Source of the DNA: Brachybacterium sp. P6-10-X1
GTDB taxonomy: Bacteria > Actinomycetota > Actinomycetes > Actinomycetales > Dermabacteraceae
NCBI RefSeq assembly: GCF_001969445.1
Contig: NZ_CP017297.1
Coordinates: forward strand, 2,480,001-2,544,000
Length of the DNA: 64,000 nucleotides
Reading direction: 5' to 3'
This document shows positions 1-64,000 of this stretch, piece after piece (within the stretch, counting starts at the first letter, position 1; each line of letters begins with the position of its first letter). A program made the translations under genes and the position numbers. Below the pieces are notes generated by a model. The model had not been told where the DNA came from, made no database searches, and saw only the letters and a list, made by a program, of their open reading frames with translations.

Positions 1-1
1 G

Positions 2-229
2 ACGTTCAACCGGCTCGCGCGGAAGCATCCGGGCGCGGTCGGGATCTGGCACGAGACCTACGACGTCCCCTCCTCCGGCATCGAGACGCTCTACGGCAAC
101 GGGGCGACGGTGGGCCTGGCGAAGGCCGTCGGCACCGTGCCGCTGACCGCCCGGGGAAAGGCGGCGCGCCAGCGGCTGGACACCCGCCTGCCCGGCGAGC
201 AATCGGCGAGCGCCGGGGCGGGGGCCTGA
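2..229 (+). CDS. DUF4188 monooxygenase-like protein, C-terminal end (partial)
   Basis: The last 75 residues of a protein whose start lies before the window. The stretch with HPGAVGIWHETYDV and ETLYGNG, followed by GLA, is the conserved C-terminal half of DUF4188 proteins, a small family related to heme-degrading-type monooxygenases with no firmly assigned substrate. The frame stays open from base 2 and ends in TGA at 227-229. It is followed by about 160 bp of non-coding sequence that carries the ECF41-type promoter of the next operon. The family call rests on the recognisable motif only. Confidence 0.7.
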   Translation, partial: TFNRLARKHPGAVGIWHETYDVPSSGIETLYGNGATVGLAKAVGTVPLTARGKAARQRLDTRLPGEQSASAGAGA

Positions 230-313
230 GCCGCCGGGGCGCGGGCCCGGCCCTGCGATGCTGCGATGTCGGCCGCCCCCGGAGGACGAGCTGCCGACGT
301 GCGCGGACCGCGA

Positions 314-340
314 TGTCACACCGTGCCGCCGGCCGGTGTC
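314..340 (+). promoter_or_regulatory. ECF41-type sigma promoter
   Basis: TGTCACA at 314-320 is followed, after 16 bp, by TGTC at 337-340. The published ECF41 consensus is a TGTCACA -35 with a CGTC -10 at this distance, so the -35 is a full match and the -10 matches three of four bases. It lies about 50 bp upstream of the AhpD-like gene that forms an operon with an ECF41 sigma factor, as expected for autoregulation. Confidence 0.65.
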
Positions 341-389
341 CTCTTCCTGACGGGCCCTGCCGACGGGTCCGCGGAGAGAAGGGGAAGCC

Positions 390-1010
390 ATGTCCGCCAT
401 CACGCCATTGCACAGCCTGAGCCCCTCGCGCCCGGCGCCGCGGGTGCCCCTGGACCGCGACGGACGGTTCGAGAAGGTCGCGCGCTGGGTGGTCCGTCGC
501 GTCTACGGGAAGGTTCTGGATCCGCTGGAGGCCTCGTTCCATCACCGCCCGGCGCTCGCCTCGATGCTGGTTCTCGAGGCGACCGCCTCGTTCTGGAAGA
601 AGCTCCCACCCACGCTCCGGGCGCTGGCCGTGATGGCCCCGGCCCGCGAGATCGGCTGCTCCTGGTGCATGGACTTCGGGTACTGGGAGTACCACCACCG
701 CGGCGTGGACCCGCGCAAGCTCCGCGACATCGGGGCGTGGCGCACCAGTTCGGCCTACTCCCCGCTGGAGCGGGCTGTGCTGGAGTACGCGGTGGCCGCC
801 ACGGCGACCCCGTCGGCCGTGACCGACGAGATGGTGGCCGCGCTCCGCGCGGATCTCAGCGACGGGCAGATGGTCGAGCTGGCCGCGCTGGTCTCGTTGG
901 AGAACTACCGCTCGCGCACGAACGCGGGACTGGGCCTGACCAGCCAGGGGTTCGCGGACGACTGCGGGGTACCCTCGAGCACGGAGCACCGACCCCCAGG
1001 AGCCCCATGA
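390..1010 (+). CDS. carboxymuconolactone decarboxylase / AhpD-like protein (ECF41 partner)
   Basis: A 206-residue protein of the AhpD/CMD fold. The redox pair CSWC sits at C90 and C93 after the family's PAREIGC lead-in; the usual histidine a few residues later is not present, as is common in the ECF41-linked subgroup. Such proteins use the CxxC for peroxide- or thiol-linked redox chemistry, but the substrate is unknown. The ATG follows GAGAGAAGGGGA. Its stop overlaps the next start (ATGA at 1007-1010), so the pair is one operon. ECF41 sigma genes are classically linked to a carboxymuconolactone decarboxylase, oxidoreductase or epimerase gene, which is exactly this arrangement. Confidence 0.85.
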   Translation: MSAITPLHSLSPSRPAPRVPLDRDGRFEKVARWVVRRVYGKVLDPLEASFHHRPALASMLVLEATASFWKKLPPTLRALAVMAPAREIGCSWCMDFGYWEYHHRGVDPRKLRDIGAWRTSSAYSPLERAVLEYAVAATATPSAVTDEMVAALRADLSDGQMVELAALVSLENYRSRTNAGLGLTSQGFADDCGVPSSTEHRPPGAP

Positions 1011-1894
1011 CCACGACCCACGAGGCAGCATTCGCATCCCACCGCAGGGCCCTCCTCGGGGCCGCGTACCGGGTGCTGGGCACGGTCCAGGACAGCGAGG
1101 ACGCCGTCCAGGAGACCTGGCTGCGCTGGCAGGACGTGGACCTGGCGTCCGTGCGCGAGCCCCGCGCGTTCCTGCTCACGGCCGTCACCCGCACAGCGCT
1201 GAACACGGTGCGCACGCGCAGCCGGCTGCGGGAGGAGTACATCGGCCCGTGGCTGCCCGAGCCGGTCTCGACGGATGCCGCGGCGGATCCGGGGCGTGCC
1301 GCGGAGATCGCCGATGACGTGTCCTTGGCCCTGCTGGTCGTGCTCGAATCGCTCTCCCCGCTCGAACGTGCGGCCTTCGTGCTCCATGAGGTGTTCGCCG
1401 CCCCGTACTCCGAGATCGCCGAGACCCTCGAGCGCTCCGAGGCCTCCGTGCGGCAGCTGGTCAGCCGCGCGCGTGCGCACGTCCGCGAGCGCACTCCGCG
1501 TCATCCGGTCGACGAGAGCGCCCATCGCGCCCTGACCGAGGCATTCCTGGAGGCGGTGCGCGGCACGGCGGCGCTCGAGGACATGGTCTCGGTGCTATCC
1601 CCCGGTGTCGTCCTGACCACCGACGGCGGCGGGCACGCCAAGGCCGCCCGCCGACCCGTCCGCGGCACGGACCACGTGCTGCGGTTCGCCGCCGGGGTGC
1701 TGGCCAAGCCCGAGGTCGCGATCCTGTCGTGGCAGGTCGCCGAGGTCAACGGGCGGCCGGCGCTGGTCGGACACGACGGGCCACGGGTGGACTGCGTGGT
1801 CTGGGTCGAGGGCGAGACAGCAGACGCCCAGACGGTGGTGACCCGCATCGACATGATCCGCAATCCCGAGAAGCTCGGCGCCGTGCGGGTCTGA
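1007..1894 (+). CDS. RNA polymerase ECF sigma factor, ECF41 (SigJ-like) group
   Basis: 295 residues. Sigma region 2 covers about residues 8-75 (DSEDAVQETWLRW at 29-41) and region 4 about 108-160 (SEIAETLERSEASVRQLVSRAR). Unlike most ECF factors it continues into a SnoaL/NTF2-like C-terminal domain (about 172-295). ECF41 hallmarks are visible: GPWLPEPV at 80-87 in the linker, TDGGG near 205-209 and NPEKL at 286-290, a variant of the NPDKL motif. In this group the fused C-terminal domain controls activity in place of an anti-sigma factor. It is translationally coupled to the AhpD-like gene and probably transcribes its own operon from the promoter at 314-340. Confidence 0.93.
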   Translation: MTTTHEAAFASHRRALLGAAYRVLGTVQDSEDAVQETWLRWQDVDLASVREPRAFLLTAVTRTALNTVRTRSRLREEYIGPWLPEPVSTDAAADPGRAAEIADDVSLALLVVLESLSPLERAAFVLHEVFAAPYSEIAETLERSEASVRQLVSRARAHVRERTPRHPVDESAHRALTEAFLEAVRGTAALEDMVSVLSPGVVLTTDGGGHAKAARRPVRGTDHVLRFAAGVLAKPEVAILSWQVAEVNGRPALVGHDGPRVDCVVWVEGETADAQTVVTRIDMIRNPEKLGAVRV

Positions 1895-2077
1895 GAAGAC
1901 CTCGGTGTCCCGGACGCCGACCGACGGCGCGGCGGCGTCACGGCCGGGGCCGCGACGGGCAGGACGGCGGACCTGCCCCGGGTGTCGCGCAGGAGCATCC
2001 GTCTCCCGCATAGTGGGTCAGGGCGGCTCCGTCTGCCGTCCGAGGCCCGCCATATCCGGACGGATCGAGGAGAGATC

Positions 2078-2647
2078 ATGCGCGAGCTCGTGTACTACGT
2101 GGCCGTGAGCCTGGACGGCTACATCGCCGGACCCCAGGACCAGTTCGACGCCTTCCTCGTCGAGGGTGACCACATGGCCGGCATCACCGAGGATTTCCCC
2201 GATGCCATCCCCACCGATATCGCCGACCGCCTCGGCATCGACCAGAGCGGCGGCCGCTTCGACTCCGTGGTGATGGGCGCGAGAACCCACTCCATCGGCC
2301 TGCCGGACACGCCCAGTCCCTACCGTCACCTCGAGCAGGTCGTGTTCACCCATCGCGACCTCGACCCCGCGGAGAACCTCACCGTCACCGATGCGGACCC
2401 CGTCGAGGTGGTGCGGGAGATGAAGGGTCGGGACGGGGGCGACATCTGGCTGTGCGGCGGCGCGCACCTCGCCGCTCAGCTGCGCGGGGAGATCGACCGG
2501 CTCGTGCTCAAGCGCCAGCCGCTGCTGTTCGGCCACGGCATCGGGCTGTTCGCGCCGGGCGCGTACGACCCGGTGAGGTTCGATCGGGTCAGCGCGCAGG
2601 ACTTCGATTCCGGGGTCTCGATCTCGCACTACGTGCCCCGAGGCTGA
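2078..2647 (+). CDS. dihydrofolate reductase family protein (RibD C-terminal fold)
   Basis: 189 residues with the DHFR-like RibD_C fold. It opens with RELVYYVAVSLDGYIAG, the usual first strand and loop, and later has VVMGARTHS and DIWLCGGAHLAAQL, the second nucleotide-binding stretch. Proteins of this type bind NADPH, and most are uncharacterised reductases rather than true folate enzymes. The ATG at 2078 is preceded by GGAGAG at good distance. An in-frame upstream extension to 1982 has no ribosome site and was rejected. The gene stands alone, with 183 bp of unremarkable sequence before it. Confidence 0.85.
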   Translation: MRELVYYVAVSLDGYIAGPQDQFDAFLVEGDHMAGITEDFPDAIPTDIADRLGIDQSGGRFDSVVMGARTHSIGLPDTPSPYRHLEQVVFTHRDLDPAENLTVTDADPVEVVREMKGRDGGDIWLCGGAHLAAQLRGEIDRLVLKRQPLLFGHGIGLFAPGAYDPVRFDRVSAQDFDSGVSISHYVPRG

Positions 2648-2778
2648 GCACTCGACTCCGCCGTCGATGTCCGCCCTGCGAACATCCGCGTCCGGGTGCG
2701 GCCTGGTCGGCCCGCCGCACCCTTCGTAGGCTCGAGGAGCACGACCCGTTGAACGCCCCACCCCCACAGGAAGAGTCG

Positions 2779-3558
2779 ATGATGACCACTCTCCCCACTG
2801 CTCCCGCGAACCTCGATGCCCTGGCCGACACCTACGACGAGCAGGGTTATGTCCTGGTCAAAGGCCTGCTCAGCAAAGAGGAGGCGGCCGAGTACCGCAC
2901 TCGCAGCCACGAGCTGATCGCCTCCCTGGACCGTGGCGACGACCCCACCTGGGACGCCGCCTCCGACGTCGCCATGGGACGGAAGACCAGCCTCCAGCAT
3001 CTGCACGACGCCCAGTTCTACGACGCGGCGTACACCCGCCTGCTCACCGACCCGCGCTTCACGTCGGTCGCGGCGGCCGTTCTGCGCACCCCGAACGTGC
3101 AGCTGCACCACACCAAGATGTTCATCAAGCCGCCGGAGAACGGCTCCCCGTTCCCACCCCACCAGGACCACCCCTTCTTCCCGCACACGCATCACAAGGT
3201 GGCTGCGGCGATCTTCCACTTCGATGACGCCCCGGACGCCAAGGGTTGCGTGCGCGTCGCCCCGGGCAGCCACCAGGAAGGACCGCGTGAGCACGATCCG
3301 CAGGGCAGCTTCCACCTGCCCGACTTCCCCACCGACCAGCTCGTCCCGATGGAGGCCGAGGCGGGGGACGTGCTGTTCTTCACCTACTTCACGGTGCACA
3401 GCTCCGGCGTCAACGTCAGCGACGAGGCACGCACCACCTGGCTGGTCCAGTTCCGCGACCCGGCCGATCCGCCGCTGACCGACCAGCACAACCACTCCCT
3501 CGGCCAGGGCCTCATCCTCGCCGGCAGCGACCCCACCGGGCGTGCGGGCCAGGCATGA
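2779..3558 (+). CDS. phytanoyl-CoA dioxygenase (PhyH) family Fe(II)/2-oxoglutarate oxygenase
   Basis: 259 residues of the PhyH family. The iron-binding HxD is HQD at 128-130 (in PPHQDHPFF) and the distal histidine is H207 in TVHSSG; R218 (DEARTTW) is placed to bind 2-oxoglutarate. The start is ATG-ATG after AGGAAGAG. The next gene, an AraC regulator, starts 8 bp after the stop, so they are probably co-transcribed. In many actinobacteria PhyH and AraC pairs of this kind handle sugar or osmolyte-like substrates, but nothing here fixes the substrate. Confidence 0.9.
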   Translation: MMTTLPTAPANLDALADTYDEQGYVLVKGLLSKEEAAEYRTRSHELIASLDRGDDPTWDAASDVAMGRKTSLQHLHDAQFYDAAYTRLLTDPRFTSVAAAVLRTPNVQLHHTKMFIKPPENGSPFPPHQDHPFFPHTHHKVAAAIFHFDDAPDAKGCVRVAPGSHQEGPREHDPQGSFHLPDFPTDQLVPMEAEAGDVLFFTYFTVHSSGVNVSDEARTTWLVQFRDPADPPLTDQHNHSLGQGLILAGSDPTGRAGQA

Positions 3559-3565
3559 TGCTGGG

Positions 3566-4468
3566 GTGAGCCTCGACCAGGTCGCAGGAGCGACCGCCTT
3601 CGTCGACCTCGCCGGTCTGCTCGTGACCGGCGAGGTCGACGAGTTCACGGTCGACTACCTCAGTTGGGGCTTCTACGAGCCGTCCATCTGGCGCAATCAC
3701 GCCCATACGCACTCGTTCTACGAGGTGTGCCTGGCTTATTCCGGGTCGGGCACCTTCACCGTCGAAGAGGCGGAGCACCGGGTGCAGACCGGTGACGTGT
3801 TCATCGCGCGCCCGGGCGAGGTGCACGAGATCATCGCCGACCCCGCGGAGGGACTCGGGATCGCGTTCTGGGGCTTCACCCTGCAGCCGACCGACGCGAC
3901 GCCCTCCTCCCTGCCCGGCTGGTGGAACGGCCTGGTCCGCGCCGACCGTCCGCTGGTCTCCCCCGCGCTCGGCTCCCTGCCGATGCTGATCTGCGCCCTC
4001 GCCGCGGAGGCCGCCGCACCTCGTTCCGGGGTCTCCGGGCAGGTCAGGTCGCTCGGCGCCGCCCTCGTCATCGAGACCGCCCGTGCCTTCGCCACCGCCG
4101 AGGATCTGACGGTCACGCTCGATCCGACGGCACGCACCACCTCAGCGGTCGCGGCCATGGAGCGCTACCTGTCCGACAACCTCACCCGCACGATCCACGT
4201 GCGCGACGTCGCCGCTCACGTGCACCTCTCGTCCCGTCATGCGGCACGGCTGTTCTCCCGAGAGACGGGATCCTCCCTGATGGAGATGCTGCGACGGCTC
4301 CGGTTGGAGCGCGGTGCGCAGCTGCTGCTGGAGTCCGACGAGCCGATCGCGCAGGCGGCCCGGGCCTGCGGCTACCCCGAAGCGCGGGCGTTCATCACCG
4401 CGTTCCGGCGCCACTACGGCCAGCCACCCGGGGCGTTCCGTCGACACGGAGGCACGTTGCATCTGTGA
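3566..4468 (+). CDS. AraC family transcriptional regulator
   Basis: 300 residues with an N-terminal cupin sensor (about 20-110, including HAHTHSFYEVCL and DVFIARPGEVHEI) and a C-terminal double helix-turn-helix (about 200-298, HVRDVAAHVHLSSRHAARLF and a second helix pair ending GQPPGAFRRH). The cupin histidines suggest a sugar-type ligand pocket. The GTG at 3566 is preferred because the cupin begins soon after it; a GTG at 3542 would overlap the PhyH gene. It most likely regulates the preceding dioxygenase. No operator was identified. Confidence 0.88.
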   Translation: MSLDQVAGATAFVDLAGLLVTGEVDEFTVDYLSWGFYEPSIWRNHAHTHSFYEVCLAYSGSGTFTVEEAEHRVQTGDVFIARPGEVHEIIADPAEGLGIAFWGFTLQPTDATPSSLPGWWNGLVRADRPLVSPALGSLPMLICALAAEAAAPRSGVSGQVRSLGAALVIETARAFATAEDLTVTLDPTARTTSAVAAMERYLSDNLTRTIHVRDVAAHVHLSSRHAARLFSRETGSSLMEMLRRLRLERGAQLLLESDEPIAQAARACGYPEARAFITAFRRHYGQPPGAFRRHGGTLHL

Positions 4469-4500
4469 GCGCGCACGGCGGCTCTGCGCTGGTGGGGTCG

Positions 4501-4608
4501 GCCCTGCGCCGGTGACCATAAGGTTCGTCGGCCCTGCGCTGGTGAGCATCGGGCTCGTCGGCCCTGCGCCGGTGAGCATCGGGGCCGTCGGCCCTGCGCC
4601 GGGCAGCA
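4501..4608. repeat. 30-bp tandem repeat, 3 full units and a partial fourth
   Basis: The block GCCCTGCGCY begins at 4501, 4531, 4561 and 4591, exactly 30 bp apart, each followed by GGTGA or a variant and ending GTCG. The array fills the gap between convergent AraC and FAD-monooxygenase genes. A further short duplication (CTCAGGCTGC) follows at about 4628 and 4651, next to the monooxygenase stop. No role can be assigned. Confidence 0.9.
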
Positions 4609-4651
4609 CAGCGCATTGGCGCCGTGCCTCAGGCTGCCTCGGCGCCGCGCC

Positions 4652-5797
4652 TCAGGCTGCGATGAACTGGCGCGTGACCAGGTGGCTCACACCGGGCAGG
4701 CCGATCGCGCGGCGTCCCAGCTGTTGGAGTCGCAGCTGGAGGGTCGTGGCGGGGATGAAGGCGGAGGCGCTGAGCCGGCCGGAGCGACGCACCTTCTCCG
4801 CGGTCGGCCGCCAGCTGCGCTCGTACTCGGCAAGACCCACCTCGACATGCGGACCAGCGGCCCTCAGTCCCCTGGCCAGGGCCTCGGCGCCGGCGATCGC
4901 CAGGGAGGTGCCCTGCCCGGCGAGCAGTGACGGGGCGTGGGCGGCATCCCCGGCCAGCACCACACGGCCCCGGCTCCAGCGGGGTGCATAGCTCTGGGCG
5001 ACGAGGTCGTCGTAGAAGGAATCCGGGGCCCGTGTGAGCGCCTGGTCGATCTGGGGATGCAGGCCCGCGAACTCCCGCCGCAACCGCGTCGGAACCGGAA
5101 CGGGCCTGTCCGTGTCGGCACGGTCCACACGTTCGGACAGCATCACCCCGACCCGCGCCTCGTCGGCCGCGTACAACCAGCCCACACGCTGGATCGTGTC
5201 CGTCATGAGCATCCGCTCCCCCAGATCGCTCGCCAGCTGCGGATCCTCGAAGAGATAGCTCGCCGCGCGATACCCCATCGGCAGGATCTCGCCATGACCG
5301 GGGGCGACGTGCTCGCGGATCGGGGACCGCACGCCGTCGCAGGCGATCACCAGGTCGGACTCGATGACGTCGCCATCGGCGGTCGTGACCGCGGCCCGCT
5401 CGGGACCGACGTCCCGCAATCCCACGACACGTGCGTCGTAACGGAGGTCCACGGTCGACGGCAGCTGGGCGAGCAGGCCGAGCTCGACCTCGGGGCGCAG
5501 GATCGAGAAGTAGCGCCCGCCGGCGGCCTCGACCAGCGGTGCGACATCGAGCGTCCCGCTCCGGCTGCCGTCGGGCAGTCCGTAACGCACGCCGTCGAAC
5601 ACGTGGCCGCGGGACCGCAGCTCGTCGATCACGCCCATCCGTTCCGCGGCGACGAAGCCAGGTCCGAAGAAATCGATCATGTAGCCGCCGCCGCGCGGGC
5701 CCGGGGAGGACTCGAGCACGGTGACGTCGTGGTCGGGGGCGAGTTCGTGAGCGACGGCGAGGCCGGCGATGCCGCCGCCGACGATGGTGATGTCCAT
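4652..5797 (-). CDS. FAD-dependent monooxygenase (PHBH-type)
   Basis: 381 residues. The N-terminal dinucleotide fold is MDITIVGGGIAGLAVAHEL (GxGxxG at 7-12), the ribose-binding acidic residue is in VTVLESS, the DG motif is CDGVRSPIREHV, and the GD motif is RVVLAGDAAHAPSLLAGQG, which binds FAD. These are the class A flavoprotein monooxygenase signatures (hydroxylases of aromatics, polyketides or antibiotics such as tetracycline and rifamycin). No substrate can be read from sequence. It is a single gene, transcribed towards the tandem repeat. Confidence 0.9.
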   Translation of the reverse strand: MDITIVGGGIAGLAVAHELAPDHDVTVLESSPGPRGGGYMIDFFGPGFVAAERMGVIDELRSRGHVFDGVRYGLPDGSRSGTLDVAPLVEAAGGRYFSILRPEVELGLLAQLPSTVDLRYDARVVGLRDVGPERAAVTTADGDVIESDLVIACDGVRSPIREHVAPGHGEILPMGYRAASYLFEDPQLASDLGERMLMTDTIQRVGWLYAADEARVGVMLSERVDRADTDRPVPVPTRLRREFAGLHPQIDQALTRAPDSFYDDLVAQSYAPRWSRGRVVLAGDAAHAPSLLAGQGTSLAIAGAEALARGLRAAGPHVEVGLAEYERSWRPTAEKVRRSGRLSASAFIPATTLQLRLQQLGRRAIGLPGVSHLVTRQFIAA

Positions 5798-5893
5798 GGC
5801 CCGACGCTACGCGGCAGGTGCCGGCGGCGCATCCCAGGTATCCCCCGAACGCATCCCCGCCCTGCGCCAGGGCCCCATCACCCGGCACACACG

Positions 5894-5960
5894 CTCCGAC
5901 ATCTGCATTCTCGGTGCCACCCGGCCCTGTGGCACCACCTACGCAGAACTCGGCCGGCGG
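5894..5960. repeat. palindromic intergenic element, copy A
   Basis: A 67-bp element able to fold as two stacked stems: TCTGC...GCAGA outside, and GGTGCCAC (5913-5920) pairing with GTGGCACC (5929-5936) around an 8-nt loop. It is nearly identical to copy B 103 bp downstream, with one base different. The 370-bp gap between the monooxygenase start (5797) and the ABC gene end (6168) contains no gene; besides copies A and B it holds only a 27-bp GGCGGAGCGAGCAGCAGAGG-type repeat (after copy A and again near 6137). Confidence 0.85.
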
Positions 5961-5996
5961 AGCGAGCAGCAGAGGCCGGCCCCCACCGGCACCGCT

Positions 5997-6063
5997 CTCC
6001 GACATCTGCGTTCTCGGTGCCACCCGGCCCTGTGGCACCACCTACGCAGAACTCGGCCGGCGG
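5997..6063. repeat. palindromic intergenic element, copy B
   Basis: Second copy of the 67-bp element, 66 of 67 bases the same as copy A. In this copy the outer stem is perfect: TCTGCGT pairs with ACGCAGA. The inner 8-bp stem is unchanged. Related, more diverged copies lie at 10492-10540 and 21144-21199, all in gaps at the 3' ends of genes. Confidence 0.85.
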
Positions 6064-6167
6064 GCCGGGTGGTCTGGGCCGGGTGGTCCGGGTCGGCAGA
6101 GGCCGGGTGGGCGGGCCACGGCCGGTCGGGGGCCGGCGGAGCGAGCAGCAGAGGCCGGTCGGGTCCG

Positions 6168-8342
6168 TCAGCCTCCGGTCGGGGGCGTTCCTCTCTCCGC
6201 CGCCGTCGGCTCGCCGGTCGCCGCCGTCGGCTCGCCGGTCGCCGCAGCCGCCTCCCCCGTCACGACAGCCACCGCAGCCGCCTCCCCCGTCACGACAGTC
6301 ACGTCGCCGGTCACCGCGGCCATCTCCCCGGTGACGGCGGCCGACCCCTCGAGCACGGCCTCCTCGTCGTCGGGGTCGACGCCGGAGGCGAACTGCGACC
6401 AGTAGAGGCGGTGGTAGGCGCCCTCGGCGTCCAGCAGCGCGTCGTGGTCGCCCTGCTCGACGATGTCGCCGTGCTCCATCACCAAGATCACGTCGGCGTC
6501 GCGGATGGTGGACAGGCGATGGGCGATGACGAAGCTGGTGCGGTCGGTGCGCAGCGCCGCCATCGCCTCCTGGACGAGGACCTCGGTGCGGGTGTCCACC
6601 GAAGAAGTGGCCTCGTCGAGGATCAGCAGCGCCGGGTCGGCCAGGAAGGCGCGGGCGATGGTGACCAGCTGGCGCTCCCCGGCGGAGATGTTCGCGCCCT
6701 CGTCCTCGATCACGGTGTCGTACCCCTCGGGCAGGGTGCGCACGAAACGGTCCACGAAGGTGGCCCTGGCCGCGGCGATCACCTCGTCATCGCCGGCCTC
6801 GAGCCGGCCGTAGCGGATGTTCTCCATGATGGTCCCGCCGAACAGCACCGCGTCCTGCAGCACCATGCCGATCTGGCTGCGCACCGCGCCGCGATCCAGC
6901 GCACGGATGTCCACGCCGTCCAGACGGATCTGGCCGGCGTCGATCTCGTAGAAGCGCATGATCAGGTTGACCAGGGTGGTCTTGCCGGCGCCGGTGGGGC
7001 CGACGATCGCGATGGTCTGCCCGGGCTCCGCGACGAGCGAGAGGTCGGTGATCAGCGGCTTGTCCGGGGTGTAGGAGAAGGCGACGTGATCGAACTCGAT
7101 GCGGCCGCGGGTGGGGCCGGTGAGCTCGGCACGCTCGATCCGGCGCTCCACGCTCTCCCCGTCGGGCCCGGAGGAGGCCACGGTGATCTCGCCGTCGGCC
7201 TCCTGCTCCTCGGCGTCCAACAGCTCGAAGATCCGCTCGGCGGAGGCGACGCCGGAGATCAGCATGTTCGCCATCCCGGCCACCTCGCCCAGCGGGGCGT
7301 TGAACTCGCGCGAGTACTGGATGAAGGCGACGACCTGGCCCAGCGACATCTGGCCGCCGGCGATCCGCAGGCCCCCGACCACGGCGATGCCGACATAGCC
7401 GAGGTAGGTCACCCACTGCATGATCGGCATGATCATGCCGGAGTAGAACTGGGCCTTGAACGAGGCGTCGAACAGCTCCTCGTTGCGCGTATCGAAGGTC
7501 TCGCGCATCGTGTCCTGGCGGTCGAAGACGGTGACCAGGTCGTGTCCGGTGAAGGACTCCTCGACGTGGCCGTTCAGCCGGCCGGTGTTGCGCCACTGGG
7601 CGGTGAACAGCTTCTGCGACTTCGAGCCGACGATCCCGATGACCACCGCGGAGATCGGCAGCGCGATCAGGGCGATGAGCGCCAGCTGCCAGGACAGCCA
7701 GAACATCATCGCGGTGATGCCCACGATGGTCAGCACCGCGTACACGAGCGAGGCGAAGGCCTGCTGGAGGGCCGTCTGGACGTTGTCGACGTCGTTGGTG
7801 GTGCGCGAGAGCAGGTCGCCGCGCTGGCGGGTATCGAAGTAGCTCAGCGGCAGGCGGTTGACCTTGGCCTCGATCTTCTCGCGCAGCACGTACACGATGC
7901 GCATGACCACGTCGTTCAGCAGGCGCCCCTGCAGCCAGTCGAACAGGGAGGCGACCACGTACATCCCCAGCACGATCAGCAGCAGCCGGCCCAGCGCCGG
8001 GAAGTCGACGCCGGTACCGGAGCGGACCCCGTCGTAGATGACGTCCATCGCGTCGCCGAGGATCGCGGGAGCCCACACGGTCAGGGCCGTGGAGACGATC
8101 CCGAAGGCCAGCACCACGGCCAGCCCCAGCTTGTGGTCGCCGAAGGTGCCGGCCAAGCGGATGGCGGAGGGCCAGAAGGCCTTCGCCTTGCGGGGCGCGG
8201 ACTCGCCCCATTCGCCGCTCATGGAATCCTGCATCTCCAGGATCTCCGCCTCGGTGAGGTCAGCGGTGGCGCGCCCGGCCGGGGCCGACGGGCTCTTCGC
8301 GGAGTCGCCCTGGGCGGTCCGGTCCTTCTTCGCGCGGCTCAT
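6168..8342 (-). CDS. ABC exporter half-transporter, subunit B (consensus catalytic Glu)
   Basis: 724 residues: a soluble lead (1-55), six membrane helices (about 70-370) and a nucleotide-binding domain (about 410-650). Walker A is GPTGAGKT at 448-455, Walker B LLILDE at 572-577 with the catalytic glutamate present, and the signature is the non-standard SAGERQ at 553-558. It begins by ATGA overlap with the partner gene upstream, so the two form a heterodimeric multidrug-type exporter. The last 60 residues are an unusual tail of VTGE/ATGEP repeats encoded by GC-rich DNA repeats (about 6170-6340). The substrate cannot be predicted. Confidence 0.93.
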   Translation of the reverse strand: MSRAKKDRTAQGDSAKSPSAPAGRATADLTEAEILEMQDSMSGEWGESAPRKAKAFWPSAIRLAGTFGDHKLGLAVVLAFGIVSTALTVWAPAILGDAMDVIYDGVRSGTGVDFPALGRLLLIVLGMYVVASLFDWLQGRLLNDVVMRIVYVLREKIEAKVNRLPLSYFDTRQRGDLLSRTTNDVDNVQTALQQAFASLVYAVLTIVGITAMMFWLSWQLALIALIALPISAVVIGIVGSKSQKLFTAQWRNTGRLNGHVEESFTGHDLVTVFDRQDTMRETFDTRNEELFDASFKAQFYSGMIMPIMQWVTYLGYVGIAVVGGLRIAGGQMSLGQVVAFIQYSREFNAPLGEVAGMANMLISGVASAERIFELLDAEEQEADGEITVASSGPDGESVERRIERAELTGPTRGRIEFDHVAFSYTPDKPLITDLSLVAEPGQTIAIVGPTGAGKTTLVNLIMRFYEIDAGQIRLDGVDIRALDRGAVRSQIGMVLQDAVLFGGTIMENIRYGRLEAGDDEVIAAARATFVDRFVRTLPEGYDTVIEDEGANISAGERQLVTIARAFLADPALLILDEATSSVDTRTEVLVQEAMAALRTDRTSFVIAHRLSTIRDADVILVMEHGDIVEQGDHDALLDAEGAYHRLYWSQFASGVDPDDEEAVLEGSAAVTGEMAAVTGDVTVVTGEAAAVAVVTGEAAAATGEPTAATGEPTAAERGTPPTGG

Positions 8343-10102
8343 GCCGGCTCCTCCACGGTGATCTGGGAGTCGACGATCTCCCGGTAGGTCTGGCTGGTCT
8401 CGAGCAGCTCCTCGTGGGTGCCGCGGCCGACGACCCGGCCCTGCTCGAGCACGATGATCTGATCGGCGCCGGTGATGGTGGAGATGCGCTGGGCGACGAT
8501 GATCGTGGTCGCGCCCTCGGTGTGCGCATCCAGCCCTTCCCGCACCGCAGCGTCGGTCGCGACGTCCAGGGCGGAGAAGGAGTCGTCGAAGACGAACACC
8601 CGCGGCCGCGCCACCAGGGTGCGGGCGATGCACAGCCGCTGGCGCTGGCCACCGGAGACATTGGTGCCGCCCTGGGATATCGAGGACTCCAGCCCGGTGC
8701 GCAGGCTCTCCCCCTCGCCGGTGGTGCGGTCGGTGACGAACTCGGTGGCCTGGGCGACGTCGAGCGCCCGCCACAGCTGCTCGTCGTCGGCCGCCGGGTC
8801 GCCGAAGCGCAGATTGTGGCCGACGGTCCCGGAGAACAGGTAGGGCCGCTGCGGCACGAGTCCGACGGTGGCCGAGATCGTGGCGCGGGAGAGGTCGGTG
8901 ACCGACACCCCGTCGAGCTCCACCTGCCCGCTGGTGGCGTCGTGCAGTCGCGGGATCAGGCTGATCAGGGACGTCTTGCCGGACCCCGTGGAACCGATGA
9001 TCGCGGTGGTGCGACCGGCCTCGGCGGTGAAGGAGACACCGTCCAGCACCGGGGACTCGGCACCGGGATAGGAGAAGGTCACGTCGCGGAACTCCACGCT
9101 CGCCCCGCCGGTGGTGTGCTCGAGCGCGACGGGATCGGCGGGCTCGGACAGGGTGGGAGCGGTCTCGAGCACCTCGCCGATGCGCCGGGCGCTGATGATC
9201 GCGCGCGGGAACATCATGAACATGAAGGTGCCCATCATGACGGCCATCAGGATCTGCAGCAGGTACTGCATGAAGGCGGTCAGCGCACCCACCTGCACCA
9301 GACCGTCGTCCACGCGGTGGCCGCCGAACCACAGCACCGAGGCGGTGGCCAGGTGCAGCACGATCGTGATGGCCGGGCCCATGATCACGAACAGCCGGCC
9401 GATCCGCACCGAGGTGTCGGTGAGGGTGGCGTTGGCGCCCTCGAAGCGGGCTGTCTCATGCTTCTCACGCACGAAGGCCCGCACCACGCGGATGCCCATG
9501 ATCTGCTCGCGCATCACGCCGTTGATGGAGTCGATGTTGTCCTGCATCCGCTGGAACAGAGGCATCAGCTGCGTGACGAGCAGGCCGACGATCACCACCA
9601 GGATCGGCACGGAGACCCACACCAGCCAGGACAGCCCGGGGTCCTCCTGGATCGCCATCACGATGCCGCCGATGGACATGATCGGCACCATGACCATGAA
9701 GTTCAGCGTCATCAGCACGAGCATCTGGACCTGCTGGACGTCGTTCGTGGCGCGCGTGATCAAGGTGGGGGCGCCGAAGCGGGACAGCTCCTCGGTGGAG
9801 AAGCGGTCCACCCGGGTGTAGATCGAACGACGCACGTCCCGGCCCATCCCCATGGAGACGCGGGCGCCGAACCAGACGGCCGCAATCGCCGTGATGACCT
9901 GCACCATCGCGACGATCAGCATGATTCCGCCGACCCGCCAGATGTAGGCGGTGTCCCCCGTGGCGACGCCCTGGTCGATGATGTCCGCGTTGAGGCTGGG
10001 CAGGTACAAGGTCGCCATCACCGTGGCGAGCTGCAGCACGATCACGGCGGCCACGTGCGGGAGATAGGGGCGCACGTGGCGTCGGATGACGGTCCAGAGC
10101 AT
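8339..10102 (-). CDS. ABC exporter half-transporter, subunit A (degenerate ATP site)
   Basis: 587 residues with six membrane helices (about 15-300) and an NBD. Walker A is GSTGSGKT at 370-377, the signature is a canonical VSGGQRQ at 482-488, and Walker B is VFVFDD at 502-507 with aspartate where the catalytic glutamate should be. Together with the SAGER signature of subunit B this gives one complete and one degenerate ATP site, the pattern of heterodimeric exporters such as BmrCD or TM287/288. It is the first gene of the two-gene operon. The gap upstream (10103-10607) carries element C. Confidence 0.93.
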   Translation of the reverse strand: MLWTVIRRHVRPYLPHVAAVIVLQLATVMATLYLPSLNADIIDQGVATGDTAYIWRVGGIMLIVAMVQVITAIAAVWFGARVSMGMGRDVRRSIYTRVDRFSTEELSRFGAPTLITRATNDVQQVQMLVLMTLNFMVMVPIMSIGGIVMAIQEDPGLSWLVWVSVPILVVIVGLLVTQLMPLFQRMQDNIDSINGVMREQIMGIRVVRAFVREKHETARFEGANATLTDTSVRIGRLFVIMGPAITIVLHLATASVLWFGGHRVDDGLVQVGALTAFMQYLLQILMAVMMGTFMFMMFPRAIISARRIGEVLETAPTLSEPADPVALEHTTGGASVEFRDVTFSYPGAESPVLDGVSFTAEAGRTTAIIGSTGSGKTSLISLIPRLHDATSGQVELDGVSVTDLSRATISATVGLVPQRPYLFSGTVGHNLRFGDPAADDEQLWRALDVAQATEFVTDRTTGEGESLRTGLESSISQGGTNVSGGQRQRLCIARTLVARPRVFVFDDSFSALDVATDAAVREGLDAHTEGATTIIVAQRISTITGADQIIVLEQGRVVGRGTHEELLETSQTYREIVDSQITVEEPA

Positions 10103-10491
10103 GGTGTTCCTCGGTCAGAGCAGGATGCGATGGGCACAGGTCGATGCCGAGCCGCGGTCGGCGGCGCCACCGCGGTCGGCAGCAGGATCGACCGTAGGGG
10201 CGAAGGCGGACAGATCCTGTCCGCGAAGCGAGTCAGGAAGGCGGGATCGGCCCGGTCGTGCCGGCACGACGGAGCAGATCGTGGAATGGGCCAGATCGAC
10301 ATGCGGAGCAGATCGCTGGGCAGGTCGGCACCCGTCGGCACCCGGACACGACCATGGCGCTCCATCCTCCCGGATTCCGTGCCTCCGCGCACCCGACTTT
10401 CGGAGGAGATTCCCTCTGCGCCCAGCCCCATTCCCCGGTCCCGGTCCACCGCCGCCCCACCGGCTCTCCGACCCTCACCGGTCCCGAGATC

Positions 10492-10540
10492 CGCACTCTC
10501 GTGGCCACCGCCCGCCGTGGCACCCAGTGCGCAGAGCTCG
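10492..10540. repeat. palindromic intergenic element, diverged copy C
   Basis: CGCACT at 10492-10497 pairs with AGTGCG at 10526-10531, with an inner GCCAC/GTGGC stem, followed by GCAGAGCTCG. It has the same order of parts as copies A, B and D (TGC or CAC arm, GCCAC, about 8-nt loop, GTGGCACC, GCAGAACTCG-like end). It lies in the 505-bp gap 10103-10607 between the ABC operon start and the end of the GntR gene; nothing else recognisable is in that gap. Confidence 0.65.
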
Positions 10541-10607
10541 GCATGCAGGGGACCGGCGGACCCTCACCGGTCCCGGCGGAAGCCGACGGGCCCGGGCCGG
10601 GCCCGGG

Positions 10608-11438
10608 TCAGAGGCCCTTGAGCATCGACAGACCGTTCGCGGCGCCGCGCACCGCGGTGGAGGCGAACTGGGCGTGGCGAGGCAGGTAGCGGTCGTCGGA
10701 CCACTCGATCGGGCGACCGTCGATGGTGAAGGCACGCCGCCGCAGACGCATCAGCGGAGCGCCCGGGTCCACGCCGAGCAGCCGGGAGTCGTCCTCGTCC
10801 GCGCCGACGGCGTCGAGGATGCGGGTCGCATGGTGGATGTCGACGCCGCTGGCCATCAGTCGCTCGTAGACCGAGCCCGAATCAGGGTCGAAGGAGAGCA
10901 CGTGGCGGCCCACCTCGTACGGGTAGCACAGGCGCTCGAGCATGATCGGCACCCCGTCGGCGGAGCGCAGGCGCAGCAGCTGGACGACCGGGTCGCCGGG
11001 ATCGATCTCGAGGGAGTCCGCCTGGGCGCGGGTGGCCCAGGATCTCGTCATGGACTCGGTGCGCTGGCCGGGCTCCATCCCCACCTCGCGGCACCACTGG
11101 GTGAAGGACAGCGCCACGTCGAAGGGCTGGACCGGCACCGTCTCCAGCACCACGGAGCGCCTGCCCCGCCCCGAGGAGATCAGCCCCTCGTCGCGCAGGA
11201 TGCCCAGCGCCTGTCGCACCGGACCGCGGGAGGTCTCGAAGCGGGCGCACAGCTCGGACTCGGACGGCACGGTCTGCCCGGGGCCGAGGTGTCCCGAGGC
11301 GATCTCCCGCCGGAGGTACGTGACGATCCCGGCGTAGGTCTGCGTGCCTCGGGCACCGCCCTCGCTCGTCATCCCGCGCCCGGCCCGCGCGCCGTCGGAG
11401 GCCGCCGCCCCTCGCTCCCCCCGTGCACTGCCCGCCAT
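10608..11438 (-). CDS. GntR family regulator, HutC subfamily (UTRA domain), likely phosphonate repressor
   Basis: 276 residues: winged helix-turn-helix at about 30-100 (TYAGIVTYLRREIASG, then VPSESELCARFETSRGPVRQAL) and a UTRA ligand-binding domain to the end (VVQLLRLRSADGVPIMLERLCYP, IEWSDDRYLPRH). The ATG at 11438 is chosen because GGAGGGGAGAGGGG precedes it; an internal ATG at 11372 (MTSEGG) lacks a good site. It is divergent from the phosphonate operon, and a perfect HutC-type site lies between them. HutC-family regulators of phosphonate clusters (PhnF-like) respond to phosphonates or phosphate compounds; the ligand here is inferred. Confidence 0.88.
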   Translation of the reverse strand: MAGSARGERGAAASDGARAGRGMTSEGGARGTQTYAGIVTYLRREIASGHLGPGQTVPSESELCARFETSRGPVRQALGILRDEGLISSGRGRRSVVLETVPVQPFDVALSFTQWCREVGMEPGQRTESMTRSWATRAQADSLEIDPGDPVVQLLRLRSADGVPIMLERLCYPYEVGRHVLSFDPDSGSVYERLMASGVDIHHATRILDAVGADEDDSRLLGVDPGAPLMRLRRRAFTIDGRPIEWSDDRYLPRHAQFASTAVRGAANGLSMLKGL

Positions 11439-11592
11439 CGGTTCCCCTCTCCCCTCCGTCGCCGTCCGCGCCCTCTCTCGCCGTGGTCCGCCCCTGATCC
11501 TATGCACGCCGAACGCCCGGGAGCGGGCCGAGAGCTCCCCAGATGACGTGCTGGTGACCTCCCGGTGACAAATGGCCAACAGGTTGTCGACT

Positions 11593-11602
11593 TGTATATA
11601 CA
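11593..11602. promoter_or_regulatory. HutC-type operator TGTATATACA
   Basis: A perfect 10-bp palindrome, TGTATATACA, contains GTATATAC, an exact match to the HutC-subfamily consensus GTNTANAC. It lies 40 bp before the FAD oxidoreductase start and 155 bp from the start of the divergent GntR gene, in an AT-rich patch that stands out from its surroundings. A second palindrome, GTCTCGAGAC (11632-11641), abuts the oxidoreductase ATG. Confidence 0.7.
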
Positions 11603-11641
11603 TCTCTCGACATGGGCTCGGCGAGAGTCCAGTCTCGAGAC

Positions 11642-12763
11642 ATGAGCACCGAATGCGACCTGATCGTCGTCGGCAGCGGGATCCTCGGACTCGCCACCGC
11701 ACATCGTGCCCTCGACCAGGGCCTCGACGTGACCGTGATCGAGGAGTCCGCGCGCCCCGTCGGCTCCAGCATCCAGAACTTCGGTCACGCCTGCTTCACC
11801 GGCCAGTCCGACGAGCTCCAGGATCTCGCGATGGCCTCCCGCTCCGGGTGGCTGCGCGCGGCGGCCGGCTCCGGCCTGTGGGCCCCCACCGCCGGCACCG
11901 TCGTCCCCGCCGCCACCGCCGCGGAGCTGAGGGTGCTCGAGGAGTTCGCCGCCCATCGCGGCAGCGAGCAGGTGCAGATGCTGACCGTCGCCGAGACCCG
12001 CACCGCCCTCGCCCACGACGAGCTCGAGACCGTCGGCGGCGCCCGGTTGCCCCTGGACATGCGCGTGGACCCGCGCACCGCGGTGCCTGATCTGGCTGCG
12101 CATCTCGAAGCGCGGGGGGTGCGGTTCCGCTGGAACGAGCGGGTGCTGCACACGGCCGACGGGGTCGTCGGGACCACCCGTGGCACCCACCGCGCCGAGC
12201 GCGTCGTGGTGTGCCCCGGGACCGGCGTCGGTGGCCTCGTCCCCGCCATCGCCGATCGTCACGGCATCACCCAGTGCACCCTCGCGATGGCCCTCATCGA
12301 GCGGCCGGAGCCCCTGCCCGCCCATCTCGCGGTGCTCACCGGAACCTCGCTGGCCCGCTACGACGGCTTCGCCGCCATGCCCGGCACCTCAGCCCTGCGC
12401 GCGGAACTGGCCGAGCGCGAGCCCGAGCTGACCGCGTGCCGGGCGAACCTCATGGTCACGGGGATCGGCGGCGGTCTGCTCGTGGGCGACTCGCACGCCT
12501 ACGACGACTCCCCCGACCCTTTCCTCGACGCAGGGCTCTCCGAGCTGCTGCTCGGCAGGGCCGCCGCGCTGCTCGGCATCGAGCGGCCGCGCGTGCTCCA
12601 GCGCTGGCTGGGCCGCTACAGCGACGCGCCCGGCACCACGCTCGTGATCGAGCATCCCGATGCCTCCACCACCGTCGCCGTCGTCACCAGCGGCGTCGGC
12701 ATGACCCTCGGGTTCGGGATCGCCGAGCGCGTGCTCGAGAACGCTCCCGCCCTGGCCGCCTGA
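11642..12763 (+). CDS. FAD-dependent amine oxidoreductase of phosphonate clusters (TIGR03364 type)
   Basis: 373 residues of the DAO/glycine-oxidase fold. The N-terminal FAD-binding motif is CDLIVVGSGILGLATAHRAL (GxGxxG at 11-16) with the acidic end of strand 2 in VTVIEES. The C-terminal RWLGRYSDAPG and GVGMTLGFGIAE are typical of the family. Members next to phosphonatase-like HAD enzymes and PhnCDE are thought to oxidatively deaminate an aminoethylphosphonate or a hydroxy- or N-methyl relative to the aldehyde. ATG 11642 is preferred to 11612 because the FAD fold should start at the N-terminus. First gene of the phosphonate operon. Confidence 0.85.
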   Translation: MSTECDLIVVGSGILGLATAHRALDQGLDVTVIEESARPVGSSIQNFGHACFTGQSDELQDLAMASRSGWLRAAAGSGLWAPTAGTVVPAATAAELRVLEEFAAHRGSEQVQMLTVAETRTALAHDELETVGGARLPLDMRVDPRTAVPDLAAHLEARGVRFRWNERVLHTADGVVGTTRGTHRAERVVVCPGTGVGGLVPAIADRHGITQCTLAMALIERPEPLPAHLAVLTGTSLARYDGFAAMPGTSALRAELAEREPELTACRANLMVTGIGGGLLVGDSHAYDDSPDPFLDAGLSELLLGRAAALLGIERPRVLQRWLGRYSDAPGTTLVIEHPDASTTVAVVTSGVGMTLGFGIAERVLENAPALAA

Positions 12764-12839
12764 CCCCATCGTCCGCAGACCCCGCGCCCCCCGCCTGCAG
12801 ATCTCCCTCCAGAACTCTCCCTCCAGAACAGGACCCGCC

Positions 12840-13793
12840 ATGCCGCACCCCTCGCCCCGCCTCACCCGCCGTCAGGGCTTCACCGCCCTCGCCGGCCTCA
12901 CCGCCGGCGTCCTCGGCACCGGTGCGCTGTCCTCGTGCAGCTCCGGCAGCGCTTCCCAGGAGATCGTGTTCGCCGCGGTCCCCGCCGAGAGCTCCCAGTC
13001 GCTCGAGCAGACCTTCGGCCACATCGTCACCCTCATCGAGCAGGTCACGGGAAGGCCCGTCACCTTCCAGAACGCCTCCGACTACGCGGCGGTCATCGAG
13101 GGCCAGCGCGCCGGAAAGGTCGACATCGCCTCCTACGGTCCCTTCTCCTACGTGATCGCCAAGGACAGCGGCATCGCGCTCGAGGCCATCGCCGCGCCCG
13201 TGCACGAGGAGGGAGCGACCCCCTCCTACACCTCGCTGTGCTACACCCGGGCCGGCAGCGACATCACCTCTCTGGCCGACCTGGCGGGCAAGAAGGTCGC
13301 CTTCGTGGACAAGGCCTCCACCTCCGGCTACCTGGTCCCCCTCGAGGGCCTGATGAGCGAGGACCTCGACATCGACGCGGACCTCGAGGCGGTCCTCGCC
13401 GGCGGCCACGACGCCTCCCTGCTGGCCCTCGCCGGCGGCGAGGTCGACGCGGCCTTCGCCCACGACACGATGCTCACCACCCTCACCGAGTCCGGTCAGG
13501 TCGAGCCCGATGCGCTCACCCCGGTCTGGGAGTCCGAGCCGATCCCGGAGGACCCGATCGCCCTGAACACCTCGACGCTCGACGCCGGGACCATCGAGAA
13601 GATCCGCGACGCCATCCGGACCACGGCCAACAAGCCCGCCCTGGTCGAGGAGGGGATCTGCGAGTCCGAGGAGGACTGCGAACTGCCCGAGGAGATCGAG
13701 TGGGGCTACGTCCCCGTCTCCGACGCGGACTACGACCCGATCCGCCGCCTCTGCACCGTCACCGAGGCCGACGCCTGCAGCTCCGTCAGCTGA
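12840..13793 (+). CDS. phnD: phosphonate ABC transporter substrate-binding lipoprotein
   Basis: 317 residues of the PhnD/PBP type. The N-terminus has a twin-arginine pair (TRRQGF) and a lipobox ending LSSC at residues 30-33, so the mature protein is probably a lipid-anchored binding protein. The core includes SYGPFSYV, LAGKKVAFVDKASTSGYLVPL and VLAGGHDASLLAL, the regular PhnD stretches around the phosphonate pocket. A short 14-bp direct duplication (CTCCCTCCAGAACT) lies just before the gene. It supplies substrate to PhnC and PhnE, which follow directly. Confidence 0.92.
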   Translation: MPHPSPRLTRRQGFTALAGLTAGVLGTGALSSCSSGSASQEIVFAAVPAESSQSLEQTFGHIVTLIEQVTGRPVTFQNASDYAAVIEGQRAGKVDIASYGPFSYVIAKDSGIALEAIAAPVHEEGATPSYTSLCYTRAGSDITSLADLAGKKVAFVDKASTSGYLVPLEGLMSEDLDIDADLEAVLAGGHDASLLALAGGEVDAAFAHDTMLTTLTESGQVEPDALTPVWESEPIPEDPIALNTSTLDAGTIEKIRDAIRTTANKPALVEEGICESEEDCELPEEIEWGYVPVSDADYDPIRRLCTVTEADACSSVS

Positions 13794-13868
13794 CACGAGT
13801 CGCGACACCTGCTCCGAGGCCTCGTCGACGCCCGGCGCGACCTGCACCCCGCACGAAGGGATCCGCTC

Positions 13869-14729
13869 ATGACCGCCACCTCCCGCCCCGAGAACCCCGT
13901 CATCAGCCTGCGCCGCGTCACCAAGGACTTCGGCCAGGGGGTCAAGGGGCTCGACGACCTCAGCCTCGACCTCACGAGCGGCTCGATCACCGCGCTGCTG
14001 GGGCTGTCCGGCTCGGGCAAGTCGACGCTGCTGCGCCACCTCAACGGACTGCAGGGGCCGACCTCCGGCACCGTCCGCGTCCTCGGGGACACGCTCGCGG
14101 ACCTCTCCCCGGTCCAGCTGCGGGTCAAGCGCCGCGACCTGGGCATGATCTTCCAGAGCTTCGGTCTGGTGGGACCGATGTCGGTGCTGGAGAACGTGTG
14201 CACCGGGTCCCTCGGAACGCTGCGCGGCCCCCGCCTCAGCCTGCTGATGTATCCCAAGCCGGTGCGCCGCGAAGCGCTGGCGCATCTGGAGCGCGTCGGC
14301 CTGGCCGATCGCGCCCACCAGAGGGCCGACACCCTCTCCGGGGGCCAGCAGCAGCGGGTCGCGATCGCTCGCTCGCTGCAGCAGCATCCGCGGATCCTGC
14401 TGGCCGACGAGCCGGTGGCCTCCCTGGACCCGGTCTCCTCGGCCCAGATCATCGACCTGCTGAGATCCTTGCGCAACGAGGACGGCCTGACCGTGGTCAC
14501 CGCGCTGCACCAGGTCGAGATCGCCCTCGAGGTCGCCGACCGCGTGGTGGGGCTGCGCAGCGGGCAGGTGGTCTTCGACCACGCGACCGCGGGCCTCGCC
14601 CCGCGTGATGCGGCCCGGATCTACGACTCGGTCGCGACGCCCGCCGCCTCCGAGCTCGAGCCCCTCGCCGATCGACGGCCAACGGCCGCCCCGGTGGTGG
14701 CGGGAGCCTCCTCGGCGGCCCCCGCATGA
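13869..14729 (+). CDS. phnC: phosphonate ABC transporter ATPase
   Basis: 286 residues. Walker A GLSGSGKS at 45-52, the signature LSGGQQQRVAIARSL, and Walker B ILLADEPVASLDP are intact. MIFQSFGLVGPMSVLENVC is the Q-loop region characteristic of PhnC. The last 25 residues are an Ala/Pro-rich tail. The stop overlaps the phnE start (ATGA at 14726-14729), so the two are translationally coupled. Confidence 0.94.
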   Translation: MTATSRPENPVISLRRVTKDFGQGVKGLDDLSLDLTSGSITALLGLSGSGKSTLLRHLNGLQGPTSGTVRVLGDTLADLSPVQLRVKRRDLGMIFQSFGLVGPMSVLENVCTGSLGTLRGPRLSLLMYPKPVRREALAHLERVGLADRAHQRADTLSGGQQQRVAIARSLQQHPRILLADEPVASLDPVSSAQIIDLLRSLRNEDGLTVVTALHQVEIALEVADRVVGLRSGQVVFDHATAGLAPRDAARIYDSVATPAASELEPLADRRPTAAPVVAGASSAAPA

Positions 14730-16426
14730 GCACCTCGACGCCCACCGCCTCCGACGCTCCCGCCCTGGACGAGCGGCCGGCCCGCCCCGTCGGTCGCCCC
14801 TCCCCCGGCTCGCTCGGCGCCGCCGTGGTGATGGCGGTCCTGCTCGGCCTCGGCATCTGGTCGGCCCTCGACCTCGGCATCTCCGTGCCGACGATCCTCG
14901 GCTCGCTCGGCAACGCCGTGGACTTCGCCGGCCGGATGGTCCCGCTCGACTTCCCGCCCGCGTCCGAGCTGGCCGCGATGATCCTGGAGACCCTGGCGAT
15001 CGTGGTGCTGTCCACCGTGCTCGCCGTCGTGCTCTCGGTCCCGGTCTCGCTCGCCGCCGCCCGCGCCACGACCAGCGGGAGGATCACCCGTGGGACCGCC
15101 CGCACCGTGATCGTGCTGGCCCGCGCGGTCCCGGATCTGGTGCTGGCGATCGTGTTCCTGCGTCTGTTCGGGCTGGGCCCGCTGGCCGGCATCCTGGCGA
15201 TGGGGCTGCACTCGGTGGGCATGATCGGCAAGCTCTACGCCGATGCGCTCGAGGAGCTCGACGACGCTCCCCGACAGGCGGTCGAGGTCGTCGGCGGGAC
15301 CCGTCGGCAGCAGATCTGGGCCGCGATCCCGCAGGCGCTGCTGCCGCAGGTGGTCGCGACCGCGCTGCACCGCTTCGACATCAACCTGCGCACCTCGGTG
15401 CTGCTGGGGTACGTGGGCGTGGGCGGGATCGGCCTCGAGATCGCCGACGCCCTGCGCGCCCTGGACTACCAGCGCGGCATGTCCTTGGCGCTGGTGGTGC
15501 TCGCGCTGTGCATCGCGGTCGAGCTGCTCTCCGGCGCCGTGCGTGCGGCGATGCTGCCCCGCAGCGGTGGCCGCAGCACGCCGTCCACCTGGACCGACCG
15601 ACTTCTGGACCGCTCCCGGGGACGCCAGGAACCGTCTGCCGCGGCGCGGATCGAGGTGCCGTGGTCCCTGGCGCGGATCCGTCGTCTGCTCGGGGGCCTG
15701 GCGGTGGTGGTCGTGACTCTCGCGGCGCTGGCGGAGGTCCAGATCAGCATCACCGTGCTGCTGGACGGTCTGCTCGCGATCCCGGAGACGGCCATGCTGT
15801 TCCTCCCGCCCGGTTTCGGCGGCACCGCCTCCACCGTGTTCGCCGATCTGCTGGTCACGCTGCAGATCGCCCTGGCCGCGACGCTGCTGGGCGCGATCCT
15901 CGCCGTGCCCATCGGAGTCCTCGCGGCCCGCACCGTGGTCGCACAGCGCGCCGTGCACACCGGGTTCCGACTGCTGATCGTGGTGATCCGCGGGATCCCC
16001 GAGCTGATCCTGGCGATCATCTTCGTGGTGATCTCGGGCCTGGGCGCGGTGGCGGGCACGCTCGCCCTCGCGCTCGGGGCCGTGGGTCTGCTGTCCAAGC
16101 TGATCGCCGATTCCCTCGAGGAGACCGACGTGCGCGTCCAGGACGCCGTGCGCACCGTCGGCGCGACCGGTCCGCAGGTCTTCTTCGCCGCGACCCTGCG
16201 CCAGGCGGCCCCGGCATTCGTCGCGCACCTGCTGTACCTGCTGGACACCAACATCCGCTCCGCGACCCTGCTCGGGGTGGTGGGTGCGGGCGGCGTCGGC
16301 TTCCTGCTGCTGAACGCAGCCCGGGTCAATCAGTTCGAGGTGGTCACCGCGATCGTGCTGCTGATGGTCGCCGTGGTGCTGGCCGTCGAGGCGCTCTCGA
16401 TCTGGCTGCGCCGCGCGGTGCGCTGA
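14726..16426 (+). CDS. phnE: phosphonate ABC transporter permease, PhnE1-PhnE2 fusion
   Basis: 566 residues, about twice the usual PhnE length, with two permease units in tandem. Each has an EAA-type cytoplasmic loop: YADALEELDDAPRQAVEVVG near residue 172 and IADSLEETDVRVQDAVRTVG near 460, and each ends with a VG.GG helix (LGYVGVGGIGLEIADAL; LGVVGAGGVGFLL). One polypeptide therefore provides both membrane halves for PhnC. Fused PhnE proteins are known in actinobacteria. It is followed by a 244-bp gap before the hydrolase gene. Confidence 0.93.
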   Translation: MSTSTPTASDAPALDERPARPVGRPSPGSLGAAVVMAVLLGLGIWSALDLGISVPTILGSLGNAVDFAGRMVPLDFPPASELAAMILETLAIVVLSTVLAVVLSVPVSLAAARATTSGRITRGTARTVIVLARAVPDLVLAIVFLRLFGLGPLAGILAMGLHSVGMIGKLYADALEELDDAPRQAVEVVGGTRRQQIWAAIPQALLPQVVATALHRFDINLRTSVLLGYVGVGGIGLEIADALRALDYQRGMSLALVVLALCIAVELLSGAVRAAMLPRSGGRSTPSTWTDRLLDRSRGRQEPSAAARIEVPWSLARIRRLLGGLAVVVVTLAALAEVQISITVLLDGLLAIPETAMLFLPPGFGGTASTVFADLLVTLQIALAATLLGAILAVPIGVLAARTVVAQRAVHTGFRLLIVVIRGIPELILAIIFVVISGLGAVAGTLALALGAVGLLSKLIADSLEETDVRVQDAVRTVGATGPQVFFAATLRQAAPAFVAHLLYLLDTNIRSATLLGVVGAGGVGFLLLNAARVNQFEVVTAIVLLMVAVVLAVEALSIWLRRAVR

Positions 16427-16670
16427 CCCGAGCGATGCCCGCAGCGCCCACGACCCGTCGGCCGGACGCCGTCGGCCCATTCCGTCGGCCGACCGTCATC
16501 GGCCGGACCCCGCCGACCCACCCCGTCGGCCGACCGCCGTCGGCAGGCCTCGTCGCCCCACCCCGTCGGCCGTCCCGCGTCGGCGGTCCCTCGTCCGAAC
16601 CTCTCTTCCCCGCCCCTCTCGTCCCGTCGGATCCCCGCATCCGCCCCGTCCGCCCCACCCAGGAGATGAC
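16427..16670. repeat. CGTCGGCC-rich low-complexity spacer
   Basis: The spacer between phnE and the hydrolase consists largely of imperfect repeats of CGTCGGCCGACC and CCCACCCCGTCGG (about 16460-16590). No gene, terminator or promoter motif was recognised apart from CAGGAGATGAC, the ribosome site of the next gene. The repeats could fold into many small GC hairpins. Confidence 0.6.
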
Positions 16671-17375
16671 ATGACCCCTCAGTACCGGCTCGCCGTGTTC
16701 GACATGGCCGGCACCACGATCGACGACCGCCACGAGGTGTATCGCGTGCTGCGCGGGTCCGTCGAGCGGGAGGGCGCCTGCTTCGACGACGCCACCTTCC
16801 AGCAGTGGATGGGCACCGAGAAGCGCTCAGCCATCACGAACCTGCTCCGGATCGGCGGTGTCGACGCCTCCGACGAGCGGGTCGAGGCGGCCTTCGCATG
16901 GTTTCTCGCCGAGCTCACGCGCAGTTACACGGAGAACCCTCCGGTGCCGCTGCCCGGCATCGAGGCCGCGCTGGACGCGCTGCGCGAACGGGGTCTCGCA
17001 GTGGGTCTGACCACCGGCTTCTCCCGGGACATCGCCGATCTGATCCTCGATCGGATGGGCTGGACGGTGGGGCCCGGGGGCCACACCCCGACGGTGGACG
17101 CGGTGGTCTGCGGCGACGAGGTGCCCGAGGGCCGCCCCGCCCCGTTCATGATCCAGCAGGTCATGGAGCGCACCGGCGTCACGGATCCGGGCCAGGTCTT
17201 CTCCGTCGGGGACACCGCGGTGGACGTCGAGTCCGCCCGGCGGGCCGGGGTGCTCGCGGTCGGCGTGCTCACCGGGAAGCTCTCCCGCGCAGACCATGAG
17301 GCCGCGGGCGCTGACCTCGTGGTGGACTCGGTCGCGGAGCTGCCCGCCCGCTCCGATGTCGGCGGACTGGTCTGA
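16671..17375 (+). CDS. phosphonatase-like HAD hydrolase (TIGR03351 type)
   Basis: 234 residues. The HAD nucleophile motif is FDMAGTTID (D11), the DxAGT form special to phosphonatases. The cap carries QWMGTEKR with K51 in the position of the Schiff-base lysine of PhnX, and motif III has arginine in place of lysine (EGRPAPFM). These are the marks of the PhnX sister family that is found with FAD oxidases rather than with the transaminase PhnW. It probably cleaves the C-P bond of phosphonoacetaldehyde or a hydroxylated relative made by the FAD enzyme at 11642. Strong ribosome site CAGGAG. Confidence 0.88.
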   Translation: MTPQYRLAVFDMAGTTIDDRHEVYRVLRGSVEREGACFDDATFQQWMGTEKRSAITNLLRIGGVDASDERVEAAFAWFLAELTRSYTENPPVPLPGIEAALDALRERGLAVGLTTGFSRDIADLILDRMGWTVGPGGHTPTVDAVVCGDEVPEGRPAPFMIQQVMERTGVTDPGQVFSVGDTAVDVESARRAGVLAVGVLTGKLSRADHEAAGADLVVDSVAELPARSDVGGLV

Positions 17376-17381
17376 GCGGCG

Positions 17382-18473
17382 ATGACGTCGGTGCGCGCGC
17401 TGGTGTGGACCGGCGGGGGGAGGTTCGAGCTGGTGCGCCGGCCGTTGCCCTCGCTCGCCTCCGGTGAGCTGCTGGTGCGGGTGCGGACCGCCGCGATCTG
17501 CGGCTCCGACCGGCATACCGTCGACGGCCGACGGGACGCGCCGTGCCCTGGTGTGCTCGGGCACGAGGGCGTGGGCGAGGTGACCGCGATCGGGCCGATG
17601 GCCGCCGCCGGTCCCGGAACGGACACCGAGCTCGAGCCGACCGACCTCGAGGGGCAGCCGGTGCGGCCCGGAGACCGGATCGTCTGGTCCGTGATCTCGG
17701 CCTGCGGCAGGTGCGACCGCTGCCGGGCGGGGCACGGCGCGAAGTGCCGCACCCTGCGCAAGGCGGGGCATGAGCCGTGGGACGGGTCGTGGCCGCTGTC
17801 CGGCTCCTACGCGAGCCATGTGGTGCTCCCGGCCGGTCACTGCGTGGTGCGGGTTCCCGACACGGTGCCCGACGGGCCCGCCGCAATCGCGTCCTGCGCG
17901 GGCGCGACCGTGATGGCCGCCCTCTGCGCCGCCGCGTCCGCACCCCTGCCGGGTGCCCGCGTCCTGGTGAATGGGGTGGGCATGCTGGGACTGCTGGCGG
18001 TCGCCGCAGCCCGGGCAGGCGGCGCTGCCCAGGTGCGCGCGATCGACCCGTCGGCCGTGCGGCGCGAGCTCGCCCTCCAGGCGGGGGCGGATTCGGCTTT
18101 CCCGTCGTCCGACGCCGCCGCGGAGCTCCGCGACGGGACAGATCTGGCCCTGGAGTTCTCCGGGGCGCCGGCCGGCGTGAGGACCGCGCTCGATGCCCTG
18201 GACGTCGGCGGAGCGGCCGTGCTCGCCGGCAGCGTGTTCCCGGGCCCGACCGTCCCCATGGATCCGGAACGGCTGGTGCGCGGCCGACGCACCGTCATCG
18301 GCGTGCACAACTACGAGAGCCGGCACCTGGCTGCCGCCGTCGCGCTGCTCGCCTCCTCACCCGGACGCTCGCTCCCGTGGGGGCAGATCCTCGGGGAGCC
18401 GGTCGACCTGGACGCGGCACCGGCGGCCTTCGCGCGGCCGACGGAGCACCTGCGCACGCTCCTCGTGCCGTGA
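17382..18473 (+). CDS. zinc-dependent alcohol dehydrogenase of phosphonate clusters (TIGR03366 type)
   Basis: 363 residues, medium-chain dehydrogenase. Catalytic zinc ligands are C40 (ICGSDRH) and H61-E62 (GHEGVGEV); the structural zinc has all four cysteines (C108, C111, C114, C122). The coenzyme motif is VNGVGMLGLLAVAAAR. It starts 6 bp after the hydrolase stop and so belongs to the phosphonate operon, where it probably reduces or oxidises the aldehyde released by C-P cleavage. Its 3' end overlaps, on the opposite strand, the end of the DUF1801 gene. Confidence 0.87.
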   Translation: MTSVRALVWTGGGRFELVRRPLPSLASGELLVRVRTAAICGSDRHTVDGRRDAPCPGVLGHEGVGEVTAIGPMAAAGPGTDTELEPTDLEGQPVRPGDRIVWSVISACGRCDRCRAGHGAKCRTLRKAGHEPWDGSWPLSGSYASHVVLPAGHCVVRVPDTVPDGPAAIASCAGATVMAALCAAASAPLPGARVLVNGVGMLGLLAVAAARAGGAAQVRAIDPSAVRRELALQAGADSAFPSSDAAAELRDGTDLALEFSGAPAGVRTALDALDVGGAAVLAGSVFPGPTVPMDPERLVRGRRTVIGVHNYESRHLAAAVALLASSPGRSLPWGQILGEPVDLDAAPAAFARPTEHLRTLLVP

Positions 18474-18928
18474 GGGGCGCGAGCTCCCGCATCACCGCCG
18501 GTCATACCTCTGGCCAGGTCGGGACGGGATGCTGCCGGCACCGCCCGCCTCCTGGTCGAATGATCGCGCAGTCTGACCACGGCGGCCTCCCGCGAGGCAA
18601 GCGCCAGTCGTTCCACGAGCTCGTCCGGGATCGGTCTGCTCGGGGAGAAGGTGATCCCGGTCCGGGTCGCCTTGAGGCCGGCGGCCGCGATGTCCTCGGC
18701 ATGCTCGGCGAGGGCGCCCGCCTGGAGATACAGCCCGCACTGCTTGCTGAATGCCGCATAACTCGCGACGACCGCGCCGCCGATCCGGAATCCCGGCATG
18801 TCGTAGGCCACCACCTCCTCTGCATCCGGCAGGGTGCGGCCGAGAATCGCCCGCACCCTCTGCAGTGAGGGGTGGAAACGTTCGGGTGCCGCGGCGATGT
18901 AGGCGTCGTGGTCGGCAATCGCCCTCAT
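18311..18928 (-). CDS. DUF1801 / iron-chaperone-like protein with extended C-terminus
   Basis: The first 115 or so residues are a DUF1801 (YdhG/Fra-like) domain: HDAYIAAAPERFHPSLQRVRAIL, EVVAYDMPGFRIGG, YAAFSKQCGLYL, and TGITFSPSRPIPDELV. Family members are usually about 120 residues; here the frame runs on to 205 residues. The extra part is Arg/Ala-rich, and 163 bp of it lie antisense to the alcohol dehydrogenase end. A frameshift or lost stop near 18560 may explain this; the true end is uncertain. Confidence 0.65.
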   Translation of the reverse strand: MRAIADHDAYIAAAPERFHPSLQRVRAILGRTLPDAEEVVAYDMPGFRIGGAVVASYAAFSKQCGLYLQAGALAEHAEDIAAAGLKATRTGITFSPSRPIPDELVERLALASREAAVVRLRDHSTRRRAVPAASRPDLARGMTGGDAGARAPHGTRSVRRCSVGRAKAAGAASRSTGSPRICPHGSERPGEEASSATAAARCRLS

Positions 18929-19016
18929 GGAGAGGTCCTTCTTCCGGTTCCAGGTAGCTGCCAGGGTCTTCGCTCACTCCTGCCCGAGGTTACCGTCCAC
19001 CGGCCCCGCCAGGAGT

Positions 19017-19493
19017 TCAGCGAGCGGACCCGTCGACCGTCAGCTCCGCGAGCAGCTCCTGTACCCGGTGATCGATGTCGTCCCGCACCAGGCGCATGCG
19101 CTCGACGCCTCCGATGCCGCGCTCGGAGGGCTCGTCAGTGCGCCAGGTGGTGATTGTTCCGGCCATCCCGGGGACCGGATCGACCACGGCCTCCTCCCCC
19201 AGCACCACGACCCGATCCACGCGGGACAGGAGCTCGGGGTCCATGGGCTTGGCGTGCCCACCGGACATGTCCGCGCCGACCTCGGCGACGACCTCGGCCG
19301 ACAGAGCGTTGGTCGATGTGCCGGGCCGGGTCCCAGCCGAGTGCACCTCGACCGAGCCGGCGGCGCGGGCCTCCATCAGGGCGGCGGCCATCTGGGATTT
19401 GCCGCCGTTCTTGACGCAGACGAACAGGACGGACGGTATCGGGGAGGAACCGGATGCCGAGGACGGGTTGTGGTGTGGGATCCGGGCGCTCAT
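19017..19493 (-). CDS. arsC: arsenate reductase, low-molecular-weight phosphatase type
   Basis: 158 residues of the LMW-phosphatase fold. The P-loop is [19 protein letters not shown]: nucleophile C26 and S33 are present, but the usual CX5R arginine is lysine (K32). The aspartate in the DEP segment is near residue 118. Actinobacterial enzymes of this kind reduce arsenate through mycothiol. Its start overlaps the stop of acr3 (ATGA, 19490-19493), making a two-gene operon divergent from arsR. Arsenate is reduced to arsenite and then exported by Acr3. Confidence 0.85.
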
Positions 19494-20602
19494 GCGGAGA
19501 TCCTCTCCCGGGCGCGGGCGGGAACGGTGGGGTCGCCGGGGAACAGGCGTCGGCCCAGCCAGAGCGAGACGTAGACCAGTCCGACCAGCACGGGCACCTC
19601 GATGAGGGGGCCGACGACGCCGGCGAGCGCCTGTCCGGAACTGACCCCGAAGGTGCCGATGGCGACGGCGATCGCGAGCTCGAAGTTGTTGCCCGAGGCG
19701 GTGAAGGCGACGGTGGTGGAGCGGGCATAGTCCATGCCGACGGCCCGACTGAGAAGCAGGGCCCCCAGGAACATGAGCACGAAGTAGGCCAGCAGCGGCA
19801 GCGCGATCCGGGCGACGTCCCCCGGAGCGGAGAGGATCGCATCGCCCTGCAGCGCGAACAGCAGCACGATGGTGAACAGCAGCCCGTAGAGGGTGAAGGG
19901 GCCGATGCGCGGCAGGAAGCGATCCTCATACCAGGCGCGGCCCTTCGCCCGCTCCCCCAGCACGCGGGTGAGGACACCGGCCAGCAGCGGGATGCCCAGG
20001 AATACCAGCACACTGAGCACGATCGCCCCGATCGAGAACTCCGCCGGGGTGGTCGACAGTCCGAGCCACGAAGGCAGCGCCTGCAGGTAGAACCAGCCGA
20101 GCGCGCCGAAGGCGATCACCTGGAAGACGGAATTGATCGCCACCAGCACGGCGGCGGCCTCGCGGTCGCCGCAGGCCAGGTCGTTCCAGACCAGCACCAT
20201 GGCGATGCAGCGGGCCAGGCCCACGATGATCAGTCCGGTGCGGTACTCGGGGAGATCCGCCAGAAAGATCCAGGCCAGGGCGAACATCAGGGCAGGGCCG
20301 ATGATCCAGTTCAGCACCAGCGAGGTGATCATCAACCGGCGGTCGGCGCTGATCCGGCGGGTCTCGTCGTATCGCACCTTGGCGAGCACCGGGTACATCA
20401 TCACCAGCAGCCCGAGGGCGATCGGCAGCGAGACACCGGCGATGCTCACGGCCTCGAGCACCGGGCCGATGCCGGAGATCAGGCGTCCCAGCAGCAGACC
20501 CGTCACCATAGCGAGCAGGATCCATGCCGGCAGCCACCGGTCCAGGAACGACATCTCCCCGGCGACACCCGTCGGCGCACTGCGTGCGGCGGTCGTCGTC
20601 AT
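19490..20602 (-). CDS. acr3: arsenite efflux pump, Acr3 family
   Basis: 370 residues with about ten membrane helices. Acr3 marks are [19 protein letters not shown] with the conserved cysteine C132, and [20 protein letters not shown] with the conserved glutamate. ATG 20602 follows GGAAGAGG; an in-frame start further upstream would run into the operator. Acr3 uses the proton gradient to expel arsenite. It is transcribed divergently from arsR across an 80-bp gap holding the operator. Confidence 0.92.
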
Positions 20603-20654
20603 GACGGCGCTACCTCTTCCTATGGACGGACATCGATGCGAACGGTAGCCTGCG

Positions 20655-20674
20655 ACATAGATACTCGTCAATGT
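20655..20674. promoter_or_regulatory. ArsR operator, ACATAGA-N6-TCAATGT
   Basis: An inverted repeat with one mismatch (ACATAGA at 20655-20661, TCAATGT at 20668-20674) sits between the divergent acr3 and arsR starts, 11 bp before the arsR ATG. Spacing and position fit a dimeric ArsR/SmtB repressor blocking both promoters. Confidence 0.65.
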
Positions 20675-20685
20675 AAGGTGAGCCC

Positions 20686-21129
20686 ATGTCCCCCGCCACG
20701 TCCCCGCAGCCGATGCAATTCACCTCCCGGGAGGCCGGCACCCTCGCCGACACCTCGGACCGCGGCCCGGGGTCGACGTCGGACGCCGTGTCCTGCGAGC
20801 CCGGCACGTCGGCCGCCGTCGACTGCTGTGCACTCGGGGCCGGCCCGGTCGATGCCGAGGAGGCCGAGCATCTGGCCTTGCGCCTGAAGGCGCTCTCGGA
20901 CCCGACCCGCCTGCAGCTGCTCTCGCACGTGGCGGTGCGCGGCTGCGGAGACGTGTGCGCCTGCGATCTCACCGAACCGCTCGGCATCTCGCAGCCCACC
21001 GTCAGCCATCACATGAAGAAGCTGGTCGAGGCCGGGCTCCTCACCCGAGAGCAGAAGGGTCGCTGGGCGCATTACTCGGTGGTCCCGGCGGCCTTCGCGG
21101 AGCTGCGCGCCTTCCTCGACCTCAGCTGA
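20686..21129 (+). CDS. arsR: ArsR family arsenite-responsive repressor
   Basis: 147 residues. The winged helix spans about 60-140 (LKALSDPTRLQLLSHV, LGISQPTVSHHMKKLVEAGLL). Cysteines that could bind As(III) are the N-terminal pair C47-C48 (AVDCCALG) and C87, C91 and C93 in RGCGDVCACDL at the start of the recognition helix region. A vicinal N-terminal Cys pair plus a helix cysteine resembles the Corynebacterium ArsR three-cysteine site. The disordered Thr/Ser-rich lead (1-45) is longer than usual. AAGGTG ribosome site. Confidence 0.92.
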   Translation: MSPATSPQPMQFTSREAGTLADTSDRGPGSTSDAVSCEPGTSAAVDCCALGAGPVDAEEAEHLALRLKALSDPTRLQLLSHVAVRGCGDVCACDLTEPLGISQPTVSHHMKKLVEAGLLTREQKGRWAHYSVVPAAFAELRAFLDLS

Positions 21130-21143
21130 CCACCGCCACACAC

Positions 21144-21199
21144 CGAGTTCTGCACTGGCGTTGCCACCGCCGGCTGTGGCACCAGCAACGCAGAACTCG
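21144..21199. repeat. palindromic intergenic element, copy D (convergent gene ends)
   Basis: CGAGTTCTGC (21144-21153) pairs perfectly with GCAGAACTCG (21190-21199); inside, CTGG/CCAG and TGCCAC/GTGGCA extend the hairpin around CGCCGGCT. It shares the inner GCCAC/GTGGCACC stem and the GCAGAACTCG end with copies A-C. It lies between the convergent ends of arsR and lrgB, where it could act as a terminator in both directions, although no T-tract follows. Confidence 0.8.
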
Positions 21200-21209
21200 A
21201 CTGCTGTGC

Positions 21210-21908
21210 TCAGCCGGCCACCAGCGACGCCACGATCGGCAGCACGATCGTCATGACCAGAGCGTTCATCACCATGGCCGCGCTGGACCAGCCGCCGGCG
21301 GTCGACGATTCGGCGAGCGCGCGCGAGGTGCCGATGCCGTGGGAGGTCATCCCGATGGCAAATCCCCGGGCCCGCTCGTCGCGCACCCGGGCCAAGGTCA
21401 GCAGCGCCGGGCCGACGACGGCTCCGAGCACCCCGGAGATCAGCGTCAGCACCACCGCGAGCGGCACGGACGCGCCGAGCATCTCGGCGATCGACAGCCC
21501 CACCGGCGAGGTCACCGACCTGGGCAGAGCGGCGCGCAGCATGTCCTCGCCCGCCCCGAAGGCGGTCATCGCCCCCACGGTGATCGCGACGCTGATCGCG
21601 CCGCCGACCGCGAGGGTCACCAGCACCGCCGGCGCCGAGGAGGCCAGGGCTCGACCGTTGCGCAGCAGCGGCAGCGCGAGCGCCACGGTGGCGGGGCCGA
21701 GCAGCAGGGTCAGCACCGTGACCTGCTCGAGGTACTCGGAGTACGGCAGCCCCGTGAGCTGGAGGACGGCGGCGACCAGGACCACGGTGACGAGCACCGG
21801 GGAGAACAGGCCGAGCCGGCCCGACCGCTGATAGAGCCACAGCGAGAGCAGGTAGGCGCTCAGGGTCAGGGCGAGGCCGAAGACCGGGAGGTGGATGAGC
21901 GTGCTCAC
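21210..21908 (-). CDS. lrgB: LrgB/CidB family membrane protein
   Basis: 232 residues with about six to seven membrane helices. SRSVTSPVGLSIAEMLG-type and GFAIGMTSHGIGTSRAL segments match LrgB: here PRSVTSPVGLSIAE and AIGMTSHGIGTSRALAES. LrgB-type proteins move small organic acids or modulate murein hydrolase activity together with LrgA. It starts at GTG 21908, overlapping the stop of lrgA (GTGA), so the two are coupled. Confidence 0.88.
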   Translation of the reverse strand: MSTLIHLPVFGLALTLSAYLLSLWLYQRSGRLGLFSPVLVTVVLVAAVLQLTGLPYSEYLEQVTVLTLLLGPATVALALPLLRNGRALASSAPAVLVTLAVGGAISVAITVGAMTAFGAGEDMLRAALPRSVTSPVGLSIAEMLGASVPLAVVLTLISGVLGAVVGPALLTLARVRDERARGFAIGMTSHGIGTSRALAESSTAGGWSSAAMVMNALVMTIVLPIVASLVAG

Positions 21909-22309
21909 GCGCCGGCCCTCCCGGGGTTCCGCCGGCGGTCCTGCCGGCGCAGCAGCGCCTGCAGCACCCAGCCCGCGACCAGCAGGGTCACCACGAAGGA
22001 GCCGCCGACGGCGAGGGCGACCGGCAGAGCGTTCCGGGCGAGGGCGTGCATCTCCAGCACGATGCCGACCCCCGGCGGCACGAACAGCAGCTGCAGGTGC
22101 TGCAGCAGCGGGGTCGCGGCCGGCTCCGCCACGCGCAGCACCGCGCGCGTCGGCCGCAGCAGTCCGAGCACGATCAACAGCACGATCCCGAGGACCACAC
22201 CGGGGACGGGCAGGCCGAACAGCTCCGACACGGCCAGGCCCACCATCTGCACGAGCAGCAGGACCACGAGGCCGAGCAGCACGGGAGGCAGGAGCGCGGC
22301 GCGGGACAT
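21905..22309 (-). CDS. lrgA: LrgA/CidA holin-like protein
   Basis: 134 residues with four predicted membrane helices. LFGLPVPGVVLGIVLL and LLFVPPGVGIV are the conserved LrgA/CidA stretches. It forms an operon with lrgB. CidA/LrgA proteins are membrane partners in the holin-like system tied to overflow metabolism and lysis control. The ATG is internal to a long open frame whose upstream part is antisense to the GNAT gene and is not coding. Confidence 0.86.
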   Translation of the reverse strand: MSRAALLPPVLLGLVVLLLVQMVGLAVSELFGLPVPGVVLGIVLLIVLGLLRPTRAVLRVAEPAATPLLQHLQLLFVPPGVGIVLEMHALARNALPVALAVGGSFVVTLLVAGWVLQALLRRQDRRRNPGRAGA

Positions 22310-22384
22310 CGTTGCCAGGGTAGCCCGTGGGACCCCGCCGGAATCGCGTTGACCACCGCCGTCGGCGCACCTCACACTGCCGCT

Positions 22385-22930
22385 ATGCCGCTCTCCTTCC
22401 CGCTGCTCGGCGACCGCGTGCTGCTGCGTCCCTTCGAGTCGGCCGACGCCTCGGCCGCGCTCGAGGTCTACGGGGACGAGCTCGTCATGCGGTACGTCGG
22501 CGAGGGTGGAGCGGCCGCCGCCGAGGAGACCTCCCGGATGGTCGAGGGGTACCGCCGGCACCAGGACGAGCACGGCTTCGCGTTCTGGGCCCTGGTGGAT
22601 CGGAGCACCGGGGAGCTGATCGGCGACGCGGGCCTGGAGGCCACCGATCATGGCATCGAGCTCGGCTACACCGTGGCCCGTCGGCGGTGGGGCCAGGGAC
22701 TCGCGACGGAGGCCGCACGGCTGTGCGTGCGGGCCGCGTTCGGGCCGCTGGGGCTGCCGCGTCTGGTGGCGCTGGTCGACGTCGACAATCCCGCCTCGGC
22801 CCGCGTGCTGGAGAAACTCGGCTTCATGGACCAGGGGCGCGCCATGGCCTACGGACGCCCGCATCGCCGTTTCGAGCTGGGAACCGACCAGGCGGTCACC
22901 ACGGTCAGAGCCCCGCTCCGGTCCGCCTGA
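22385..22930 (+). CDS. GNAT family N-acetyltransferase (RimJ-like)
   Basis: 181 residues. DRVLLRPFESADASAALEVYGDELVMRYVG opens the fold; YTVARRRWGQGLATEAARLCVRAAF contains the acetyl-CoA loop (RRxxGxG/A type) and NPASARVLEKLGFMDQGR is the C-terminal motif of the RimJ/RimL branch. The substrate is unknown. It stands divergent to lrgAB, with 75 bp between the starts. Confidence 0.88.
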   Translation: MPLSFPLLGDRVLLRPFESADASAALEVYGDELVMRYVGEGGAAAAEETSRMVEGYRRHQDEHGFAFWALVDRSTGELIGDAGLEATDHGIELGYTVARRRWGQGLATEAARLCVRAAFGPLGLPRLVALVDVDNPASARVLEKLGFMDQGRAMAYGRPHRRFELGTDQAVTTVRAPLRSA

Positions 22931-23113
22931 CCAGCACGGAAGCTGCGCGGCGCGTCGTGCCGGTCGTCGTGTCGCCCACGACACGCATTGCGGTGCGTCA
23001 CTCACCCCTTGTCGCGGTGGCCTCGTCTCTCCCAGCGTGGGGCCCGGCGGACGACGACCTGTGATCCAGGCGCTCCCGTGACGACCGCCAGGAACTCATC
23101 GGAGGGATCCCGG

Positions 23114-23761
23114 ATGACGAGCCCCATGACCACCCCCATCAGCCGGCGCACCGCGTTCCGCGGTCTCGGCATCGCCGGCCTGGCCGCTGCCGCCGGTCTG
23201 CTGGCCGCCAAGGAGGCGAACGCCGCGAGCGACCTCGTGGTCATCGACCAGATCGGCACCGGCCCCTGGGACGGCGAGAACTGCGGCCCGACCTCGGCCG
23301 TGATCGCGCTGGTCGCCGCCGGCAAGGCCCCCGAGCACTACGTCTCGGGGACGAAGGGCGCGGCGGTGGGCGGCAATGCCACCGCGGTCAAGAACATGCG
23401 CGTCGCCTGCGGTCTGTCCCCGGAGGGCGACGCATCGGCCAAGAGCGTCGACTACTGGGGCGCGTTCCTCAAGGACCTCGAGAAGGGGATCCGTGAGTAC
23501 GACGGCACCGCCACGCATTCCCAGTACGAGGAAGGTGTGGACGCCGCCGCGAGCGGGTCGGTCGTGATCCTGCACGTCCATCACGGGACGCTGATCGACG
23601 AGGAGGCGGACTACGGCCACTTCGTCGTCGCCCAGGGCAAGGATTCCGACGGGAACATCCTGGTCTCCGATCCGGGCCGGGCACAGACCATCGGCATCAC
23701 CGGGTACTCGCGCGACCACCTGCTGGAGGCCCAGCGGGCCGACGCCACGATCGTCAGCTGA
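23114..23761 (+). CDS. Tat-exported papain-like (C39-type) cysteine peptidase domain protein
   Basis: 215 residues. A Tat signal (SRRTAFRGLGIAGLAAAAGLL, twin Arg at 11-12, likely cut near EANA at 34-38) leads to a small domain with NCGPTSAV (C57), YGHFVVA (H169) and VSDPGR (D186), the Cys-His-Asp order of C39-like/papain-fold peptidases. It may cut peptides or be a bacteriocin-type or cell-wall amidase; the substrate is unknown. GGAGGG lies 7 bp before the ATG. Single gene, convergent with the next. Confidence 0.75.
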   Translation: MTSPMTTPISRRTAFRGLGIAGLAAAAGLLAAKEANAASDLVVIDQIGTGPWDGENCGPTSAVIALVAAGKAPEHYVSGTKGAAVGGNATAVKNMRVACGLSPEGDASAKSVDYWGAFLKDLEKGIREYDGTATHSQYEEGVDAAASGSVVILHVHHGTLIDEEADYGHFVVAQGKDSDGNILVSDPGRAQTIGITGYSRDHLLEAQRADATIVS

Positions 23762-23787
23762 CCGTCTCCGGCTCGTCCCCTCGCGGC

Positions 23788-24348
23788 TCAGCCGGCCGGG
23801 GTCGTGACCGGGCCGTGGGACCAGCGCCCTCCCTCACGGACGTATCCGGCGCGCACATGGTTGCGGTCCGCCCGGGCCTGCATGAACTCGATCTCGTGCG
23901 GGTCCAGCGCGTAGACCTGCCATTCGGGGTTCGGCTGCCCGTCGGAGTTCGGGCGGGCGAGCCAATCGCGCTGGGAGACGTCCTCGCCGAGCGCGACCAC
24001 CGGGCCGAAGACCTGCACCTGGCGTCCGCTCTCGCGCCAGAAGAACGTCATCGCCGCCCGTGGATCCTCCTCCAGCTGGTGTGCCTTGCGGGAGGTGTTC
24101 CGGGTGGAGACATGGAAGCCGGTCTCGTCCAGATCTTTGAGGATCAGGGTGCGGCCGACGGGGCTGCCGTCGGCCAGGAGCGTCTGGAAGGTCATCGCAT
24201 GGGGCTGTCGGGCACCGCTGGCGATCGCGTCCTCGAGCCAGGCCAGGAACAGCTCGATCGGATCCTCGGGCAGGGCCTCGAGATCGAGTTCGGGCATCTC
24301 CTCCGGGAAGGCGGGCAGGGTGCGCAGTCGTGCGGCGAGGTCGCTCAT
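23788..24348 (-). CDS. pyridoxamine 5'-phosphate oxidase family flavoprotein
   Basis: 186 residues of the PNPOx split-barrel fold: PHAMTFQTLLADGSPVGRTLILKDLDETGFHVSTRNTSRKAHQLEEDPRAA contains the usual FMN phosphate contacts, and WLARPNSDGQPNPEWQVYALDPHEIEFMQ resembles PdxH. Its length is close to PdxH (about 210) but it lacks parts of the PLP-binding C-terminus, so the true substrate may differ. ATG 24348 with AGGA before it is preferred to the GTG at 24369. Confidence 0.8.
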   Translation of the reverse strand: MSDLAARLRTLPAFPEEMPELDLEALPEDPIELFLAWLEDAIASGARQPHAMTFQTLLADGSPVGRTLILKDLDETGFHVSTRNTSRKAHQLEEDPRAAMTFFWRESGRQVQVFGPVVALGEDVSQRDWLARPNSDGQPNPEWQVYALDPHEIEFMQARADRNHVRAGYVREGGRWSHGPVTTPAG

Positions 24349-24738
24349 GGGTTCATCCTGCTGGGCCACCGGCGGACGCGTCCAGAAGTCGACGAGGCAG
24401 GGTCACCACGGCAGGGGAATCACGGGGAGATGAGGCCGGCACGATAGGCGATGACTGTGGCCTGGGTGCGACGAGCCTGAGCCCCACGAGCGGCAGGACC
24501 CCCGCCCCGACGCCTCGGCGCAGTGGACCGGGCCCGCGCAGCGACACGGCACCGACGGCGAGGACGAGAACCGGTCGAGCGGAGCGTGATGTCGTATCCA
24601 TGCTGCGAGAATCTCGGGGCCGCAGTCCGGCCGCCTCCCCCGCACGGGTGAACCCGCTCCCCCGACCCCCGCGCGATCGTCGACGCCGAGTCGGGTGCCC
24701 AGCGGCCGGGCCGGGCGCTCAGCGGTCGGCGGCGGCGG
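24349..24738. other. 390-bp gap without a recognisable gene
   Basis: Between the flavoprotein start and the abgT stop. Several short open frames exist on both strands, but none has a family match I recognise or a good ribosome site. A minus-strand frame at 24353-24601 is leucine/valine-rich and could be the worn end of a membrane protein; I cannot support that further. Confidence 0.4.
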
Positions 24739-26325
24739 TCACTGTCCCAGGAAGATGCCGTTGCCCGGCCCGAGCGGCAGGTCGAAGACGAAGAAGATCG
24801 CGAGGATGATCGTCCACACGATCCAGAACGGCACCACGAAGGGCAGCATCCGTGCCATCAGGGTGCCGAACCCGGCGCCGGGCTCGTACTTCCGCACCAT
24901 GCCCAGGAGCACGATCATGTACGGGTTCATCGGGGTGATGACCTGGGTGGCGGAGTCGCCCACGCGGAAGGCGGCCTGGGTGAACGCTGGCTCGTAGCCG
25001 ATCAGCGCGAACATCGGCACGAACACCGCGCCCATGATCGCCCACATCCCGGAGCCGGAGATGATGAACAGGTTCAGGCAGCTGGCCAGCAGGATGAACC
25101 CGAGGATGGCGGCGAACCCGTCGAGCCCGGAGGCCTCGAGACCGGCCGCACCGGTGACCGCGATCCAGGTGCCGATGCCGGACCAGTTGAACAGGGCGAT
25201 GAAGTTGCCCAGGATGAACGCCAGCACGACGAACGGCAGCATCTCCTTGATGGCGTCGGACATCATCCGGACCGCGTCGCGGCTGGTGCGCAGGGTGCCG
25301 ACGACCGCGCCGTAGGCGATGCCGACCACCATGAAGTACGCGACCACGATGAACACGATCGAGCTCAGCAAGGGGGACTTCGGCAGGAAACCGCCGTCCT
25401 CGTTGCGCCAGGGCGAGGCCGGCATCAGGAACGCGACCAGGAAAGCCGCGGTGAGCACCACGGCGCTGATCACCGCGACCAGCAGGCCTTTGTTCTCGGC
25501 CGGGCTGAGCTTGGCGCGCATGTGCTCGGAGTCGGTGGTGTCGGCCTCGTCGTCGTCCTCGGCCATCTCGTCGCGGCTGATGCCCATGCGGACCAGGCGC
25601 GGCTCGACCAGCTTGTCGATGACGAAGCCGGCCACGAAGCCCAGGATGATCGAGCAGACGATGTTGAAGAACCAGTTCGAGACCGGGTTGACCGGGGTGA
25701 ACTCGTACCCGGGCAGCGCTCCCATCACGGAGGTGGTGATGCCCGCGAACAGGGCGTCCAGCGAGGTGGGGAAGATGTTGGTGGAGTAGCCGGCGCCGGC
25801 GGCGGCGAAGCCGCCCAGCAGGCCCGCCATCGGGTGGCGCCCGGCGGCCTTGAACACCAGCGCCGCGAGCGGCGGCACCACCACGAAGGCGGAGTCGGCC
25901 ATGATCGAGGAGATCACGCCGACGAACCCGACCACGTACGGCAGCGCCCACGCCGGGGAGGTGCCGAACAGCTTTCGGATCGCGGCGCCGAGCAGCCCGG
26001 AGTGCTGGGCGATGCCGATCGCCAACAGGATCGGCATCACGGTCACCAGGGGTGGGAAGCCGATGTAGTTCTCGCCGAGGTTGGTGGTCAGCCAGGTCAT
26101 GCCCTCGCCGGTGAACAGGCCCTTGATGACGGTGGGCTCGTCCGACCCGGGCACCGTGACGGATACGTTGCCCCAGGCCATCGCGGTGGAGACGACGCCG
26201 GTGATCGCGAAGAGGATCAGGAACAGCATGAAGGGCTCGGGCAGCTTGTTGCCCGCCTTCTCCACCCCGTTCAGGAGTCTGTCGGTCAGGCCGGTCTTCG
26301 CCGGTCCGGTCGGTGCTGCGCTCAT
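24739..26325 (-). CDS. AbgT family transporter (p-aminobenzoyl-glutamate / antimetabolite exporter type)
   Basis: 528 residues with about nine to eleven membrane helices. IMADSAFVVVPPLAALVF, AGYSTNIFPTSLDAL, NLFIISGSGMWAIMGAVFVPMF and SATQVITPMNPYMIVLLG are the conserved AbgT stretches, including the hairpin loops that shape the substrate path. AbgT members import p-aminobenzoyl-glutamate or, in MtrF and YdaH, export sulfonamides. The neighbouring M20 amidohydrolase (86 bp away, same strand and upstream) argues for uptake and cleavage of an amide such as p-aminobenzoyl-glutamate. Confidence 0.9.
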   Translation of the reverse strand: MSAAPTGPAKTGLTDRLLNGVEKAGNKLPEPFMLFLILFAITGVVSTAMAWGNVSVTVPGSDEPTVIKGLFTGEGMTWLTTNLGENYIGFPPLVTVMPILLAIGIAQHSGLLGAAIRKLFGTSPAWALPYVVGFVGVISSIMADSAFVVVPPLAALVFKAAGRHPMAGLLGGFAAAGAGYSTNIFPTSLDALFAGITTSVMGALPGYEFTPVNPVSNWFFNIVCSIILGFVAGFVIDKLVEPRLVRMGISRDEMAEDDDEADTTDSEHMRAKLSPAENKGLLVAVISAVVLTAAFLVAFLMPASPWRNEDGGFLPKSPLLSSIVFIVVAYFMVVGIAYGAVVGTLRTSRDAVRMMSDAIKEMLPFVVLAFILGNFIALFNWSGIGTWIAVTGAAGLEASGLDGFAAILGFILLASCLNLFIISGSGMWAIMGAVFVPMFALIGYEPAFTQAAFRVGDSATQVITPMNPYMIVLLGMVRKYEPGAGFGTLMARMLPFVVPFWIVWTIILAIFFVFDLPLGPGNGIFLGQ

Positions 26326-26411
26326 GGGGACTCCTGAGGGGTGTGGGGAGGAGGGGCGGCTCGCGCGCGGTCGGGGGATCCGCGCCGTGGGGTGCCGGTC
26401 CGGTGGTCAGG

Positions 26412-27779
26412 TCAGTCGAAGAAACCCGGCACGTCGATCGCGCCCCCGGCCTTCTCGAACTCGGTGGTCATGGCGGTGGCCAGCTGCGGGTCGTGGAGGG
26501 CGTCCAGCACGGTCGCGGCAAGGCCGTAGGCCCCGTCGGCCGCGGCGGCGCGGGCGTCGTCGGAGACGGCCCAGGTCGCGAACTCCCGGGTGTGCAGGGC
26601 GACCTCGGGCGGGGAGATCCGGATGACCGGGTGGATGCCGGGCAGCCGGTAGCTGACGTTGCCGAAGTCGGTGGAGGCCGCCAGGATCGGCGAGACCACG
26701 CCGAAGGGGAGCGGGTCGCGGCCGCGTCGTCGCTGCGCCTGGACCCAGCGGCCGGTCAGCGCCTCGTTGGTGCGCACCGGCAGGGAGGGCGGATGCTGGT
26801 CCCAGCCCACGCTCACGCCCACCCCGGCCATCAGGGCGGCGCCGCGGGCCACGTCCTCCACCCGCTTCGAGAGGTCCTTGAGGGTCTCAGGACGCTGGGA
26901 GCGCACGTACAGATCGAGCCGGGCGTGGTCGGGCACCACGCTCGCCCGCTCGCCGCCCTCGCGGATCACGGCGTGGATGCGGTCCGACGGCGGGGTCTGC
27001 TGCCGCATCAGCCCGATCCCCTGGTACATCAGGCTCGCGGCGTCCAGGGCGTTGCGGCCCATGAACGGCTGCGCGGAGGCGTGGGCGGTGTGGCCGTGGT
27101 ACTCCACGGTGAGCGTCCGACGTCCCAGCCACGTCTGGTCAGCCAGGTCGTAGCCGTAGGGGTGAGCCATGACGGCGGCGTCCAGTCCCTCGAAGGCACC
27201 CTCGCGCGCCATGTACTCCTTACCGGTGTGGCCCTCCTCGGCAGGCGTCCCCAGGAACACGACACGCCCCGGGACGGCCGACGGGTCCGCCTTCGCGAGC
27301 GCGGCCAGGGCGAGGAACGCCCCCAGCCCCATGACGGCGATGACGTTGTGGCCGCATCCGTGGCCGACGCCGGGCAGCGCGTCGTACTCGGCAAGGATCG
27401 CGTACGTCGGCGCGTCGTCGTCCTCGGCGCCCGCCCCGTGGATCTCGGCGCGGATGGCGGTGTCCAGCCCGTGCACACCGAGCTGGGCGTCGATGCCGTG
27501 GCCGGCGAGGGCGTCGACGATCGCGCGGGAGGAGCGATGTTCCTCGAACGCGACCTCGGGATGCTCGCCGAGGTCGAGCATCAGCGCGGTCATCTCCGCG
27601 GCGTCCTGCTCGACCTGCGACTCGAGGCGGTCGTGCAGGGCAGCATCGGCCCCGGCGAAGGAGGAGCCCGGGTGGGAGGCGGTGGCCATGGCGGCCTCCC
27701 GCTCCTCATCGAGCTGGGCGAGATACGCGGTGGACACCTCGGTGTGCTGCGCCTCCGGCGCCGGCTGCTGGGACGTCAT
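26412..27779 (-). CDS. M20 family amidohydrolase, AbgB-like
   Basis: 455 residues. Metal-binding GVGHGCGHN and PAEEGHTGKEYM (catalytic glutamate pair) are intact, followed by the dimerisation domain with VEYHGHTAHASAQPFMGRNALDA and the C-terminal STDFGNVSYRLPGIHP. This is the aminoacylase/carboxypeptidase type to which AbgA and AbgB belong. It is transcribed just upstream of the AbgT transporter, so the two probably act on the same amide. The long open frame upstream of 27779 is antisense to the PTS gene and is not coding. Confidence 0.88.
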   Translation of the reverse strand: MTSQQPAPEAQHTEVSTAYLAQLDEEREAAMATASHPGSSFAGADAALHDRLESQVEQDAAEMTALMLDLGEHPEVAFEEHRSSRAIVDALAGHGIDAQLGVHGLDTAIRAEIHGAGAEDDDAPTYAILAEYDALPGVGHGCGHNVIAVMGLGAFLALAALAKADPSAVPGRVVFLGTPAEEGHTGKEYMAREGAFEGLDAAVMAHPYGYDLADQTWLGRRTLTVEYHGHTAHASAQPFMGRNALDAASLMYQGIGLMRQQTPPSDRIHAVIREGGERASVVPDHARLDLYVRSQRPETLKDLSKRVEDVARGAALMAGVGVSVGWDQHPPSLPVRTNEALTGRWVQAQRRRGRDPLPFGVVSPILAASTDFGNVSYRLPGIHPVIRISPPEVALHTREFATWAVSDDARAAAADGAYGLAATVLDALHDPQLATAMTTEFEKAGGAIDVPGFFD

Positions 27780-28020
27780 GCGGATCACCGTAAGGCACCG
27801 AGCGGCCCGTCTGCGCGGACGTTGCCGCGGTTCGTCCGTGCGGTGACATACGCCCTGCCGCCGGAGCTGCTGCGAGGGAGGGCGAGAACGTACGCTCAGG
27901 GGTCTCCCCCGCGTCACTCGGGGACCGCTCCTGTGCACCTCGCGGGCTGCCCCAGCGCTGCTCCGGGGTCGTCCACCGGGGTCACCCCGCCCCACGCCCC
28001 CGCTTCGGAGGACACCCGCC

Positions 28021-28935
28021 ATGTCCGAGCTCACCGACCTCCTCGACCCCGCCGCCATCCACCTGGACGCCCCGGCCACGGACCGCTCCGAGGCGATCCG
28101 GCGCTCCGGGGATCTGCTCGTCGCCACCGGCGCGATCGATGCCGCCTACATCGATGCGATGCTGCGCACCGTCGAGGAGCACGGCCCCTACATCGTGATC
28201 ACGCCGGGCTTCGCCCTCGCCCACGCCCGGCCGGACGCCTCCGTCCACCGCACCGCGCTGTCGTTCCTGCGCCTGGCCGAGCCCGTCGTCTTCGGGCACG
28301 AGGCCAACGACCCCGTGCAGCTGGTGATGACCCTGGCCGCCGCCGACGATTCCGCCCATCGCACGGCGCTGGCCGCCCTCGCCGGCGTGCTGGCCGATCC
28401 CGAGCGCCGGCGCGCCCTGGACACCGCATCCAGCCCGCAGGAGGTGCTCGAGGTCCTCGGCGACGACGACCGTGCCCCGGCCGTCGGGGCGGCGGACACG
28501 GCCCACCCCGCCGGCACCGCCGATACGGCCGACGCCTCCGGGGCCGCAGCTGCCGCCGCGTCCGCCAACCCGGCAGGTTCCGCCGGTGCGTCCGGGTCCT
28601 CCGACGCGGCCGGCGCCGCGATCTCGAGCGACCCCGAAGCCATCCCCTCGAAGAATCTCCTGCTGACCGTCTGCGGCAACGGCCTGGGCACCAGCCTGTT
28701 CCTGAAGAACACCGCCGAGCAGGTCCTGGACCACTGGGGCTGGTCGTCGTACCTGAGCATCGAGGCGACCGACACCATCTCCGCCAAGGGCAAGGCCAAG
28801 GACGCCGACCTCATCCTCACCTCCGGCGCGATCGCCCAGACCCTCGGCGAGGTCGGCGTGCCCGTCGAGGTGATCGAGAACTTCTCCTCACAGGCGGAGA
28901 TCGACGCGGCGCTGCGACGCCGCTACGCGATCTGA
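28021..28935 (+). CDS. PTS ascorbate-type EIIA-EIIB fusion
   Basis: 304 residues in three parts: an EIIA domain of the fructose/mannitol-Ntr class (1-148) with phosphorylatable H68 in GFALAHARPD; an Ala/Gly/Ser/Asp-rich linker (about 150-208); and an EIIB domain of the lactose/galactitol/ascorbate class (209-304) with the phospho-cysteine C218 in LLTVCGNGLGTS. In E. coli these are separate proteins (UlaC and UlaB). It is followed 44 bp later by the EIIC gene, so the pair is a complete PTS uptake system. GGAGGA ribosome site; the 241-bp upstream gap shows no clear operator. Confidence 0.9.
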   Translation: MSELTDLLDPAAIHLDAPATDRSEAIRRSGDLLVATGAIDAAYIDAMLRTVEEHGPYIVITPGFALAHARPDASVHRTALSFLRLAEPVVFGHEANDPVQLVMTLAAADDSAHRTALAALAGVLADPERRRALDTASSPQEVLEVLGDDDRAPAVGAADTAHPAGTADTADASGAAAAAASANPAGSAGASGSSDAAGAAISSDPEAIPSKNLLLTVCGNGLGTSLFLKNTAEQVLDHWGWSSYLSIEATDTISAKGKAKDADLILTSGAIAQTLGEVGVPVEVIENFSSQAEIDAALRRRYAI

Positions 28936-28979
28936 CGCCCCGCTGCCCCTGACCCGCACCCCCACCCCGGAGCCAGACC

Positions 28980-30557
28980 ATGAACGTGCTCGTCTCGATC
29001 GCCGAGTTCCTCGTCAACGAGTTCCTCAGCGTCCCCGCCTATCTCATCGGCCTGATCACCGCCATCGGCCTGATCGCCATGCGCAAGTCCGCCGGCCAGG
29101 TGACCGGCGGCGCCGTCAAGGCCGTCCTCGGCTTCCTGCTGATCGGCGCCGGCGCGACGCTGGTGACCGCCTCCCTCGCTCCGCTGGGCGTGATGATCCA
29201 GGGCGCGCTCGGCGCCCAGGGCGTCGTCCCCACCAATGAGGCTATCGCCGGCATCGCCCAGGCGGAGTTCGGGGCCCAGGTGGCGTGGCTGATGATCCTC
29301 GGCTTCGTCGTCGCGATCCTGCTGGCGCGCTTCACGCCGCTGCGCTACGTCTTCCTCACCGGCCACCACCTGCTGTTCATGGCCACCCTGATCACCGTGG
29401 TGATGGCCTCGGCAGGCATGCCCACCGTCGTCGTGGTGGCCCTGGGCGCCCTGCTGCTGGGCATCCTCATGGTCTCCCTGCCGGCGCTGGCCCAGCCCTG
29501 GACCCGGCGGGTCTCCGGCGACGACTCGATCGCGATCGGTCACTTCGGCACCGCCGGGTACATCGCCGCCGGGACCGTCGGACGCCTGGTGGACCGCAAG
29601 GGCACCAGCCGCTCCACCGAGGACATCAAGGTGCCCGAGTCGCTGCGCTTCCTGCGCGACTCGATGGTCGCCACCGCCCTGTCGATGGTGCTGATGTACC
29701 TGGTGGTGGCCGTGGTCTACCTGGCCCGCGCCGGCCGCACCACCGCCTTCGAGGCCTTCGACGGCGGCGCGAGCGACGTGGGCAACTACCTCATGCAGTC
29801 GGTGACCCAGGGCCTCCAGTTCGGCATCGCCGTGGCCGTGATCCTCTTCGGCGTGCGCACGATCCTCGGCGAGCTGGTCCCCGCCTTCCAGGGCATCGCC
29901 GCCAAGGTGGTGCCCGGCGCGATCCCCGCGCTGGACGCCCCGATCGTGTTCCCCTACGCCCAGAACGCCGTGCTGATCGGCTTCCTCTCCAGCTTCGCGG
30001 GCGGCCTGGTGGGACTGCTGACCCTCGGCGTGTGGCTCGGCCCGGTGTTCGGCCTGGCGCTGATCCTGCCGGGTCTGGTCCCGCACTTCTTCACCGGCGG
30101 CGCGGCCGGGGTCTACGGCAACGCCACCGGCGGCCGTCGCGGCGCCGTCGCGGGCGGTTTCGTCAACGGCCTGCTGGTCACGTTCCTGCCCGCACTGCTG
30201 CTGAAGGTGCTCGGCAGCTTCGGCTCGGCAAACACCACCTTCGGCGACACCGACTTCGGCTGGTTCGGCATCCTGATCGGGTACTCGGCGCGCGCCGGCG
30301 TGCTGCCGGGCATCGTGCTGCTGGTGGTCATCGGGGCCGTGATCCTGGGCGGCGCCATCCTCATGCAGCGACGCGTGGTCGACGCCGGCTGGGACCCCGC
30401 CCCGGCCCGGGCGCAGGCCGCCGGGGGCGCCGCGGACGCCGTCGATGCACAGCACGGCGACACCGACGGGTCGGGCCGCAGGGACGATCCGTCGACCTAC
30501 CCGCGAGTGGCCCCGCCGGTCGGCGCCCCCGCACCTCCGCCCCCGCCGCGCGACTGA
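28980..30557 (+). CDS. ulaA: PTS ascorbate-type EIIC permease (UlaA/SgaT)
   Basis: 525 residues with about eleven membrane helices. VPAYLIGLITAIGLIAMRKSAGQ, LTGHHLLFMATL, IGHFGTAGYIAAGTVGRLVDRKG and PGAIPALDAPIVFPYAQNAVLIGFLSSF are the conserved UlaA stretches. The C-terminal 60 residues are a soluble Ala/Pro-rich tail. It imports L-ascorbate or a similar acid sugar with phosphorylation through the EIIAB protein encoded before it. No catabolic ula genes follow, so the true sugar is open. Confidence 0.9.
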   Translation: MNVLVSIAEFLVNEFLSVPAYLIGLITAIGLIAMRKSAGQVTGGAVKAVLGFLLIGAGATLVTASLAPLGVMIQGALGAQGVVPTNEAIAGIAQAEFGAQVAWLMILGFVVAILLARFTPLRYVFLTGHHLLFMATLITVVMASAGMPTVVVVALGALLLGILMVSLPALAQPWTRRVSGDDSIAIGHFGTAGYIAAGTVGRLVDRKGTSRSTEDIKVPESLRFLRDSMVATALSMVLMYLVVAVVYLARAGRTTAFEAFDGGASDVGNYLMQSVTQGLQFGIAVAVILFGVRTILGELVPAFQGIAAKVVPGAIPALDAPIVFPYAQNAVLIGFLSSFAGGLVGLLTLGVWLGPVFGLALILPGLVPHFFTGGAAGVYGNATGGRRGAVAGGFVNGLLVTFLPALLLKVLGSFGSANTTFGDTDFGWFGILIGYSARAGVLPGIVLLVVIGAVILGGAILMQRRVVDAGWDPAPARAQAAGGAADAVDAQHGDTDGSGRRDDPSTYPRVAPPVGAPAPPPPPRD

Positions 30558-30788
30558 CGCCGGGGACCCGCCTCGGCGGCCGCTCACGGGCCCGGCGGTG
30601 ATGTCGCCGCGCCCGTCGGACGCGTATCATGCCCGCACAGTGCATGGCCGCACACCCCGCTGCCGCGCGCCCCGGCCGCCGCACGGCCGCGAGACCCGCG
30701 ACCCGTGCGCCATCCAGGCCCTCCCGGGCCGTTCCCTGTCCTGACCGATCCGGTGCCACCCCACGGCACCCTCCCCCGGAGGCGAACA

Positions 30789-32429
30789 GTGACCGCATCC
30801 ACCCCCTCCCCGACCACCGCGGGCAGGAGAGCCGACCGCGGGGCCTTCTCCGGCCGGACCGCGTTCATCTTCGCGGCGATCGGCTCGGCCGTCGGCCTCG
30901 GCAATATCTGGCGCTTCCCGGCCGTGGCCTACGAGAACGGCGGCGGTGCGTTCATCCTGCCGTACCTCGTCGCCCTGCTGACCGCCGGCATCCCGCTGCT
31001 GTTCCTCGACTACGCGATCGGCCACCGCTGGCGCGGCTCCGCGCCGGCCGCCTGGCGCCGCTTCAAGCGCTGGACGGAGTTCATCGGCTGGTGGCAGGTG
31101 CTGATCGCCCTGATCATCGCCCTGTATTACGCGCTGATCCTGGCCTGGGCGACGAACTACACGATCTTCTCCTTCGACCAGCGCTGGGGCGATGACGCCG
31201 CCGGGTTCTTCAACGAGTACACGCAGGCCCTCGGCGGGGCCGACGCCACGATCTCCTTCGACGTGGTCCCGGCCGTGCTGATCTCCATGATCGTGGTGTG
31301 GCTGGCGGTCATCGTGGTGATGGCGCTCGGCGTGCAGAAGGGCATCGCCGCCAGCTCGGTCGTCTTCATCCCGCTGCTGATGATCATGTTCGTCATCCTG
31401 GTGGTGCGCTCGCTGTTCCTGCCCGGCGCGATCGACGGGCTCGAAGCCCTGTTCCAGCCGAACTGGGGGGCGCTGACCGATCCGGCGGTGTGGATCGCGG
31501 CCTACGGTCAGATCTTCTTCTCGCTGTCGGTGGCCTTCGGCATCATGCTCACCTACGCCTCCTACCTGAAGAAGAAGACGGACCTGACCGGCTCCGGCCT
31601 GGTCGTCGGTTTCGCGAACTCCAGCTTCGAGATCCTCTGCGGCATCGGCGTCTTCTCCGCGCTGGGCTTCATGGCCCAGGCGCAGGGCGTGGCGATCGAC
31701 GAGGTCGTCACCGACGGCGTCGGCCTGGCGTTCATCGCCTTCCCCACGATCATCAGCGAAGCTCCCGCCGGTGCGCTGATCGGCGTGCTGTTCTTCGGCT
31801 CCCTGGTGCTGGCGGGCTTCACCTCGCTGGTCTCCATCGTCGAGGTGGTCATCGCCGCGATCCAGGACAAGTTCGGGCTGTCCCGCCTCCCCGCGACGCT
31901 CGGTGTGTGCGTCCCGCTGGCCGTGGTCTCCACCGTGCTGTTCTCGACCACTTCGGGTCTGCCGCTGCTGGACGTGCTGGACAAGTGGGCCAACGAGTAC
32001 GGCATCGTCGCGGCGGCCCTGGTCTCCACGATCATCGTGACCTACGCGGTGCGAGGACTGCCCACGCTCCGCGACCACCTCAACCTCAAGGGCACCTTCC
32101 CGATCGGGCGCTGGTGGCTGGTGTGCGTGGGCGCCATCGCGCCGATCGTGCTCGGCGTCTCGCTGGCCTTCGGAACCAGGGATCTGCTCCTGGCCGAGGG
32201 CAACTACGAGGGCTACCCCGGCTGGTTCGTGCTGCTGTTCGGCTGGCTGATGGCCATCGGCCTGGTGGTCGTCGCCATCGGGCTCTCGCTGATCCCGTGG
32301 CCCGCCGGGTCGAACCTGTACAAGGACGACTCCGACGGCGATCCGATCGCCCCCGAGGCCGTGGCCGGCAAGGGCCTGGTCACGACCCCGGAGGCATCCA
32401 CCCCGCACGAGCTGCGCTCCCGGGAGTGA
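30789..32429 (+). CDS. metP: sodium-dependent NSS-family amino acid transporter (MetP-type)
   Basis: 546 residues, about eleven to twelve membrane helices, LeuT fold. GSAVGLGNIWRFPAVAYENGGGAF at about residues 32-55 is the sodium-site signature of the neurotransmitter:sodium symporter family. The GTG at 30789 has GGAGG immediately upstream. The 35-residue MetS gene follows 172 bp later; in Corynebacterium glutamicum MetP plus MetS form a methionine/alanine importer, so the substrate is probably methionine, alanine or similar. The C-terminal tail is hydrophilic. Confidence 0.9.
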   Translation: MTASTPSPTTAGRRADRGAFSGRTAFIFAAIGSAVGLGNIWRFPAVAYENGGGAFILPYLVALLTAGIPLLFLDYAIGHRWRGSAPAAWRRFKRWTEFIGWWQVLIALIIALYYALILAWATNYTIFSFDQRWGDDAAGFFNEYTQALGGADATISFDVVPAVLISMIVVWLAVIVVMALGVQKGIAASSVVFIPLLMIMFVILVVRSLFLPGAIDGLEALFQPNWGALTDPAVWIAAYGQIFFSLSVAFGIMLTYASYLKKKTDLTGSGLVVGFANSSFEILCGIGVFSALGFMAQAQGVAIDEVVTDGVGLAFIAFPTIISEAPAGALIGVLFFGSLVLAGFTSLVSIVEVVIAAIQDKFGLSRLPATLGVCVPLAVVSTVLFSTTSGLPLLDVLDKWANEYGIVAAALVSTIIVTYAVRGLPTLRDHLNLKGTFPIGRWWLVCVGAIAPIVLGVSLAFGTRDLLLAEGNYEGYPGWFVLLFGWLMAIGLVVVAIGLSLIPWPAGSNLYKDDSDGDPIAPEAVAGKGLVTTPEASTPHELRSRE

Positions 32430-32601
32430 GTCGGAGGCGGCGGCCGGCCCGGCTGATCACCGGCCGGGGCCGCCGCTCCTCCGGCCGGTCGCGCCGCCTC
32501 CTCCGGCCGGTCCCGTCGCTTCCTTCGGTCGATCGCCACTCGGCCCGACCAGCACCCCGCCCCGTTGATTCCCCACCAACCATCGTTCGTCAGGAGTGAT
32601 C

Positions 32602-32709
32602 ATGTCCTTCGCCTCCATCACCATGATGATCATCGCGATCGTGACCGTCTGGGGCGGCCTCGTCGCCGCCGTCGTCAACCTCGCCCGTCACCCCGAGAAG
32701 GTCGACTGA
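32602..32709 (+). CDS. metS: methionine/alanine importer small subunit MetS
   Basis: 35 residues, beginning MSFASITMMIIAIVTVWGG and ending NLARHPEKVD: one membrane helix with a short charged tail, the standard MetS form. AGGAGTGA precedes the ATG. MetS is needed for activity of the MetP symporter and is regularly encoded right after it. The function comes from family knowledge and the gene pair. Confidence 0.88.
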   Translation: MSFASITMMIIAIVTVWGGLVAAVVNLARHPEKVD

Positions 32710-33053
32710 CCACAGCCCACCCCGGCCGACGGCGCGCCGCGCCGACAGCGCGCCCTCCTCGCACCGCGCCCCACCGCGCCCGCACCGTGCCGCGCCCCAT
32801 CGCACCGCATCGCAAGGCAACGCAACGCAACGCACCGGGGCCTCATAGCACCGTGCTCGCATCGCACCGCGCGGCTCCCTCACGGTGCCCCCTCGTGTTC
32901 ACTGGCGGCATATGAGCACGCGGTGCCCTCTGAGCGGCTCGCTGCTCACAGACCGGCAGTGGATGCGACGCAACCCGGTGAGCACCTCTGCGGGAGCGGA
33001 TCCCCTCCTCTCTCCGCACCGATCCTGACGGGCACCGGGCCCCGTCGCCGTCG
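32710..33053. other. low-complexity gap after metS
   Basis: Contains degenerate CGCACCGC/GCAACGCAAC repeats (about 32745-32880) and no gene that I recognise. The metS terminator is not obvious; GGCGCGCCGCGCC at about 32730 could form a small hairpin. The downstream half leads into the tyrS leader. Confidence 0.5.
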
Positions 33054-33143
33054 ATGAGCTACTCTTCCTCCATGATCACGCGCATCGACTATCGGCACGG
33101 CTCTGGGACGAGCCGTGGCGTCGTGCGCGCGCCGAGACCGTAA
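33054..33143 (+). CDS. candidate tyrS leader peptide
   Basis: A 29-codon frame from ATG 33054 to TAA 33141-33143, or a shorter form from ATG 33072. It contains two tyrosine codons (TAC at codon 3, TAT at codon 13, in ITRIDYRH) and ends just before the hairpins and terminator that precede tyrS. No strong ribosome site is visible, so translation is uncertain. If translated, tyrosine-dependent stalling could influence the downstream hairpins. Confidence 0.3.
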   Translation: MSYSSSMITRIDYRHGSGTSRGVVRAPRP

Positions 33144-33178
33144 GGCCGGCAGCACACCAACACCGCTCTCTCAGAGCC
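33097..33178 (+). promoter_or_regulatory. tyrS leader with alternative base pairing
   Basis: Hairpin 1: ACGGCTC (33097-33103) with GAGCCGT (33110-33116). Hairpin 2: GCTCT (33165-33169) with AGAGC (33173-33177). Alternatively GGCTCTGGGA (33099-33108) pairs with TCTCAGAGCC (33169-33178), ten pairs with one G-U, which would break both hairpins. The terminator at 33182-33205 follows at once. The layout suggests attenuation, but the alternative stem does not itself overlap the terminator. Confidence 0.45.
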
Positions 33179-33181
33179 CCA

Positions 33182-33209
33182 GGCGAGGACCTCATGGTCC
33201 TCGCCTTTT
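33182..33209 (+). terminator. intrinsic terminator / attenuator before tyrS
   Basis: GGCGAGGACC (33182-33191) and GGTCCTCGCC (33196-33205) form a perfect 10-bp stem with a 4-base loop, followed by TTTT. It ends 60 bp before the tyrS ATG. A strong terminator in this position either ends a short leader transcript or regulates read-through into tyrS. Confidence 0.85.
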
Positions 33210-33268
33210 CCGTATCCACGGCGGGGGCCGTCCGACCGGAGCTCCTCGCCCGATCGAGAGGACTCCCG

Positions 33269-34624
33269 ATGACCATCCCGACCACTCCCGCATCGCATCG
33301 CACGCGGCGCCCTGCACCACCCGGCGTCTCCGAGGACCGCCTGCGGCACGGCGACGCCCCCGCGCCGTCGGACACCCCCGAATCCCCCGACCCCGCCGAC
33401 TCCGCCGACTCCGCCGACTCCGCCGACTCCGCCGAGACGATCCTCGCCGCGCTCGAGCGCACCACCGACCAGATCATCGGCCGCGAGGACCTGCTGGCTC
33501 GACTGCGCGAGGGACGTCCGCTGCGCATCAAGTTCGGCGTCGACCTCACCGCCCCGGACCTGCACCTCGGGCACGCCGTGAACCTGTGGATGATGCGCGC
33601 CCTGCAGGATCGCGGCCATGTCGTGGTCTTCCTGCTCGGCGACACGACCAGTCGCATCGGCGATCCCACCGGGCGCAGCACCACACGGCCGGTGCTGACC
33701 GAGCAGCAGATCACCGGCAATGCCGAGTCCTTCCTCGAGCAGGTGACCCGCGTGCTGCGCAGCGAGCCGGAGCTGTTGGAGATCCGACGGAACTCCGAAT
33801 GGTTCGACGAGATGGGCGTGCCCGGCCTGCTGCGGGAGCTGAGCCTGGTCACCCACGCCCACCTGATCTCCCGGGACATGTTCCGCTCCCGCATCACCGC
33901 CGGCACCGAGATCGCGATGCACGAGCTGATCTACCCGGTCCTGCAGGGCTTCGACTCCGTCGCGCTGGAATCGGACCTGACGATCGTCGGCACCGATCAG
34001 CTGTTCAACGAGGCGATGGGCCGAGAGCTGCAGGTCAAGCACGGCCAGGTCCCGCAGACCGTGATCACCTCGACGGTCACCGCCGGGCTGGACGGCGGCC
34101 CGAAGCAGTCGAAGTCGAGGGACAACTACGTCGGCCTCTGCGCGCCGGCGGACGAGAAGTTCGGACGCCTGATGACTCTGCGCGACGAGCTCGTCGGGAC
34201 CTGGGCCCGGGTCTACTCGGATCTGCCGCTCGACGAGGTCGAGGACCTGGGTCGACGGGCCGAGAGCGGCGGTGCCGCAGCACGGGATGCGAAGTTCGAC
34301 CTCGCCGAGGCGGTGGTGCGTCGGCACGACGGGGCCGACGACGCCCGTCGCAGCCGGGAGGAGTTCGTCCGCGTCTTCTCGGCCCGCGAGCAGCCCGGCG
34401 ACATTGTCCCGCTGCGGCTCGCACCGGGCCCGCTGACCGCGCTGGACATGGTCACGACCGCGCGGCCGGAGCTCTCGCGCAGCGCGGCCCGCCGCCTGCT
34501 GACCGGCGGGGGCGTCGAGCTCGCGGGCACGCGGCTCCGTGACCCCGAGCAGGCTCTCGAGGCGGCCGACGGACAGGTGCTGCGCGCTGGTCGGCGACGC
34601 TGGTTCCGGATCGACGTCCGGTGA
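33269..34624 (+). CDS. tyrS: tyrosyl-tRNA synthetase (TyrZ-like)
   Basis: 451 residues. The class I signatures are HLGH (99-102) for HIGH and KQSKS (279-283) for KMSKS. YPVLQGFDSVALESD (Y222, Q226, D229) is the tyrosine pocket and GTDQLFN follows. A C-terminal S4 domain (about 385-450, ARPELSRSAARRLLTGGGVEL) binds tRNA. The FGVDLTAPDLHLGH form is the TyrZ branch. The N-terminus is extended by about 60 residues and includes a DSA repeat from a 9-bp DNA repeat. ATG 33269 follows GAGAGGA; an upstream in-frame ATG lies in the terminator loop and was rejected. Confidence 0.93.
   Translation: MTIPTTPASHRTRRPAPPGVSEDRLRHGDAPAPSDTPESPDPADSADSADSADSAETILAALERTTDQIIGREDLLARLREGRPLRIKFGVDLTAPDLHLGHAVNLWMMRALQDRGHVVVFLLGDTTSRIGDPTGRSTTRPVLTEQQITGNAESFLEQVTRVLRSEPELLEIRRNSEWFDEMGVPGLLRELSLVTHAHLISRDMFRSRITAGTEIAMHELIYPVLQGFDSVALESDLTIVGTDQLFNEAMGRELQVKHGQVPQTVITSTVTAGLDGGPKQSKSRDNYVGLCAPADEKFGRLMTLRDELVGTWARVYSDLPLDEVEDLGRRAESGGAAARDAKFDLAEAVVRRHDGADDARRSREEFVRVFSAREQPGDIVPLRLAPGPLTALDMVTTARPELSRSAARRLLTGGGVELAGTRLRDPEQALEAADGQVLRAGRRRWFRIDVR
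33398..33433. repeat. 9-bp tandem repeat (GACTCCGCC) x4 in tyrS
   Basis: Four exact copies in frame, coding (Asp-Ser-Ala)4 in the N-terminal extension of TyrS, upstream of the catalytic core. Changes in copy number would lengthen or shorten the extension without breaking the frame. Confidence 0.9.
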
Positions 34625-34647
34625 GCTTGCGGTGTCGCGGCATCCCC

Positions 34648-35523
34648 TCAGGGCCGCCCGGCGCCGGTTTCGGCCCGGTCCGCCGCGAAGCAGTCGGCGA
34701 CCGAGCGGGGCGCCCGGCCGAGCAGTTCATGAAGCGCAGGATCCGTACCGGCGAGGTACCCGCCGGCTGCGGCCTCGTACACCCCGAGGCTGAAGCGGGC
34801 CAGGAACTCCGGGGTGCCCGCGGCGACCTTCTCCTCCACCCACGCCTGCGGGTCCTGCACGGCGAAGGCGATCGACTCCCCGGTGACCCGGGTGGCGATG
34901 TCCGCGACCTCTTCGAACGTCGGAGCGGCCTCGGCCGTGATGGTCACGGGCCCGTCGACCGGGGTGCTCGCCAGCAGGATCTTCGCTGCCGCCTCGGCGG
35001 AATCCTCACGGGCGGTCCACGAGACCGGGCCCTCGGCCGGCACCGTGATCATTCCCGTCTCGCGCCAGGACCCGAGCATCCCGGGCAGGCTGTGCGCATA
35101 GAAGCCATTGCGCAGTGCGGTCCACGCGAGACCGGAGTCGGCCAGGATCGCCTCGGTGGCGGCATGATCCCGCGCGGGGGGGAAGGGGGAGTCCGCCGCG
35201 GCTCCTTGATGGCTGGTGTAGAGGATCCGGCCGACGTCCGCGTGCCGGGCCCCCTCGATCGCCGCGCGGTGCAGGGCGACCGCATCGGCCGCCGGGTCAC
35301 TCGAGGAGACGAGCAGGAGCTGGTCGGCGCCGGCGAAGGCGCTCGGCAGCGTGCCCGGTTCGGCGTAGTCGCCGCGACGCACCTCGACGCCGCGATCGGC
35401 GAACCTGCGGGCCCTGGCGGGCTCACGGGCGACCACGGCGATCCTCTCCGCAGGCAGATGTTCGAGCAGATGGTCCGTCACGGCTCCGCCCAGGGCGCCG
35501 GTGGCTCCGGTGATCACGATCAT
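34648..35523 (-). CDS. NAD(P)H-binding NmrA-like reductase (QorB type)
   Basis: 291 residues of the atypical SDR fold. MIVITGATGALGGAVTDHLL gives the GxxGxxG nucleotide site at 5-12; RILYTSHQGA and LAWTALRNGFYAHSL match the QorB/NmrA branch, which reduces quinones or acts as a redox sensor. It is divergent from a TetR gene across 87 bp with clear inverted repeats, so the pair is very probably regulator and target. It converges on tyrS with only 23 bp between the ends. Confidence 0.87.
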   Translation of the reverse strand: MIVITGATGALGGAVTDHLLEHLPAERIAVVAREPARARRFADRGVEVRRGDYAEPGTLPSAFAGADQLLLVSSSDPAADAVALHRAAIEGARHADVGRILYTSHQGAAADSPFPPARDHAATEAILADSGLAWTALRNGFYAHSLPGMLGSWRETGMITVPAEGPVSWTAREDSAEAAAKILLASTPVDGPVTITAEAAPTFEEVADIATRVTGESIAFAVQDPQAWVEEKVAAGTPEFLARFSLGVYEAAAGGYLAGTDPALHELLGRAPRSVADCFAADRAETGAGRP

Positions 35524-35569
35524 GGTCGACCTCCTGGTGTTTCCACTGAGAACGAGTGAACACTAACAG

Positions 35570-35602
35570 CGATAACACTGCGTTATCAAGGCTTTGTTAT
35601 CG
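35570..35602. promoter_or_regulatory. TetR operator with three GTTATC half-sites
   Basis: CGATAAC (35570-35576), GTTATC (35582-35587) and GTTATCG (35596-35602). The first two form a perfect GATAAC-N5-GTTATC inverted repeat; the third repeats the right arm 14 bp on. Position between the divergent reductase and TetR starts, in an AT-rich patch, fits an autoregulated TetR operator. Confidence 0.75.
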
Positions 35603-35610
35603 TTGGGAAC

Positions 35611-36342
35611 ATGCGCGAGGTGAGAGAGACCCGGGACGAGGTGCGCGAGCGACTCGTCGCCGTGGCGGCGGAGCTGCTGCGCGAGCAGGGCAGGGCCGGC
35701 GTCACGACCCGCGCCACGGCCGAGCGGGCGGGGGTGCAGGCGCCGACGATCTATCGGATCTTCGGCGACAAGGAGGGGCTGCTCGACGCCGTCGCCGAGC
35801 ACGAGATGGCCGCCTTCGCCGCCGCCAAGGCCGATGCCTCCCACCCGTCGGGCGACACAGACCCTGTCACGGACCTGCGAGCGGGTTGGGAGATGACGAT
35901 CGAGTTCGGTCTCGCGAACCCTGAGCTGTTCGCACTGGTCAGCGACCCTGCCCGGGCCACGGACTCGCCGGCGACGCGAGCGGGGATCCAGCTGCTCGCC
36001 GAGAAGGTGCACCGCGTCGCCCTCGCGGGGCGCCTACGCGTCGCCGAGGACCGAGCCGTCGACATCATCCACGCCGCCGGCACGGGGGCGGTCCTCGCGC
36101 TCCTCTCCCAGCCGGCGGCCGAGCGGGACCTCTCGCTGGCGACCAGCATGCTCGAGGCGTGCCTCGCGCAGCTCGTGACGGGCACCGGGGTGCCGACGGA
36201 GGACCGATCCGCCACCACCGCCGCCGTCACCCTGCGGGCCGAGGCGCCGCACCTGAGCGCACTGTCGACGAGCGAGCGTCTCCTGCTGACGGACTGGCTG
36301 GATCGCGTCATCGCGCAGGACACGGCGCACCACCACCCATGA
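35611..36342 (+). CDS. TetR family transcriptional regulator
   Basis: 243 residues. The helix-turn-helix is at about 12-58 (VAAELLREQGRAGVTTRATAERAGVQAPTIYRIFGDKEGLLDAVAEHE). The C-terminal ligand domain has no match that would name an inducer. The divergent partner is the QorB-like reductase, and the operator lies just before this gene's ATG, so it probably represses both. It is slightly longer than typical TetR proteins because of an extra C-terminal helix region. Confidence 0.9.
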   Translation: MREVRETRDEVRERLVAVAAELLREQGRAGVTTRATAERAGVQAPTIYRIFGDKEGLLDAVAEHEMAAFAAAKADASHPSGDTDPVTDLRAGWEMTIEFGLANPELFALVSDPARATDSPATRAGIQLLAEKVHRVALAGRLRVAEDRAVDIIHAAGTGAVLALLSQPAAERDLSLATSMLEACLAQLVTGTGVPTEDRSATTAAVTLRAEAPHLSALSTSERLLLTDWLDRVIAQDTAHHHP

Positions 36343-36543
36343 GACGTCCAGGCGTCTGCTGATCAGAGGCGGGTTCCCCCGGACACCACCGTCGGGCCCG
36401 CTGCCGGCGCAGGCCTCATGGCGTCACACTCCTCGCACCGAGCGGGCACAGACCCTAGATTTGCTTCTGTCACCCGAAAGCTTCTAGAGGACCTGGGCCC
36501 CGCGGCCCCGTCCCCAGCCGGTCCTCTTCGAGGAGGAAACTCC

Positions 36544-37074
36544 ATGTCGTCCGACCCCACGACCACCCCCAACGGCGCCCCGAGCACCGACGGCGTCCTG
36601 GATCGGGAGACCTTCGCGGCTCTCTTCCGCCGTCACCCCGCCGGCGTCGCCGTCGTCTCGCTGACCGACGGGACCGAGCCACGTGGATTCACGGCGACGT
36701 CCGTGATCTCCGTGTCGGCGCAGCCGGCCGTGCTCGCGTTCACCATCAACGACACCTCCTCGTCGTGGCCGGCACTGAGCCGGGCCGAGACCGTGACGGT
36801 GAACCTGCTGGCCGCGGACCAGCGCCAGGTCTCCTCGATCTTCGCGACCTCCGGGATCGACCGGTTCGCGCAGGTCGCCTGGCATCAGCTGCCCACCGGG
36901 GAGCCCGTGCTGGACGGCACCGCCGGATGGATCAGCGGGCGGATCCTGGAGCGCGTCCCCGCCGGGGGCAGCCACGTGGTCCTGGTCGCCGCGGACCGGG
37001 CCGAGATCGCGAACGAGGAGCCGCTGGTGTATCGCAACCGCAGCTACCACCAGCTGCTCGAGTACGAGATCTGA
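36544..37074 (+). CDS. flavin reductase family protein (FMN-binding split barrel)
   Basis: 176 residues. FRRHPAGVAVVSLTDGTEPRGFTATSVISVSAQPAVLAFTIND is the FMN-binding lead of the DIM6/NTAB family, and FAQVAWHQLPTGEPVLDGTAGWI follows. Such enzymes supply reduced flavin to two-component monooxygenases. The very strong GAGGAGGAAA ribosome site fixes the start. Upstream, CTAG...GCTT and AAGC..CTAG around 36455-36487 form an interrupted palindrome that may be an operator. No monooxygenase partner is adjacent. Confidence 0.85.
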   Translation: MSSDPTTTPNGAPSTDGVLDRETFAALFRRHPAGVAVVSLTDGTEPRGFTATSVISVSAQPAVLAFTINDTSSSWPALSRAETVTVNLLAADQRQVSSIFATSGIDRFAQVAWHQLPTGEPVLDGTAGWISGRILERVPAGGSHVVLVAADRAEIANEEPLVYRNRSYHQLLEYEI

Positions 37075-37132
37075 TCCGGCCGAGGGCGCCGCTCGACACC
37101 CTGGACCGTGCCCCAGCACAGAACGGTCGACG

Positions 37133-37681
37133 ATGCCCCCTCCCCCGCCGAGCACTGAACTCCTGATCGTCCCGACTGCGCACCTGTCCGCGGCGACGCC
37201 GGAGCCCGTGGTGGCGCAGGCCCGCGAGCGGTTGGCCGCCTGGCGACCGGACCTGGTGGCGATCGAAGCCCTGCCGGGGAACCTCGTCGTCGAGTACGAG
37301 CGGCGCGGCGGGACGTTCGCAGACTTCCAGGTCGGCGGGGCCGTGGACGCGAGGCGGGGAGCCTCCTTGCTCGACGCCGCCCCGGGAGAGGTCTGGGCTG
37401 CGCGCCGCGAGGCCTGCGCGCCGGACACCTCGCTGCCGGACCGCGCGCTTGCCTGGCTTCGCGCGCAGAACATCGACCCGCTGCCCGACGAGTTCGAGGC
37501 GGAGCTCCAGGACGACGAGCACGAGATCTCCGGGCTGTTCGCGCAGGCCGTGCCACCACCCCAGCTCGCGGAGGATTTCTGGGCCCGGTGGCGGTTCCAC
37601 GCATCGAACGACGTGCGGAGCGCGACCGAACACTCGGGGAGCGCGGAGCGCCTCGTCGACGGAGAGAGCTCGAGGAGCTGA
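37133..37681 (+). CDS. DUF5694-like protein (hypothetical)
   Basis: 182 residues. The opening LLIVPTAHLSAATPEPVVAQARERLAAWRPDLVAIEALPG resembles DUF5694 and TraB/ChaN-like proteins, which begin with a G-T-x-H motif and an AxE motif; here the first is PTAH. The remainder is shorter than full family members (about 250), so it may be a truncated version. The function is unknown. It ends 90 bp before tRNA-Ser. Confidence 0.6.
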   Translation: MPPPPPSTELLIVPTAHLSAATPEPVVAQARERLAAWRPDLVAIEALPGNLVVEYERRGGTFADFQVGGAVDARRGASLLDAAPGEVWAARREACAPDTSLPDRALAWLRAQNIDPLPDEFEAELQDDEHEISGLFAQAVPPPQLAEDFWARWRFHASNDVRSATEHSGSAERLVDGESSRS

Positions 37682-37771
37682 AGCCGCGGGGAGAGTGAGT
37701 GTGACCTGCACCCGCTCGGTTCGCACCACTCCGGAGCGTCGGGTACGCTGATGCCTGCTCTCACGAGCGCT

Positions 37772-37856
37772 GGAGGATTCGCCTAGCGGCCTATGGCGCA
37801 CGCCTGGAACGCGTGTTGGGTTCACGCCCTCGGGGGTTCGAATCCCCCATCCTCCG
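37772..37856 (+). tRNA. tRNA-Ser (GGA anticodon)
   Basis: 85 nt. The acceptor stem GGAGGAT pairs with ATCCTCC, discriminator G; the T arm is GGGGG-TTCGAAT-CCCCC; the anticodon arm CACGC-CTGGAAC-GCGTG gives anticodon GGA. The long variable arm (TTGGGTTCACGCCCTC region) is the class II serine type. CCA is not encoded. A terminator follows 10 bp later. Confidence 0.95.
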
Positions 37857-37866
37857 CCGAAAAAAT

Positions 37867-37890
37867 GCCCCTCACCTGCAGGTGAGGGGC
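37867..37890. terminator. bidirectional terminator after tRNA-Ser
   Basis: A perfect 24-nt palindrome, arms GCCCCTCACCTG and CAGGTGAGGGGC, flanked by AAAAAA on the left and GTTTT on the right. It can therefore end the tRNA transcript on the plus strand and the radical SAM gene (stop at 37910) on the minus strand. Confidence 0.92.
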
Positions 37891-37909
37891 GTTTTCGTAT
37901 CTGCTCACC

Positions 37910-38962
37910 TCAGAACAGAGCGGGCTGCGGGACCAGGTCGAGAGCCGCCGGGGCGGACCGCGCCCCGACTGCCCTGCCGGCGGCCGCACGCCGCTGCTCG
38001 GGCTGATCCTCGTCTTCGTGGGCGGCCAGGCCGTGCCGTTGCAGCAACGGCCGCAACCGCCGGGACAGGTTCTTGCGATAGCTCGCCGGCGCATAGGACT
38101 CCCGACCGTAGAAACGGCCATAGCCGGTCGCGAGCTCGGGATGCTCCCGCGAGATCCACTCGAGGAACCACTCCTTCGCCCCGGGCCGCAGATGCAGGGC
38201 GCCGTGGACGACACGTGAGGCGCCGGCCTCGGCGATCCGGGCGAGGGCGTCGTCGAGCTGGGCGTCGGAGTCCGTCAGCCAGGGCATGATCGGCATGAGG
38301 AAGACCGTCACGCGGAATCCGGCATCGGCCGCGGCCCGGACGGTCGCCAGGCGGGCGGCGGTGGTCGGGGTGCCGGGTTCGACGGCTCTCTGCAGCTCGT
38401 CGTCGAACACGGCGATGGACATCGAGAGGTCCACCGGAACCCGTTCCGCGGCCTTCTCCAGCAGCGGGAGGTCACGTCGCAGCAGGGTGCCCTTGGTGAG
38501 GATCGAGATCGGCGTGCCGCTGTCGGCGAGGGCGGAGATGATCCCGGGCATCAGGCCGTAGCGCCCTTCGGCGCGCTGATAGGGATCGGTGTTGGTGCCG
38601 AGCGCGACGAGGTCACGATTCCAGGAGCGCTTCGCGAGCTCGGCGCGCAGCACCTCGGCGACATTGACCTTCACGATGACCTGCTGGTCGAAGTCGGCGC
38701 CTGCGTCGAGATCCAGGTACTTGTGCGTGCTGCGCGCGAAACAGTAGACGCAGGCGTGGGAGCACCCTCGATAGGGATTCACGCTCCACTCGAACGGCAT
38801 CGAGCTCGAGGCCGGCACGCGATTCAACGCCGACTTCGCCGTCACCTCGTGGAAGGTGACGCCCTGGAACTCCGGCGTGCGCACGCTGCGCACGAGCCCG
38901 GACATACCCAGCAGAGCCTGCTCGCGCTGCCCCGCTCCGACCGTCTGCCCGCTCCAACGCAT
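37910..38962 (-). CDS. Rv2578c family radical SAM protein (SOS-controlled)
   Basis: 350 residues. It begins MRWSGQTV, like the MRW start of mycobacterial Rv2578c. The iron-sulfur motif is RGCSHACVYCFAR (CX3CX2C, near residues 64-72). TNTDPYQRAEGRYGLM and SILTKGTLLRRDL are typical of the SplB-like/Rv2578c branch. The reaction is unknown; relatedness to spore photoproduct lyase suggests nucleic-acid repair or modification. The start is confirmed by the promoter: the -10 lies 6 bp before the ATG and a perfect LexA box overlaps it. The open frame upstream of 38962 is antisense to other genes. Confidence 0.9.
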   Translation of the reverse strand: MRWSGQTVGAGQREQALLGMSGLVRSVRTPEFQGVTFHEVTAKSALNRVPASSSMPFEWSVNPYRGCSHACVYCFARSTHKYLDLDAGADFDQQVIVKVNVAEVLRAELAKRSWNRDLVALGTNTDPYQRAEGRYGLMPGIISALADSGTPISILTKGTLLRRDLPLLEKAAERVPVDLSMSIAVFDDELQRAVEPGTPTTAARLATVRAAADAGFRVTVFLMPIMPWLTDSDAQLDDALARIAEAGASRVVHGALHLRPGAKEWFLEWISREHPELATGYGRFYGRESYAPASYRKNLSRRLRPLLQRHGLAAHEDEDQPEQRRAAAGRAVGARSAPAALDLVPQPALF

Positions 38963-38968
38963 GCCTGT

Positions 38969-38997
38969 ATTCGAACGTACGTTCGACACTATGTCAA
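38969..38997 (-). promoter_or_regulatory. promoter overlapped by LexA (SOS) box; leaderless start
   Basis: Reading the minus strand: TTGACA (38997-38992), 17 bp, TCGAAT (38974-38969), 6 bp, then the ATG of the radical SAM gene. The spacer and -10 contain TCGAACGTACGTTCGA (38971-38986), an exact match to the actinobacterial SOS box TCGAAC-N4-GTTCGA. LexA bound here would block RNA polymerase, and the geometry predicts that the mRNA starts at the A of ATG. Confidence 0.85.
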
Positions 38998-39064
38998 GGG
39001 GGAGATGCTCCTCCGACGGGCCCGTCGGCCGCCCCGAATCCGGCGACGCATCTAGCCTGGGGCG

Positions 39065-39580
39065 ATGATGACCTCTGCCGATCCCTCGTCCCCCTCGGAC
39101 CCTGAGTCCCGGCCCCGTCCGCTCTACACCGCCCGCGTCGACAACTCCCGGGGCACCTCCGGGCAGGTGCGCGCCCACGAGGGCCCCGCCTCGCTGGACG
39201 TCGGACAGCGGCGCGATGGTGCCGCTGCCGAGCCGGAGGTCGTCCTGCCCACCGGGAGCCCGTCGTCCCCGGCACAGGGCTTCAATCCCGAGCAGTTCCT
39301 GGCCATGGCCTGGAGCACCTGTCTCGGCGAGACGCTGCGCGTGGTCCTGTCCGAGCGGGGTCTGGCGCACGAGAGCCGGGTCAGCGTCGAGGTCGAGATG
39401 CACCGCGATCCGGTCGGCGGTTTCCGGTTCACACCGCGCGCCGTGGTCTCGGTCGAGGAGATGGCACCGGAGGAGGTTCGCGAACTGGCCGAGGCCGCGC
39501 ACGCCCGGTGCCCGGTCTCCAAGATCCTGACCGGCCAGGGAGCGTCGGACGTCGAGCTGGTGGTGGCCCCACGCGGCTGA
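39065..39580 (+). CDS. OsmC/Ohr family peroxiredoxin-like protein
   Basis: 171 residues. The two redox cysteines of the family are in MAWSTCLGETLRVVL and HARCPVSKIL, and VEVEMHRDPVGGFRFTPRAVV is the middle sheet region. The first 25 residues are a Ser/Pro-rich lead not normally present. Ohr-type proteins reduce organic hydroperoxides using lipoyl or other thiol donors. It is divergent from the SOS-regulated radical SAM gene with 102 bp between starts. Confidence 0.88.
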   Translation: MMTSADPSSPSDPESRPRPLYTARVDNSRGTSGQVRAHEGPASLDVGQRRDGAAAEPEVVLPTGSPSSPAQGFNPEQFLAMAWSTCLGETLRVVLSERGLAHESRVSVEVEMHRDPVGGFRFTPRAVVSVEEMAPEEVRELAEAAHARCPVSKILTGQGASDVELVVAPRG

Positions 39581-39670
39581 TCCGATCCGTCCCGCCCTGC
39601 CGGAACTCCTCCTGGTCCGATCCCGCCCGGATATCCTGAACGGACGGGAACGGATCTTCAGGGGGAACTG

Positions 39671-41038
39671 ATGTCGGAAGCAGGGTCGACGGGCGGCGGA
39701 AACGGGCGCGGGAGCTGGGGCGGCCCGTCGGGCCCGGGAGACCCGAACTCCCCCGGCGGACGCTTCGGCGGGCCGGGTCGTCCCGCCGCGCCCGCCAGCC
39801 CCCCGGCCCAGGGCGCACCGGACGGGAACGAACGATACGGCGGGCCCGGCGGCACCGGTCCCGGCGGTCCGCACCCCGGCGGGCCCGTCGGGCCCGGCCC
39901 TGGAGGTCCCGTCGGACCTGGCCCCGGAGGTCCCGTCGGGCCCGGCCCCGCAGGCCACGGCCTGGGCGGCCCGGGCGGCCCGGGTGGCCCAGGCGGCCCC
40001 GGTCCTGCCGGTCCTGGCCCCGCAGGGCCCGGCCCCTCGAGGGCTCGGCCCTGGGCGCTGATCGCCGTGGCCCTGGGCTGCGTGGCGGTGCTCGTGATCG
40101 CCGTCGGCGGCGGACTCACCGCTTTGATCCTCACCCGGAACAGCGACGACTCCCCGCCCGTCGCGACCAGCCAGGACCCGACGACCAGCGAGGAACCGAG
40201 CGGGTCCGAGGACCCGACCGCCGACGAGCCGACCCCGGCCGAGGAGACCCCCAGCTTCGAGGTCGTCGTCCCCTACGACGAGGTGCCCGGCAGTCCCGAG
40301 GAGATCCACGAGATCCTCGCCGACAACCCGCTGACCCGTGGGAGCCTGCCCACCGTCGGCAGCTGCGAGCTGCCCGCCACCCCGGCATCGACGCAGAGCC
40401 CCGAGGAGATCCAGGCCGTCCTCGACGCCGGGGGCGCCTGTCTGAACTCGGTCTGGTCCACCGCCAGCTCGGATCGCGGCCTGCCCTGGACCTCCCCGTC
40501 CATCGCGGTCTACACGCCGCCGGAGGTCCCGAGCAGCGCGAGCTGCGACCCGGAGAGCTTCGATCCGGACTCCGCCCGGATGTGCAATCTCGACTCGACG
40601 CTCTACTGGCCGGCCGGCAGCGGCATCGGCGCCGAGATCGCCGACGCCGAGAACGTCCCCGGCGCATACCTCTGGGACCTGTCGGTCGCCGAGATCTCGA
40701 CCGTGAACTGGAACAGCTCGGTAGGCATCTACTACGTCTCCATGCTCAACAAGATCGAGGAGCAGGAGGCAGAGGGCCAGGACTCCGAGGCGTACCAGGA
40801 GGCAACGCGGCGCTACACGCTGCAGAAGCTGTGCCTGGGGTCGGCCGCCTCGATGCAGGTGCCCTCTGCGGCGGAGCCCACGAAGGCCGTGCGCACCTGG
40901 CTCACGGACGAGGCGAGCTGGAAGGACAACGGCCTGGACCCCGCCTCCCGCGTGCACTGGATCCAGGCCGGCCTCACCTCCGGCGGCGACCTCAGCGTCT
41001 GCAACACCTGGGAAGCCGACGCCGACCTCGTGGCCTGA
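39671..41038 (+). CDS. membrane-anchored neutral zinc metallopeptidase homologue lacking HExxH
   Basis: 455 residues: a Gly/Pro-rich cytoplasmic lead (1-125) with GGPVGPGP repeats, one membrane helix (128-155), an acidic Ser/Thr/Pro stalk (156-195) and an extracellular domain (200-455). The domain follows secreted actinobacterial neutral zinc metallopeptidases: NPLTRGSLPTVGSCELP, CLNSVW, RRYTLQKLCLG (for the usual RRLELQAxC) and HWIQAGLTSGGDLSVCNTW. Where the active enzyme has HExxH, this protein has STVNWNSSVGIYY (343-355), with no zinc ligands. It is therefore probably a pseudoenzyme, a scaffold or inhibitor-like relative. Six extracellular cysteines remain. Confidence 0.8.
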   Translation: MSEAGSTGGGNGRGSWGGPSGPGDPNSPGGRFGGPGRPAAPASPPAQGAPDGNERYGGPGGTGPGGPHPGGPVGPGPGGPVGPGPGGPVGPGPAGHGLGGPGGPGGPGGPGPAGPGPAGPGPSRARPWALIAVALGCVAVLVIAVGGGLTALILTRNSDDSPPVATSQDPTTSEEPSGSEDPTADEPTPAEETPSFEVVVPYDEVPGSPEEIHEILADNPLTRGSLPTVGSCELPATPASTQSPEEIQAVLDAGGACLNSVWSTASSDRGLPWTSPSIAVYTPPEVPSSASCDPESFDPDSARMCNLDSTLYWPAGSGIGAEIADAENVPGAYLWDLSVAEISTVNWNSSVGIYYVSMLNKIEEQEAEGQDSEAYQEATRRYTLQKLCLGSAASMQVPSAAEPTKAVRTWLTDEASWKDNGLDPASRVHWIQAGLTSGGDLSVCNTWEADADLVA

Positions 41039-41062
41039 CTTCGGTCGCCTCCGACCTGCTGA

Positions 41063-41191
41063 CGCAGCCTCGGGCGAGGCAGACCTCGTGGCGCAACCTC
41101 GGGCGAGGCAGACCTCGTGGCGCAACCTCGGGCGAGGCAGACCTCGTGGCGCAACCTCGGGCGAGGCAGACCTCGTGGCGCAACCTCGGGC
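41063..41191. repeat. 29-bp minisatellite, 4 full units and a partial fifth
   Basis: CGCAACCTCGGGCGAGG-type units begin at 41063, 41092, 41121, 41150 and 41179, exactly 29 bp apart and almost identical; only the first has CGCAG. The end of each unit (GACCTCGTGGC) also occurs in the last codons of the preceding gene (about 41022-41035), so the array seems to have grown from the gene end. There are no unique spacers, so it is not a CRISPR array. Confidence 0.92.
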
Positions 41192-41214
41192 ATCGCGCCC
41201 CGAGCAGCATCGCA

Positions 41215-41503
41215 CCCGCAGCACCCGGCGCACCACACACCCCAGACCACCGCGCCCCCAGGGCACGACGCGCCCAGGGCCCGACGCGCCGACTCGTTCC
41301 ACCGATCCGCGTCAGACTCGGGCCGTATCAGTGGAACGGGAGCACACCATCGCGCGTCGCTGCCGGCGCCACCCGGCGCACCCGCAGCACCACACCCCCC
41401 TGACCACCACGCCCCCAGGGCGCGACGCGCCGACCCATTCCACCGATCCGCGTCAGACTCGGGCCGTATCAGTGGAACGGGAGCACACCATCGCGCGTCG
41501 CTG
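41215..41503. repeat. two tandem units of about 141 bp with an inner hairpin
   Basis: The 81-bp block 41282-41362 recurs at 41423-41503 with two mismatches, and the sequence before each is also related. Each block carries GTTCCACCGAT or ATTCCACCGAT pairing with ATCAGTGGAAC across 20 bp. After the second unit, 41519-41632 holds short CCCGAACCCGTCAG repeats up to the peptidase stop. The 594-bp gap 41039-41632 contains no gene. Confidence 0.85.
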
Positions 41504-41632
41504 TCGGTATCGTCCTGAGGCGCCCGAAGCGGTCGGGCCCTCGGCCGGCGTCGAGCTCGTCAGCCGACCCCATCGCCCGAACCCGTCAGCCCGAACCCGT
41601 CAGCCGAGCCCATCAGCCCGAGCCCGTCGATG

Positions 41633-43708
41633 TCAGCCCAGCGTCGCGGGCCGCTCCCAAGCTTCTCCGCGCACGTGCTCATCGAGGAACCCGAGGAAGG
41701 TCTCGTACCAGACCTGTGCGTTGCCCCTCCCCTGGATCCAGTGCCCCTCGTCGGGGAAGTACAGGTAGCGGTGTCGGGTGAGACCCTCGGCGTCGCGCGG
41801 GGTCGCGGAGAAGGCGTTCAGGTCGTACCAGAGGGCGTGTCCCTGGGCGATCGGGACGCGGTAGTCCTTGTCGCCGTGGATGACGAGCATCGGCACGACG
41901 ATGTCGGCCACGAAGTCACGGGGGTTGTAGTGCGCGTTCTGCTCCCGCATCGGCGGCTCCCAGGCCGCGTTGTCGGTGGTGCGCCCCATGCTCACGGTGT
42001 CCCACAAGGAGGCATGGGTGACGATGCAGCGGAAGCGGTCTGCGGTGTGCCCGGCCACCCAGTTGGCCATGTACCCGCCGTAGGAGCCGCCGGCGAAGGC
42101 CGTGCGTTCCGCGTCGATGTCCTCGCGCGCCACGGCGATGTCGGTCAGCGCCATGATGTCGGTGAACGGCGCCCCGCCCAGTTCGTGCTGGCCGCGATCG
42201 ATCATCGACTGGCCGTAGCCGGTGGAGATCGCCGGGTCCGGCAGCAGCACCGCATATCCGGCGTCCACGAAGGGGCCCGGGTTCCACCGGTAGGTCCAGG
42301 CGTTCCAGGACCCCCAGGGGCCGCCGTGGGCGAACACGACCAGCGGGTGCGGTCCCTCCCCCTCCGGCAGGCGCAACCAGGACCGCAGCGCCGTGCCGTC
42401 CTGCGCGGTCGCGCTGACCTCGGTGATCGCGCCCGGCTGGGCGACCGAGTCGGCCGGATTCGCCAGCTCCTGGATCTGCCCGGTCACCGGGTCGATGCGC
42501 ACGGGATACGGGGCGACCGAGATTCCGGAGGCCGACGCGATGACCACGCCCTGCGCGACCGAGGCCGAGAAGAAGGCGAGCTCCTGCTCGGGCCCGCCCG
42601 CGAGGCGGCGCGGCGCGGGGTCGTCGAGACCGCCGACCCACACGGAGCCGCGGCCGTGGTCGTCGCTGGTGGCGATCAGCGTGGAATCGTCGAGCCAGAC
42701 CGGGTCGACCCACTGGTCCAGCTCCGGCCACACGGGGCTCGAGGTCCCCGTGGCCAGATCGAGCAGCTCGACGCTCGTCGACAAGCTCGCCTCCCGGGTC
42801 CAGGTCCGGCCTCGACCGATCAGCGCCCGGGCGCCGTCGGGGCTGAACTCGCCGGGGCCGAACTCGATCTCCGCGGTCGCCTCGCGCAGCAGCCGCGGCG
42901 GCTGGGCACCGATGAGGTCCAACAGGTAGAGATCAGAGGTGGCGAGCAGGTCGCCGCGCGAGTCGGACATCGCGACCAGCGCGCGGGAACCGTCGCGGTC
43001 CACTGTCCAGTCCTCGAGGCGCCCGGGCGGCATCGTCACGTGGCGGAAGTGCAGCACCTGCTTGCGCGGGGCACCGTCGTCGGAGTCCTTGTCAGAGCCG
43101 TCCGAGGGTGTCTCGTCGGCCGTGCCCGTCGAGCCGGCGATCGTGGTCGCCTCGGCCCAGGAGAGGTCGGAGGGCAGGGCGGCCAGGGCGAGCACCGGGC
43201 GGGACGGTCCGAGATCGTGGTCCCAGGACCGGGTGGGAAAGCCTGCATGCAGGGCCGCCGTCACCTTCGCGTCCTCGCGGGTCGTCGAGAGTCGGGCGTG
43301 CTCGACCTCGTCGGAAGCCTGGGAGTGGACCTCGAGCTCGGCGATCAGATGACTGCCTGCCAAGCGCAGACCGCCGAAGCCACCGGGCCGGGCGGCGAGC
43401 TCTCGGGCCTCGCCGCGCGGGGGAAGGGCCCACAGCTGGGCGTCATCGGCCTCGGTGCCGTCCTCGCCCAGGCGCTTGGCGGTGAAGAAGGTGGTGCCGT
43501 CCTCGGCGGCGGCGACCGCGCCGATCGACGCCTCGCCCCGCGTCAGCGGCAGCAGACGATCCCCCTCGATCTCCACCAGCGCGGTGCGGTAGGCCGTGCC
43601 CTTCGCGGTCGTCGAGGCGACCTTCGCGAGGACCCTGCCCCCGTCCGTGGTCTCCAGCCCGGCGAGCCGGGACGCGTCCAACAGGGCTTCGATGCTCTCG
43701 GATGTCAT
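41633..43708 (-). CDS. S9 family prolyl oligopeptidase-type peptidase
   Basis: 691 residues: a beta-propeller-like N-terminal part (about 1-420) and a C-terminal alpha/beta hydrolase domain. The nucleophile is in FAGGSYGGYMANWVAG, the aspartate in VIHGDKDYRVP and the histidine in FPDEGHWIQG, in the S9 order. HGGPWGSWNAWTYRWNPGPF forms the oxyanion region. Acyl-aminoacyl-peptidase or dipeptidyl-peptidase activity is possible. A short acidic insert (DGSDKDSDDG) sits in the propeller. ATG 43708 begins the protein; no signal peptide. Confidence 0.9.
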   Translation of the reverse strand: MTSESIEALLDASRLAGLETTDGGRVLAKVASTTAKGTAYRTALVEIEGDRLLPLTRGEASIGAVAAAEDGTTFFTAKRLGEDGTEADDAQLWALPPRGEARELAARPGGFGGLRLAGSHLIAELEVHSQASDEVEHARLSTTREDAKVTAALHAGFPTRSWDHDLGPSRPVLALAALPSDLSWAEATTIAGSTGTADETPSDGSDKDSDDGAPRKQVLHFRHVTMPPGRLEDWTVDRDGSRALVAMSDSRGDLLATSDLYLLDLIGAQPPRLLREATAEIEFGPGEFSPDGARALIGRGRTWTREASLSTSVELLDLATGTSSPVWPELDQWVDPVWLDDSTLIATSDDHGRGSVWVGGLDDPAPRRLAGGPEQELAFFSASVAQGVVIASASGISVAPYPVRIDPVTGQIQELANPADSVAQPGAITEVSATAQDGTALRSWLRLPEGEGPHPLVVFAHGGPWGSWNAWTYRWNPGPFVDAGYAVLLPDPAISTGYGQSMIDRGQHELGGAPFTDIMALTDIAVAREDIDAERTAFAGGSYGGYMANWVAGHTADRFRCIVTHASLWDTVSMGRTTDNAAWEPPMREQNAHYNPRDFVADIVVPMLVIHGDKDYRVPIAQGHALWYDLNAFSATPRDAEGLTRHRYLYFPDEGHWIQGRGNAQVWYETFLGFLDEHVRGEAWERPATLG

Positions 43709-43816
43709 GACGCACCATCCTGTCACCGAGACGCGGTGGGGCGCAGGGTTTCGGGCAGGCGGTTCGGGCAGGTGGGAGGACGCGTTCGGGTGTTCGGGCA
43801 CCGATCTGCCGCGCCG

Positions 43817-43900
43817 GACACCCCGCGGGAGACAGCGCACCCCACGGGCGTCGATCGGCGCACCCCGCGGGCGTCGGTGCACCCCACGGGAGTCGATGGG
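43817..43900. repeat. about 20-23 bp imperfect tandem repeat (CACCCCRCGGG)
   Basis: Units containing CACCCCGCGGG or CACCCCACGGG followed by CGTCG or AGTCG begin near 43818, 43837, 43860 and 43880. They lie in the 602-bp gap 43709-44310 between the divergent S9 peptidase and the luciferase-like gene. Apart from these and the AT-rich promoter patch at 44161, I see nothing in the gap. Confidence 0.7.
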
Positions 43901-44160
43901 CGGGGTGATCGGCCGGTACGGCCCGGGCCGGATATCGCGAGGCATCACCCAGAACCCACGGTCCGACCCATCGGCCCGGCCGGACCCCACGGTCCGACGC
44001 GTCGAATGCACCACCCCTTTCCGACGCGTCAGACACCCTGGACGGCAGAATGCCCCCTCCGGCCGGCGCGCGCGGCGCGCGGGCGATCCCGGACGACGAG
44101 CGTCGCCCCGGACCGGCGGACGCGACGGGGATCACCACCGACTTGCGCCCGCGGCCCATC

Positions 44161-44178
44161 TAGTTTATTTTTGAACTA
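44161..44178. promoter_or_regulatory. AT-rich imperfect palindrome TAGTT-N8-AACTA
   Basis: TAGTT (44161-44165) and AACTA (44174-44178) are perfect inverted arms around an A/T-rich centre, the lowest-GC stretch in the neighbourhood, about 130 bp before the luciferase-like gene. It resembles sites of dimeric MarR or TetR regulators and may overlap the promoter. The regulator is not identified. Confidence 0.45.
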
Positions 44179-44310
44179 TCGATCGGATGAGGTCGTGGGC
44201 ACCGCTCCAGCGTGGACGAGCACCGGCTCCGTTGCACGGAGCCGCTCCGACACCGGAGCACCGCGCCACCGTCCTCTCCCGGTCACCGAGTCCTACCGCG
44301 AGGAGCCATC

Positions 44311-45468
44311 ATGCAGTTCGGAATCTTCACCATCGCCGACATCACGCCGGACCCCACCACCGGCAGGGTCCCCACCGAGAACGAGCGCCTGAAGTCCATG
44401 GTCGCCCAGGCGAAGCTCGCCGAAGAGGTGGGCCTGGACGTCTTCGCGGTCGGGGAGCACCACAACCCGCCCTTCGTGACCTCCTCCCCCACCACCACGC
44501 TGGCCTACATCGGCGCGCAGACGACAGACCTGATCCTCTCGACCGCGACCACGCTGATCACCACCAACGACCCGGTGAAGATCGCCGAGGACTACGCGAT
44601 GCTGCAGCACCTCACCGGGGGTCGCGTCGATCTCGTGATGGGCCGCGGCAACACCGGCCCGGTCTACCCGTGGTTCGGCCAGGACATCCGCAAGGGCGTC
44701 GAGATCGCGATCGAGAACTACGACCTGCTGCGTCGGCTCTGGACCGAGGACGTCGTGGACTGGGAAGGGAATTTCCGCACCCCGCTGCAGCAGTTCACCT
44801 CGACCCCGCGCCCGCTGGACGGCGTGGCGCCGTTCGTGTGGCACGGCTCGATCCGCTCCCCGCAGATCGCCGAGCAGGCCGCGTACTACGGCGACGGCTT
44901 CCTGCACAACAACATCTTCTGGCCCATGAGCCACACGGCGCAGATGGTCCAGCTGTACCGCGAGCGCTACGAGCACTACGGCCACGGCACCGCCAGCCAG
45001 GCCTACGTGGGTCTCGGCGGCCAGGCCTTCATGCGCAAGAACTCCCAGGACGCGGTCGACGAGTTCCGCCCCTACTTCGACAACGCCCCGGTCTACGGCG
45101 GCGGTCCCTCGATGGAAGACTTCACCCGCGCCACGCCGCTGACCGTCGGCTCCCCGGAGCAGGTCATCGAGCGCTACCTGTCCATGGCCGACAACGTCGG
45201 GGACTACCAGCGCCAGATGTTCCTCATGGATCACGCCGGCCTGCCGCAGAAGACGGTCATGGAGCAGATCGAGCTGCTGGGCACCGAGGTGGTCCCGGTG
45301 CTGCGCCGCGAACTGGAGGCCCGCAAGCCGGCCGACGTCCCCGAGGCTCCGACCCACGCGGGACGGGTCGCCGAGTCAGCATCACGACACGGGGCGTTCG
45401 ATGACGCCTACAAGTTCGAGACCGGTGACAACTGGACCGGCCTGCGCGCCGAGGACCCCCGCCGCTGA
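44311..45468 (+). CDS. LLM class flavin-dependent oxidoreductase (luciferase-like)
   Basis: 385 residues of the bacterial luciferase fold: MQFGIFTIADITPD, AEEVGLDVFAVGEHHNPPF, DPVKIAEDYAMLQHLTGGRVDLVMGRGN and LTVGSPEQVIERYL. This is the CE1758-type actinobacterial subfamily, which regularly pairs with an FMN reductase of the CE1759 type; that partner follows 72 bp downstream. It would use reduced flavin and oxygen on an unknown substrate. CGAGGAG ribosome site. Confidence 0.9.
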   Translation: MQFGIFTIADITPDPTTGRVPTENERLKSMVAQAKLAEEVGLDVFAVGEHHNPPFVTSSPTTTLAYIGAQTTDLILSTATTLITTNDPVKIAEDYAMLQHLTGGRVDLVMGRGNTGPVYPWFGQDIRKGVEIAIENYDLLRRLWTEDVVDWEGNFRTPLQQFTSTPRPLDGVAPFVWHGSIRSPQIAEQAAYYGDGFLHNNIFWPMSHTAQMVQLYRERYEHYGHGTASQAYVGLGGQAFMRKNSQDAVDEFRPYFDNAPVYGGGPSMEDFTRATPLTVGSPEQVIERYLSMADNVGDYQRQMFLMDHAGLPQKTVMEQIELLGTEVVPVLRRELEARKPADVPEAPTHAGRVAESASRHGAFDDAYKFETGDNWTGLRAEDPRR

Positions 45469-45540
45469 TCCGGACCGGCGTCGCGCGACCGGCGCCACCC
45501 ACCCGTCGTCCCTCGCCCCGCTCCCTGAGAGGATCTTCCC

Positions 45541-46236
45541 ATGACTGACACCGTCCGTCTCGTGGCCCTGTCCGCTGGACTGTCCACCCCCAGCTCCACC
45601 CGCATGCTCACCGACCAGCTCTCGCGGGCGACCGCCGCTGCTCTCGGCCGTGATGGCGCCGAGGTGGACGTGACGACGGTGGAGCTGCGCGAATACGCCC
45701 ACGACATCACCGACGCCCTGCTCACCCGCTTCCCGAGCGAGAAGCTGTCCATGGTGATCGAGTCGGTGCGCGCCGCCGATGCGGTCATCGCCGTCACGCC
45801 GGTGTTCAACGTCGGCCCCTCCGGTCTGTTCAAGACCTTCTTCGACGCCGTCGACGTCGACGTGTGGGCGGGCAAGCCGGTGCTGCTGGGGGCGACGGCG
45901 GGCACCGCCCGTCATTCCCTGGCGATCGACTACGCGATCCGGCCGATGTTCGGCTACCTGAAGGCGGAGGTCGTCCCGACGGTCGTCTTCGCCGCGTCGG
46001 CCGACTTCGGAGCCGATACCGAGGGGCAGGCCGACGAGCAGCCCCTGGGCGCGCGGGTGCGGCGGGCCGCCGCCGAGCTGGCCACGTTGCTGCGCGCCGG
46101 CACCGGTGCCGCCGCGGAGAGCGCCGAGGAGTCCGCCGACGCGGTCGGGTCCGAGGCCCCGGCCGCGTCCAGATCGACGCTGGATGCGGAGTTCTCCGAC
46201 TTCGTGCCGATGGGGACGCTGCTCGGCAAGCGCTGA
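45541..46236 (+). CDS. NADPH-dependent FMN reductase (CE1759-type), partner of the LLM oxidase
   Basis: 231 residues. Flavodoxin-like fold: VALSAGLSTPSSTRMLTDQL is the FMN phosphate loop and VIAVTPVFNVGPSGLFKTFFDAVD the isoalloxazine loop (usual TPxYxxSxSG form). It delivers reduced FMN to the LLM enzyme encoded just upstream in the same operon. A 40-residue Ala/Glu/Ser-rich insert lies before the last 20 residues. Followed by a strong terminator. Confidence 0.9.
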   Translation: MTDTVRLVALSAGLSTPSSTRMLTDQLSRATAAALGRDGAEVDVTTVELREYAHDITDALLTRFPSEKLSMVIESVRAADAVIAVTPVFNVGPSGLFKTFFDAVDVDVWAGKPVLLGATAGTARHSLAIDYAIRPMFGYLKAEVVPTVVFAASADFGADTEGQADEQPLGARVRRAAAELATLLRAGTGAAAESAEESADAVGSEAPAASRSTLDAEFSDFVPMGTLLGKR

Positions 46237-46270
46237 GGCGCGGAGTCGGCCCGCCGCTGCCCGCCTCAAC

Positions 46271-46313
46271 GCGACAGGCCCTGGCCCCTACCAAGGGGGC
46301 CAGGGCCTGTCGC
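46271..46313 (+). terminator. long hairpin terminator after the LLM operon
   Basis: Perfect 18-bp inverted arms (46271-46288 and 46296-46313; GCGACAGG... and ...CCTGTCGC) with a 7-base loop, 34 bp after the stop. The T-tract is poor (GTTCC), as is common for GC-rich actinobacterial terminators. It also faces the end of the minus-strand secreted protein. Confidence 0.85.
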
Positions 46314-46338
46314 GTTCCCGGTCCGTGCGCCCTTCCGG

Positions 46339-46725
46339 TCAGCTCGCGGAGCTCGGCGATTCCGGCGACTGAGCCGAGGGTGCCGTCTGGGCCGACGGTG
46401 CTGATGGGGCGGTCTGCGCCGAGACCGCGGATGGCGCGGAGACGGGCGAGGCGGGGGTCTGCGCCGAGACGGCGCTGCCGGCCGAGGTCATCGACTCCGC
46501 CGATGGTGCCTCGCCGGGATTCTGCGACGAGGGCTCATCAGCGCTGGCGGCGGAGACCGTGTCCGCACTGTCGGCGGTCGCGTCGGCGCTCACGTCCTGC
46601 TGCACCGCGACGGTCGGTTCGGCGGCAATGGCCGGCTCCCCGGCGGCCAGGGCGCTGGCGGCCCCGGGGGCGAGCACCGCCGCGGTGGTTCCGGCGGCCA
46701 CGGTCCAGATCGTCTTCGTCCGCAT
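46339..46725 (-). CDS. small secreted Ala/Ser-rich protein
   Basis: 128 residues. A Sec signal peptide (MRTKTIWTVAAGTTAAVLAPGAA, cut likely near ASALA) is followed by a low-complexity Ala/Ser/Thr/Pro region with repeated SAQTAPSAPSAQ units and no cysteine. No family is recognised; it could be a wall-associated or glycosylated spacer protein. ATG 46725 is set by GGAGGAGG 5 bp upstream. Confidence 0.6.
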   Translation of the reverse strand: MRTKTIWTVAAGTTAAVLAPGAASALAAGEPAIAAEPTVAVQQDVSADATADSADTVSAASADEPSSQNPGEAPSAESMTSAGSAVSAQTPASPVSAPSAVSAQTAPSAPSAQTAPSAQSPESPSSAS

Positions 46726-46824
46726 GGTGTCCTCCTCCATCGGCCCCGCGTGGGGCTCGGTCGTCGATGGTCCCAGAGAACCAGCCCTCGATGAGACGGA
46801 CCGAAGACGGCGATGAGAGGACTC

Positions 46825-48420
46825 TCAGACGGCGGCGAGCCCGTCCCGCCACTGCTCGTGCAGCGCGGTCAGCTCGGCAACCGTCTGCGGGTGCTCGGCG
46901 GCGACGTCGGCCGCCGCGGATTCATCGGCGTCCGGCGCCTCTGGCCCCATCGGCACGAGGGTGAGCCCGGAGCCGATGTCGGCGTGCTCGACGGCGAGCA
47001 GGTGATCGCGGTGCCCGGTGGCGGGGTCGACGTTGCGCAGCTTCCAGTCCGCGGTGCGCACGGCCCACTGGAAACCGGTGTCGAAGTGCAGCGCCTCGTG
47101 CCCGCCGACGTCCGCGGCCTCGGCGCCCGATGCCGCCTCGGCGCTCGATGCCGCCTCTTCGCCCGAGGCCGCCGCCGCGTCCCAGGCCGGCCTCAGGTCC
47201 AGTCCGTCGAAGGGGACGTCCGACGGGAGCTCTGCGCCGGCGGCGGCGGCGAACGTCGGCAGCAGGTCGAGGGCGGAGACCAGGGCCGTCGAACGTGCCC
47301 CGGCGGGGATCGTGCCGGGCCAGGAGACGAGGAAGGGCACCCGCACCCCGCCTTCGAGGAGGCTGTACTTGGTGCCGGCCAGCGGGGTGTTGTCCCCGTA
47401 GTTGCAGGTGGAGCCGCCGTTGTCGGTCAGGTAGACGACCAGGGTGTTCTCGCGTCGGCCGGTGGCCTCGAGGTGGTCGAGCAGCCGCCCGATCTCGCGG
47501 TCCATGATCTCGAGCTGGGCGAGGTAGTAGTCGCGGCCGTGCTCGAGGTGCGGGGAGATCGCCCCGTCGTACCAGTCGACGTACTCCCCGACCGCGGGAT
47601 CGAAGTCGTCGTGGCTGGGCAGGGCGCGGGCGGCGAGCTCGTCCTCGGGCAGCTGCCAGGCGAAATTGTGGACGGCGTTGTAGGCGACCAGGCAGAAGAA
47701 GGGATCCTCGGCGTACGGGTCGGCGCCGGCACGGCCCGTGGTCCCGACGCCGGCGGCGGCCCGGTCCGTGGTCCCGACGTCGGCACCGGCCCGGCCCGTG
47801 GCCCCGACGTCGGCACCGGTCGTCCTCCCGCTCGCCGCGCCGGGCCCCATGAAGTCGATCGCGCGATCGGTGAACTCAACGGTCAGGTGCTGCTCGCAGT
47901 CCACCTCGCGCCCGCCCTCGAGCAGGGGGCCGACGCCGTGGACCCCGCTCGCCTCCCCCAGCTCCGCCTCGGCGCCACGCGAGTGGTGCAGGTAGTGCAG
48001 GCGCCCCATGCTCTGCCCGGCGAGCCCGTACAGGGACGCATCGAAGCCGTGCTGGTCGGGGCAGGCGCGGTCGCCGGCCTGTTCAGGCCCGTAGTGGACC
48101 TTGCCGAAGTAGCCGGTGCGGTACCCGGCCTCCCCCAGGATCTCGGGCAGCACGGGCCGCTCGGCAGGGGGGAAGGCGGAGGTGTCGAACCATTGCGCAC
48201 CCCAGTGCTGCTGGTACGCGCCCGCGATCAGCCCGGCCCGGGAGGGGGAACAGATCGGGGCGGTGACATAGGCGTCCTCGAAGGTGGTGCCGGCCGCGGC
48301 GAGGCGATCCAGCTGCGGGGTGCGGGCATCCGGGCTGCCGCTCGCGGAGCGATCCCCATAGCCGTGGTCGTCGGAGACGATCAGCAGGATGTTGGGCCGG
48401 TCGGGGCGGGAGGTGGGCAT
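46825..48420 (-). CDS. sulfatase (formylglycine type)
   Basis: 531 residues. RPNILLIVSDDHGYGD holds the metal-binding aspartates (17-18) and PICSPSRAGL gives the CxPSR motif with C57, the residue oxidised to formylglycine. GKVHYGPEQ, HNFAW and YLTDNGGSTCNYGDN are further sulfatase stretches. Two low-complexity inserts break the usual sequence: residues about 201-230 (30-bp DNA repeat) and EEAASSAEAASGAEAADVGG near 450. No signal peptide, so probably cytoplasmic. It is divergent from a Gfo/Idh/MocA gene, suggesting sulfated sugar use. Confidence 0.9.
   Translation of the reverse strand: MPTSRPDRPNILLIVSDDHGYGDRSASGSPDARTPQLDRLAAAGTTFEDAYVTAPICSPSRAGLIAGAYQQHWGAQWFDTSAFPPAERPVLPEILGEAGYRTGYFGKVHYGPEQAGDRACPDQHGFDASLYGLAGQSMGRLHYLHHSRGAEAELGEASGVHGVGPLLEGGREVDCEQHLTVEFTDRAIDFMGPGAASGRTTGADVGATGRAGADVGTTDRAAAGVGTTGRAGADPYAEDPFFCLVAYNAVHNFAWQLPEDELAARALPSHDDFDPAVGEYVDWYDGAISPHLEHGRDYYLAQLEIMDREIGRLLDHLEATGRRENTLVVYLTDNGGSTCNYGDNTPLAGTKYSLLEGGVRVPFLVSWPGTIPAGARSTALVSALDLLPTFAAAAGAELPSDVPFDGLDLRPAWDAAAASGEEAASSAEAASGAEAADVGGHEALHFDTGFQWAVRTADWKLRNVDPATGHRDHLLAVEHADIGSGLTLVPMGPEAPDADESAAADVAAEHPQTVAELTALHEQWRDGLAAV
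47731..47820. repeat. in-frame 30-bp tandem repeat x3 inside the sulfatase
   Basis: Three 30-bp units (47731-47760, 47761-47790, 47791-47820) share CCGTGGTCCCGACG-type cores. On the coding strand they give three ten-residue units of the form GADVGTTGRA. The array lies between a conserved helix (TDRAIDFMG) and the PYAEDPFF strand, probably in a surface loop. Confidence 0.88.
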
Positions 48421-48458
48421 CGGGTGGGCTCCTCGCGGGCGGTGGTGTGCGGACGTGG

Positions 48459-48496
48459 ACGATGGTGTCAGGATGGACCGGGTACGCGACCATCGT
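48459..48496. promoter_or_regulatory. inverted repeat ACGATGGT-N22-ACCATCGT
   Basis: Perfect 8-bp arms (48459-48466, 48489-48496) in the 105-bp gap between the divergent sulfatase and dehydrogenase starts. The long spacer is unusual for one operator; it may be two half-sites. Low confidence. Confidence 0.35.
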
Positions 48497-48525
48497 GCAC
48501 CGACACACAGCAGGGAGAGGCAGCG

Positions 48526-49572
48526 ATGCCCCTGAAGATCATCCACGTCGGCCTCGGAGGATGGGGCGGCGACTGGGCGCGCCATGCGATCCCGCCGGTC
48601 CCCACCGTCGAGGTCGCCGCGATCGTCGACCCCGACCAGGAGACCCTGCGCGCGGTCCGCGCCGAGCTGGGACTGCCGGAGCACAGGGCCTTCCCGAGCC
48701 TGACCGGCGCGCTCGCCGCCGTGGAGGCCGATGCCGTGGTGATCACCGCTCCGGCCGTGACCCATGCGCCGCTCGCGCTCGAGGCCCTCGCCGCCGGCAA
48801 GCACGTGCTCGTCGAGAAGCCCTTCGCCACCTCGCTTAAGGACGCGGTCGAGGTCACCCGCCGCGCGGACGACCTGGGCCTCGTGCTGCAGGTCAGCCAG
48901 AACTACCGCAACTACCCGGCGCCGAGGACCGCGCAGCGCCTCCTCTCCGAGGGAGTTCTCGGGGAGCTCGCGGGGATCAGCATCGACTTCCGTCAGTGGG
49001 ACAACGACCGCCCGTTCGAGACCCACCCGCACTACCGGTTCCCACATCCGCTGCTCCACGACATGGCGATCCATCATGTCGATCTGCTCCGGAAGGTCAC
49101 CGGGCAGGAGGCCGTGCGCGTCTACACGAAGGTCTCCGACCCCTCCTTCAGCAAGTATGTCGAGGAGGCGTCGGCCGTCGTCACCATCGAGATGGCGGGC
49201 GGGCTCGTGGTCAGCTACCGCGGCAGCTGGCTCAGCCGCGGCGAGCCCACGCCATGGGCCGGGGCTTGGCGCATCACCGGCGAGGACGGCGAGTTGTTCT
49301 TCACCAGTCGCGGGGGCGGCGGCCCCGAGGCCGATCCGATCGCGAAGGACCACGTCACCCTGCGCCGGCCGGGCGGGCGACCGGAGCCGGTCGAACTCGC
49401 CCCGCAGGATCTCTACGGGCGTGCTGCCGGACTGGGGATCTTCGCCGACGCGATCGCGCACGGCACCGTCCCGGAAACGGCCGGCGCCGCGAATCTCGGC
49501 AGCCTCGCTCTGGTGGAGGCCGCGACCCGGTCCGCCGCGTCGGGACAGGTCGAAGAGGTCCGGGTGGTCTGA
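48526..49572 (+). CDS. Gfo/Idh/MocA family oxidoreductase
   Basis: 348 residues. Rossmann start KIIHVGLGGWGGDWARHAI, then IVDPDQETL, the ITAPAVTHAPLALEALAAGKHVLVEKPFA region with the EKP catalytic-side motif, and HDMAIHHVDLLRKVTG in the C-terminal domain. These enzymes use NAD(P) on sugars or inositols. Facing a sulfatase, it may act on desulfated sugars, which is inference. AGGGAGAGG ribosome site. Confidence 0.92.
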   Translation: MPLKIIHVGLGGWGGDWARHAIPPVPTVEVAAIVDPDQETLRAVRAELGLPEHRAFPSLTGALAAVEADAVVITAPAVTHAPLALEALAAGKHVLVEKPFATSLKDAVEVTRRADDLGLVLQVSQNYRNYPAPRTAQRLLSEGVLGELAGISIDFRQWDNDRPFETHPHYRFPHPLLHDMAIHHVDLLRKVTGQEAVRVYTKVSDPSFSKYVEEASAVVTIEMAGGLVVSYRGSWLSRGEPTPWAGAWRITGEDGELFFTSRGGGGPEADPIAKDHVTLRRPGGRPEPVELAPQDLYGRAAGLGIFADAIAHGTVPETAGAANLGSLALVEAATRSAASGQVEEVRVV

Positions 49573-49614
49573 AGGATCTCCGGGGCGAGGTGGCTGTGAG
49601 GCCGTCGACGCGGT

Positions 49615-50049
49615 TCAGCCCTCGGCGGCCTCGCGGACCCCGTCGAGCGTGAGGCGCAGCAGGCGCTGGAGCTCGACCTGCTCGGCCGGGCTCAGGTGCG
49701 AGACGGTGCGCGCATCGAGGGTGTCCCAGAGCCCGAGGACGCGCTCATGCGTGCGTTCGCCCTCGACGGTCAGGCGCACCTCGACCTGACGCCGGTTCTC
49801 CGTGCTGCGCTCCTTCGTGACCAGACCCTTCTTCTCCATGCGCTGGATCATGACCGTCATGGTGGGCGCGGTGACGTGCAGGATCTCGGCGAGCTCGGCC
49901 AGGGAGCGCGGACTCGACTCGGCCAGGAGCATCAGGGCCAGCTCCTGGCCCGGATACAGGCCCAGCGGCTGCAGCAGCTCTCCGGCCAGGGAACGGTGCT
50001 CGCGGGCGACGACGGGGATCAGGGCACTGACATTGCGTGGGACGGACAC
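49615..50049 (-). CDS. MarR family transcriptional regulator
   Basis: 144 residues. Winged helix at about 40-105: LGLYPGQELALMLLAE, SLAELAEILHVTAPTMTVMIQRMEKKGLVTKERSTENRRQVEVRLT, with the basic wing. It starts with GTG. A palindromic ATTAG-N4-CTAAT site lies 14 bp upstream, between it and the divergent NmrA-like gene, so it likely represses both. No redox cysteine is present. Confidence 0.9.
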   Translation of the reverse strand: MSVPRNVSALIPVVAREHRSLAGELLQPLGLYPGQELALMLLAESSPRSLAELAEILHVTAPTMTVMIQRMEKKGLVTKERSTENRRQVEVRLTVEGERTHERVLGLWDTLDARTVSHLSPAEQVELQRLLRLTLDGVREAAEG

Positions 50050-50063
50050 CTTGCCATCCTACA

Positions 50064-50077
50064 ATTAGTCGGCTAAT
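50064..50077. promoter_or_regulatory. MarR operator ATTAG-TCGG-CTAAT
   Basis: Perfect 5-bp arms around TCGG, 14 bp before the GTG of the MarR gene and 51 bp before the divergent NmrA-like gene. The TTAGNNNNCTAA form is common among MarR operators, and the patch is AT-rich against its surroundings. Confidence 0.75.
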
Positions 50078-50128
50078 ACTGGACGGTGCGGGGGTCGCCC
50101 GACTCCCGGGAACGGAAGGAGCACCACC

Positions 50129-51040
<912 letters not shown>

Positions 51041-51062
51041 CGATCCGGCGCCACGGCCCGGA

Positions 51063-52577
51063 TCAGCCCAGCGGTCGTCGCTGCCCGGCGCCGTCGACCG
51101 CGGTGCCCCAGCCGCTCAGCGCGGCCGTCTCGTGGGCCGCGAACCACGACGTCAGCTCACCCTCCAGCGCGCGTCGTCGGGCGGCGTGCGCCGGGTCGTG
51201 GGAGAGGTCGCGCTCCTCGCCCGGGTCGTCGTCGAGGTGATACAGCTCGGTGGGCCCTTCGCGGCGCAGCACGAGCTTCCATCCGTCGGTGCGGATCATG
51301 CGGTGGGCACCGTACTCGTCGTGGATGACGATCGAACCGTCGGCCGGGCCGGCCCCGCGCTCTTCCCCTGCCCGGGTTCCGTCCGGCGCATCACGCCCGT
51401 TCGGGTCGTCGCGCCCACCCACCAGGCACTCGGCGAACGAGCGCCCCGCCCGCAGCGGATCCTCACGGGGGACCGCGCCCGTGAGCTCGGCCAGGGTCTC
51501 CAGCAGGCCGGTGGCCGAGATCGGGGTGCGATCCCAGGTTCCCGCGGGAACGTGCCGAGGCCAGCGCACGATGAGGGGCACGGTGATCGAGGGCTCCCAG
51601 AAGTTCAGCGGGGTGGTGGCATTGCCCTTGCCCCAGATGCCGTGGTGGCCGCAGGAGAAGCCGTTGTCGGAGGTGACGATGACGATCGTGCTCTCCAGCG
51701 CCCCGGTGCGCTCGAGCTCGGCGAGGAGCGCCTCGATGCTGCGGTCCACGCCGCTGAGCGCCGCGCAGTAGCCGGCGAGCGCGCCGTGTCGGTCCGCGAC
51801 GGCCCGGGGGAAGTTCTCCGGAACGGACCAGGGGTGCGCCGGGGGCTGCGGGACGGAGGGGAAGTCCGTGTCGGCATAGAGGTCCAGCAGGTCAGCAGGA
51901 TGGTTGCCGTCGAACCAGGGGTCGTGCGGGGCGGTCCAGGTCACCTGGAGGAAGAAGGGCCGCCGGTCGTCGGCCGCTCCGCGCAGGAAGTCCAGAGCGC
52001 GGTCCGTGATCGCGTCGGTGAGGTAGGAGGGTTCGGTGCCGGGCTGTGCGGGGGACGCCGGAGCACCCGCCCCGTCGGCCTGACGCCAGATCGGGGCGTC
52101 GTAGTAGGGGCCGCCACCGAGCTGGTGGGCGTACCAGTACTCGAATCCCTCCGCCGGGCGGTCCGAGGAGCCGAGGTGCCATTTACCGGTCATCCCGCAG
52201 CGGTATCCGTGGTGGGAGAACATCGCCCCGAGCGTGTCCGCGCCGGGAAGGTCCTCGAGGAAGTCCGGGTCGAACGGCCGACGGGGCGCGTCGGTGCGGG
52301 CCAGGGCCTCCGGGTGGAGCCAGTCGTGCACCCCATGGGCCGACGGCATGCGCCCGGTGGTCATGCTCGCGCGGGCCGGCGAGCACACCGGGGAGGCGCA
52401 GAAGAACCGTTCGAAGGTCCTGCCCTCGCGCTGGAGACGCGCGAGGATCGGAGTGTGCAGCTCGGGCATCGCGGAGGGGAGCGCCCAGGCGCCCTGGTCG
52501 TCGGTGACCAGCAGCAGCACGTTCGGGGGCGCGACGGCCGGGCTCGCCACACGGGGATCGCTCGTGTCCGTGCCCAT
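51063..52577 (-). CDS. sulfatase (formylglycine type), second copy
   Basis: 504 residues. PNVLLLVTDDQGAWAL holds the metal aspartates; SPVCSPARASMTTG gives the CxPxR motif with C65. GKWHLGSSDRPAEGFEYWY, TWTAPHDPW and IVTSDNGFSCGHHGIWGKG follow. It is closer to the choline-sulfatase/arylsulfatase branch than the sulfatase at 46825 and is not a duplicate of it. No signal peptide. It is divergent from a TIM-barrel isomerase with a LacI-like site between them. Confidence 0.9.
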   Translation of the reverse strand: MGTDTSDPRVASPAVAPPNVLLLVTDDQGAWALPSAMPELHTPILARLQREGRTFERFFCASPVCSPARASMTTGRMPSAHGVHDWLHPEALARTDAPRRPFDPDFLEDLPGADTLGAMFSHHGYRCGMTGKWHLGSSDRPAEGFEYWYAHQLGGGPYYDAPIWRQADGAGAPASPAQPGTEPSYLTDAITDRALDFLRGAADDRRPFFLQVTWTAPHDPWFDGNHPADLLDLYADTDFPSVPQPPAHPWSVPENFPRAVADRHGALAGYCAALSGVDRSIEALLAELERTGALESTIVIVTSDNGFSCGHHGIWGKGNATTPLNFWEPSITVPLIVRWPRHVPAGTWDRTPISATGLLETLAELTGAVPREDPLRAGRSFAECLVGGRDDPNGRDAPDGTRAGEERGAGPADGSIVIHDEYGAHRMIRTDGWKLVLRREGPTELYHLDDDPGEERDLSHDPAHAARRRALEGELTSWFAAHETAALSGWGTAVDGAGQRRPLG

Positions 52578-52611
52578 CTCTCCCAGGCCTCCTCGCTCGC
52601 GATACGCTCGG

Positions 52612-52625
52612 GGTAAACGCTTGCC
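52612..52625. promoter_or_regulatory. LacI-type operator GGTAAACGCTTGCC
   Basis: A 14-bp near-palindrome (five of seven pairs) with the AANCGNTT core typical of LacI-family sites. It lies 34 bp before the sulfatase start and 50 bp before the isomerase start, so it could control both. No LacI gene is in the window. Confidence 0.6.
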
Positions 52626-52675
52626 GTCCGCTCGTCGACTGTTCCTCGCCTACCGTAACGACACCTGGAGGCCCC

Positions 52676-53458
52676 ATGATCCGTCCCGGACTCTGCTCCG
52701 TCACCTTCCGCGGGCTCGCGGTCGAGCGCGTCGTCGACCTCGCCGCCGACGCCGGGCTCGAGGCCATCGAGTGGGCCGGTGACGCCCACGTCCCTCCCGG
52801 CGACGCGGTCGCTGGCGAGCGCGCCCGCGCCCTGACCGAGCAGGCCGGCCTCGCCGTCGCCTCCTACGGCTCCTACCTGGGCTTCGAGGGGTCCGACGAG
52901 GAGTTCGCCGGTCAGGCCGACGCGGTGATCGTCGCCGCGCGTGCACTCGAGGCACCGCGGATCCGGGTGTGGGCCGGCCGCACGGGGTCCGCCGAGGTCA
53001 CCGCCGAGCAGCGCGCACGGATCGTCTGCCGGATCCGCGAGTTCGGCGATCGCGCCGGGGAGCACGGCCTCGACGTCGGTCTGGAGTTCCACGGCGGCAC
53101 GCTCACCGACGAGATCACCTCGACCATGGCCCTGCTCGAGGAGATCGGGCGCGACGACGTGCGCAGCTATTGGCAGCCGCACCAGGACATGCCCTCGGCC
53201 GCGGCGATCGAGACGCTGCACCGGGTGCTGCCGCGCACCTCGACGATCCACGTCTTCTCCTGGTGGCCGAATCACCAGCGCCATCCGCTCGCCGAGCGCA
53301 CCGAGCTGTGGCGGGAGGTCTTCGCGGTGCTCGCGGCCGAGGGCTCGGACCGCGACGCGCTGCTCGAGTTCGTCCCCGAGGACGACCCCGCACTCCTCCC
53401 CCGCGAGGCCGAGACCTTGCGCGCCTTGATCGCCTTCGGTCAGGAGAACGCCCGATGA
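52676..53458 (+). CDS. sugar phosphate isomerase/epimerase-like TIM barrel
   Basis: 260 residues of the AP-endonuclease-2/xylose-isomerase-like barrel: RPGLCSVTFRGLAVERVVDLAADAGLEAIEWAGDAHVPPGD, GLEFHGGTLTD with a metal-ligand glutamate and histidine, YWQPHQDMP and IHVFSW. It likely isomerises or epimerises a sugar or keto-acid. Its stop overlaps the dehydrogenase start (ATGA at 53455-53458). TGGAGG ribosome site. Confidence 0.87.
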   Translation: MIRPGLCSVTFRGLAVERVVDLAADAGLEAIEWAGDAHVPPGDAVAGERARALTEQAGLAVASYGSYLGFEGSDEEFAGQADAVIVAARALEAPRIRVWAGRTGSAEVTAEQRARIVCRIREFGDRAGEHGLDVGLEFHGGTLTDEITSTMALLEEIGRDDVRSYWQPHQDMPSAAAIETLHRVLPRTSTIHVFSWWPNHQRHPLAERTELWREVFAVLAAEGSDRDALLEFVPEDDPALLPREAETLRALIAFGQENAR

Positions 53459-54447
53459 GGGCGCTGTTGGCGATGCCCGAGGCCCTGCCGGGACGGATGT
53501 TCGACGCGGCCCAGCTCGCCCGACTGGAGAGCCTGGCCGAGGTCGACACCACCCGGACCGTTCCCGATCTCGCGGCCGCGTCCGACGAGGAGCTCGCCGA
53601 CGTCGAGGTGCTGATCACCGGCTGGGCCTCCCCCTGCGTCGACGCGTCCGCCCTGGCGCGGATGCCCCGACTGCGGGCGATCGTCCACACCGCCGGCACC
53701 GTGCGCTTCGTCGTCTCCGAGTCGGTGTGGGGGCGGAGTGACATCGTGGTGACCTCCTCGACCGAGGCCAACGCGGTGCCGGTCGCGGAGTTCGCCCTCG
53801 CGCACATCCTGCTGGCCGGGAAGCGGTCCCTGGCCCAGGAGGCGTGCTACCGCGTCGACCACGAGGTCCGCCCCGGCGCCGCCGCGGCCCCGGAGGTCGG
53901 CAATTACGGCGGGGTCGTCGGGCTCATCGGCGCCTCCCGCATCGGGACGCTGGTGGCCGAGCACCTGCGGCGCTTCGACGTCGAGGTGCTGATCACCGAT
54001 CCCGTCGCGACCGCGGAGCAGATCGTCGCGCTCGGCGCGGTGCAGGTGGAGCCGGAGGAGTTGTACGCGCGCAGCGATGTGGTCAGCCTCCACGCACCCG
54101 ACGTCCCCTCCACCCAGGGCATGGTCAGCCGGGAGCTGCTGGCTCGGATGCGGGACGGAGCCACCTTCGTCAACACCGCCCGTCCCGCCCTCGTCGACCT
54201 CGACGCCCTGCGCGGGGAGCTGGTCTCGGGCCGACTCGCCGCGGTGCTGGACGTGCACGACGACCTGCCCGACGACGATCCGCTCTGGGGCCTGGAGAAC
54301 GTGTCGATCACCCCGCACATCGCCGGTTCCCAGGGCAACGAGCTGCGCCGCATGGGCGAATACGCCCTGGAGGAGCTGCGGCGCCTCGCGGCCGGGGAGA
54401 TGCCCCGCTTCCCCGTCGATCCGGCCCGACGGGGTGTGGAGGCCTGA
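53455..54447 (+). CDS. D-isomer-specific 2-hydroxyacid dehydrogenase
   Basis: 330 residues. The NAD-binding part has VVGLIGASRIGTLVAEHLRRFDVEVLITDP (GxSxxG variant), the substrate arginine is in FVNTARPALVD, and the catalytic His region is ITPHIAGSQGNE. It lies in one operon with the TIM-barrel protein and under the same presumed LacI-type site. A role in a sugar-acid branch is inferred. Confidence 0.9.
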   Translation: MRALLAMPEALPGRMFDAAQLARLESLAEVDTTRTVPDLAAASDEELADVEVLITGWASPCVDASALARMPRLRAIVHTAGTVRFVVSESVWGRSDIVVTSSTEANAVPVAEFALAHILLAGKRSLAQEACYRVDHEVRPGAAAAPEVGNYGGVVGLIGASRIGTLVAEHLRRFDVEVLITDPVATAEQIVALGAVQVEPEELYARSDVVSLHAPDVPSTQGMVSRELLARMRDGATFVNTARPALVDLDALRGELVSGRLAAVLDVHDDLPDDDPLWGLENVSITPHIAGSQGNELRRMGEYALEELRRLAAGEMPRFPVDPARRGVEA

Positions 54448-54494
54448 TCCGTCGCGATAGCACCTCCCACCGGCACGCCGACCGGTGACCCCGA

Positions 54495-54605
54495 TCGCTC
54501 GATCAGCAGCACCGTGACGGCCGGATCGGCTGCGAGCCCGCCGGCGCGAACGGAGCCGGACGAGCCGGCACCGCGCACGATGTCGTCGACCACGGCGCCG
54601 TCGTC
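54495..54605 (-). pseudogene. remnant of a GMC oxidoreductase (N-terminal FAD-binding segment)
   Basis: Translated on the minus strand this reads DDGAVVDDIVRGAGSSGSV then RAGGLAADPAVTVLLIE, close to the start of choline-dehydrogenase-type GMC enzymes (DxVVVGAGSSGSVxAxRLxxDPxVxVLLxE). No start codon, no further GMC domains and no full-length frame exist in the 234-bp gap 54448-54681, so it is a decayed fragment. The rest of the gap shows nothing. Confidence 0.65.
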
Positions 54606-54681
54606 GATGCGACCAGCCGTTTCGCATCGATGCGGGTCGGCGGGCGCCGGGGCGCCGAGCGCCCCGCATCGGGACTCGTGC

Positions 54682-55422
54682 TCATGAGTCCATCTCCGGG
54701 TCGACGACGAACTTGTCGGCCACCCTGCCCGTCTGCCAGTCGCCGGGCAGTGCGTCGTAGAACAGCTCCGGTTCGGTACGCGTGGTGTACAGCTCCCAGT
54801 AGGCGTCCGCGATGGCGTCGGGCTCGGCATCGGGTCCGCCCTGGCCGATCGCAGCGGCCAGAGCCACATGAGCCACGTAGACGCCCTGGCCTGCCAGGGA
54901 GGCATGCAGGTTCAGTGTCCAATTGCGCAGGCCCGCGGTGGCTATCTGCACGTTCGCCACCTGGGGGATGATCATCGGGCCGGACCCGGCTCCGGTGGTG
55001 ACGATGATGGAGCCCGCACCGCGGGACAGCATTCCCGGCAGCACGTGCCGAACAGCCGTGATGCCGCCACGGAGGTACAGGTCGAACTCGGGCATCACCG
55101 ATGCGACCGTGACCTCGCGCGCCTCGACGAGCGGACGGACCCGCAGGTCGGCCGTGCTCGGTGCCGGCGAGAACTCCAGGACATCGATTCCGCGGAACCG
55201 CTCTTCCGCCGCTGCCAGCGAGCTGCGCAGGCTGTCCGGGTCAGTCACGTCGGCGGGGAACGCCGCGGCATCGACGCCGCTGTCGCGCAATTCTTCCGCT
55301 CGCTCCTCGAGCGGATCGCGGTGCCGTGCGAGCAGTGCGACAGAGAAGCCCTCGCGCGCAAAGCGACGGGCAATCGACATACCCAGCTGCGGCCCTGCCC
55401 CCACCACGGCCAATGTGCTCAT
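54682..55422 (-). CDS. short-chain dehydrogenase family protein with altered active site
   Basis: 246 residues. STLAVVGAGPQLGMSIARRFAREGFSVALLARH is the NAD(P)-binding start, in a GxGxxxG form. The usual catalytic YxxxK is missing: the matching region reads PQVANVQIATAGLRNW. SDRs of this small subgroup keep the fold, but their activity is doubtful. AAGGAGAGG ribosome site. It is the last gene of the long minus-strand cluster and may have its own promoter, since a gap of about 97 bp separates it from the HIT gene. Confidence 0.82.
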   Translation of the reverse strand: MSTLAVVGAGPQLGMSIARRFAREGFSVALLARHRDPLEERAEELRDSGVDAAAFPADVTDPDSLRSSLAAAEERFRGIDVLEFSPAPSTADLRVRPLVEAREVTVASVMPEFDLYLRGGITAVRHVLPGMLSRGAGSIIVTTGAGSGPMIIPQVANVQIATAGLRNWTLNLHASLAGQGVYVAHVALAAAIGQGGPDAEPDAIADAYWELYTTRTEPELFYDALPGDWQTGRVADKFVVDPEMDS

Positions 55423-55519
55423 GACAACCTCTCCTTCGGGCATCCTCGTGCCTCGTCGTCGCCGCATGCTCCGCCCGGAGACAGCAGCCGGGGCGCACCC
55501 TCGACGGGCGCGCCGGGGC

Positions 55520-55957
55520 TCACGCCCGCCGCTCGGTGCCGCGGGCCTGTTCGTGGCCGAGTTCGAGCAAAGCGGAACGGAGCTTCTGCGCGGCATCCTC
55601 CAATGCCGACTCGTCGTCTTCCCGCTCGACCCTGCTGAGGTCGAAGTCGGACGTGCCCCAGACGGGGGCGACATGAATGTGCAGGTGAGGCACCTCGAAA
55701 CCTGCGATCACGAGGCCGGCCCGCGGAGCGCCCCACGCCCGCTGCACCCCGTGCCCGATGGCTCGGGCCACCTCCACACAACGGCCCAGGAGAGCGGCGT
55801 CGGCATCGGTCCACTGGTCGACCTCTTCTCGAGGAACCACGAGGGTATGACCGGGCCGCAACGGAGCGATGCTGAGAAATGCCGTGATCCCGGGGTCCTC
55901 CCAGACGACGTGCCCAGGCAGCTCACCAGCGATGATGCGAGAGAACAGAGTGGTCAT
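55520..55957 (-). CDS. HIT family nucleotide hydrolase
   Basis: 145 residues. The histidine triad is HLHIHV (H91, H93, H95), preceded by SIAPLRPGHTLVVPREEV, the usual nucleotide-binding stretch. HIT proteins hydrolyse AMP-linked nucleotides. The C-terminal 35 residues (EDDESALEDAAQKLRSALLELG) form a helical tail. Its ATG overlaps the stop of the preceding reductase (ATGA, 55954-55957). Confidence 0.92.
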   Translation of the reverse strand: MTTLFSRIIAGELPGHVVWEDPGITAFLSIAPLRPGHTLVVPREEVDQWTDADAALLGRCVEVARAIGHGVQRAWGAPRAGLVIAGFEVPHLHIHVAPVWGTSDFDLSRVEREDDESALEDAAQKLRSALLELGHEQARGTERRA

Positions 55958-56619
55958 CCATCGGATCCTTCGGTGCGTTGCCGGACAGCGTCCGTGATCG
56001 GTGTCGGCCCTTCGGTGAGCTCGAGGATCCTGTGATGGATCTCGGGGGTGCGGACGAGCCCGGCGAGCGTGGCGGCCACGTCGTCGCGGGAGACCTGCGT
56101 GTGGACCAGTGCCGGCGCGAGGCTGATCAGCCCCGTACCGGGCTTGTCCGTCAGCGCGGCGGGGCGCAGGATCACCCAGTCGAGGTCGGTGGCTGCGAGC
56201 TCGGCGTCGGCCTTCTTCTTCACCGCGATGTAGTGCTCGAAGGTGTCGGAGACCTCGAGCCCGCGCCACGCCTCGGGGAAGACCGAGACGAGCACGAGCC
56301 GACGGGTGCCGGCGAGGCGGGCGGCCTCGATGGCGGTGCTCAGACCTTCCCCGTCGATGGCGCTGATGGTCGCGGCGCCCCCCCCGCCTCCTGCTCCGGC
56401 AGCGAAGACCAGGACGTCCGCGCCGTCCAGAAGCTCGGCGAGCGCGGGTGCATCGAGGCGGGTCAGGTCGCCAGAGGTGGCATGGATGCCGTCCGCCGCG
56501 AGCCGTTCGCCCTGTTCGGGACGGCGATGGAGTCCGTCGACCTGGTCACCTGCCGAGGTCAGCAGCCGTGCCAGCCGCGACCCGAGGCCCCCTGCGATTC
56601 CGATGACGAAGACCTTCAT
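55954..56619 (-). CDS. NAD(P)-binding atypical SDR (SDR_a5-like)
   Basis: 221 residues. KVFVIGIAGGLGSRLARLLTSAGDQVDGLHRRP is the Rossmann start, and LDWVILRPAALTD the later conserved stretch; FEHYIAVKKKADAELAATDLDW resembles the YxxxK region of NAD(P)H-binding reductases. It is joined by 4-bp overlaps to the SDR before it and the HIT gene after it, so the three are one operon. Confidence 0.88.
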   Translation of the reverse strand: MKVFVIGIAGGLGSRLARLLTSAGDQVDGLHRRPEQGERLAADGIHATSGDLTRLDAPALAELLDGADVLVFAAGAGGGGGAATISAIDGEGLSTAIEAARLAGTRRLVLVSVFPEAWRGLEVSDTFEHYIAVKKKADAELAATDLDWVILRPAALTDKPGTGLISLAPALVHTQVSRDDVAATLAGLVRTPEIHHRILELTEGPTPITDAVRQRTEGSDG

Positions 56620-57473
56620 CTCAGCACTCCTCTCTCCGGTTCGTCCGCATCGGTCGAGAGCGCGCGCTCACGCGCGGCCCGCAGGGCCTCGAGCCGATCG
56701 CCCAGGGCTGCGACTCCCAGGGCGTAGGCGTCAGAGCCCAAGGTCAGTCGCGTGGGGACCTCGGCGTCGGTCGCGGCGTCGATGACCGCGCGAGCGATCT
56801 TCACCGGGTCCCCTGGCGCGGGCAGGGGCGCTGCGCGACCGGACAGCGCGTCCCGCAGGGCCCCGGACGGACCGTCGGCATAGTCGTCCGACGGGGGTCC
56901 GAGGGCCGCGCTGGTGCCGCCGAAATCTGTGCGGGCCACTCCGGGCTCGACGATCATGACGTCGATGCCGAACGGGGCGAGCTCGGCGGCGGCCGATTCC
57001 CAGAAGCCCTCGATCCCCCACTTCGTCGCGTGGTACAGGCTCATCGCCGGGAAGGCGATCTGCCCCCCGATGCTGGCCATCTGCACGATCCGACCGCCGC
57101 CCTGCGCCCGCAGGTGCGGCGTCGCCGCGCGCGCGAGCTGGATCGGGCCGGTGAGGTTGGTCGCGACCTGATGGTCGATCTGCGCGTCGGTGAGCTCCTC
57201 GGCGGCCCCGAAGAGGCCGTAGCCGGCGTTGGAGACCACGACGTCGATCCGGTCGAGCTCGGCGAAGGCCGCATCGACCACCGACCGGAGCTGTTCCGTG
57301 TCCGTCACGTCGAGGCGGCCTCTCCAGAGCCGGTCACCGGAGCCCACGGCGAGATCGTCCAGCTGTTCCGGGTGGCGTGCCGTGGCCGCGACGCGGTCTC
57401 CTCGTGCGAGGAGCTGGACGGTCAGCTCACGACCGAAACCCCGTGAGGCGCCCGTGATGAACCATGTCTTCAT
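56616..57473 (-). CDS. classical short-chain dehydrogenase/reductase
   Basis: 285 residues. TGASRGFG (7-14) binds NADP(H); the catalytic triad is S134, Y147 and K151 (MASIGGQIAFPAMSLYHATK). NAGYGLFG follows the fold. The RxxGFGRE form with long C-terminus is the oxidoreductase type often near MFS or regulator genes. It overlaps by 4 bp with the crotonase gene and with the next SDR. Confidence 0.92.
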   Translation of the reverse strand: MKTWFITGASRGFGRELTVQLLARGDRVAATARHPEQLDDLAVGSGDRLWRGRLDVTDTEQLRSVVDAAFAELDRIDVVVSNAGYGLFGAAEELTDAQIDHQVATNLTGPIQLARAATPHLRAQGGGRIVQMASIGGQIAFPAMSLYHATKWGIEGFWESAAAELAPFGIDVMIVEPGVARTDFGGTSAALGPPSDDYADGPSGALRDALSGRAAPLPAPGDPVKIARAVIDAATDAEVPTRLTLGSDAYALGVAALGDRLEALRAARERALSTDADEPERGVLR

Positions 57474-58363
57474 GACGGGGCTCCGGGCTGAGAGGCCGGC
57501 CGCGAGGAACGGTGGGCCCAGGGCACGGCCTCCAGCAGCCGTTCGAGATGGATCTCGCCGTCCCGAGTCTGCCCTCCGCGGTCCATGACCACGCGGAGTC
57601 GGTCGACGACGTCGTCCGGGGAGGGATAGACCTTCGCGTGGGCGGCCGCCTCCTGCGTGAGGTCCGGGACCGGACCGCTCGCCTCGGCCGCGTCCAGCGC
57701 CTCCTTCGCTGCGGCGGCCACTCCGGGCGGCAAGGCGGCGATACGGCGGGCGAGGGCGTCGACGAAGGCGTCGAGGTGCTCATCGGGCACAGCGCGATTG
57801 ATCCACCCGTAGCGTTCGGCGAGCGACGTGTCGAACAGCCCCGCACCGAGCACGATCTCCAGCGCACGGGCGCGGCCGACGAGCCGGTTGAGGTACTGGG
57901 TGCCACCGCCGCCGGGGAAGATGCCCATCAGCGACTCGGGCTGGGACAGCCAGGTCCGGTCCGCGGCGGCGAACCGCATGTCCGCCGCCATCGCCAGCTC
58001 GATGCCGCCGGCGCGTGCGTAGCCTCGAAGCATCGCGATCGTCACCTGCGGGAGGGTGCGCAGCTGCTCGTTGAGCTGCTGCAAGGGATTGAGCGATGGG
58101 TCGGCATCAGGGTCGGCCAGGGCCGTGAGCGTGCTCGGGTCGAAGGACCACTCGAAGTCCGCGTGGGCGGAGAAGAACTCGGAACCGGCCGATCGGAGGA
58201 CGATCACGGCGACGCCCTCGTCCCGGCGCACCTCGTCGGTGAATGCCTTGAGGTCCCCGGCCAGGGTGGCATCGAGGGTGTTCACCGGCGGGTTGTCGAT
58301 CGTCACCCAGGCGACCCGGTCCTCCGCGCGGACCTCGAGGGACGTGAAACCTCTGTATCTCAT
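57470..58363 (-). CDS. enoyl-CoA hydratase/isomerase (crotonase) family protein
   Basis: 297 residues. VAWVTIDNPPVNTLDATL and FFSAHADFEW give the first oxyanion loop, RGYARAGGIELAMAADMRFAA the second, and LSQPESLMGIFPGGGGTQYL the catalytic glutamate region. Whether it hydrates, isomerises or decarboxylates cannot be read. It is translationally coupled to the SDR after it. Confidence 0.9.
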   Translation of the reverse strand: MRYRGFTSLEVRAEDRVAWVTIDNPPVNTLDATLAGDLKAFTDEVRRDEGVAVIVLRSAGSEFFSAHADFEWSFDPSTLTALADPDADPSLNPLQQLNEQLRTLPQVTIAMLRGYARAGGIELAMAADMRFAAADRTWLSQPESLMGIFPGGGGTQYLNRLVGRARALEIVLGAGLFDTSLAERYGWINRAVPDEHLDAFVDALARRIAALPPGVAAAAKEALDAAEASGPVPDLTQEAAAHAKVYPSPDDVVDRLRVVMDRGGQTRDGEIHLERLLEAVPWAHRSSRPASQPGAPS

Positions 58364-58463
58364 CGTTGCTCTCCCGTCGCACGGACGTGCTGGTCGTTGT
58401 CCGGTCTCGTCGTGGTGTGGAGGGGGACCGCGGCGGTCCTGTCGGAGGTGACGGCAGCAGCGC

Positions 58464-59429
58464 TCATGCGGTCAGCGCGGTCTTCAGCACGGTGGTCGCC
58501 TGAGCGATCGCGGCCTCGGCGGCGTGAGTCCCGCGCAGGGCGTTGAGCATGACGAAGTCGTGGATGATGCCCTGGTAGCGGACGGCGACGACCGGCACTC
58601 CGGCTCGGCGCAGCTTGTTCGCATAGGCCTCGCCCTCGTCGCGCAGCACGTCGGCCTCGCCGGTGATGATCAGTGCCGGGGGCAGCCCGGAGAGCTCCTC
58701 GACCCGTGCGCGCAGCGGGCTCGCGGTGATCTCCGCGCGCTGCGCGGGGTCGGTGGTGTACTGGTCCCAGAACCACTGCATGCCATCACGGCGCAGGAAG
58801 TACCCTTCGGCGAACTCGTGGTACGAGGCCGTGTCGAAGGCGGCGTCGGTCACCGGGTAGAAGAGCACCTGGTGGCGGAACGTGACGTCCCCGCGCTGCA
58901 TGGCGAGCAGGGTGACCGCGGCGGACATGCCGCCGCCCACCGAGTCGCCGGCGATCGCGATGCGTTCCGGGTCCAGCTCGTACTCTGCGCCGTGGCCGGC
59001 CACCCAGGCGGCCGCCGCGTAGCTCTGCTCGACGGCGACGGGGTACCTGGCTTCCGGCGACAGGTCGTACTCGGGGAAGACCACGGCCGCACCAGCACCG
59101 ACCGCGAGCTCGCGGACGAGACGATCGTGCGTGCCGGCGTTGCCGAACACCCAGCCGGCCCCGTGGATGTACACGATCACGGGAAGAGCACCCGTGGCCC
59201 CGGCCGGCTTGACGATGCGGACGTCCACGGAGCCGACGCGGCCCGCGTCGACCGAGACCCACTCGTCCTCGACGGCAGGCTTGGCGACGTCGCCGGACTG
59301 GACCTCGTCGACGGTCCTGCGGCCTTCGGCGGGCCCCAGGTCGAACAGGAACGGCGCCGTGGCGGTCGCCGCCGCGAACTCGGCGGCAGCGGGCTCGAGC
59401 ACAGGTGGGGTCGGAACGTGATCAGGCAT
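58464..59429 (-). CDS. alpha/beta hydrolase, hormone-sensitive-lipase type
   Basis: 321 residues. IVYIHGAGWVFGN forms the HGGG-like oxyanion motif, IAGDSVGGGMSAA holds the nucleophile, GEADVLRDEGEAY the acid and GIIHDFVMLNAL the histidine, in HSL order. It acts on short acyl esters or carbamates; the substrate is unknown. AAAGG ribosome site. It sits between the crotonase and the Dabb gene in the minus-strand cluster. Confidence 0.92.
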   Translation of the reverse strand: MPDHVPTPPVLEPAAAEFAAATATAPFLFDLGPAEGRRTVDEVQSGDVAKPAVEDEWVSVDAGRVGSVDVRIVKPAGATGALPVIVYIHGAGWVFGNAGTHDRLVRELAVGAGAAVVFPEYDLSPEARYPVAVEQSYAAAAWVAGHGAEYELDPERIAIAGDSVGGGMSAAVTLLAMQRGDVTFRHQVLFYPVTDAAFDTASYHEFAEGYFLRRDGMQWFWDQYTTDPAQRAEITASPLRARVEELSGLPPALIITGEADVLRDEGEAYANKLRRAGVPVVAVRYQGIIHDFVMLNALRGTHAAEAAIAQATTVLKTALTA

Positions 59430-59630
59430 GATGGCGGACCTTTCTGGAGTGCGGAGGATTCGTGGGATGCCAGGCTGGCAAGATCCCGGGGAGAACGGAT
59501 GTGCTGTGCGCGCACGATCCGGGCCCCGCAGCGCAGACTTCCCCGGCGCGCCGCCGGCGAGGAGCGGCGGATCGGGCCCGGGCCGGGTGCTGTGCCGACC
59601 GCATCCGGTCGAGCCTGCGGCACATCGGGG

Positions 59631-60044
59631 TCACCCGTGCTCACCGGGAGCGGCGCTGCCGCTGTACTCGTCGACTCCGGCGACGAGCTCGGCGATGTCG
59701 GGGACGTCCTCGAACCTGCGACGGTGGATGTCGGCGATCTTGCGCTCCACCTCCGGGTCGGGGTCGTCGACGATGTCGTAGGACACGAACCTGTCGACCA
59801 GCGGCAGCCCGACCCTGTCCATGGCCAGGTGCGCCGGATGATTCATGTACTCCTCGTAGCCTGCGAGGTCGGCGAGGACGGACACGGCTCCGTAGTCGAA
59901 CTCCCCGCCGACGTCAAGGCCGACGATGCGGGCCTCGAGGACGGAGATGGCGTTGATGTGTTCGCGCATCTGCGCGAGAGCGGCTGCCTTCTCCTCCTCG
60001 GGGACGCCGGCCCTGACCGTGAACCGGATGCAGTGGTAGATCAC
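59631..60044 (-). CDS. Dabb (stress-responsive A/B barrel) domain protein
   Basis: 137 residues. IYHCIRFTVRAGVPEEEKAAALAQMREHINAI and FDYGAVSVLADLAGYEEYMNHPAHLAMDRV match the Dabb ferredoxin-like barrel (SP1/HS1 type). Such domains bind small hydrophobic molecules or act in polyketide-like ring formation. GTG start, overlapping the stop of the NmrA-like gene by GTGA. About 200 bp of gene-free DNA separates it from the hydrolase. Confidence 0.85.
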   Translation of the reverse strand: MIYHCIRFTVRAGVPEEEKAAALAQMREHINAISVLEARIVGLDVGGEFDYGAVSVLADLAGYEEYMNHPAHLAMDRVGLPLVDRFVSYDIVDDPDPEVERKIADIHRRRFEDVPDIAELVAGVDEYSGSAAPGEHG

Positions 60045-60922
60045 CGGGACCTCCCCTCGGTGGGCGATGCCGCCGACGTGAACGCGGCGGCGTAGTCCCG
60101 GGCGAAATCGGTGATGTCGCGAGCCGGGCGCCCGGTGATGTCCTCGACGGACGGGTGCACCTCGGCGGCTTCACCCCGGGCGTAGTGCGCGTAGTCCTCG
60201 ACGAGTCCGGAGAGCTGCCACGGCGGGAGCTGCCCGGCCAAGGCCGCGGTGAACTGCTCGGCGGACGCGTCGTGGAAGCTGATGACCCGCCCCGTCGCCT
60301 CGGAGAGCACCTCGGCGATCCGAGGATGCGTCACGGCGCGCGGGCCGGTCAGCGTGTACGTGCGGCCGATATGTCCCGTGCTGGTCAGCACGACGGCAGC
60401 GGTGTCCGCGATGTCCCGGGTGTCGACGAGGCTGACCGGCACGTCGCCGATCGGCGCGCCGAACCAGCCCTGTGCGATGGTGCCGGCGAATCCGAGCATC
60501 CCCTGCATGTAGAGGTTGGGGCGCAGCACGGTGCGGTCCAGTCCGAGATGCTGCACATGGGATTCGACCTCGGCATGCCAGCGCAGGAATCGCACCGGTG
60601 AGTCGGGGCGTGCCGCGTACTGCGAGAGCAGGACGAGGCGACCGACACCGGCCTCGTGCGCGAGGTCGGCGAACCGGATCTGGAGCGCCGCGGCGTCTTC
60701 GGTCGACGGGCTGTTGAGGAAGGCCGCGTCGACGCCGTCCAGGGCGCGGGCGATCGACGCCGGCTCCCGCAGGTCGGCGACGACGGTCTCGGCGCCGGGG
60801 ATGGGCCGGTCGGGAACGCGGGTCATCGCCCGCACGGTCGCGCCGCGGGAGCGCAGAGCGGTCACGAGCGCGGATCCGACGGTCCCGGTCGCGCCGGTCA
60901 CGAGCACGGTGGGTGAGTTCAT
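60041..60922 (-). CDS. NmrA-like NAD(P)-binding reductase
   Basis: 293 residues. PTVLVTGATGTVGSALVTALRSRG (GxxGxxG), then VVADLREPASIARALDGVDAAFL, RLVLLSQYAARPDSP and LDRTVLRPNLYMQGMLG. This is the NmrA/SDR_a5 type that reduces quinones or senses NADP. It is coupled to the Dabb gene by a GTGA overlap and follows the MFS gene by 42 bp. Confidence 0.9.
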   Translation of the reverse strand: MNSPTVLVTGATGTVGSALVTALRSRGATVRAMTRVPDRPIPGAETVVADLREPASIARALDGVDAAFLNSPSTEDAAALQIRFADLAHEAGVGRLVLLSQYAARPDSPVRFLRWHAEVESHVQHLGLDRTVLRPNLYMQGMLGFAGTIAQGWFGAPIGDVPVSLVDTRDIADTAAVVLTSTGHIGRTYTLTGPRAVTHPRIAEVLSEATGRVISFHDASAEQFTAALAGQLPPWQLSGLVEDYAHYARGEAAEVHPSVEDITGRPARDITDFARDYAAAFTSAASPTEGRSR

Positions 60923-60935
60923 GGCGGGTGTCCTA

Positions 60936-60969
60936 TCTATGAGTGGGTCAGCTCTATGAGTGGGTCAGC
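60936..60969. repeat. 17-bp tandem duplication at the MFS stop
   Basis: TCTATGAGTGGGTCAGC occurs twice in direct succession (60936-60952, 60953-60969). The second copy carries the MFS stop codon on the minus strand; the first would keep a spare TGA just after it. A recent slippage duplication is likely. Confidence 0.85.
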
Positions 60970-62401
60970 GGATGCTTGCCGGGGCCGAGGTCTTCGACGC
61001 CATCGAGAAGGAGAGCAGCGAGATCAGCAGGGCGATCAGAACGAGCACGGCCTGTCCGACGAACGCCGTCGTGAACGAGATGTCCCCGGACGCTCCCGAG
61101 GCGCCGATCGCGATCCCGGCCAGCGCCGCCAGTCCGACCGCCCCACCCAGCTGCTGAGCGGTGTTCACCAGCCCGCTGAGCAGGCCTGCCTCGCCGTCCG
61201 AGCTCTCGCGCACGGCCATCGCGGTGGCGCTGACCGTGCTGAGCCCGAGCCCACCTCCGATCAGCACGAACGCGCCGGCGAGGCTGAGGGAGAAGCCGCG
61301 GGTGGTCGGATCCAGCACGAGCCACAGGAAGCCGACGAGCAGCACGGCCAGGGCGACCGGCTGGGCACGGCCCAGCCCGATCCGCGCCGCCAGCACCGGG
61401 GAGGCCACGCTGCCCACGATGATCATCCCGGCGAGCGGGAGCTGGGCCATCCCCGCCGCCGACGGCTCCATCCCGAGCACCTCCTGCTGGTACTGGGGCA
61501 GGAAGAAGAACAGGCTCACCAGAGTGCCGCCGACCAGCAGCATCACCACGTCCGCCGTGACCACCTGTCTCCTGCGGAACACACCGAGGGGGACCAGGGG
61601 GTGCGGCGAGCGCGCCTCGACGATCACGAAGGCGACGAGGAGAGCGAGGCCGACGGCCAGCCCGAGAACGGTTCCGGGTGCGGTCCACCCGGCGTCGGAC
61701 GCGGAGACCATGCCCCACGCCAGTCCGGAGATCCCGAGAGTGATCGTGAGGGCGCCGAGCGCATCGAACCGACCGGGCCGGCCGGCGACCGGCCGCACCG
61801 ACCGCCAGACGATCGCCGCCCCGACGATGCCGAAGGGCACAGGAGCGATGAACACCGCCTGCCAGCCCAGCAGCTGCGTGAGGGTCCCTCCGAGGAACAC
61901 GCCGAAGAGGCTGCCCGCTCCGGCGACGGCTCCCCAGATGCCGGTGGCGCGAGTGCGCTCCGCCGGGGTCGGGTAGAGCGAGAGCACGAGCGAGAGCGCG
62001 GCCGGGACGACGGCCGCTGCGCCGATCCCCTGGATGATCCGTGCGGCGATCAGGGTCGTGGCGTCGACGGCCACCGCGCACGAGACCGTCGCCGCCAGGT
62101 AGAGCGCCATCCCGGCCAGGAACACCTTCCGCGCCCCGAGCACATCGGCGAGACGCCCCCCGAGCAGGAGCAGCCCGGCGAACGCCACCAGGTAGCTGTC
62201 CACGACGAGGGTGAGCTCCGCGGCCGTCAACCCGAGGCCGTCGCGGATCGTGGAGGCGGCGAGGTTCACCATCGCCGCGTCGAGGATGACCAGGAACATG
62301 GCTGTGGCCAGACCGAACATCGCCACCGCCCGCGGGATCGGTGACGGGGCGTACGCAGCAGCGGGTGCGGCGGCGGTGCGCATCGTGTTGTCATTGCTCA
62401 T
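60965..62401 (-). CDS. MFS drug:H+ antiporter (14-TM, DHA2/EmrB type)
   Basis: 478 residues, about 14 membrane helices. FLVILDAAMVNLAASTI is the DHA2 motif D1-like start, LLLGGRLADVLGARKVFL the MFS motif A, and GAVAGAGSLFGVFLGGTL the antiporter motif C. These export drugs or dyes. It is divergent from the LuxR/LAL regulator, with 146 bp between starts, and is the first gene of the minus-strand cluster. ATG 62401 was chosen; a weaker choice is ATG 62383. Confidence 0.9.
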   Translation of the reverse strand: MSNDNTMRTAAAPAAAYAPSPIPRAVAMFGLATAMFLVILDAAMVNLAASTIRDGLGLTAAELTLVVDSYLVAFAGLLLLGGRLADVLGARKVFLAGMALYLAATVSCAVAVDATTLIAARIIQGIGAAAVVPAALSLVLSLYPTPAERTRATGIWGAVAGAGSLFGVFLGGTLTQLLGWQAVFIAPVPFGIVGAAIVWRSVRPVAGRPGRFDALGALTITLGISGLAWGMVSASDAGWTAPGTVLGLAVGLALLVAFVIVEARSPHPLVPLGVFRRRQVVTADVVMLLVGGTLVSLFFFLPQYQQEVLGMEPSAAGMAQLPLAGMIIVGSVASPVLAARIGLGRAQPVALAVLLVGFLWLVLDPTTRGFSLSLAGAFVLIGGGLGLSTVSATAMAVRESSDGEAGLLSGLVNTAQQLGGAVGLAALAGIAIGASGASGDISFTTAFVGQAVLVLIALLISLLSFSMASKTSAPASIR

Positions 62402-62547
62402 GCCACGATGGTCCGGGCTGCGCACGCTCGGTCGCGTCGGTGAGAATCACCTAGTCCCGCGCCCGGGCAGGGCCGGCGCCACACGGGCCCGGCGCCCCAG
62501 GGGTGCCTCGACGCCGAAGCACTGCGGCAGCATGACGAAGGAGAGAC

Positions 62548-64000
62548 ATGCCCACGACGCCTGTCCATCCGCTCATCGGCCGGGGCGACGAGATCGCCGA
62601 CCTCCTCGGACTCGTCCGCGCGGCGGAGCACGGCGACGGGGGCGCCCTCGTCCTCCACGGGGAGCCCGGCATCGGCAAGAGCGCGCTGCTGGAGCACGTC
62701 GAGCACGCGACGCCGGCAACGTTCCGGATCATCCATGCGACCGGTTCGGAGTTCGAGGCCGAGCTCCCGTTCGCGGGACTGCACCAGCTGTGCCGTCCGG
62801 CTCTGGACCTCCTCGACATGCTCTCGCCCCCGTACCGCACCTCCCTCGAGGTCGCTTTCGGGCTGGCCGAGGGCACTGCGGATCCGTTCCGCGTCGGCCT
62901 CGCGGCGCTCGAACTGCTCGCGGCCGCCGCGGCACGAGAACCGCTGCTGTGCATCGTCGACGACGCCCAGTGGTTGGACAGCGCCTCGAGCACGGCCTTG
63001 GTGTTCTTGGCCAGGCGCGTCGCGGCGGAGCCGATCGCGATCGTGGTCGCGACCCGGGACCGGGCGCCGGTGCGCGGCCTGGACGAGCTGCCCGGGATCG
63101 CGGTGGGCGGCTTGAGTGACCCCGACGCGCGAGCGCTCCTGTCCCGGGAGACGTCGATCGCCACGCTCGATGAAAGAGTCCGGGACCGCTTCCTCGCGGA
63201 GTCCCGCGGAAATCCTCTCGCTCTGATCGAGCTGCCGAAGTCCGGTGGCTTCTCGCTGCCGACGCCGTCGCCGGTCACCGGTCGGATCGAGCGCAGCTTC
63301 CAGAGGCGGATGGCGGCGCTGCGGCCCGATGCGAGACGGTTGCTGATTCTCGCCGGCGCCGAGCCCACGGGAGACTCGGCGCTGATCCGGTCGGCCGCGC
63401 AGCGCCTGGACATCGACGTACCGGCCGCCGGTGCCGAGGCGGAGGCCTCCGGGCTCGTCGTGCTCGACCCGCGCGCACGGTTCTGCCACCCGCTGGCGCG
63501 CTCCGCCGCCTATCACGCGGCGGAACCATCCATGCTCCGGTCAGCGCATCGAGCGCTGGCCGAATCCACCGATCCCGTCTCCTTCCCGGACCGACGGGCC
63601 TGGCACCGCGCCCAGGCCGCCACCGGCCCGGACGAGCAGGTCGCGGAGCAGCTGACATCGTCGGCGTCGCGGGCGCAAGCACGGGGCGGCGTGGCGGCAT
63701 CCGCCGCATTCCTGCGCCGTGCCGCGGACCTCTCCCGCGATCCGCGCCGACAGGTCGAGCGCACGCTCGCCGCCGCGCGGGCGACGCTGGAGACGGGGCA
63801 GGCGGACGCGGCGGCGACCCTGCTCAACGGCATCGATGCCGGCCTGTTGGAGGATCCGCAGCACGCGGACGTGGACATGCTTCGCGGGCAGATCGCCTTC
63901 GTGGACGGCGACGACGGGGTGGTGCGGGGGCCGGAGCTCATCGTGCAGGCGGCGCGGCGCCTCGCGGCCACTGATCCGGAACGCTCGCGCGGCACCCTGG
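62548..64000 (+). CDS. LuxR-type large ATP-binding regulator (LAL), partial
   Basis: 484 residues to the window end with no stop. IGRGDEIADLLGLVRAAEHGDGGALVLHGEPGIGKSALLEHV contains Walker A (38-45) and LLCIVDDAQWLDSASS the Walker B (133-139). RDRFLAESRGNPLALIELP and the later TPR-like helices fit LAL/MalT-like regulators, whose LuxR helix-turn-helix is at the C-terminus and so lies outside. AAGGAGAG ribosome site. It is divergent from the MFS-headed cluster and likely controls it. Confidence 0.88.
   Translation, partial: MPTTPVHPLIGRGDEIADLLGLVRAAEHGDGGALVLHGEPGIGKSALLEHVEHATPATFRIIHATGSEFEAELPFAGLHQLCRPALDLLDMLSPPYRTSLEVAFGLAEGTADPFRVGLAALELLAAAAAREPLLCIVDDAQWLDSASSTALVFLARRVAAEPIAIVVATRDRAPVRGLDELPGIAVGGLSDPDARALLSRETSIATLDERVRDRFLAESRGNPLALIELPKSGGFSLPTPSPVTGRIERSFQRRMAALRPDARRLLILAGAEPTGDSALIRSAAQRLDIDVPAAGAEAEASGLVVLDPRARFCHPLARSAAYHAAEPSMLRSAHRALAESTDPVSFPDRRAWHRAQAATGPDEQVAEQLTSSASRAQARGGVAASAAFLRRAADLSRDPRRQVERTLAAARATLETGQADAAATLLNGIDAGLLEDPQHADVDMLRGQIAFVDGDDGVVRGPELIVQAARRLAATDPERSRGTL

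Follow-up and report, generated by a model that had tools for sequence, protein, structure and literature searches.

Organization of the locus

The window, the whole 64-kb stretch of DNA analysed here, carries on its minus strand a gene for a 350-residue radical SAM protein of the Rv2578c family (P0001; 37910–38962), which is preceded by a predicted LexA operator, or SOS box. P0001 matches the Pfam Radical_SAM model and scores 515.3 bits over residues 1–312 on the curated NF038135 model, well above its cut-off of 430, so that the Rv2578c-type assignment given in an earlier note on this DNA stands; the cluster motif CX3CX2C occupies residues 67–74. A divergent OsmC/Ohr-like gene is located at 39065–39580 on the plus strand, and a tRNA-Ser (GGA) gene (37772–37858, plus strand) is convergent with the radical SAM gene, the end of which is approximately 50 bp away. 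PADLOC returned no defence-system match at E ≤ 0.01, and a defence-system reading of the locus was dropped on that account.

Read along the minus strand, the region at 38960–38997 consists of TTGACA (38997–38992), TAGTG, the box TCGAACGTACGTTCGA (38986–38971), AT, ACAGGC and ATG (38962–38960). The predicted operator (38971–38986) is a perfect palindrome with a conserved offset in relatives. TTGACA (38992–38997, minus strand) constitutes the −35 element, with its first base 11 nt 5' of the box and with TTGAC conserved, and the proposed −10 element TCGAAT (38969–38974, minus strand) is made up of the end of the box and the AT that follows it, leaving a spacer of 17 nt. Six nucleotides separate TCGAAT from the ATG (38960–38962, minus strand), which is the predicted transcription start of a leaderless mRNA, and the MRW N-terminus encoded from there is shared in the family alignment A1. 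The earlier note had described a perfect TCGAAC-GTAC-GTTCGA overlapping the spacer and the −10 element, in an arrangement TTGACA-17-TCGAAT-6-ATG, and the letters on the minus strand agree with it in both the palindrome and the spacings. A strict sigma-70 scan, in which A is required at position 2 of the −10 element, finds no promoter at 38960–38997 because TCGAAT has C at this position; the promoter claim thus rests on the cross-species comparison described below and not on that scan.

SOS sites elsewhere in the genome

The 0-mismatch box is a single site in a scan of the window, and perfect TCGAAC-N4-GTTCGA sites occur only twice in the whole 4.39 Mb genome, where the backwards-read box pattern has zero sites. 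The second perfect box precedes an imuA' gene (NF058630), imuA' being an SOS mutagenesis gene. Two sites are found upstream of this gene, 62 bp apart (G000:C1:753335–753350 and 753397–753412), one of them the perfect box and the other with two mismatches. The genome also encodes LexA (TIGR00498, 246.9 bits, cut-off 110.95), and the stretch of about 320 bp upstream of the part of lexA matched by the model contains two 11/12 and two 10/12 sites. One or more of them fall within a divergent LysM open reading frame beside lexA, for which the best NCBIfam match is YneA, with a score under the YneA cut-off.

Conservation of the operator

A profile of 19 family members (alignment A1) was used to retrieve relatives, and the best 80 of at least 592 confirmed stretches were kept as named loci, a set that is biased toward relatives of P0001 and whose members are mutually related and non-independent. 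All 80 have an in-frame MRW start, and 79 have a box of at least 9/12 that begins 25 to 23 nt ahead of the start codon and is perfect in 25 of the 80. The exception is a Tsukamurella locus (L167), where the box has altered spacing. A box at that position is seen in 3 of 1600 dinucleotide shuffles of the named loci, and before 4 of 537 other open reading frames (not proven genes) in the same loci.

For a view across the phylum, 396 genomes were drawn, of which 181 match the family model and 53 do so above its cut-off. Upstream regions were scored for 117 loci with matches down to 266 bits, leaving out second matches per genome as well as G340, G154 and G275, which score above 266 bits and have the N-terminal part missing. 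The exact core GAAC-N4-GTTC is present in 101 of the 117 regions and absent from the other 16, compared with 1 of 2340 shuffles, and a site of at least 9/12 is present in 115; L079 and L212 are the two loci where no 9/12 site is found. The two surveys overlap, since at least three of the draw loci lie on contigs of the same length as those of named ones (L042/L160, L053/L152 and L062/L095). The orthologue survey, which the earlier note had set as a refuting test, hence finds the box kept (79/80 named loci and 115/117 loci of the draw).

These counts also bear on whether the palindrome could be accidental. Sites with up to three mismatches are indeed expected by chance in a window of 64 kb, and four are observed against 2.06 in shuffles; however, the box is perfect, there are two such boxes in the genome, and its position is fixed in relatives. 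The genome count together with the two surveys rules out a chance palindrome, the probability of which we regard as negligible.

Within the window's own genus, the gene is present in 13 of 38 genomes (including the one studied here), and every one of the 13 has a perfect box. The gene thus seems to be often lost or gained despite its very conserved control.

Twelve more distant relatives from the phylum (160–244 bits), chosen out of a longer list, do not contain the exact core; the best site among them is 10/12, in one locus. Eleven of the 12 pass the cut-off of the PA0069 family, and one family supplies ten of the 12 comparison genomes, so the absence of the box may reflect the lineage and not the gene. 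PA0069 belongs to the P. aeruginosa LexA regulon, and a 2002 LexA list for M. tuberculosis reportedly includes Rv2578c; our literature search found no paper that joins either Rv2578c or PA0069 with LexA.

Assignment of the operator to the radical SAM gene

The start of the OsmC gene at 39065 is 78 bp from the box in the window, and the box could accordingly be thought to serve this divergent gene, or both genes. However, a tblastn search of flanks of 1.5–2.5 kb identified an OsmC relative in only four of 122 loci, one being the window's own and another a piece of 42 residues only, whereas nearly every locus retains the box ahead of the radical SAM gene. Furthermore, the geometry of −35 element, −10 element and start is directed at the radical SAM gene and not at OsmC. 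The rarity of OsmC at these loci argues that the box belongs with the radical SAM gene and rules out OsmC as its main target, and we consider a role of the box for the OsmC gene, sole or shared, highly improbable. In the few species that share the arrangement, the divergent OsmC gene could feel LexA.

Promoter geometry and predicted leaderless transcription

In an alignment of the promoters of 79 named loci (L167 excluded), TTGAC is the most strongly conserved stretch ahead of the box. The information content of TTGAC, 11–7 nt before the box, is 0.7–1.7 bits, that of the six bases between TTGAC and the box 0–0.2 bits, and that of the box up to 2.0 bits, while the region farther upstream is flat. 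Two bases past the box, T is present in 76 of the 79 promoters (1.73 bits), whereas the mirror position on the left carries 0.15 bits. This asymmetry goes beyond the symmetry expected from LexA, and fits a −10 element composed of the end of the box and the next two bases. The −10-like hexamers among the 80 named loci are mainly TCGAAT (39), TCGACT (20) and TCTAAT (9), and the distance from hexamer to start is 6 nt in 55 loci, 7 nt in 22 and 5 nt in three, a measure that holds the same information as the box offset. The start codon is ATG in 71 and GTG in nine of these loci, and a Shine-Dalgarno sequence is found in none of the 80.

The relation between box position and Shine-Dalgarno sequence could be followed over a wider range in the combined genus and phylum set, in which 47 of 130 loci were dropped for want of a recognisable MRW start and 83 kept. 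A Shine-Dalgarno sequence is absent from all 45 loci with the box at −27 to −22 and from all 16 with the box at −18 to −13, where it touches or overlaps the start codon, and present in 16 of the 17 with the box at −60 to −44. The far-box group comes mostly from one genus with genomes of 6–11 Mb, probably Streptomyces. The remaining five loci have the box at other positions, and four of them have a Shine-Dalgarno sequence.

Boxes that abut or overlap the start are seen at L083–L090, L203, L205–L207, L210, L216 and L217, for example GCGAACATGTGTTCGTG with a GTG start. At these loci, bound LexA would sit over the very beginning of the mRNA.

Taken as sequence, the arrangement of TTGAC, 17–18 nt, a right half-site reused as −10 element, and ATG or GTG without a Shine-Dalgarno sequence suggests a leaderless mRNA. 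The prediction in the earlier note that transcription starts at the ATG gains support from the lack of Shine-Dalgarno sequences and from the promoter-to-start spacing in the named loci. A precedent is the lexA gene of M. tuberculosis, reported in a passage of PMC2897130 as leaderless; it too is an SOS gene with a transcript that starts at the start codon, but it is a different gene, and its start was determined experimentally. The fixed geometry also firms up the assignment of the start codon in many genomes.

Comparison with spore photoproduct lyase

The earlier note had described the enzyme as related to photoproduct lyases, and this applies to its predicted fold. Among solved structures, spore photoproduct lyase comes out first in a profile search of the PDB, where it is weakly found (E 0.0074); P0001 alone, searched against PDB sequences, gives nothing at E ≤ 1. 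The structural model of P0001 has a mean pLDDT of 73.9 and is poor at residues 66–89. With this model, weak as it is at those residues, ranks 1–6 in Foldseek are all spore photoproduct lyase (TMq 0.45–0.53). VIA-align places the lyase first with a Z score of 15.9 (rmsd 3.6–4.9 over 255–268 residues for the top two), compared with 13.8 for lipoyl synthase as the next family and 13–14 for other radical SAM folds. The model thus points to a fold similar to that of spore photoproduct lyase.

The residues that define the lyase are, on the other hand, not generally conserved. Counts were made over P0001 and the 80 named proteins (81 rows, with gaps for L158, which has only 58 residues). The only universal cysteines are the cluster ligands C67, C71 and C74, and a fourth universal cysteine is absent. 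An additional cysteine occurs at position 218 in 52 of the 81 rows and at position 42 in 27, with P0001 having neither. Position 127 is cysteine in six of the 19 sequences in A1, mostly those from the probable Streptomyces group, and in none of the 81 rows of the named alignment, P0001 included; it lies inside the segment GTNTDPYQ, where every named row with letters there has proline. By our reading, as opposed to a tested alignment, the counterpart of this segment in the lyase is the CTSD segment. An hhalign comparison of A1 with Bacillus SplB has partial coverage and a probability of 32 and is seemingly misplaced near the catalytic segment, and the argument from the cysteines is independent of it. 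The residue following the last cluster cysteine is phenylalanine in 76 of the 81 rows, among them P0001, tyrosine in four and a gap in one.

For the lyase itself, C141 is the probable hydrogen donor, and its loss gives UV-sensitive spores; the Y99F exchange lowers the rate about sevenfold, and the Y97F/Y99F variant is nearly inactive (as given in the part of PMC3742179 consulted). Without the fourth cysteine, and with phenylalanine in place of the relay tyrosine, P0001 probably differs from the lyase in chemistry or substrate. The clade-specific cysteines at 127 and 218 might replace the fourth cysteine of the lyase in part of the family.

These data can be set against the proposal that the enzyme is a true lyase of the spore-photoproduct type, engaged in thymine photoproduct repair in non-sporulating actinobacteria. 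The consistent ranking of the lyase as best solved match by profile, Foldseek and VIA-align speaks in its favour, as do the additional cysteines at 127 and 218 in some members. However, the matches listed for P0001 at E ≤ 0.001 do not include TIGR04070, the spore photoproduct lyase model (cut-off 400), on which a Bacillus SplB scores 516.9; P0001 has neither extra cysteine; the relay tyrosine is phenylalanine in 76 of 80 family sequences; and the lyase itself requires C141 and is slowed by Y99F according to the same part of PMC3742179. Membership of P0001 in the SPL family is ruled out by the TIGR04070 score and the residues, and we judge a true lyase of this type unlikely. The Rv2578c family resembles spore photoproduct lyase, its closest solved structure, in the CX3CX2C radical SAM motif; it differs in having no universal fourth cysteine and mostly phenylalanine for the relay tyrosine. 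The absence of a universal fourth cysteine speaks against applying the name spore photoproduct lyase to this family.

Several family members from the phylum draw (among them L038, G206, G412 and G267) match the 317-position model over about 1.8–2.0 kb, which fits the presence of inteins. P0001 aligns with an intein-containing model through residues 74–312, with profile positions from 335, and the intein site therefore appears to be at the FeS motif.

Discussion

The radical SAM gene of the window has a perfect SOS box in a fixed geometry, and this arrangement is conserved throughout the phylum. The link of the gene to DNA damage is well supported, and the tie between an Rv2578c-type gene and the DNA damage response that the earlier note had drawn is strengthened by the box being kept before orthologues. 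We consider it very probable that this is an SOS gene with a LexA-repressed leaderless promoter and a product that repairs a DNA lesion. In this mechanism, LexA would occupy an operator overlapping the spacer and providing the larger part of the −10 element, and the bound dimer would exclude RNA polymerase. DNA damage would lead to RecA filaments and self-cleavage of LexA, upon which the promoter would open. Transcription would begin at the ATG and yield a leaderless mRNA that is translated without a Shine-Dalgarno sequence. The product would be a radical SAM enzyme most likely performing radical repair of a DNA lesion, with a chemistry or substrate unlike that of spore photoproduct lyase.

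An SOS-regulated gene could also encode an enzyme that targets RNA, protein or a small molecule under damage stress. No substrate of the Rv2578c family is known to us, and the radical SAM superfamily is diverse, with lipoyl synthase, NifB and RlmN next in the fold list. In addition, the LexA regulon of S. venezuelae includes metabolic targets according to the passages seen of PMC9380542. Against this, the nearest solved fold is that of a DNA repair enzyme, SplB-like genes of other phyla are under SOS control with other LexA motifs (excerpts of PMC3323433 and PMC8565304), and there are operons that combine SplB-like genes with repair genes (excerpt of PMC3765255). A target other than DNA is thus conceivable, yet clearly less probable than the repair of a DNA lesion. 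With respect to phenotype, inactivation of an Rv2578c-family gene in S. ambofaciens had no clear cost, and the link to repair is called speculative in the pertinent passage of PMC12924846.

As far as the excerpts of these sources go, SOS control is known in kind, for SplB-like genes of other phyla, for S. venezuelae and probably for M. tuberculosis. SplB-like genes (COG1533 splB) of alpha- and beta-Proteobacteria are SOS-controlled (PMC3323433), as are those of Bacteroidetes, for which the authors cite further species (PMC8565304). These systems are similar in having LexA sites upstream of an SplB-like radical SAM gene, but they use other LexA motifs, and the excerpts describe no fixed leaderless geometry; the gene studied here belongs to the actinobacterial Rv2578c subfamily.

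An actinobacterial example is vnz_31145 of S. venezuelae, described as an SplB-like radical SAM gene, which is a LexA ChIP-seq target and is induced 19.97-fold by mitomycin C in RNA-seq (excerpt of PMC9380542); it resembles the present gene by its description and is a candidate member of NF038135. The box reported for it at −61 in that excerpt is unlike the family box in the probable Streptomyces genomes in sequence. A search for the vnz_31145 14-mer at 32–60 nt before ATGCG gave matches in only seven of 392 genomes of one genus (probably Streptomyces), and among these seven, five are nearly identical and by eye resemble coding sequence, so vnz_31145 was not identified by that search. Mitomycin C induces, via RecA, a 'DNA repair photolyase' of M. 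tuberculosis that belongs to a gene set in which SOS boxes were found (passage of PMC8151990), which resembles the control proposed here. By our inference this is probably the Rv2578c gene itself; the passage contains no locus tag.

To what is known, the present analysis adds the phylum-wide footprint, the fixed geometry, the fusion of the operator with the −10 element and the start codon, and evidence against plain lyase chemistry. A fixed leaderless SOS geometry of the Rv2578c family was not found described in our literature search, which covered few subscription papers.

More tentatively, and with somewhat less than even confidence, we propose that in Actinomycetota the Rv2578c family represents an ancestral enzyme of SOS repair, which acts by radical chemistry on a DNA lesion other than the spore photoproduct and which stayed under LexA phylum-wide with its operator fused to the −10 element. 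If this is true, repression, melting and leaderless initiation would share a single element of 40 bp, which in one group would even include the start codon. An operator with a fixed position throughout the phylum makes the question of which DNA lesion the enzyme repairs directly testable.
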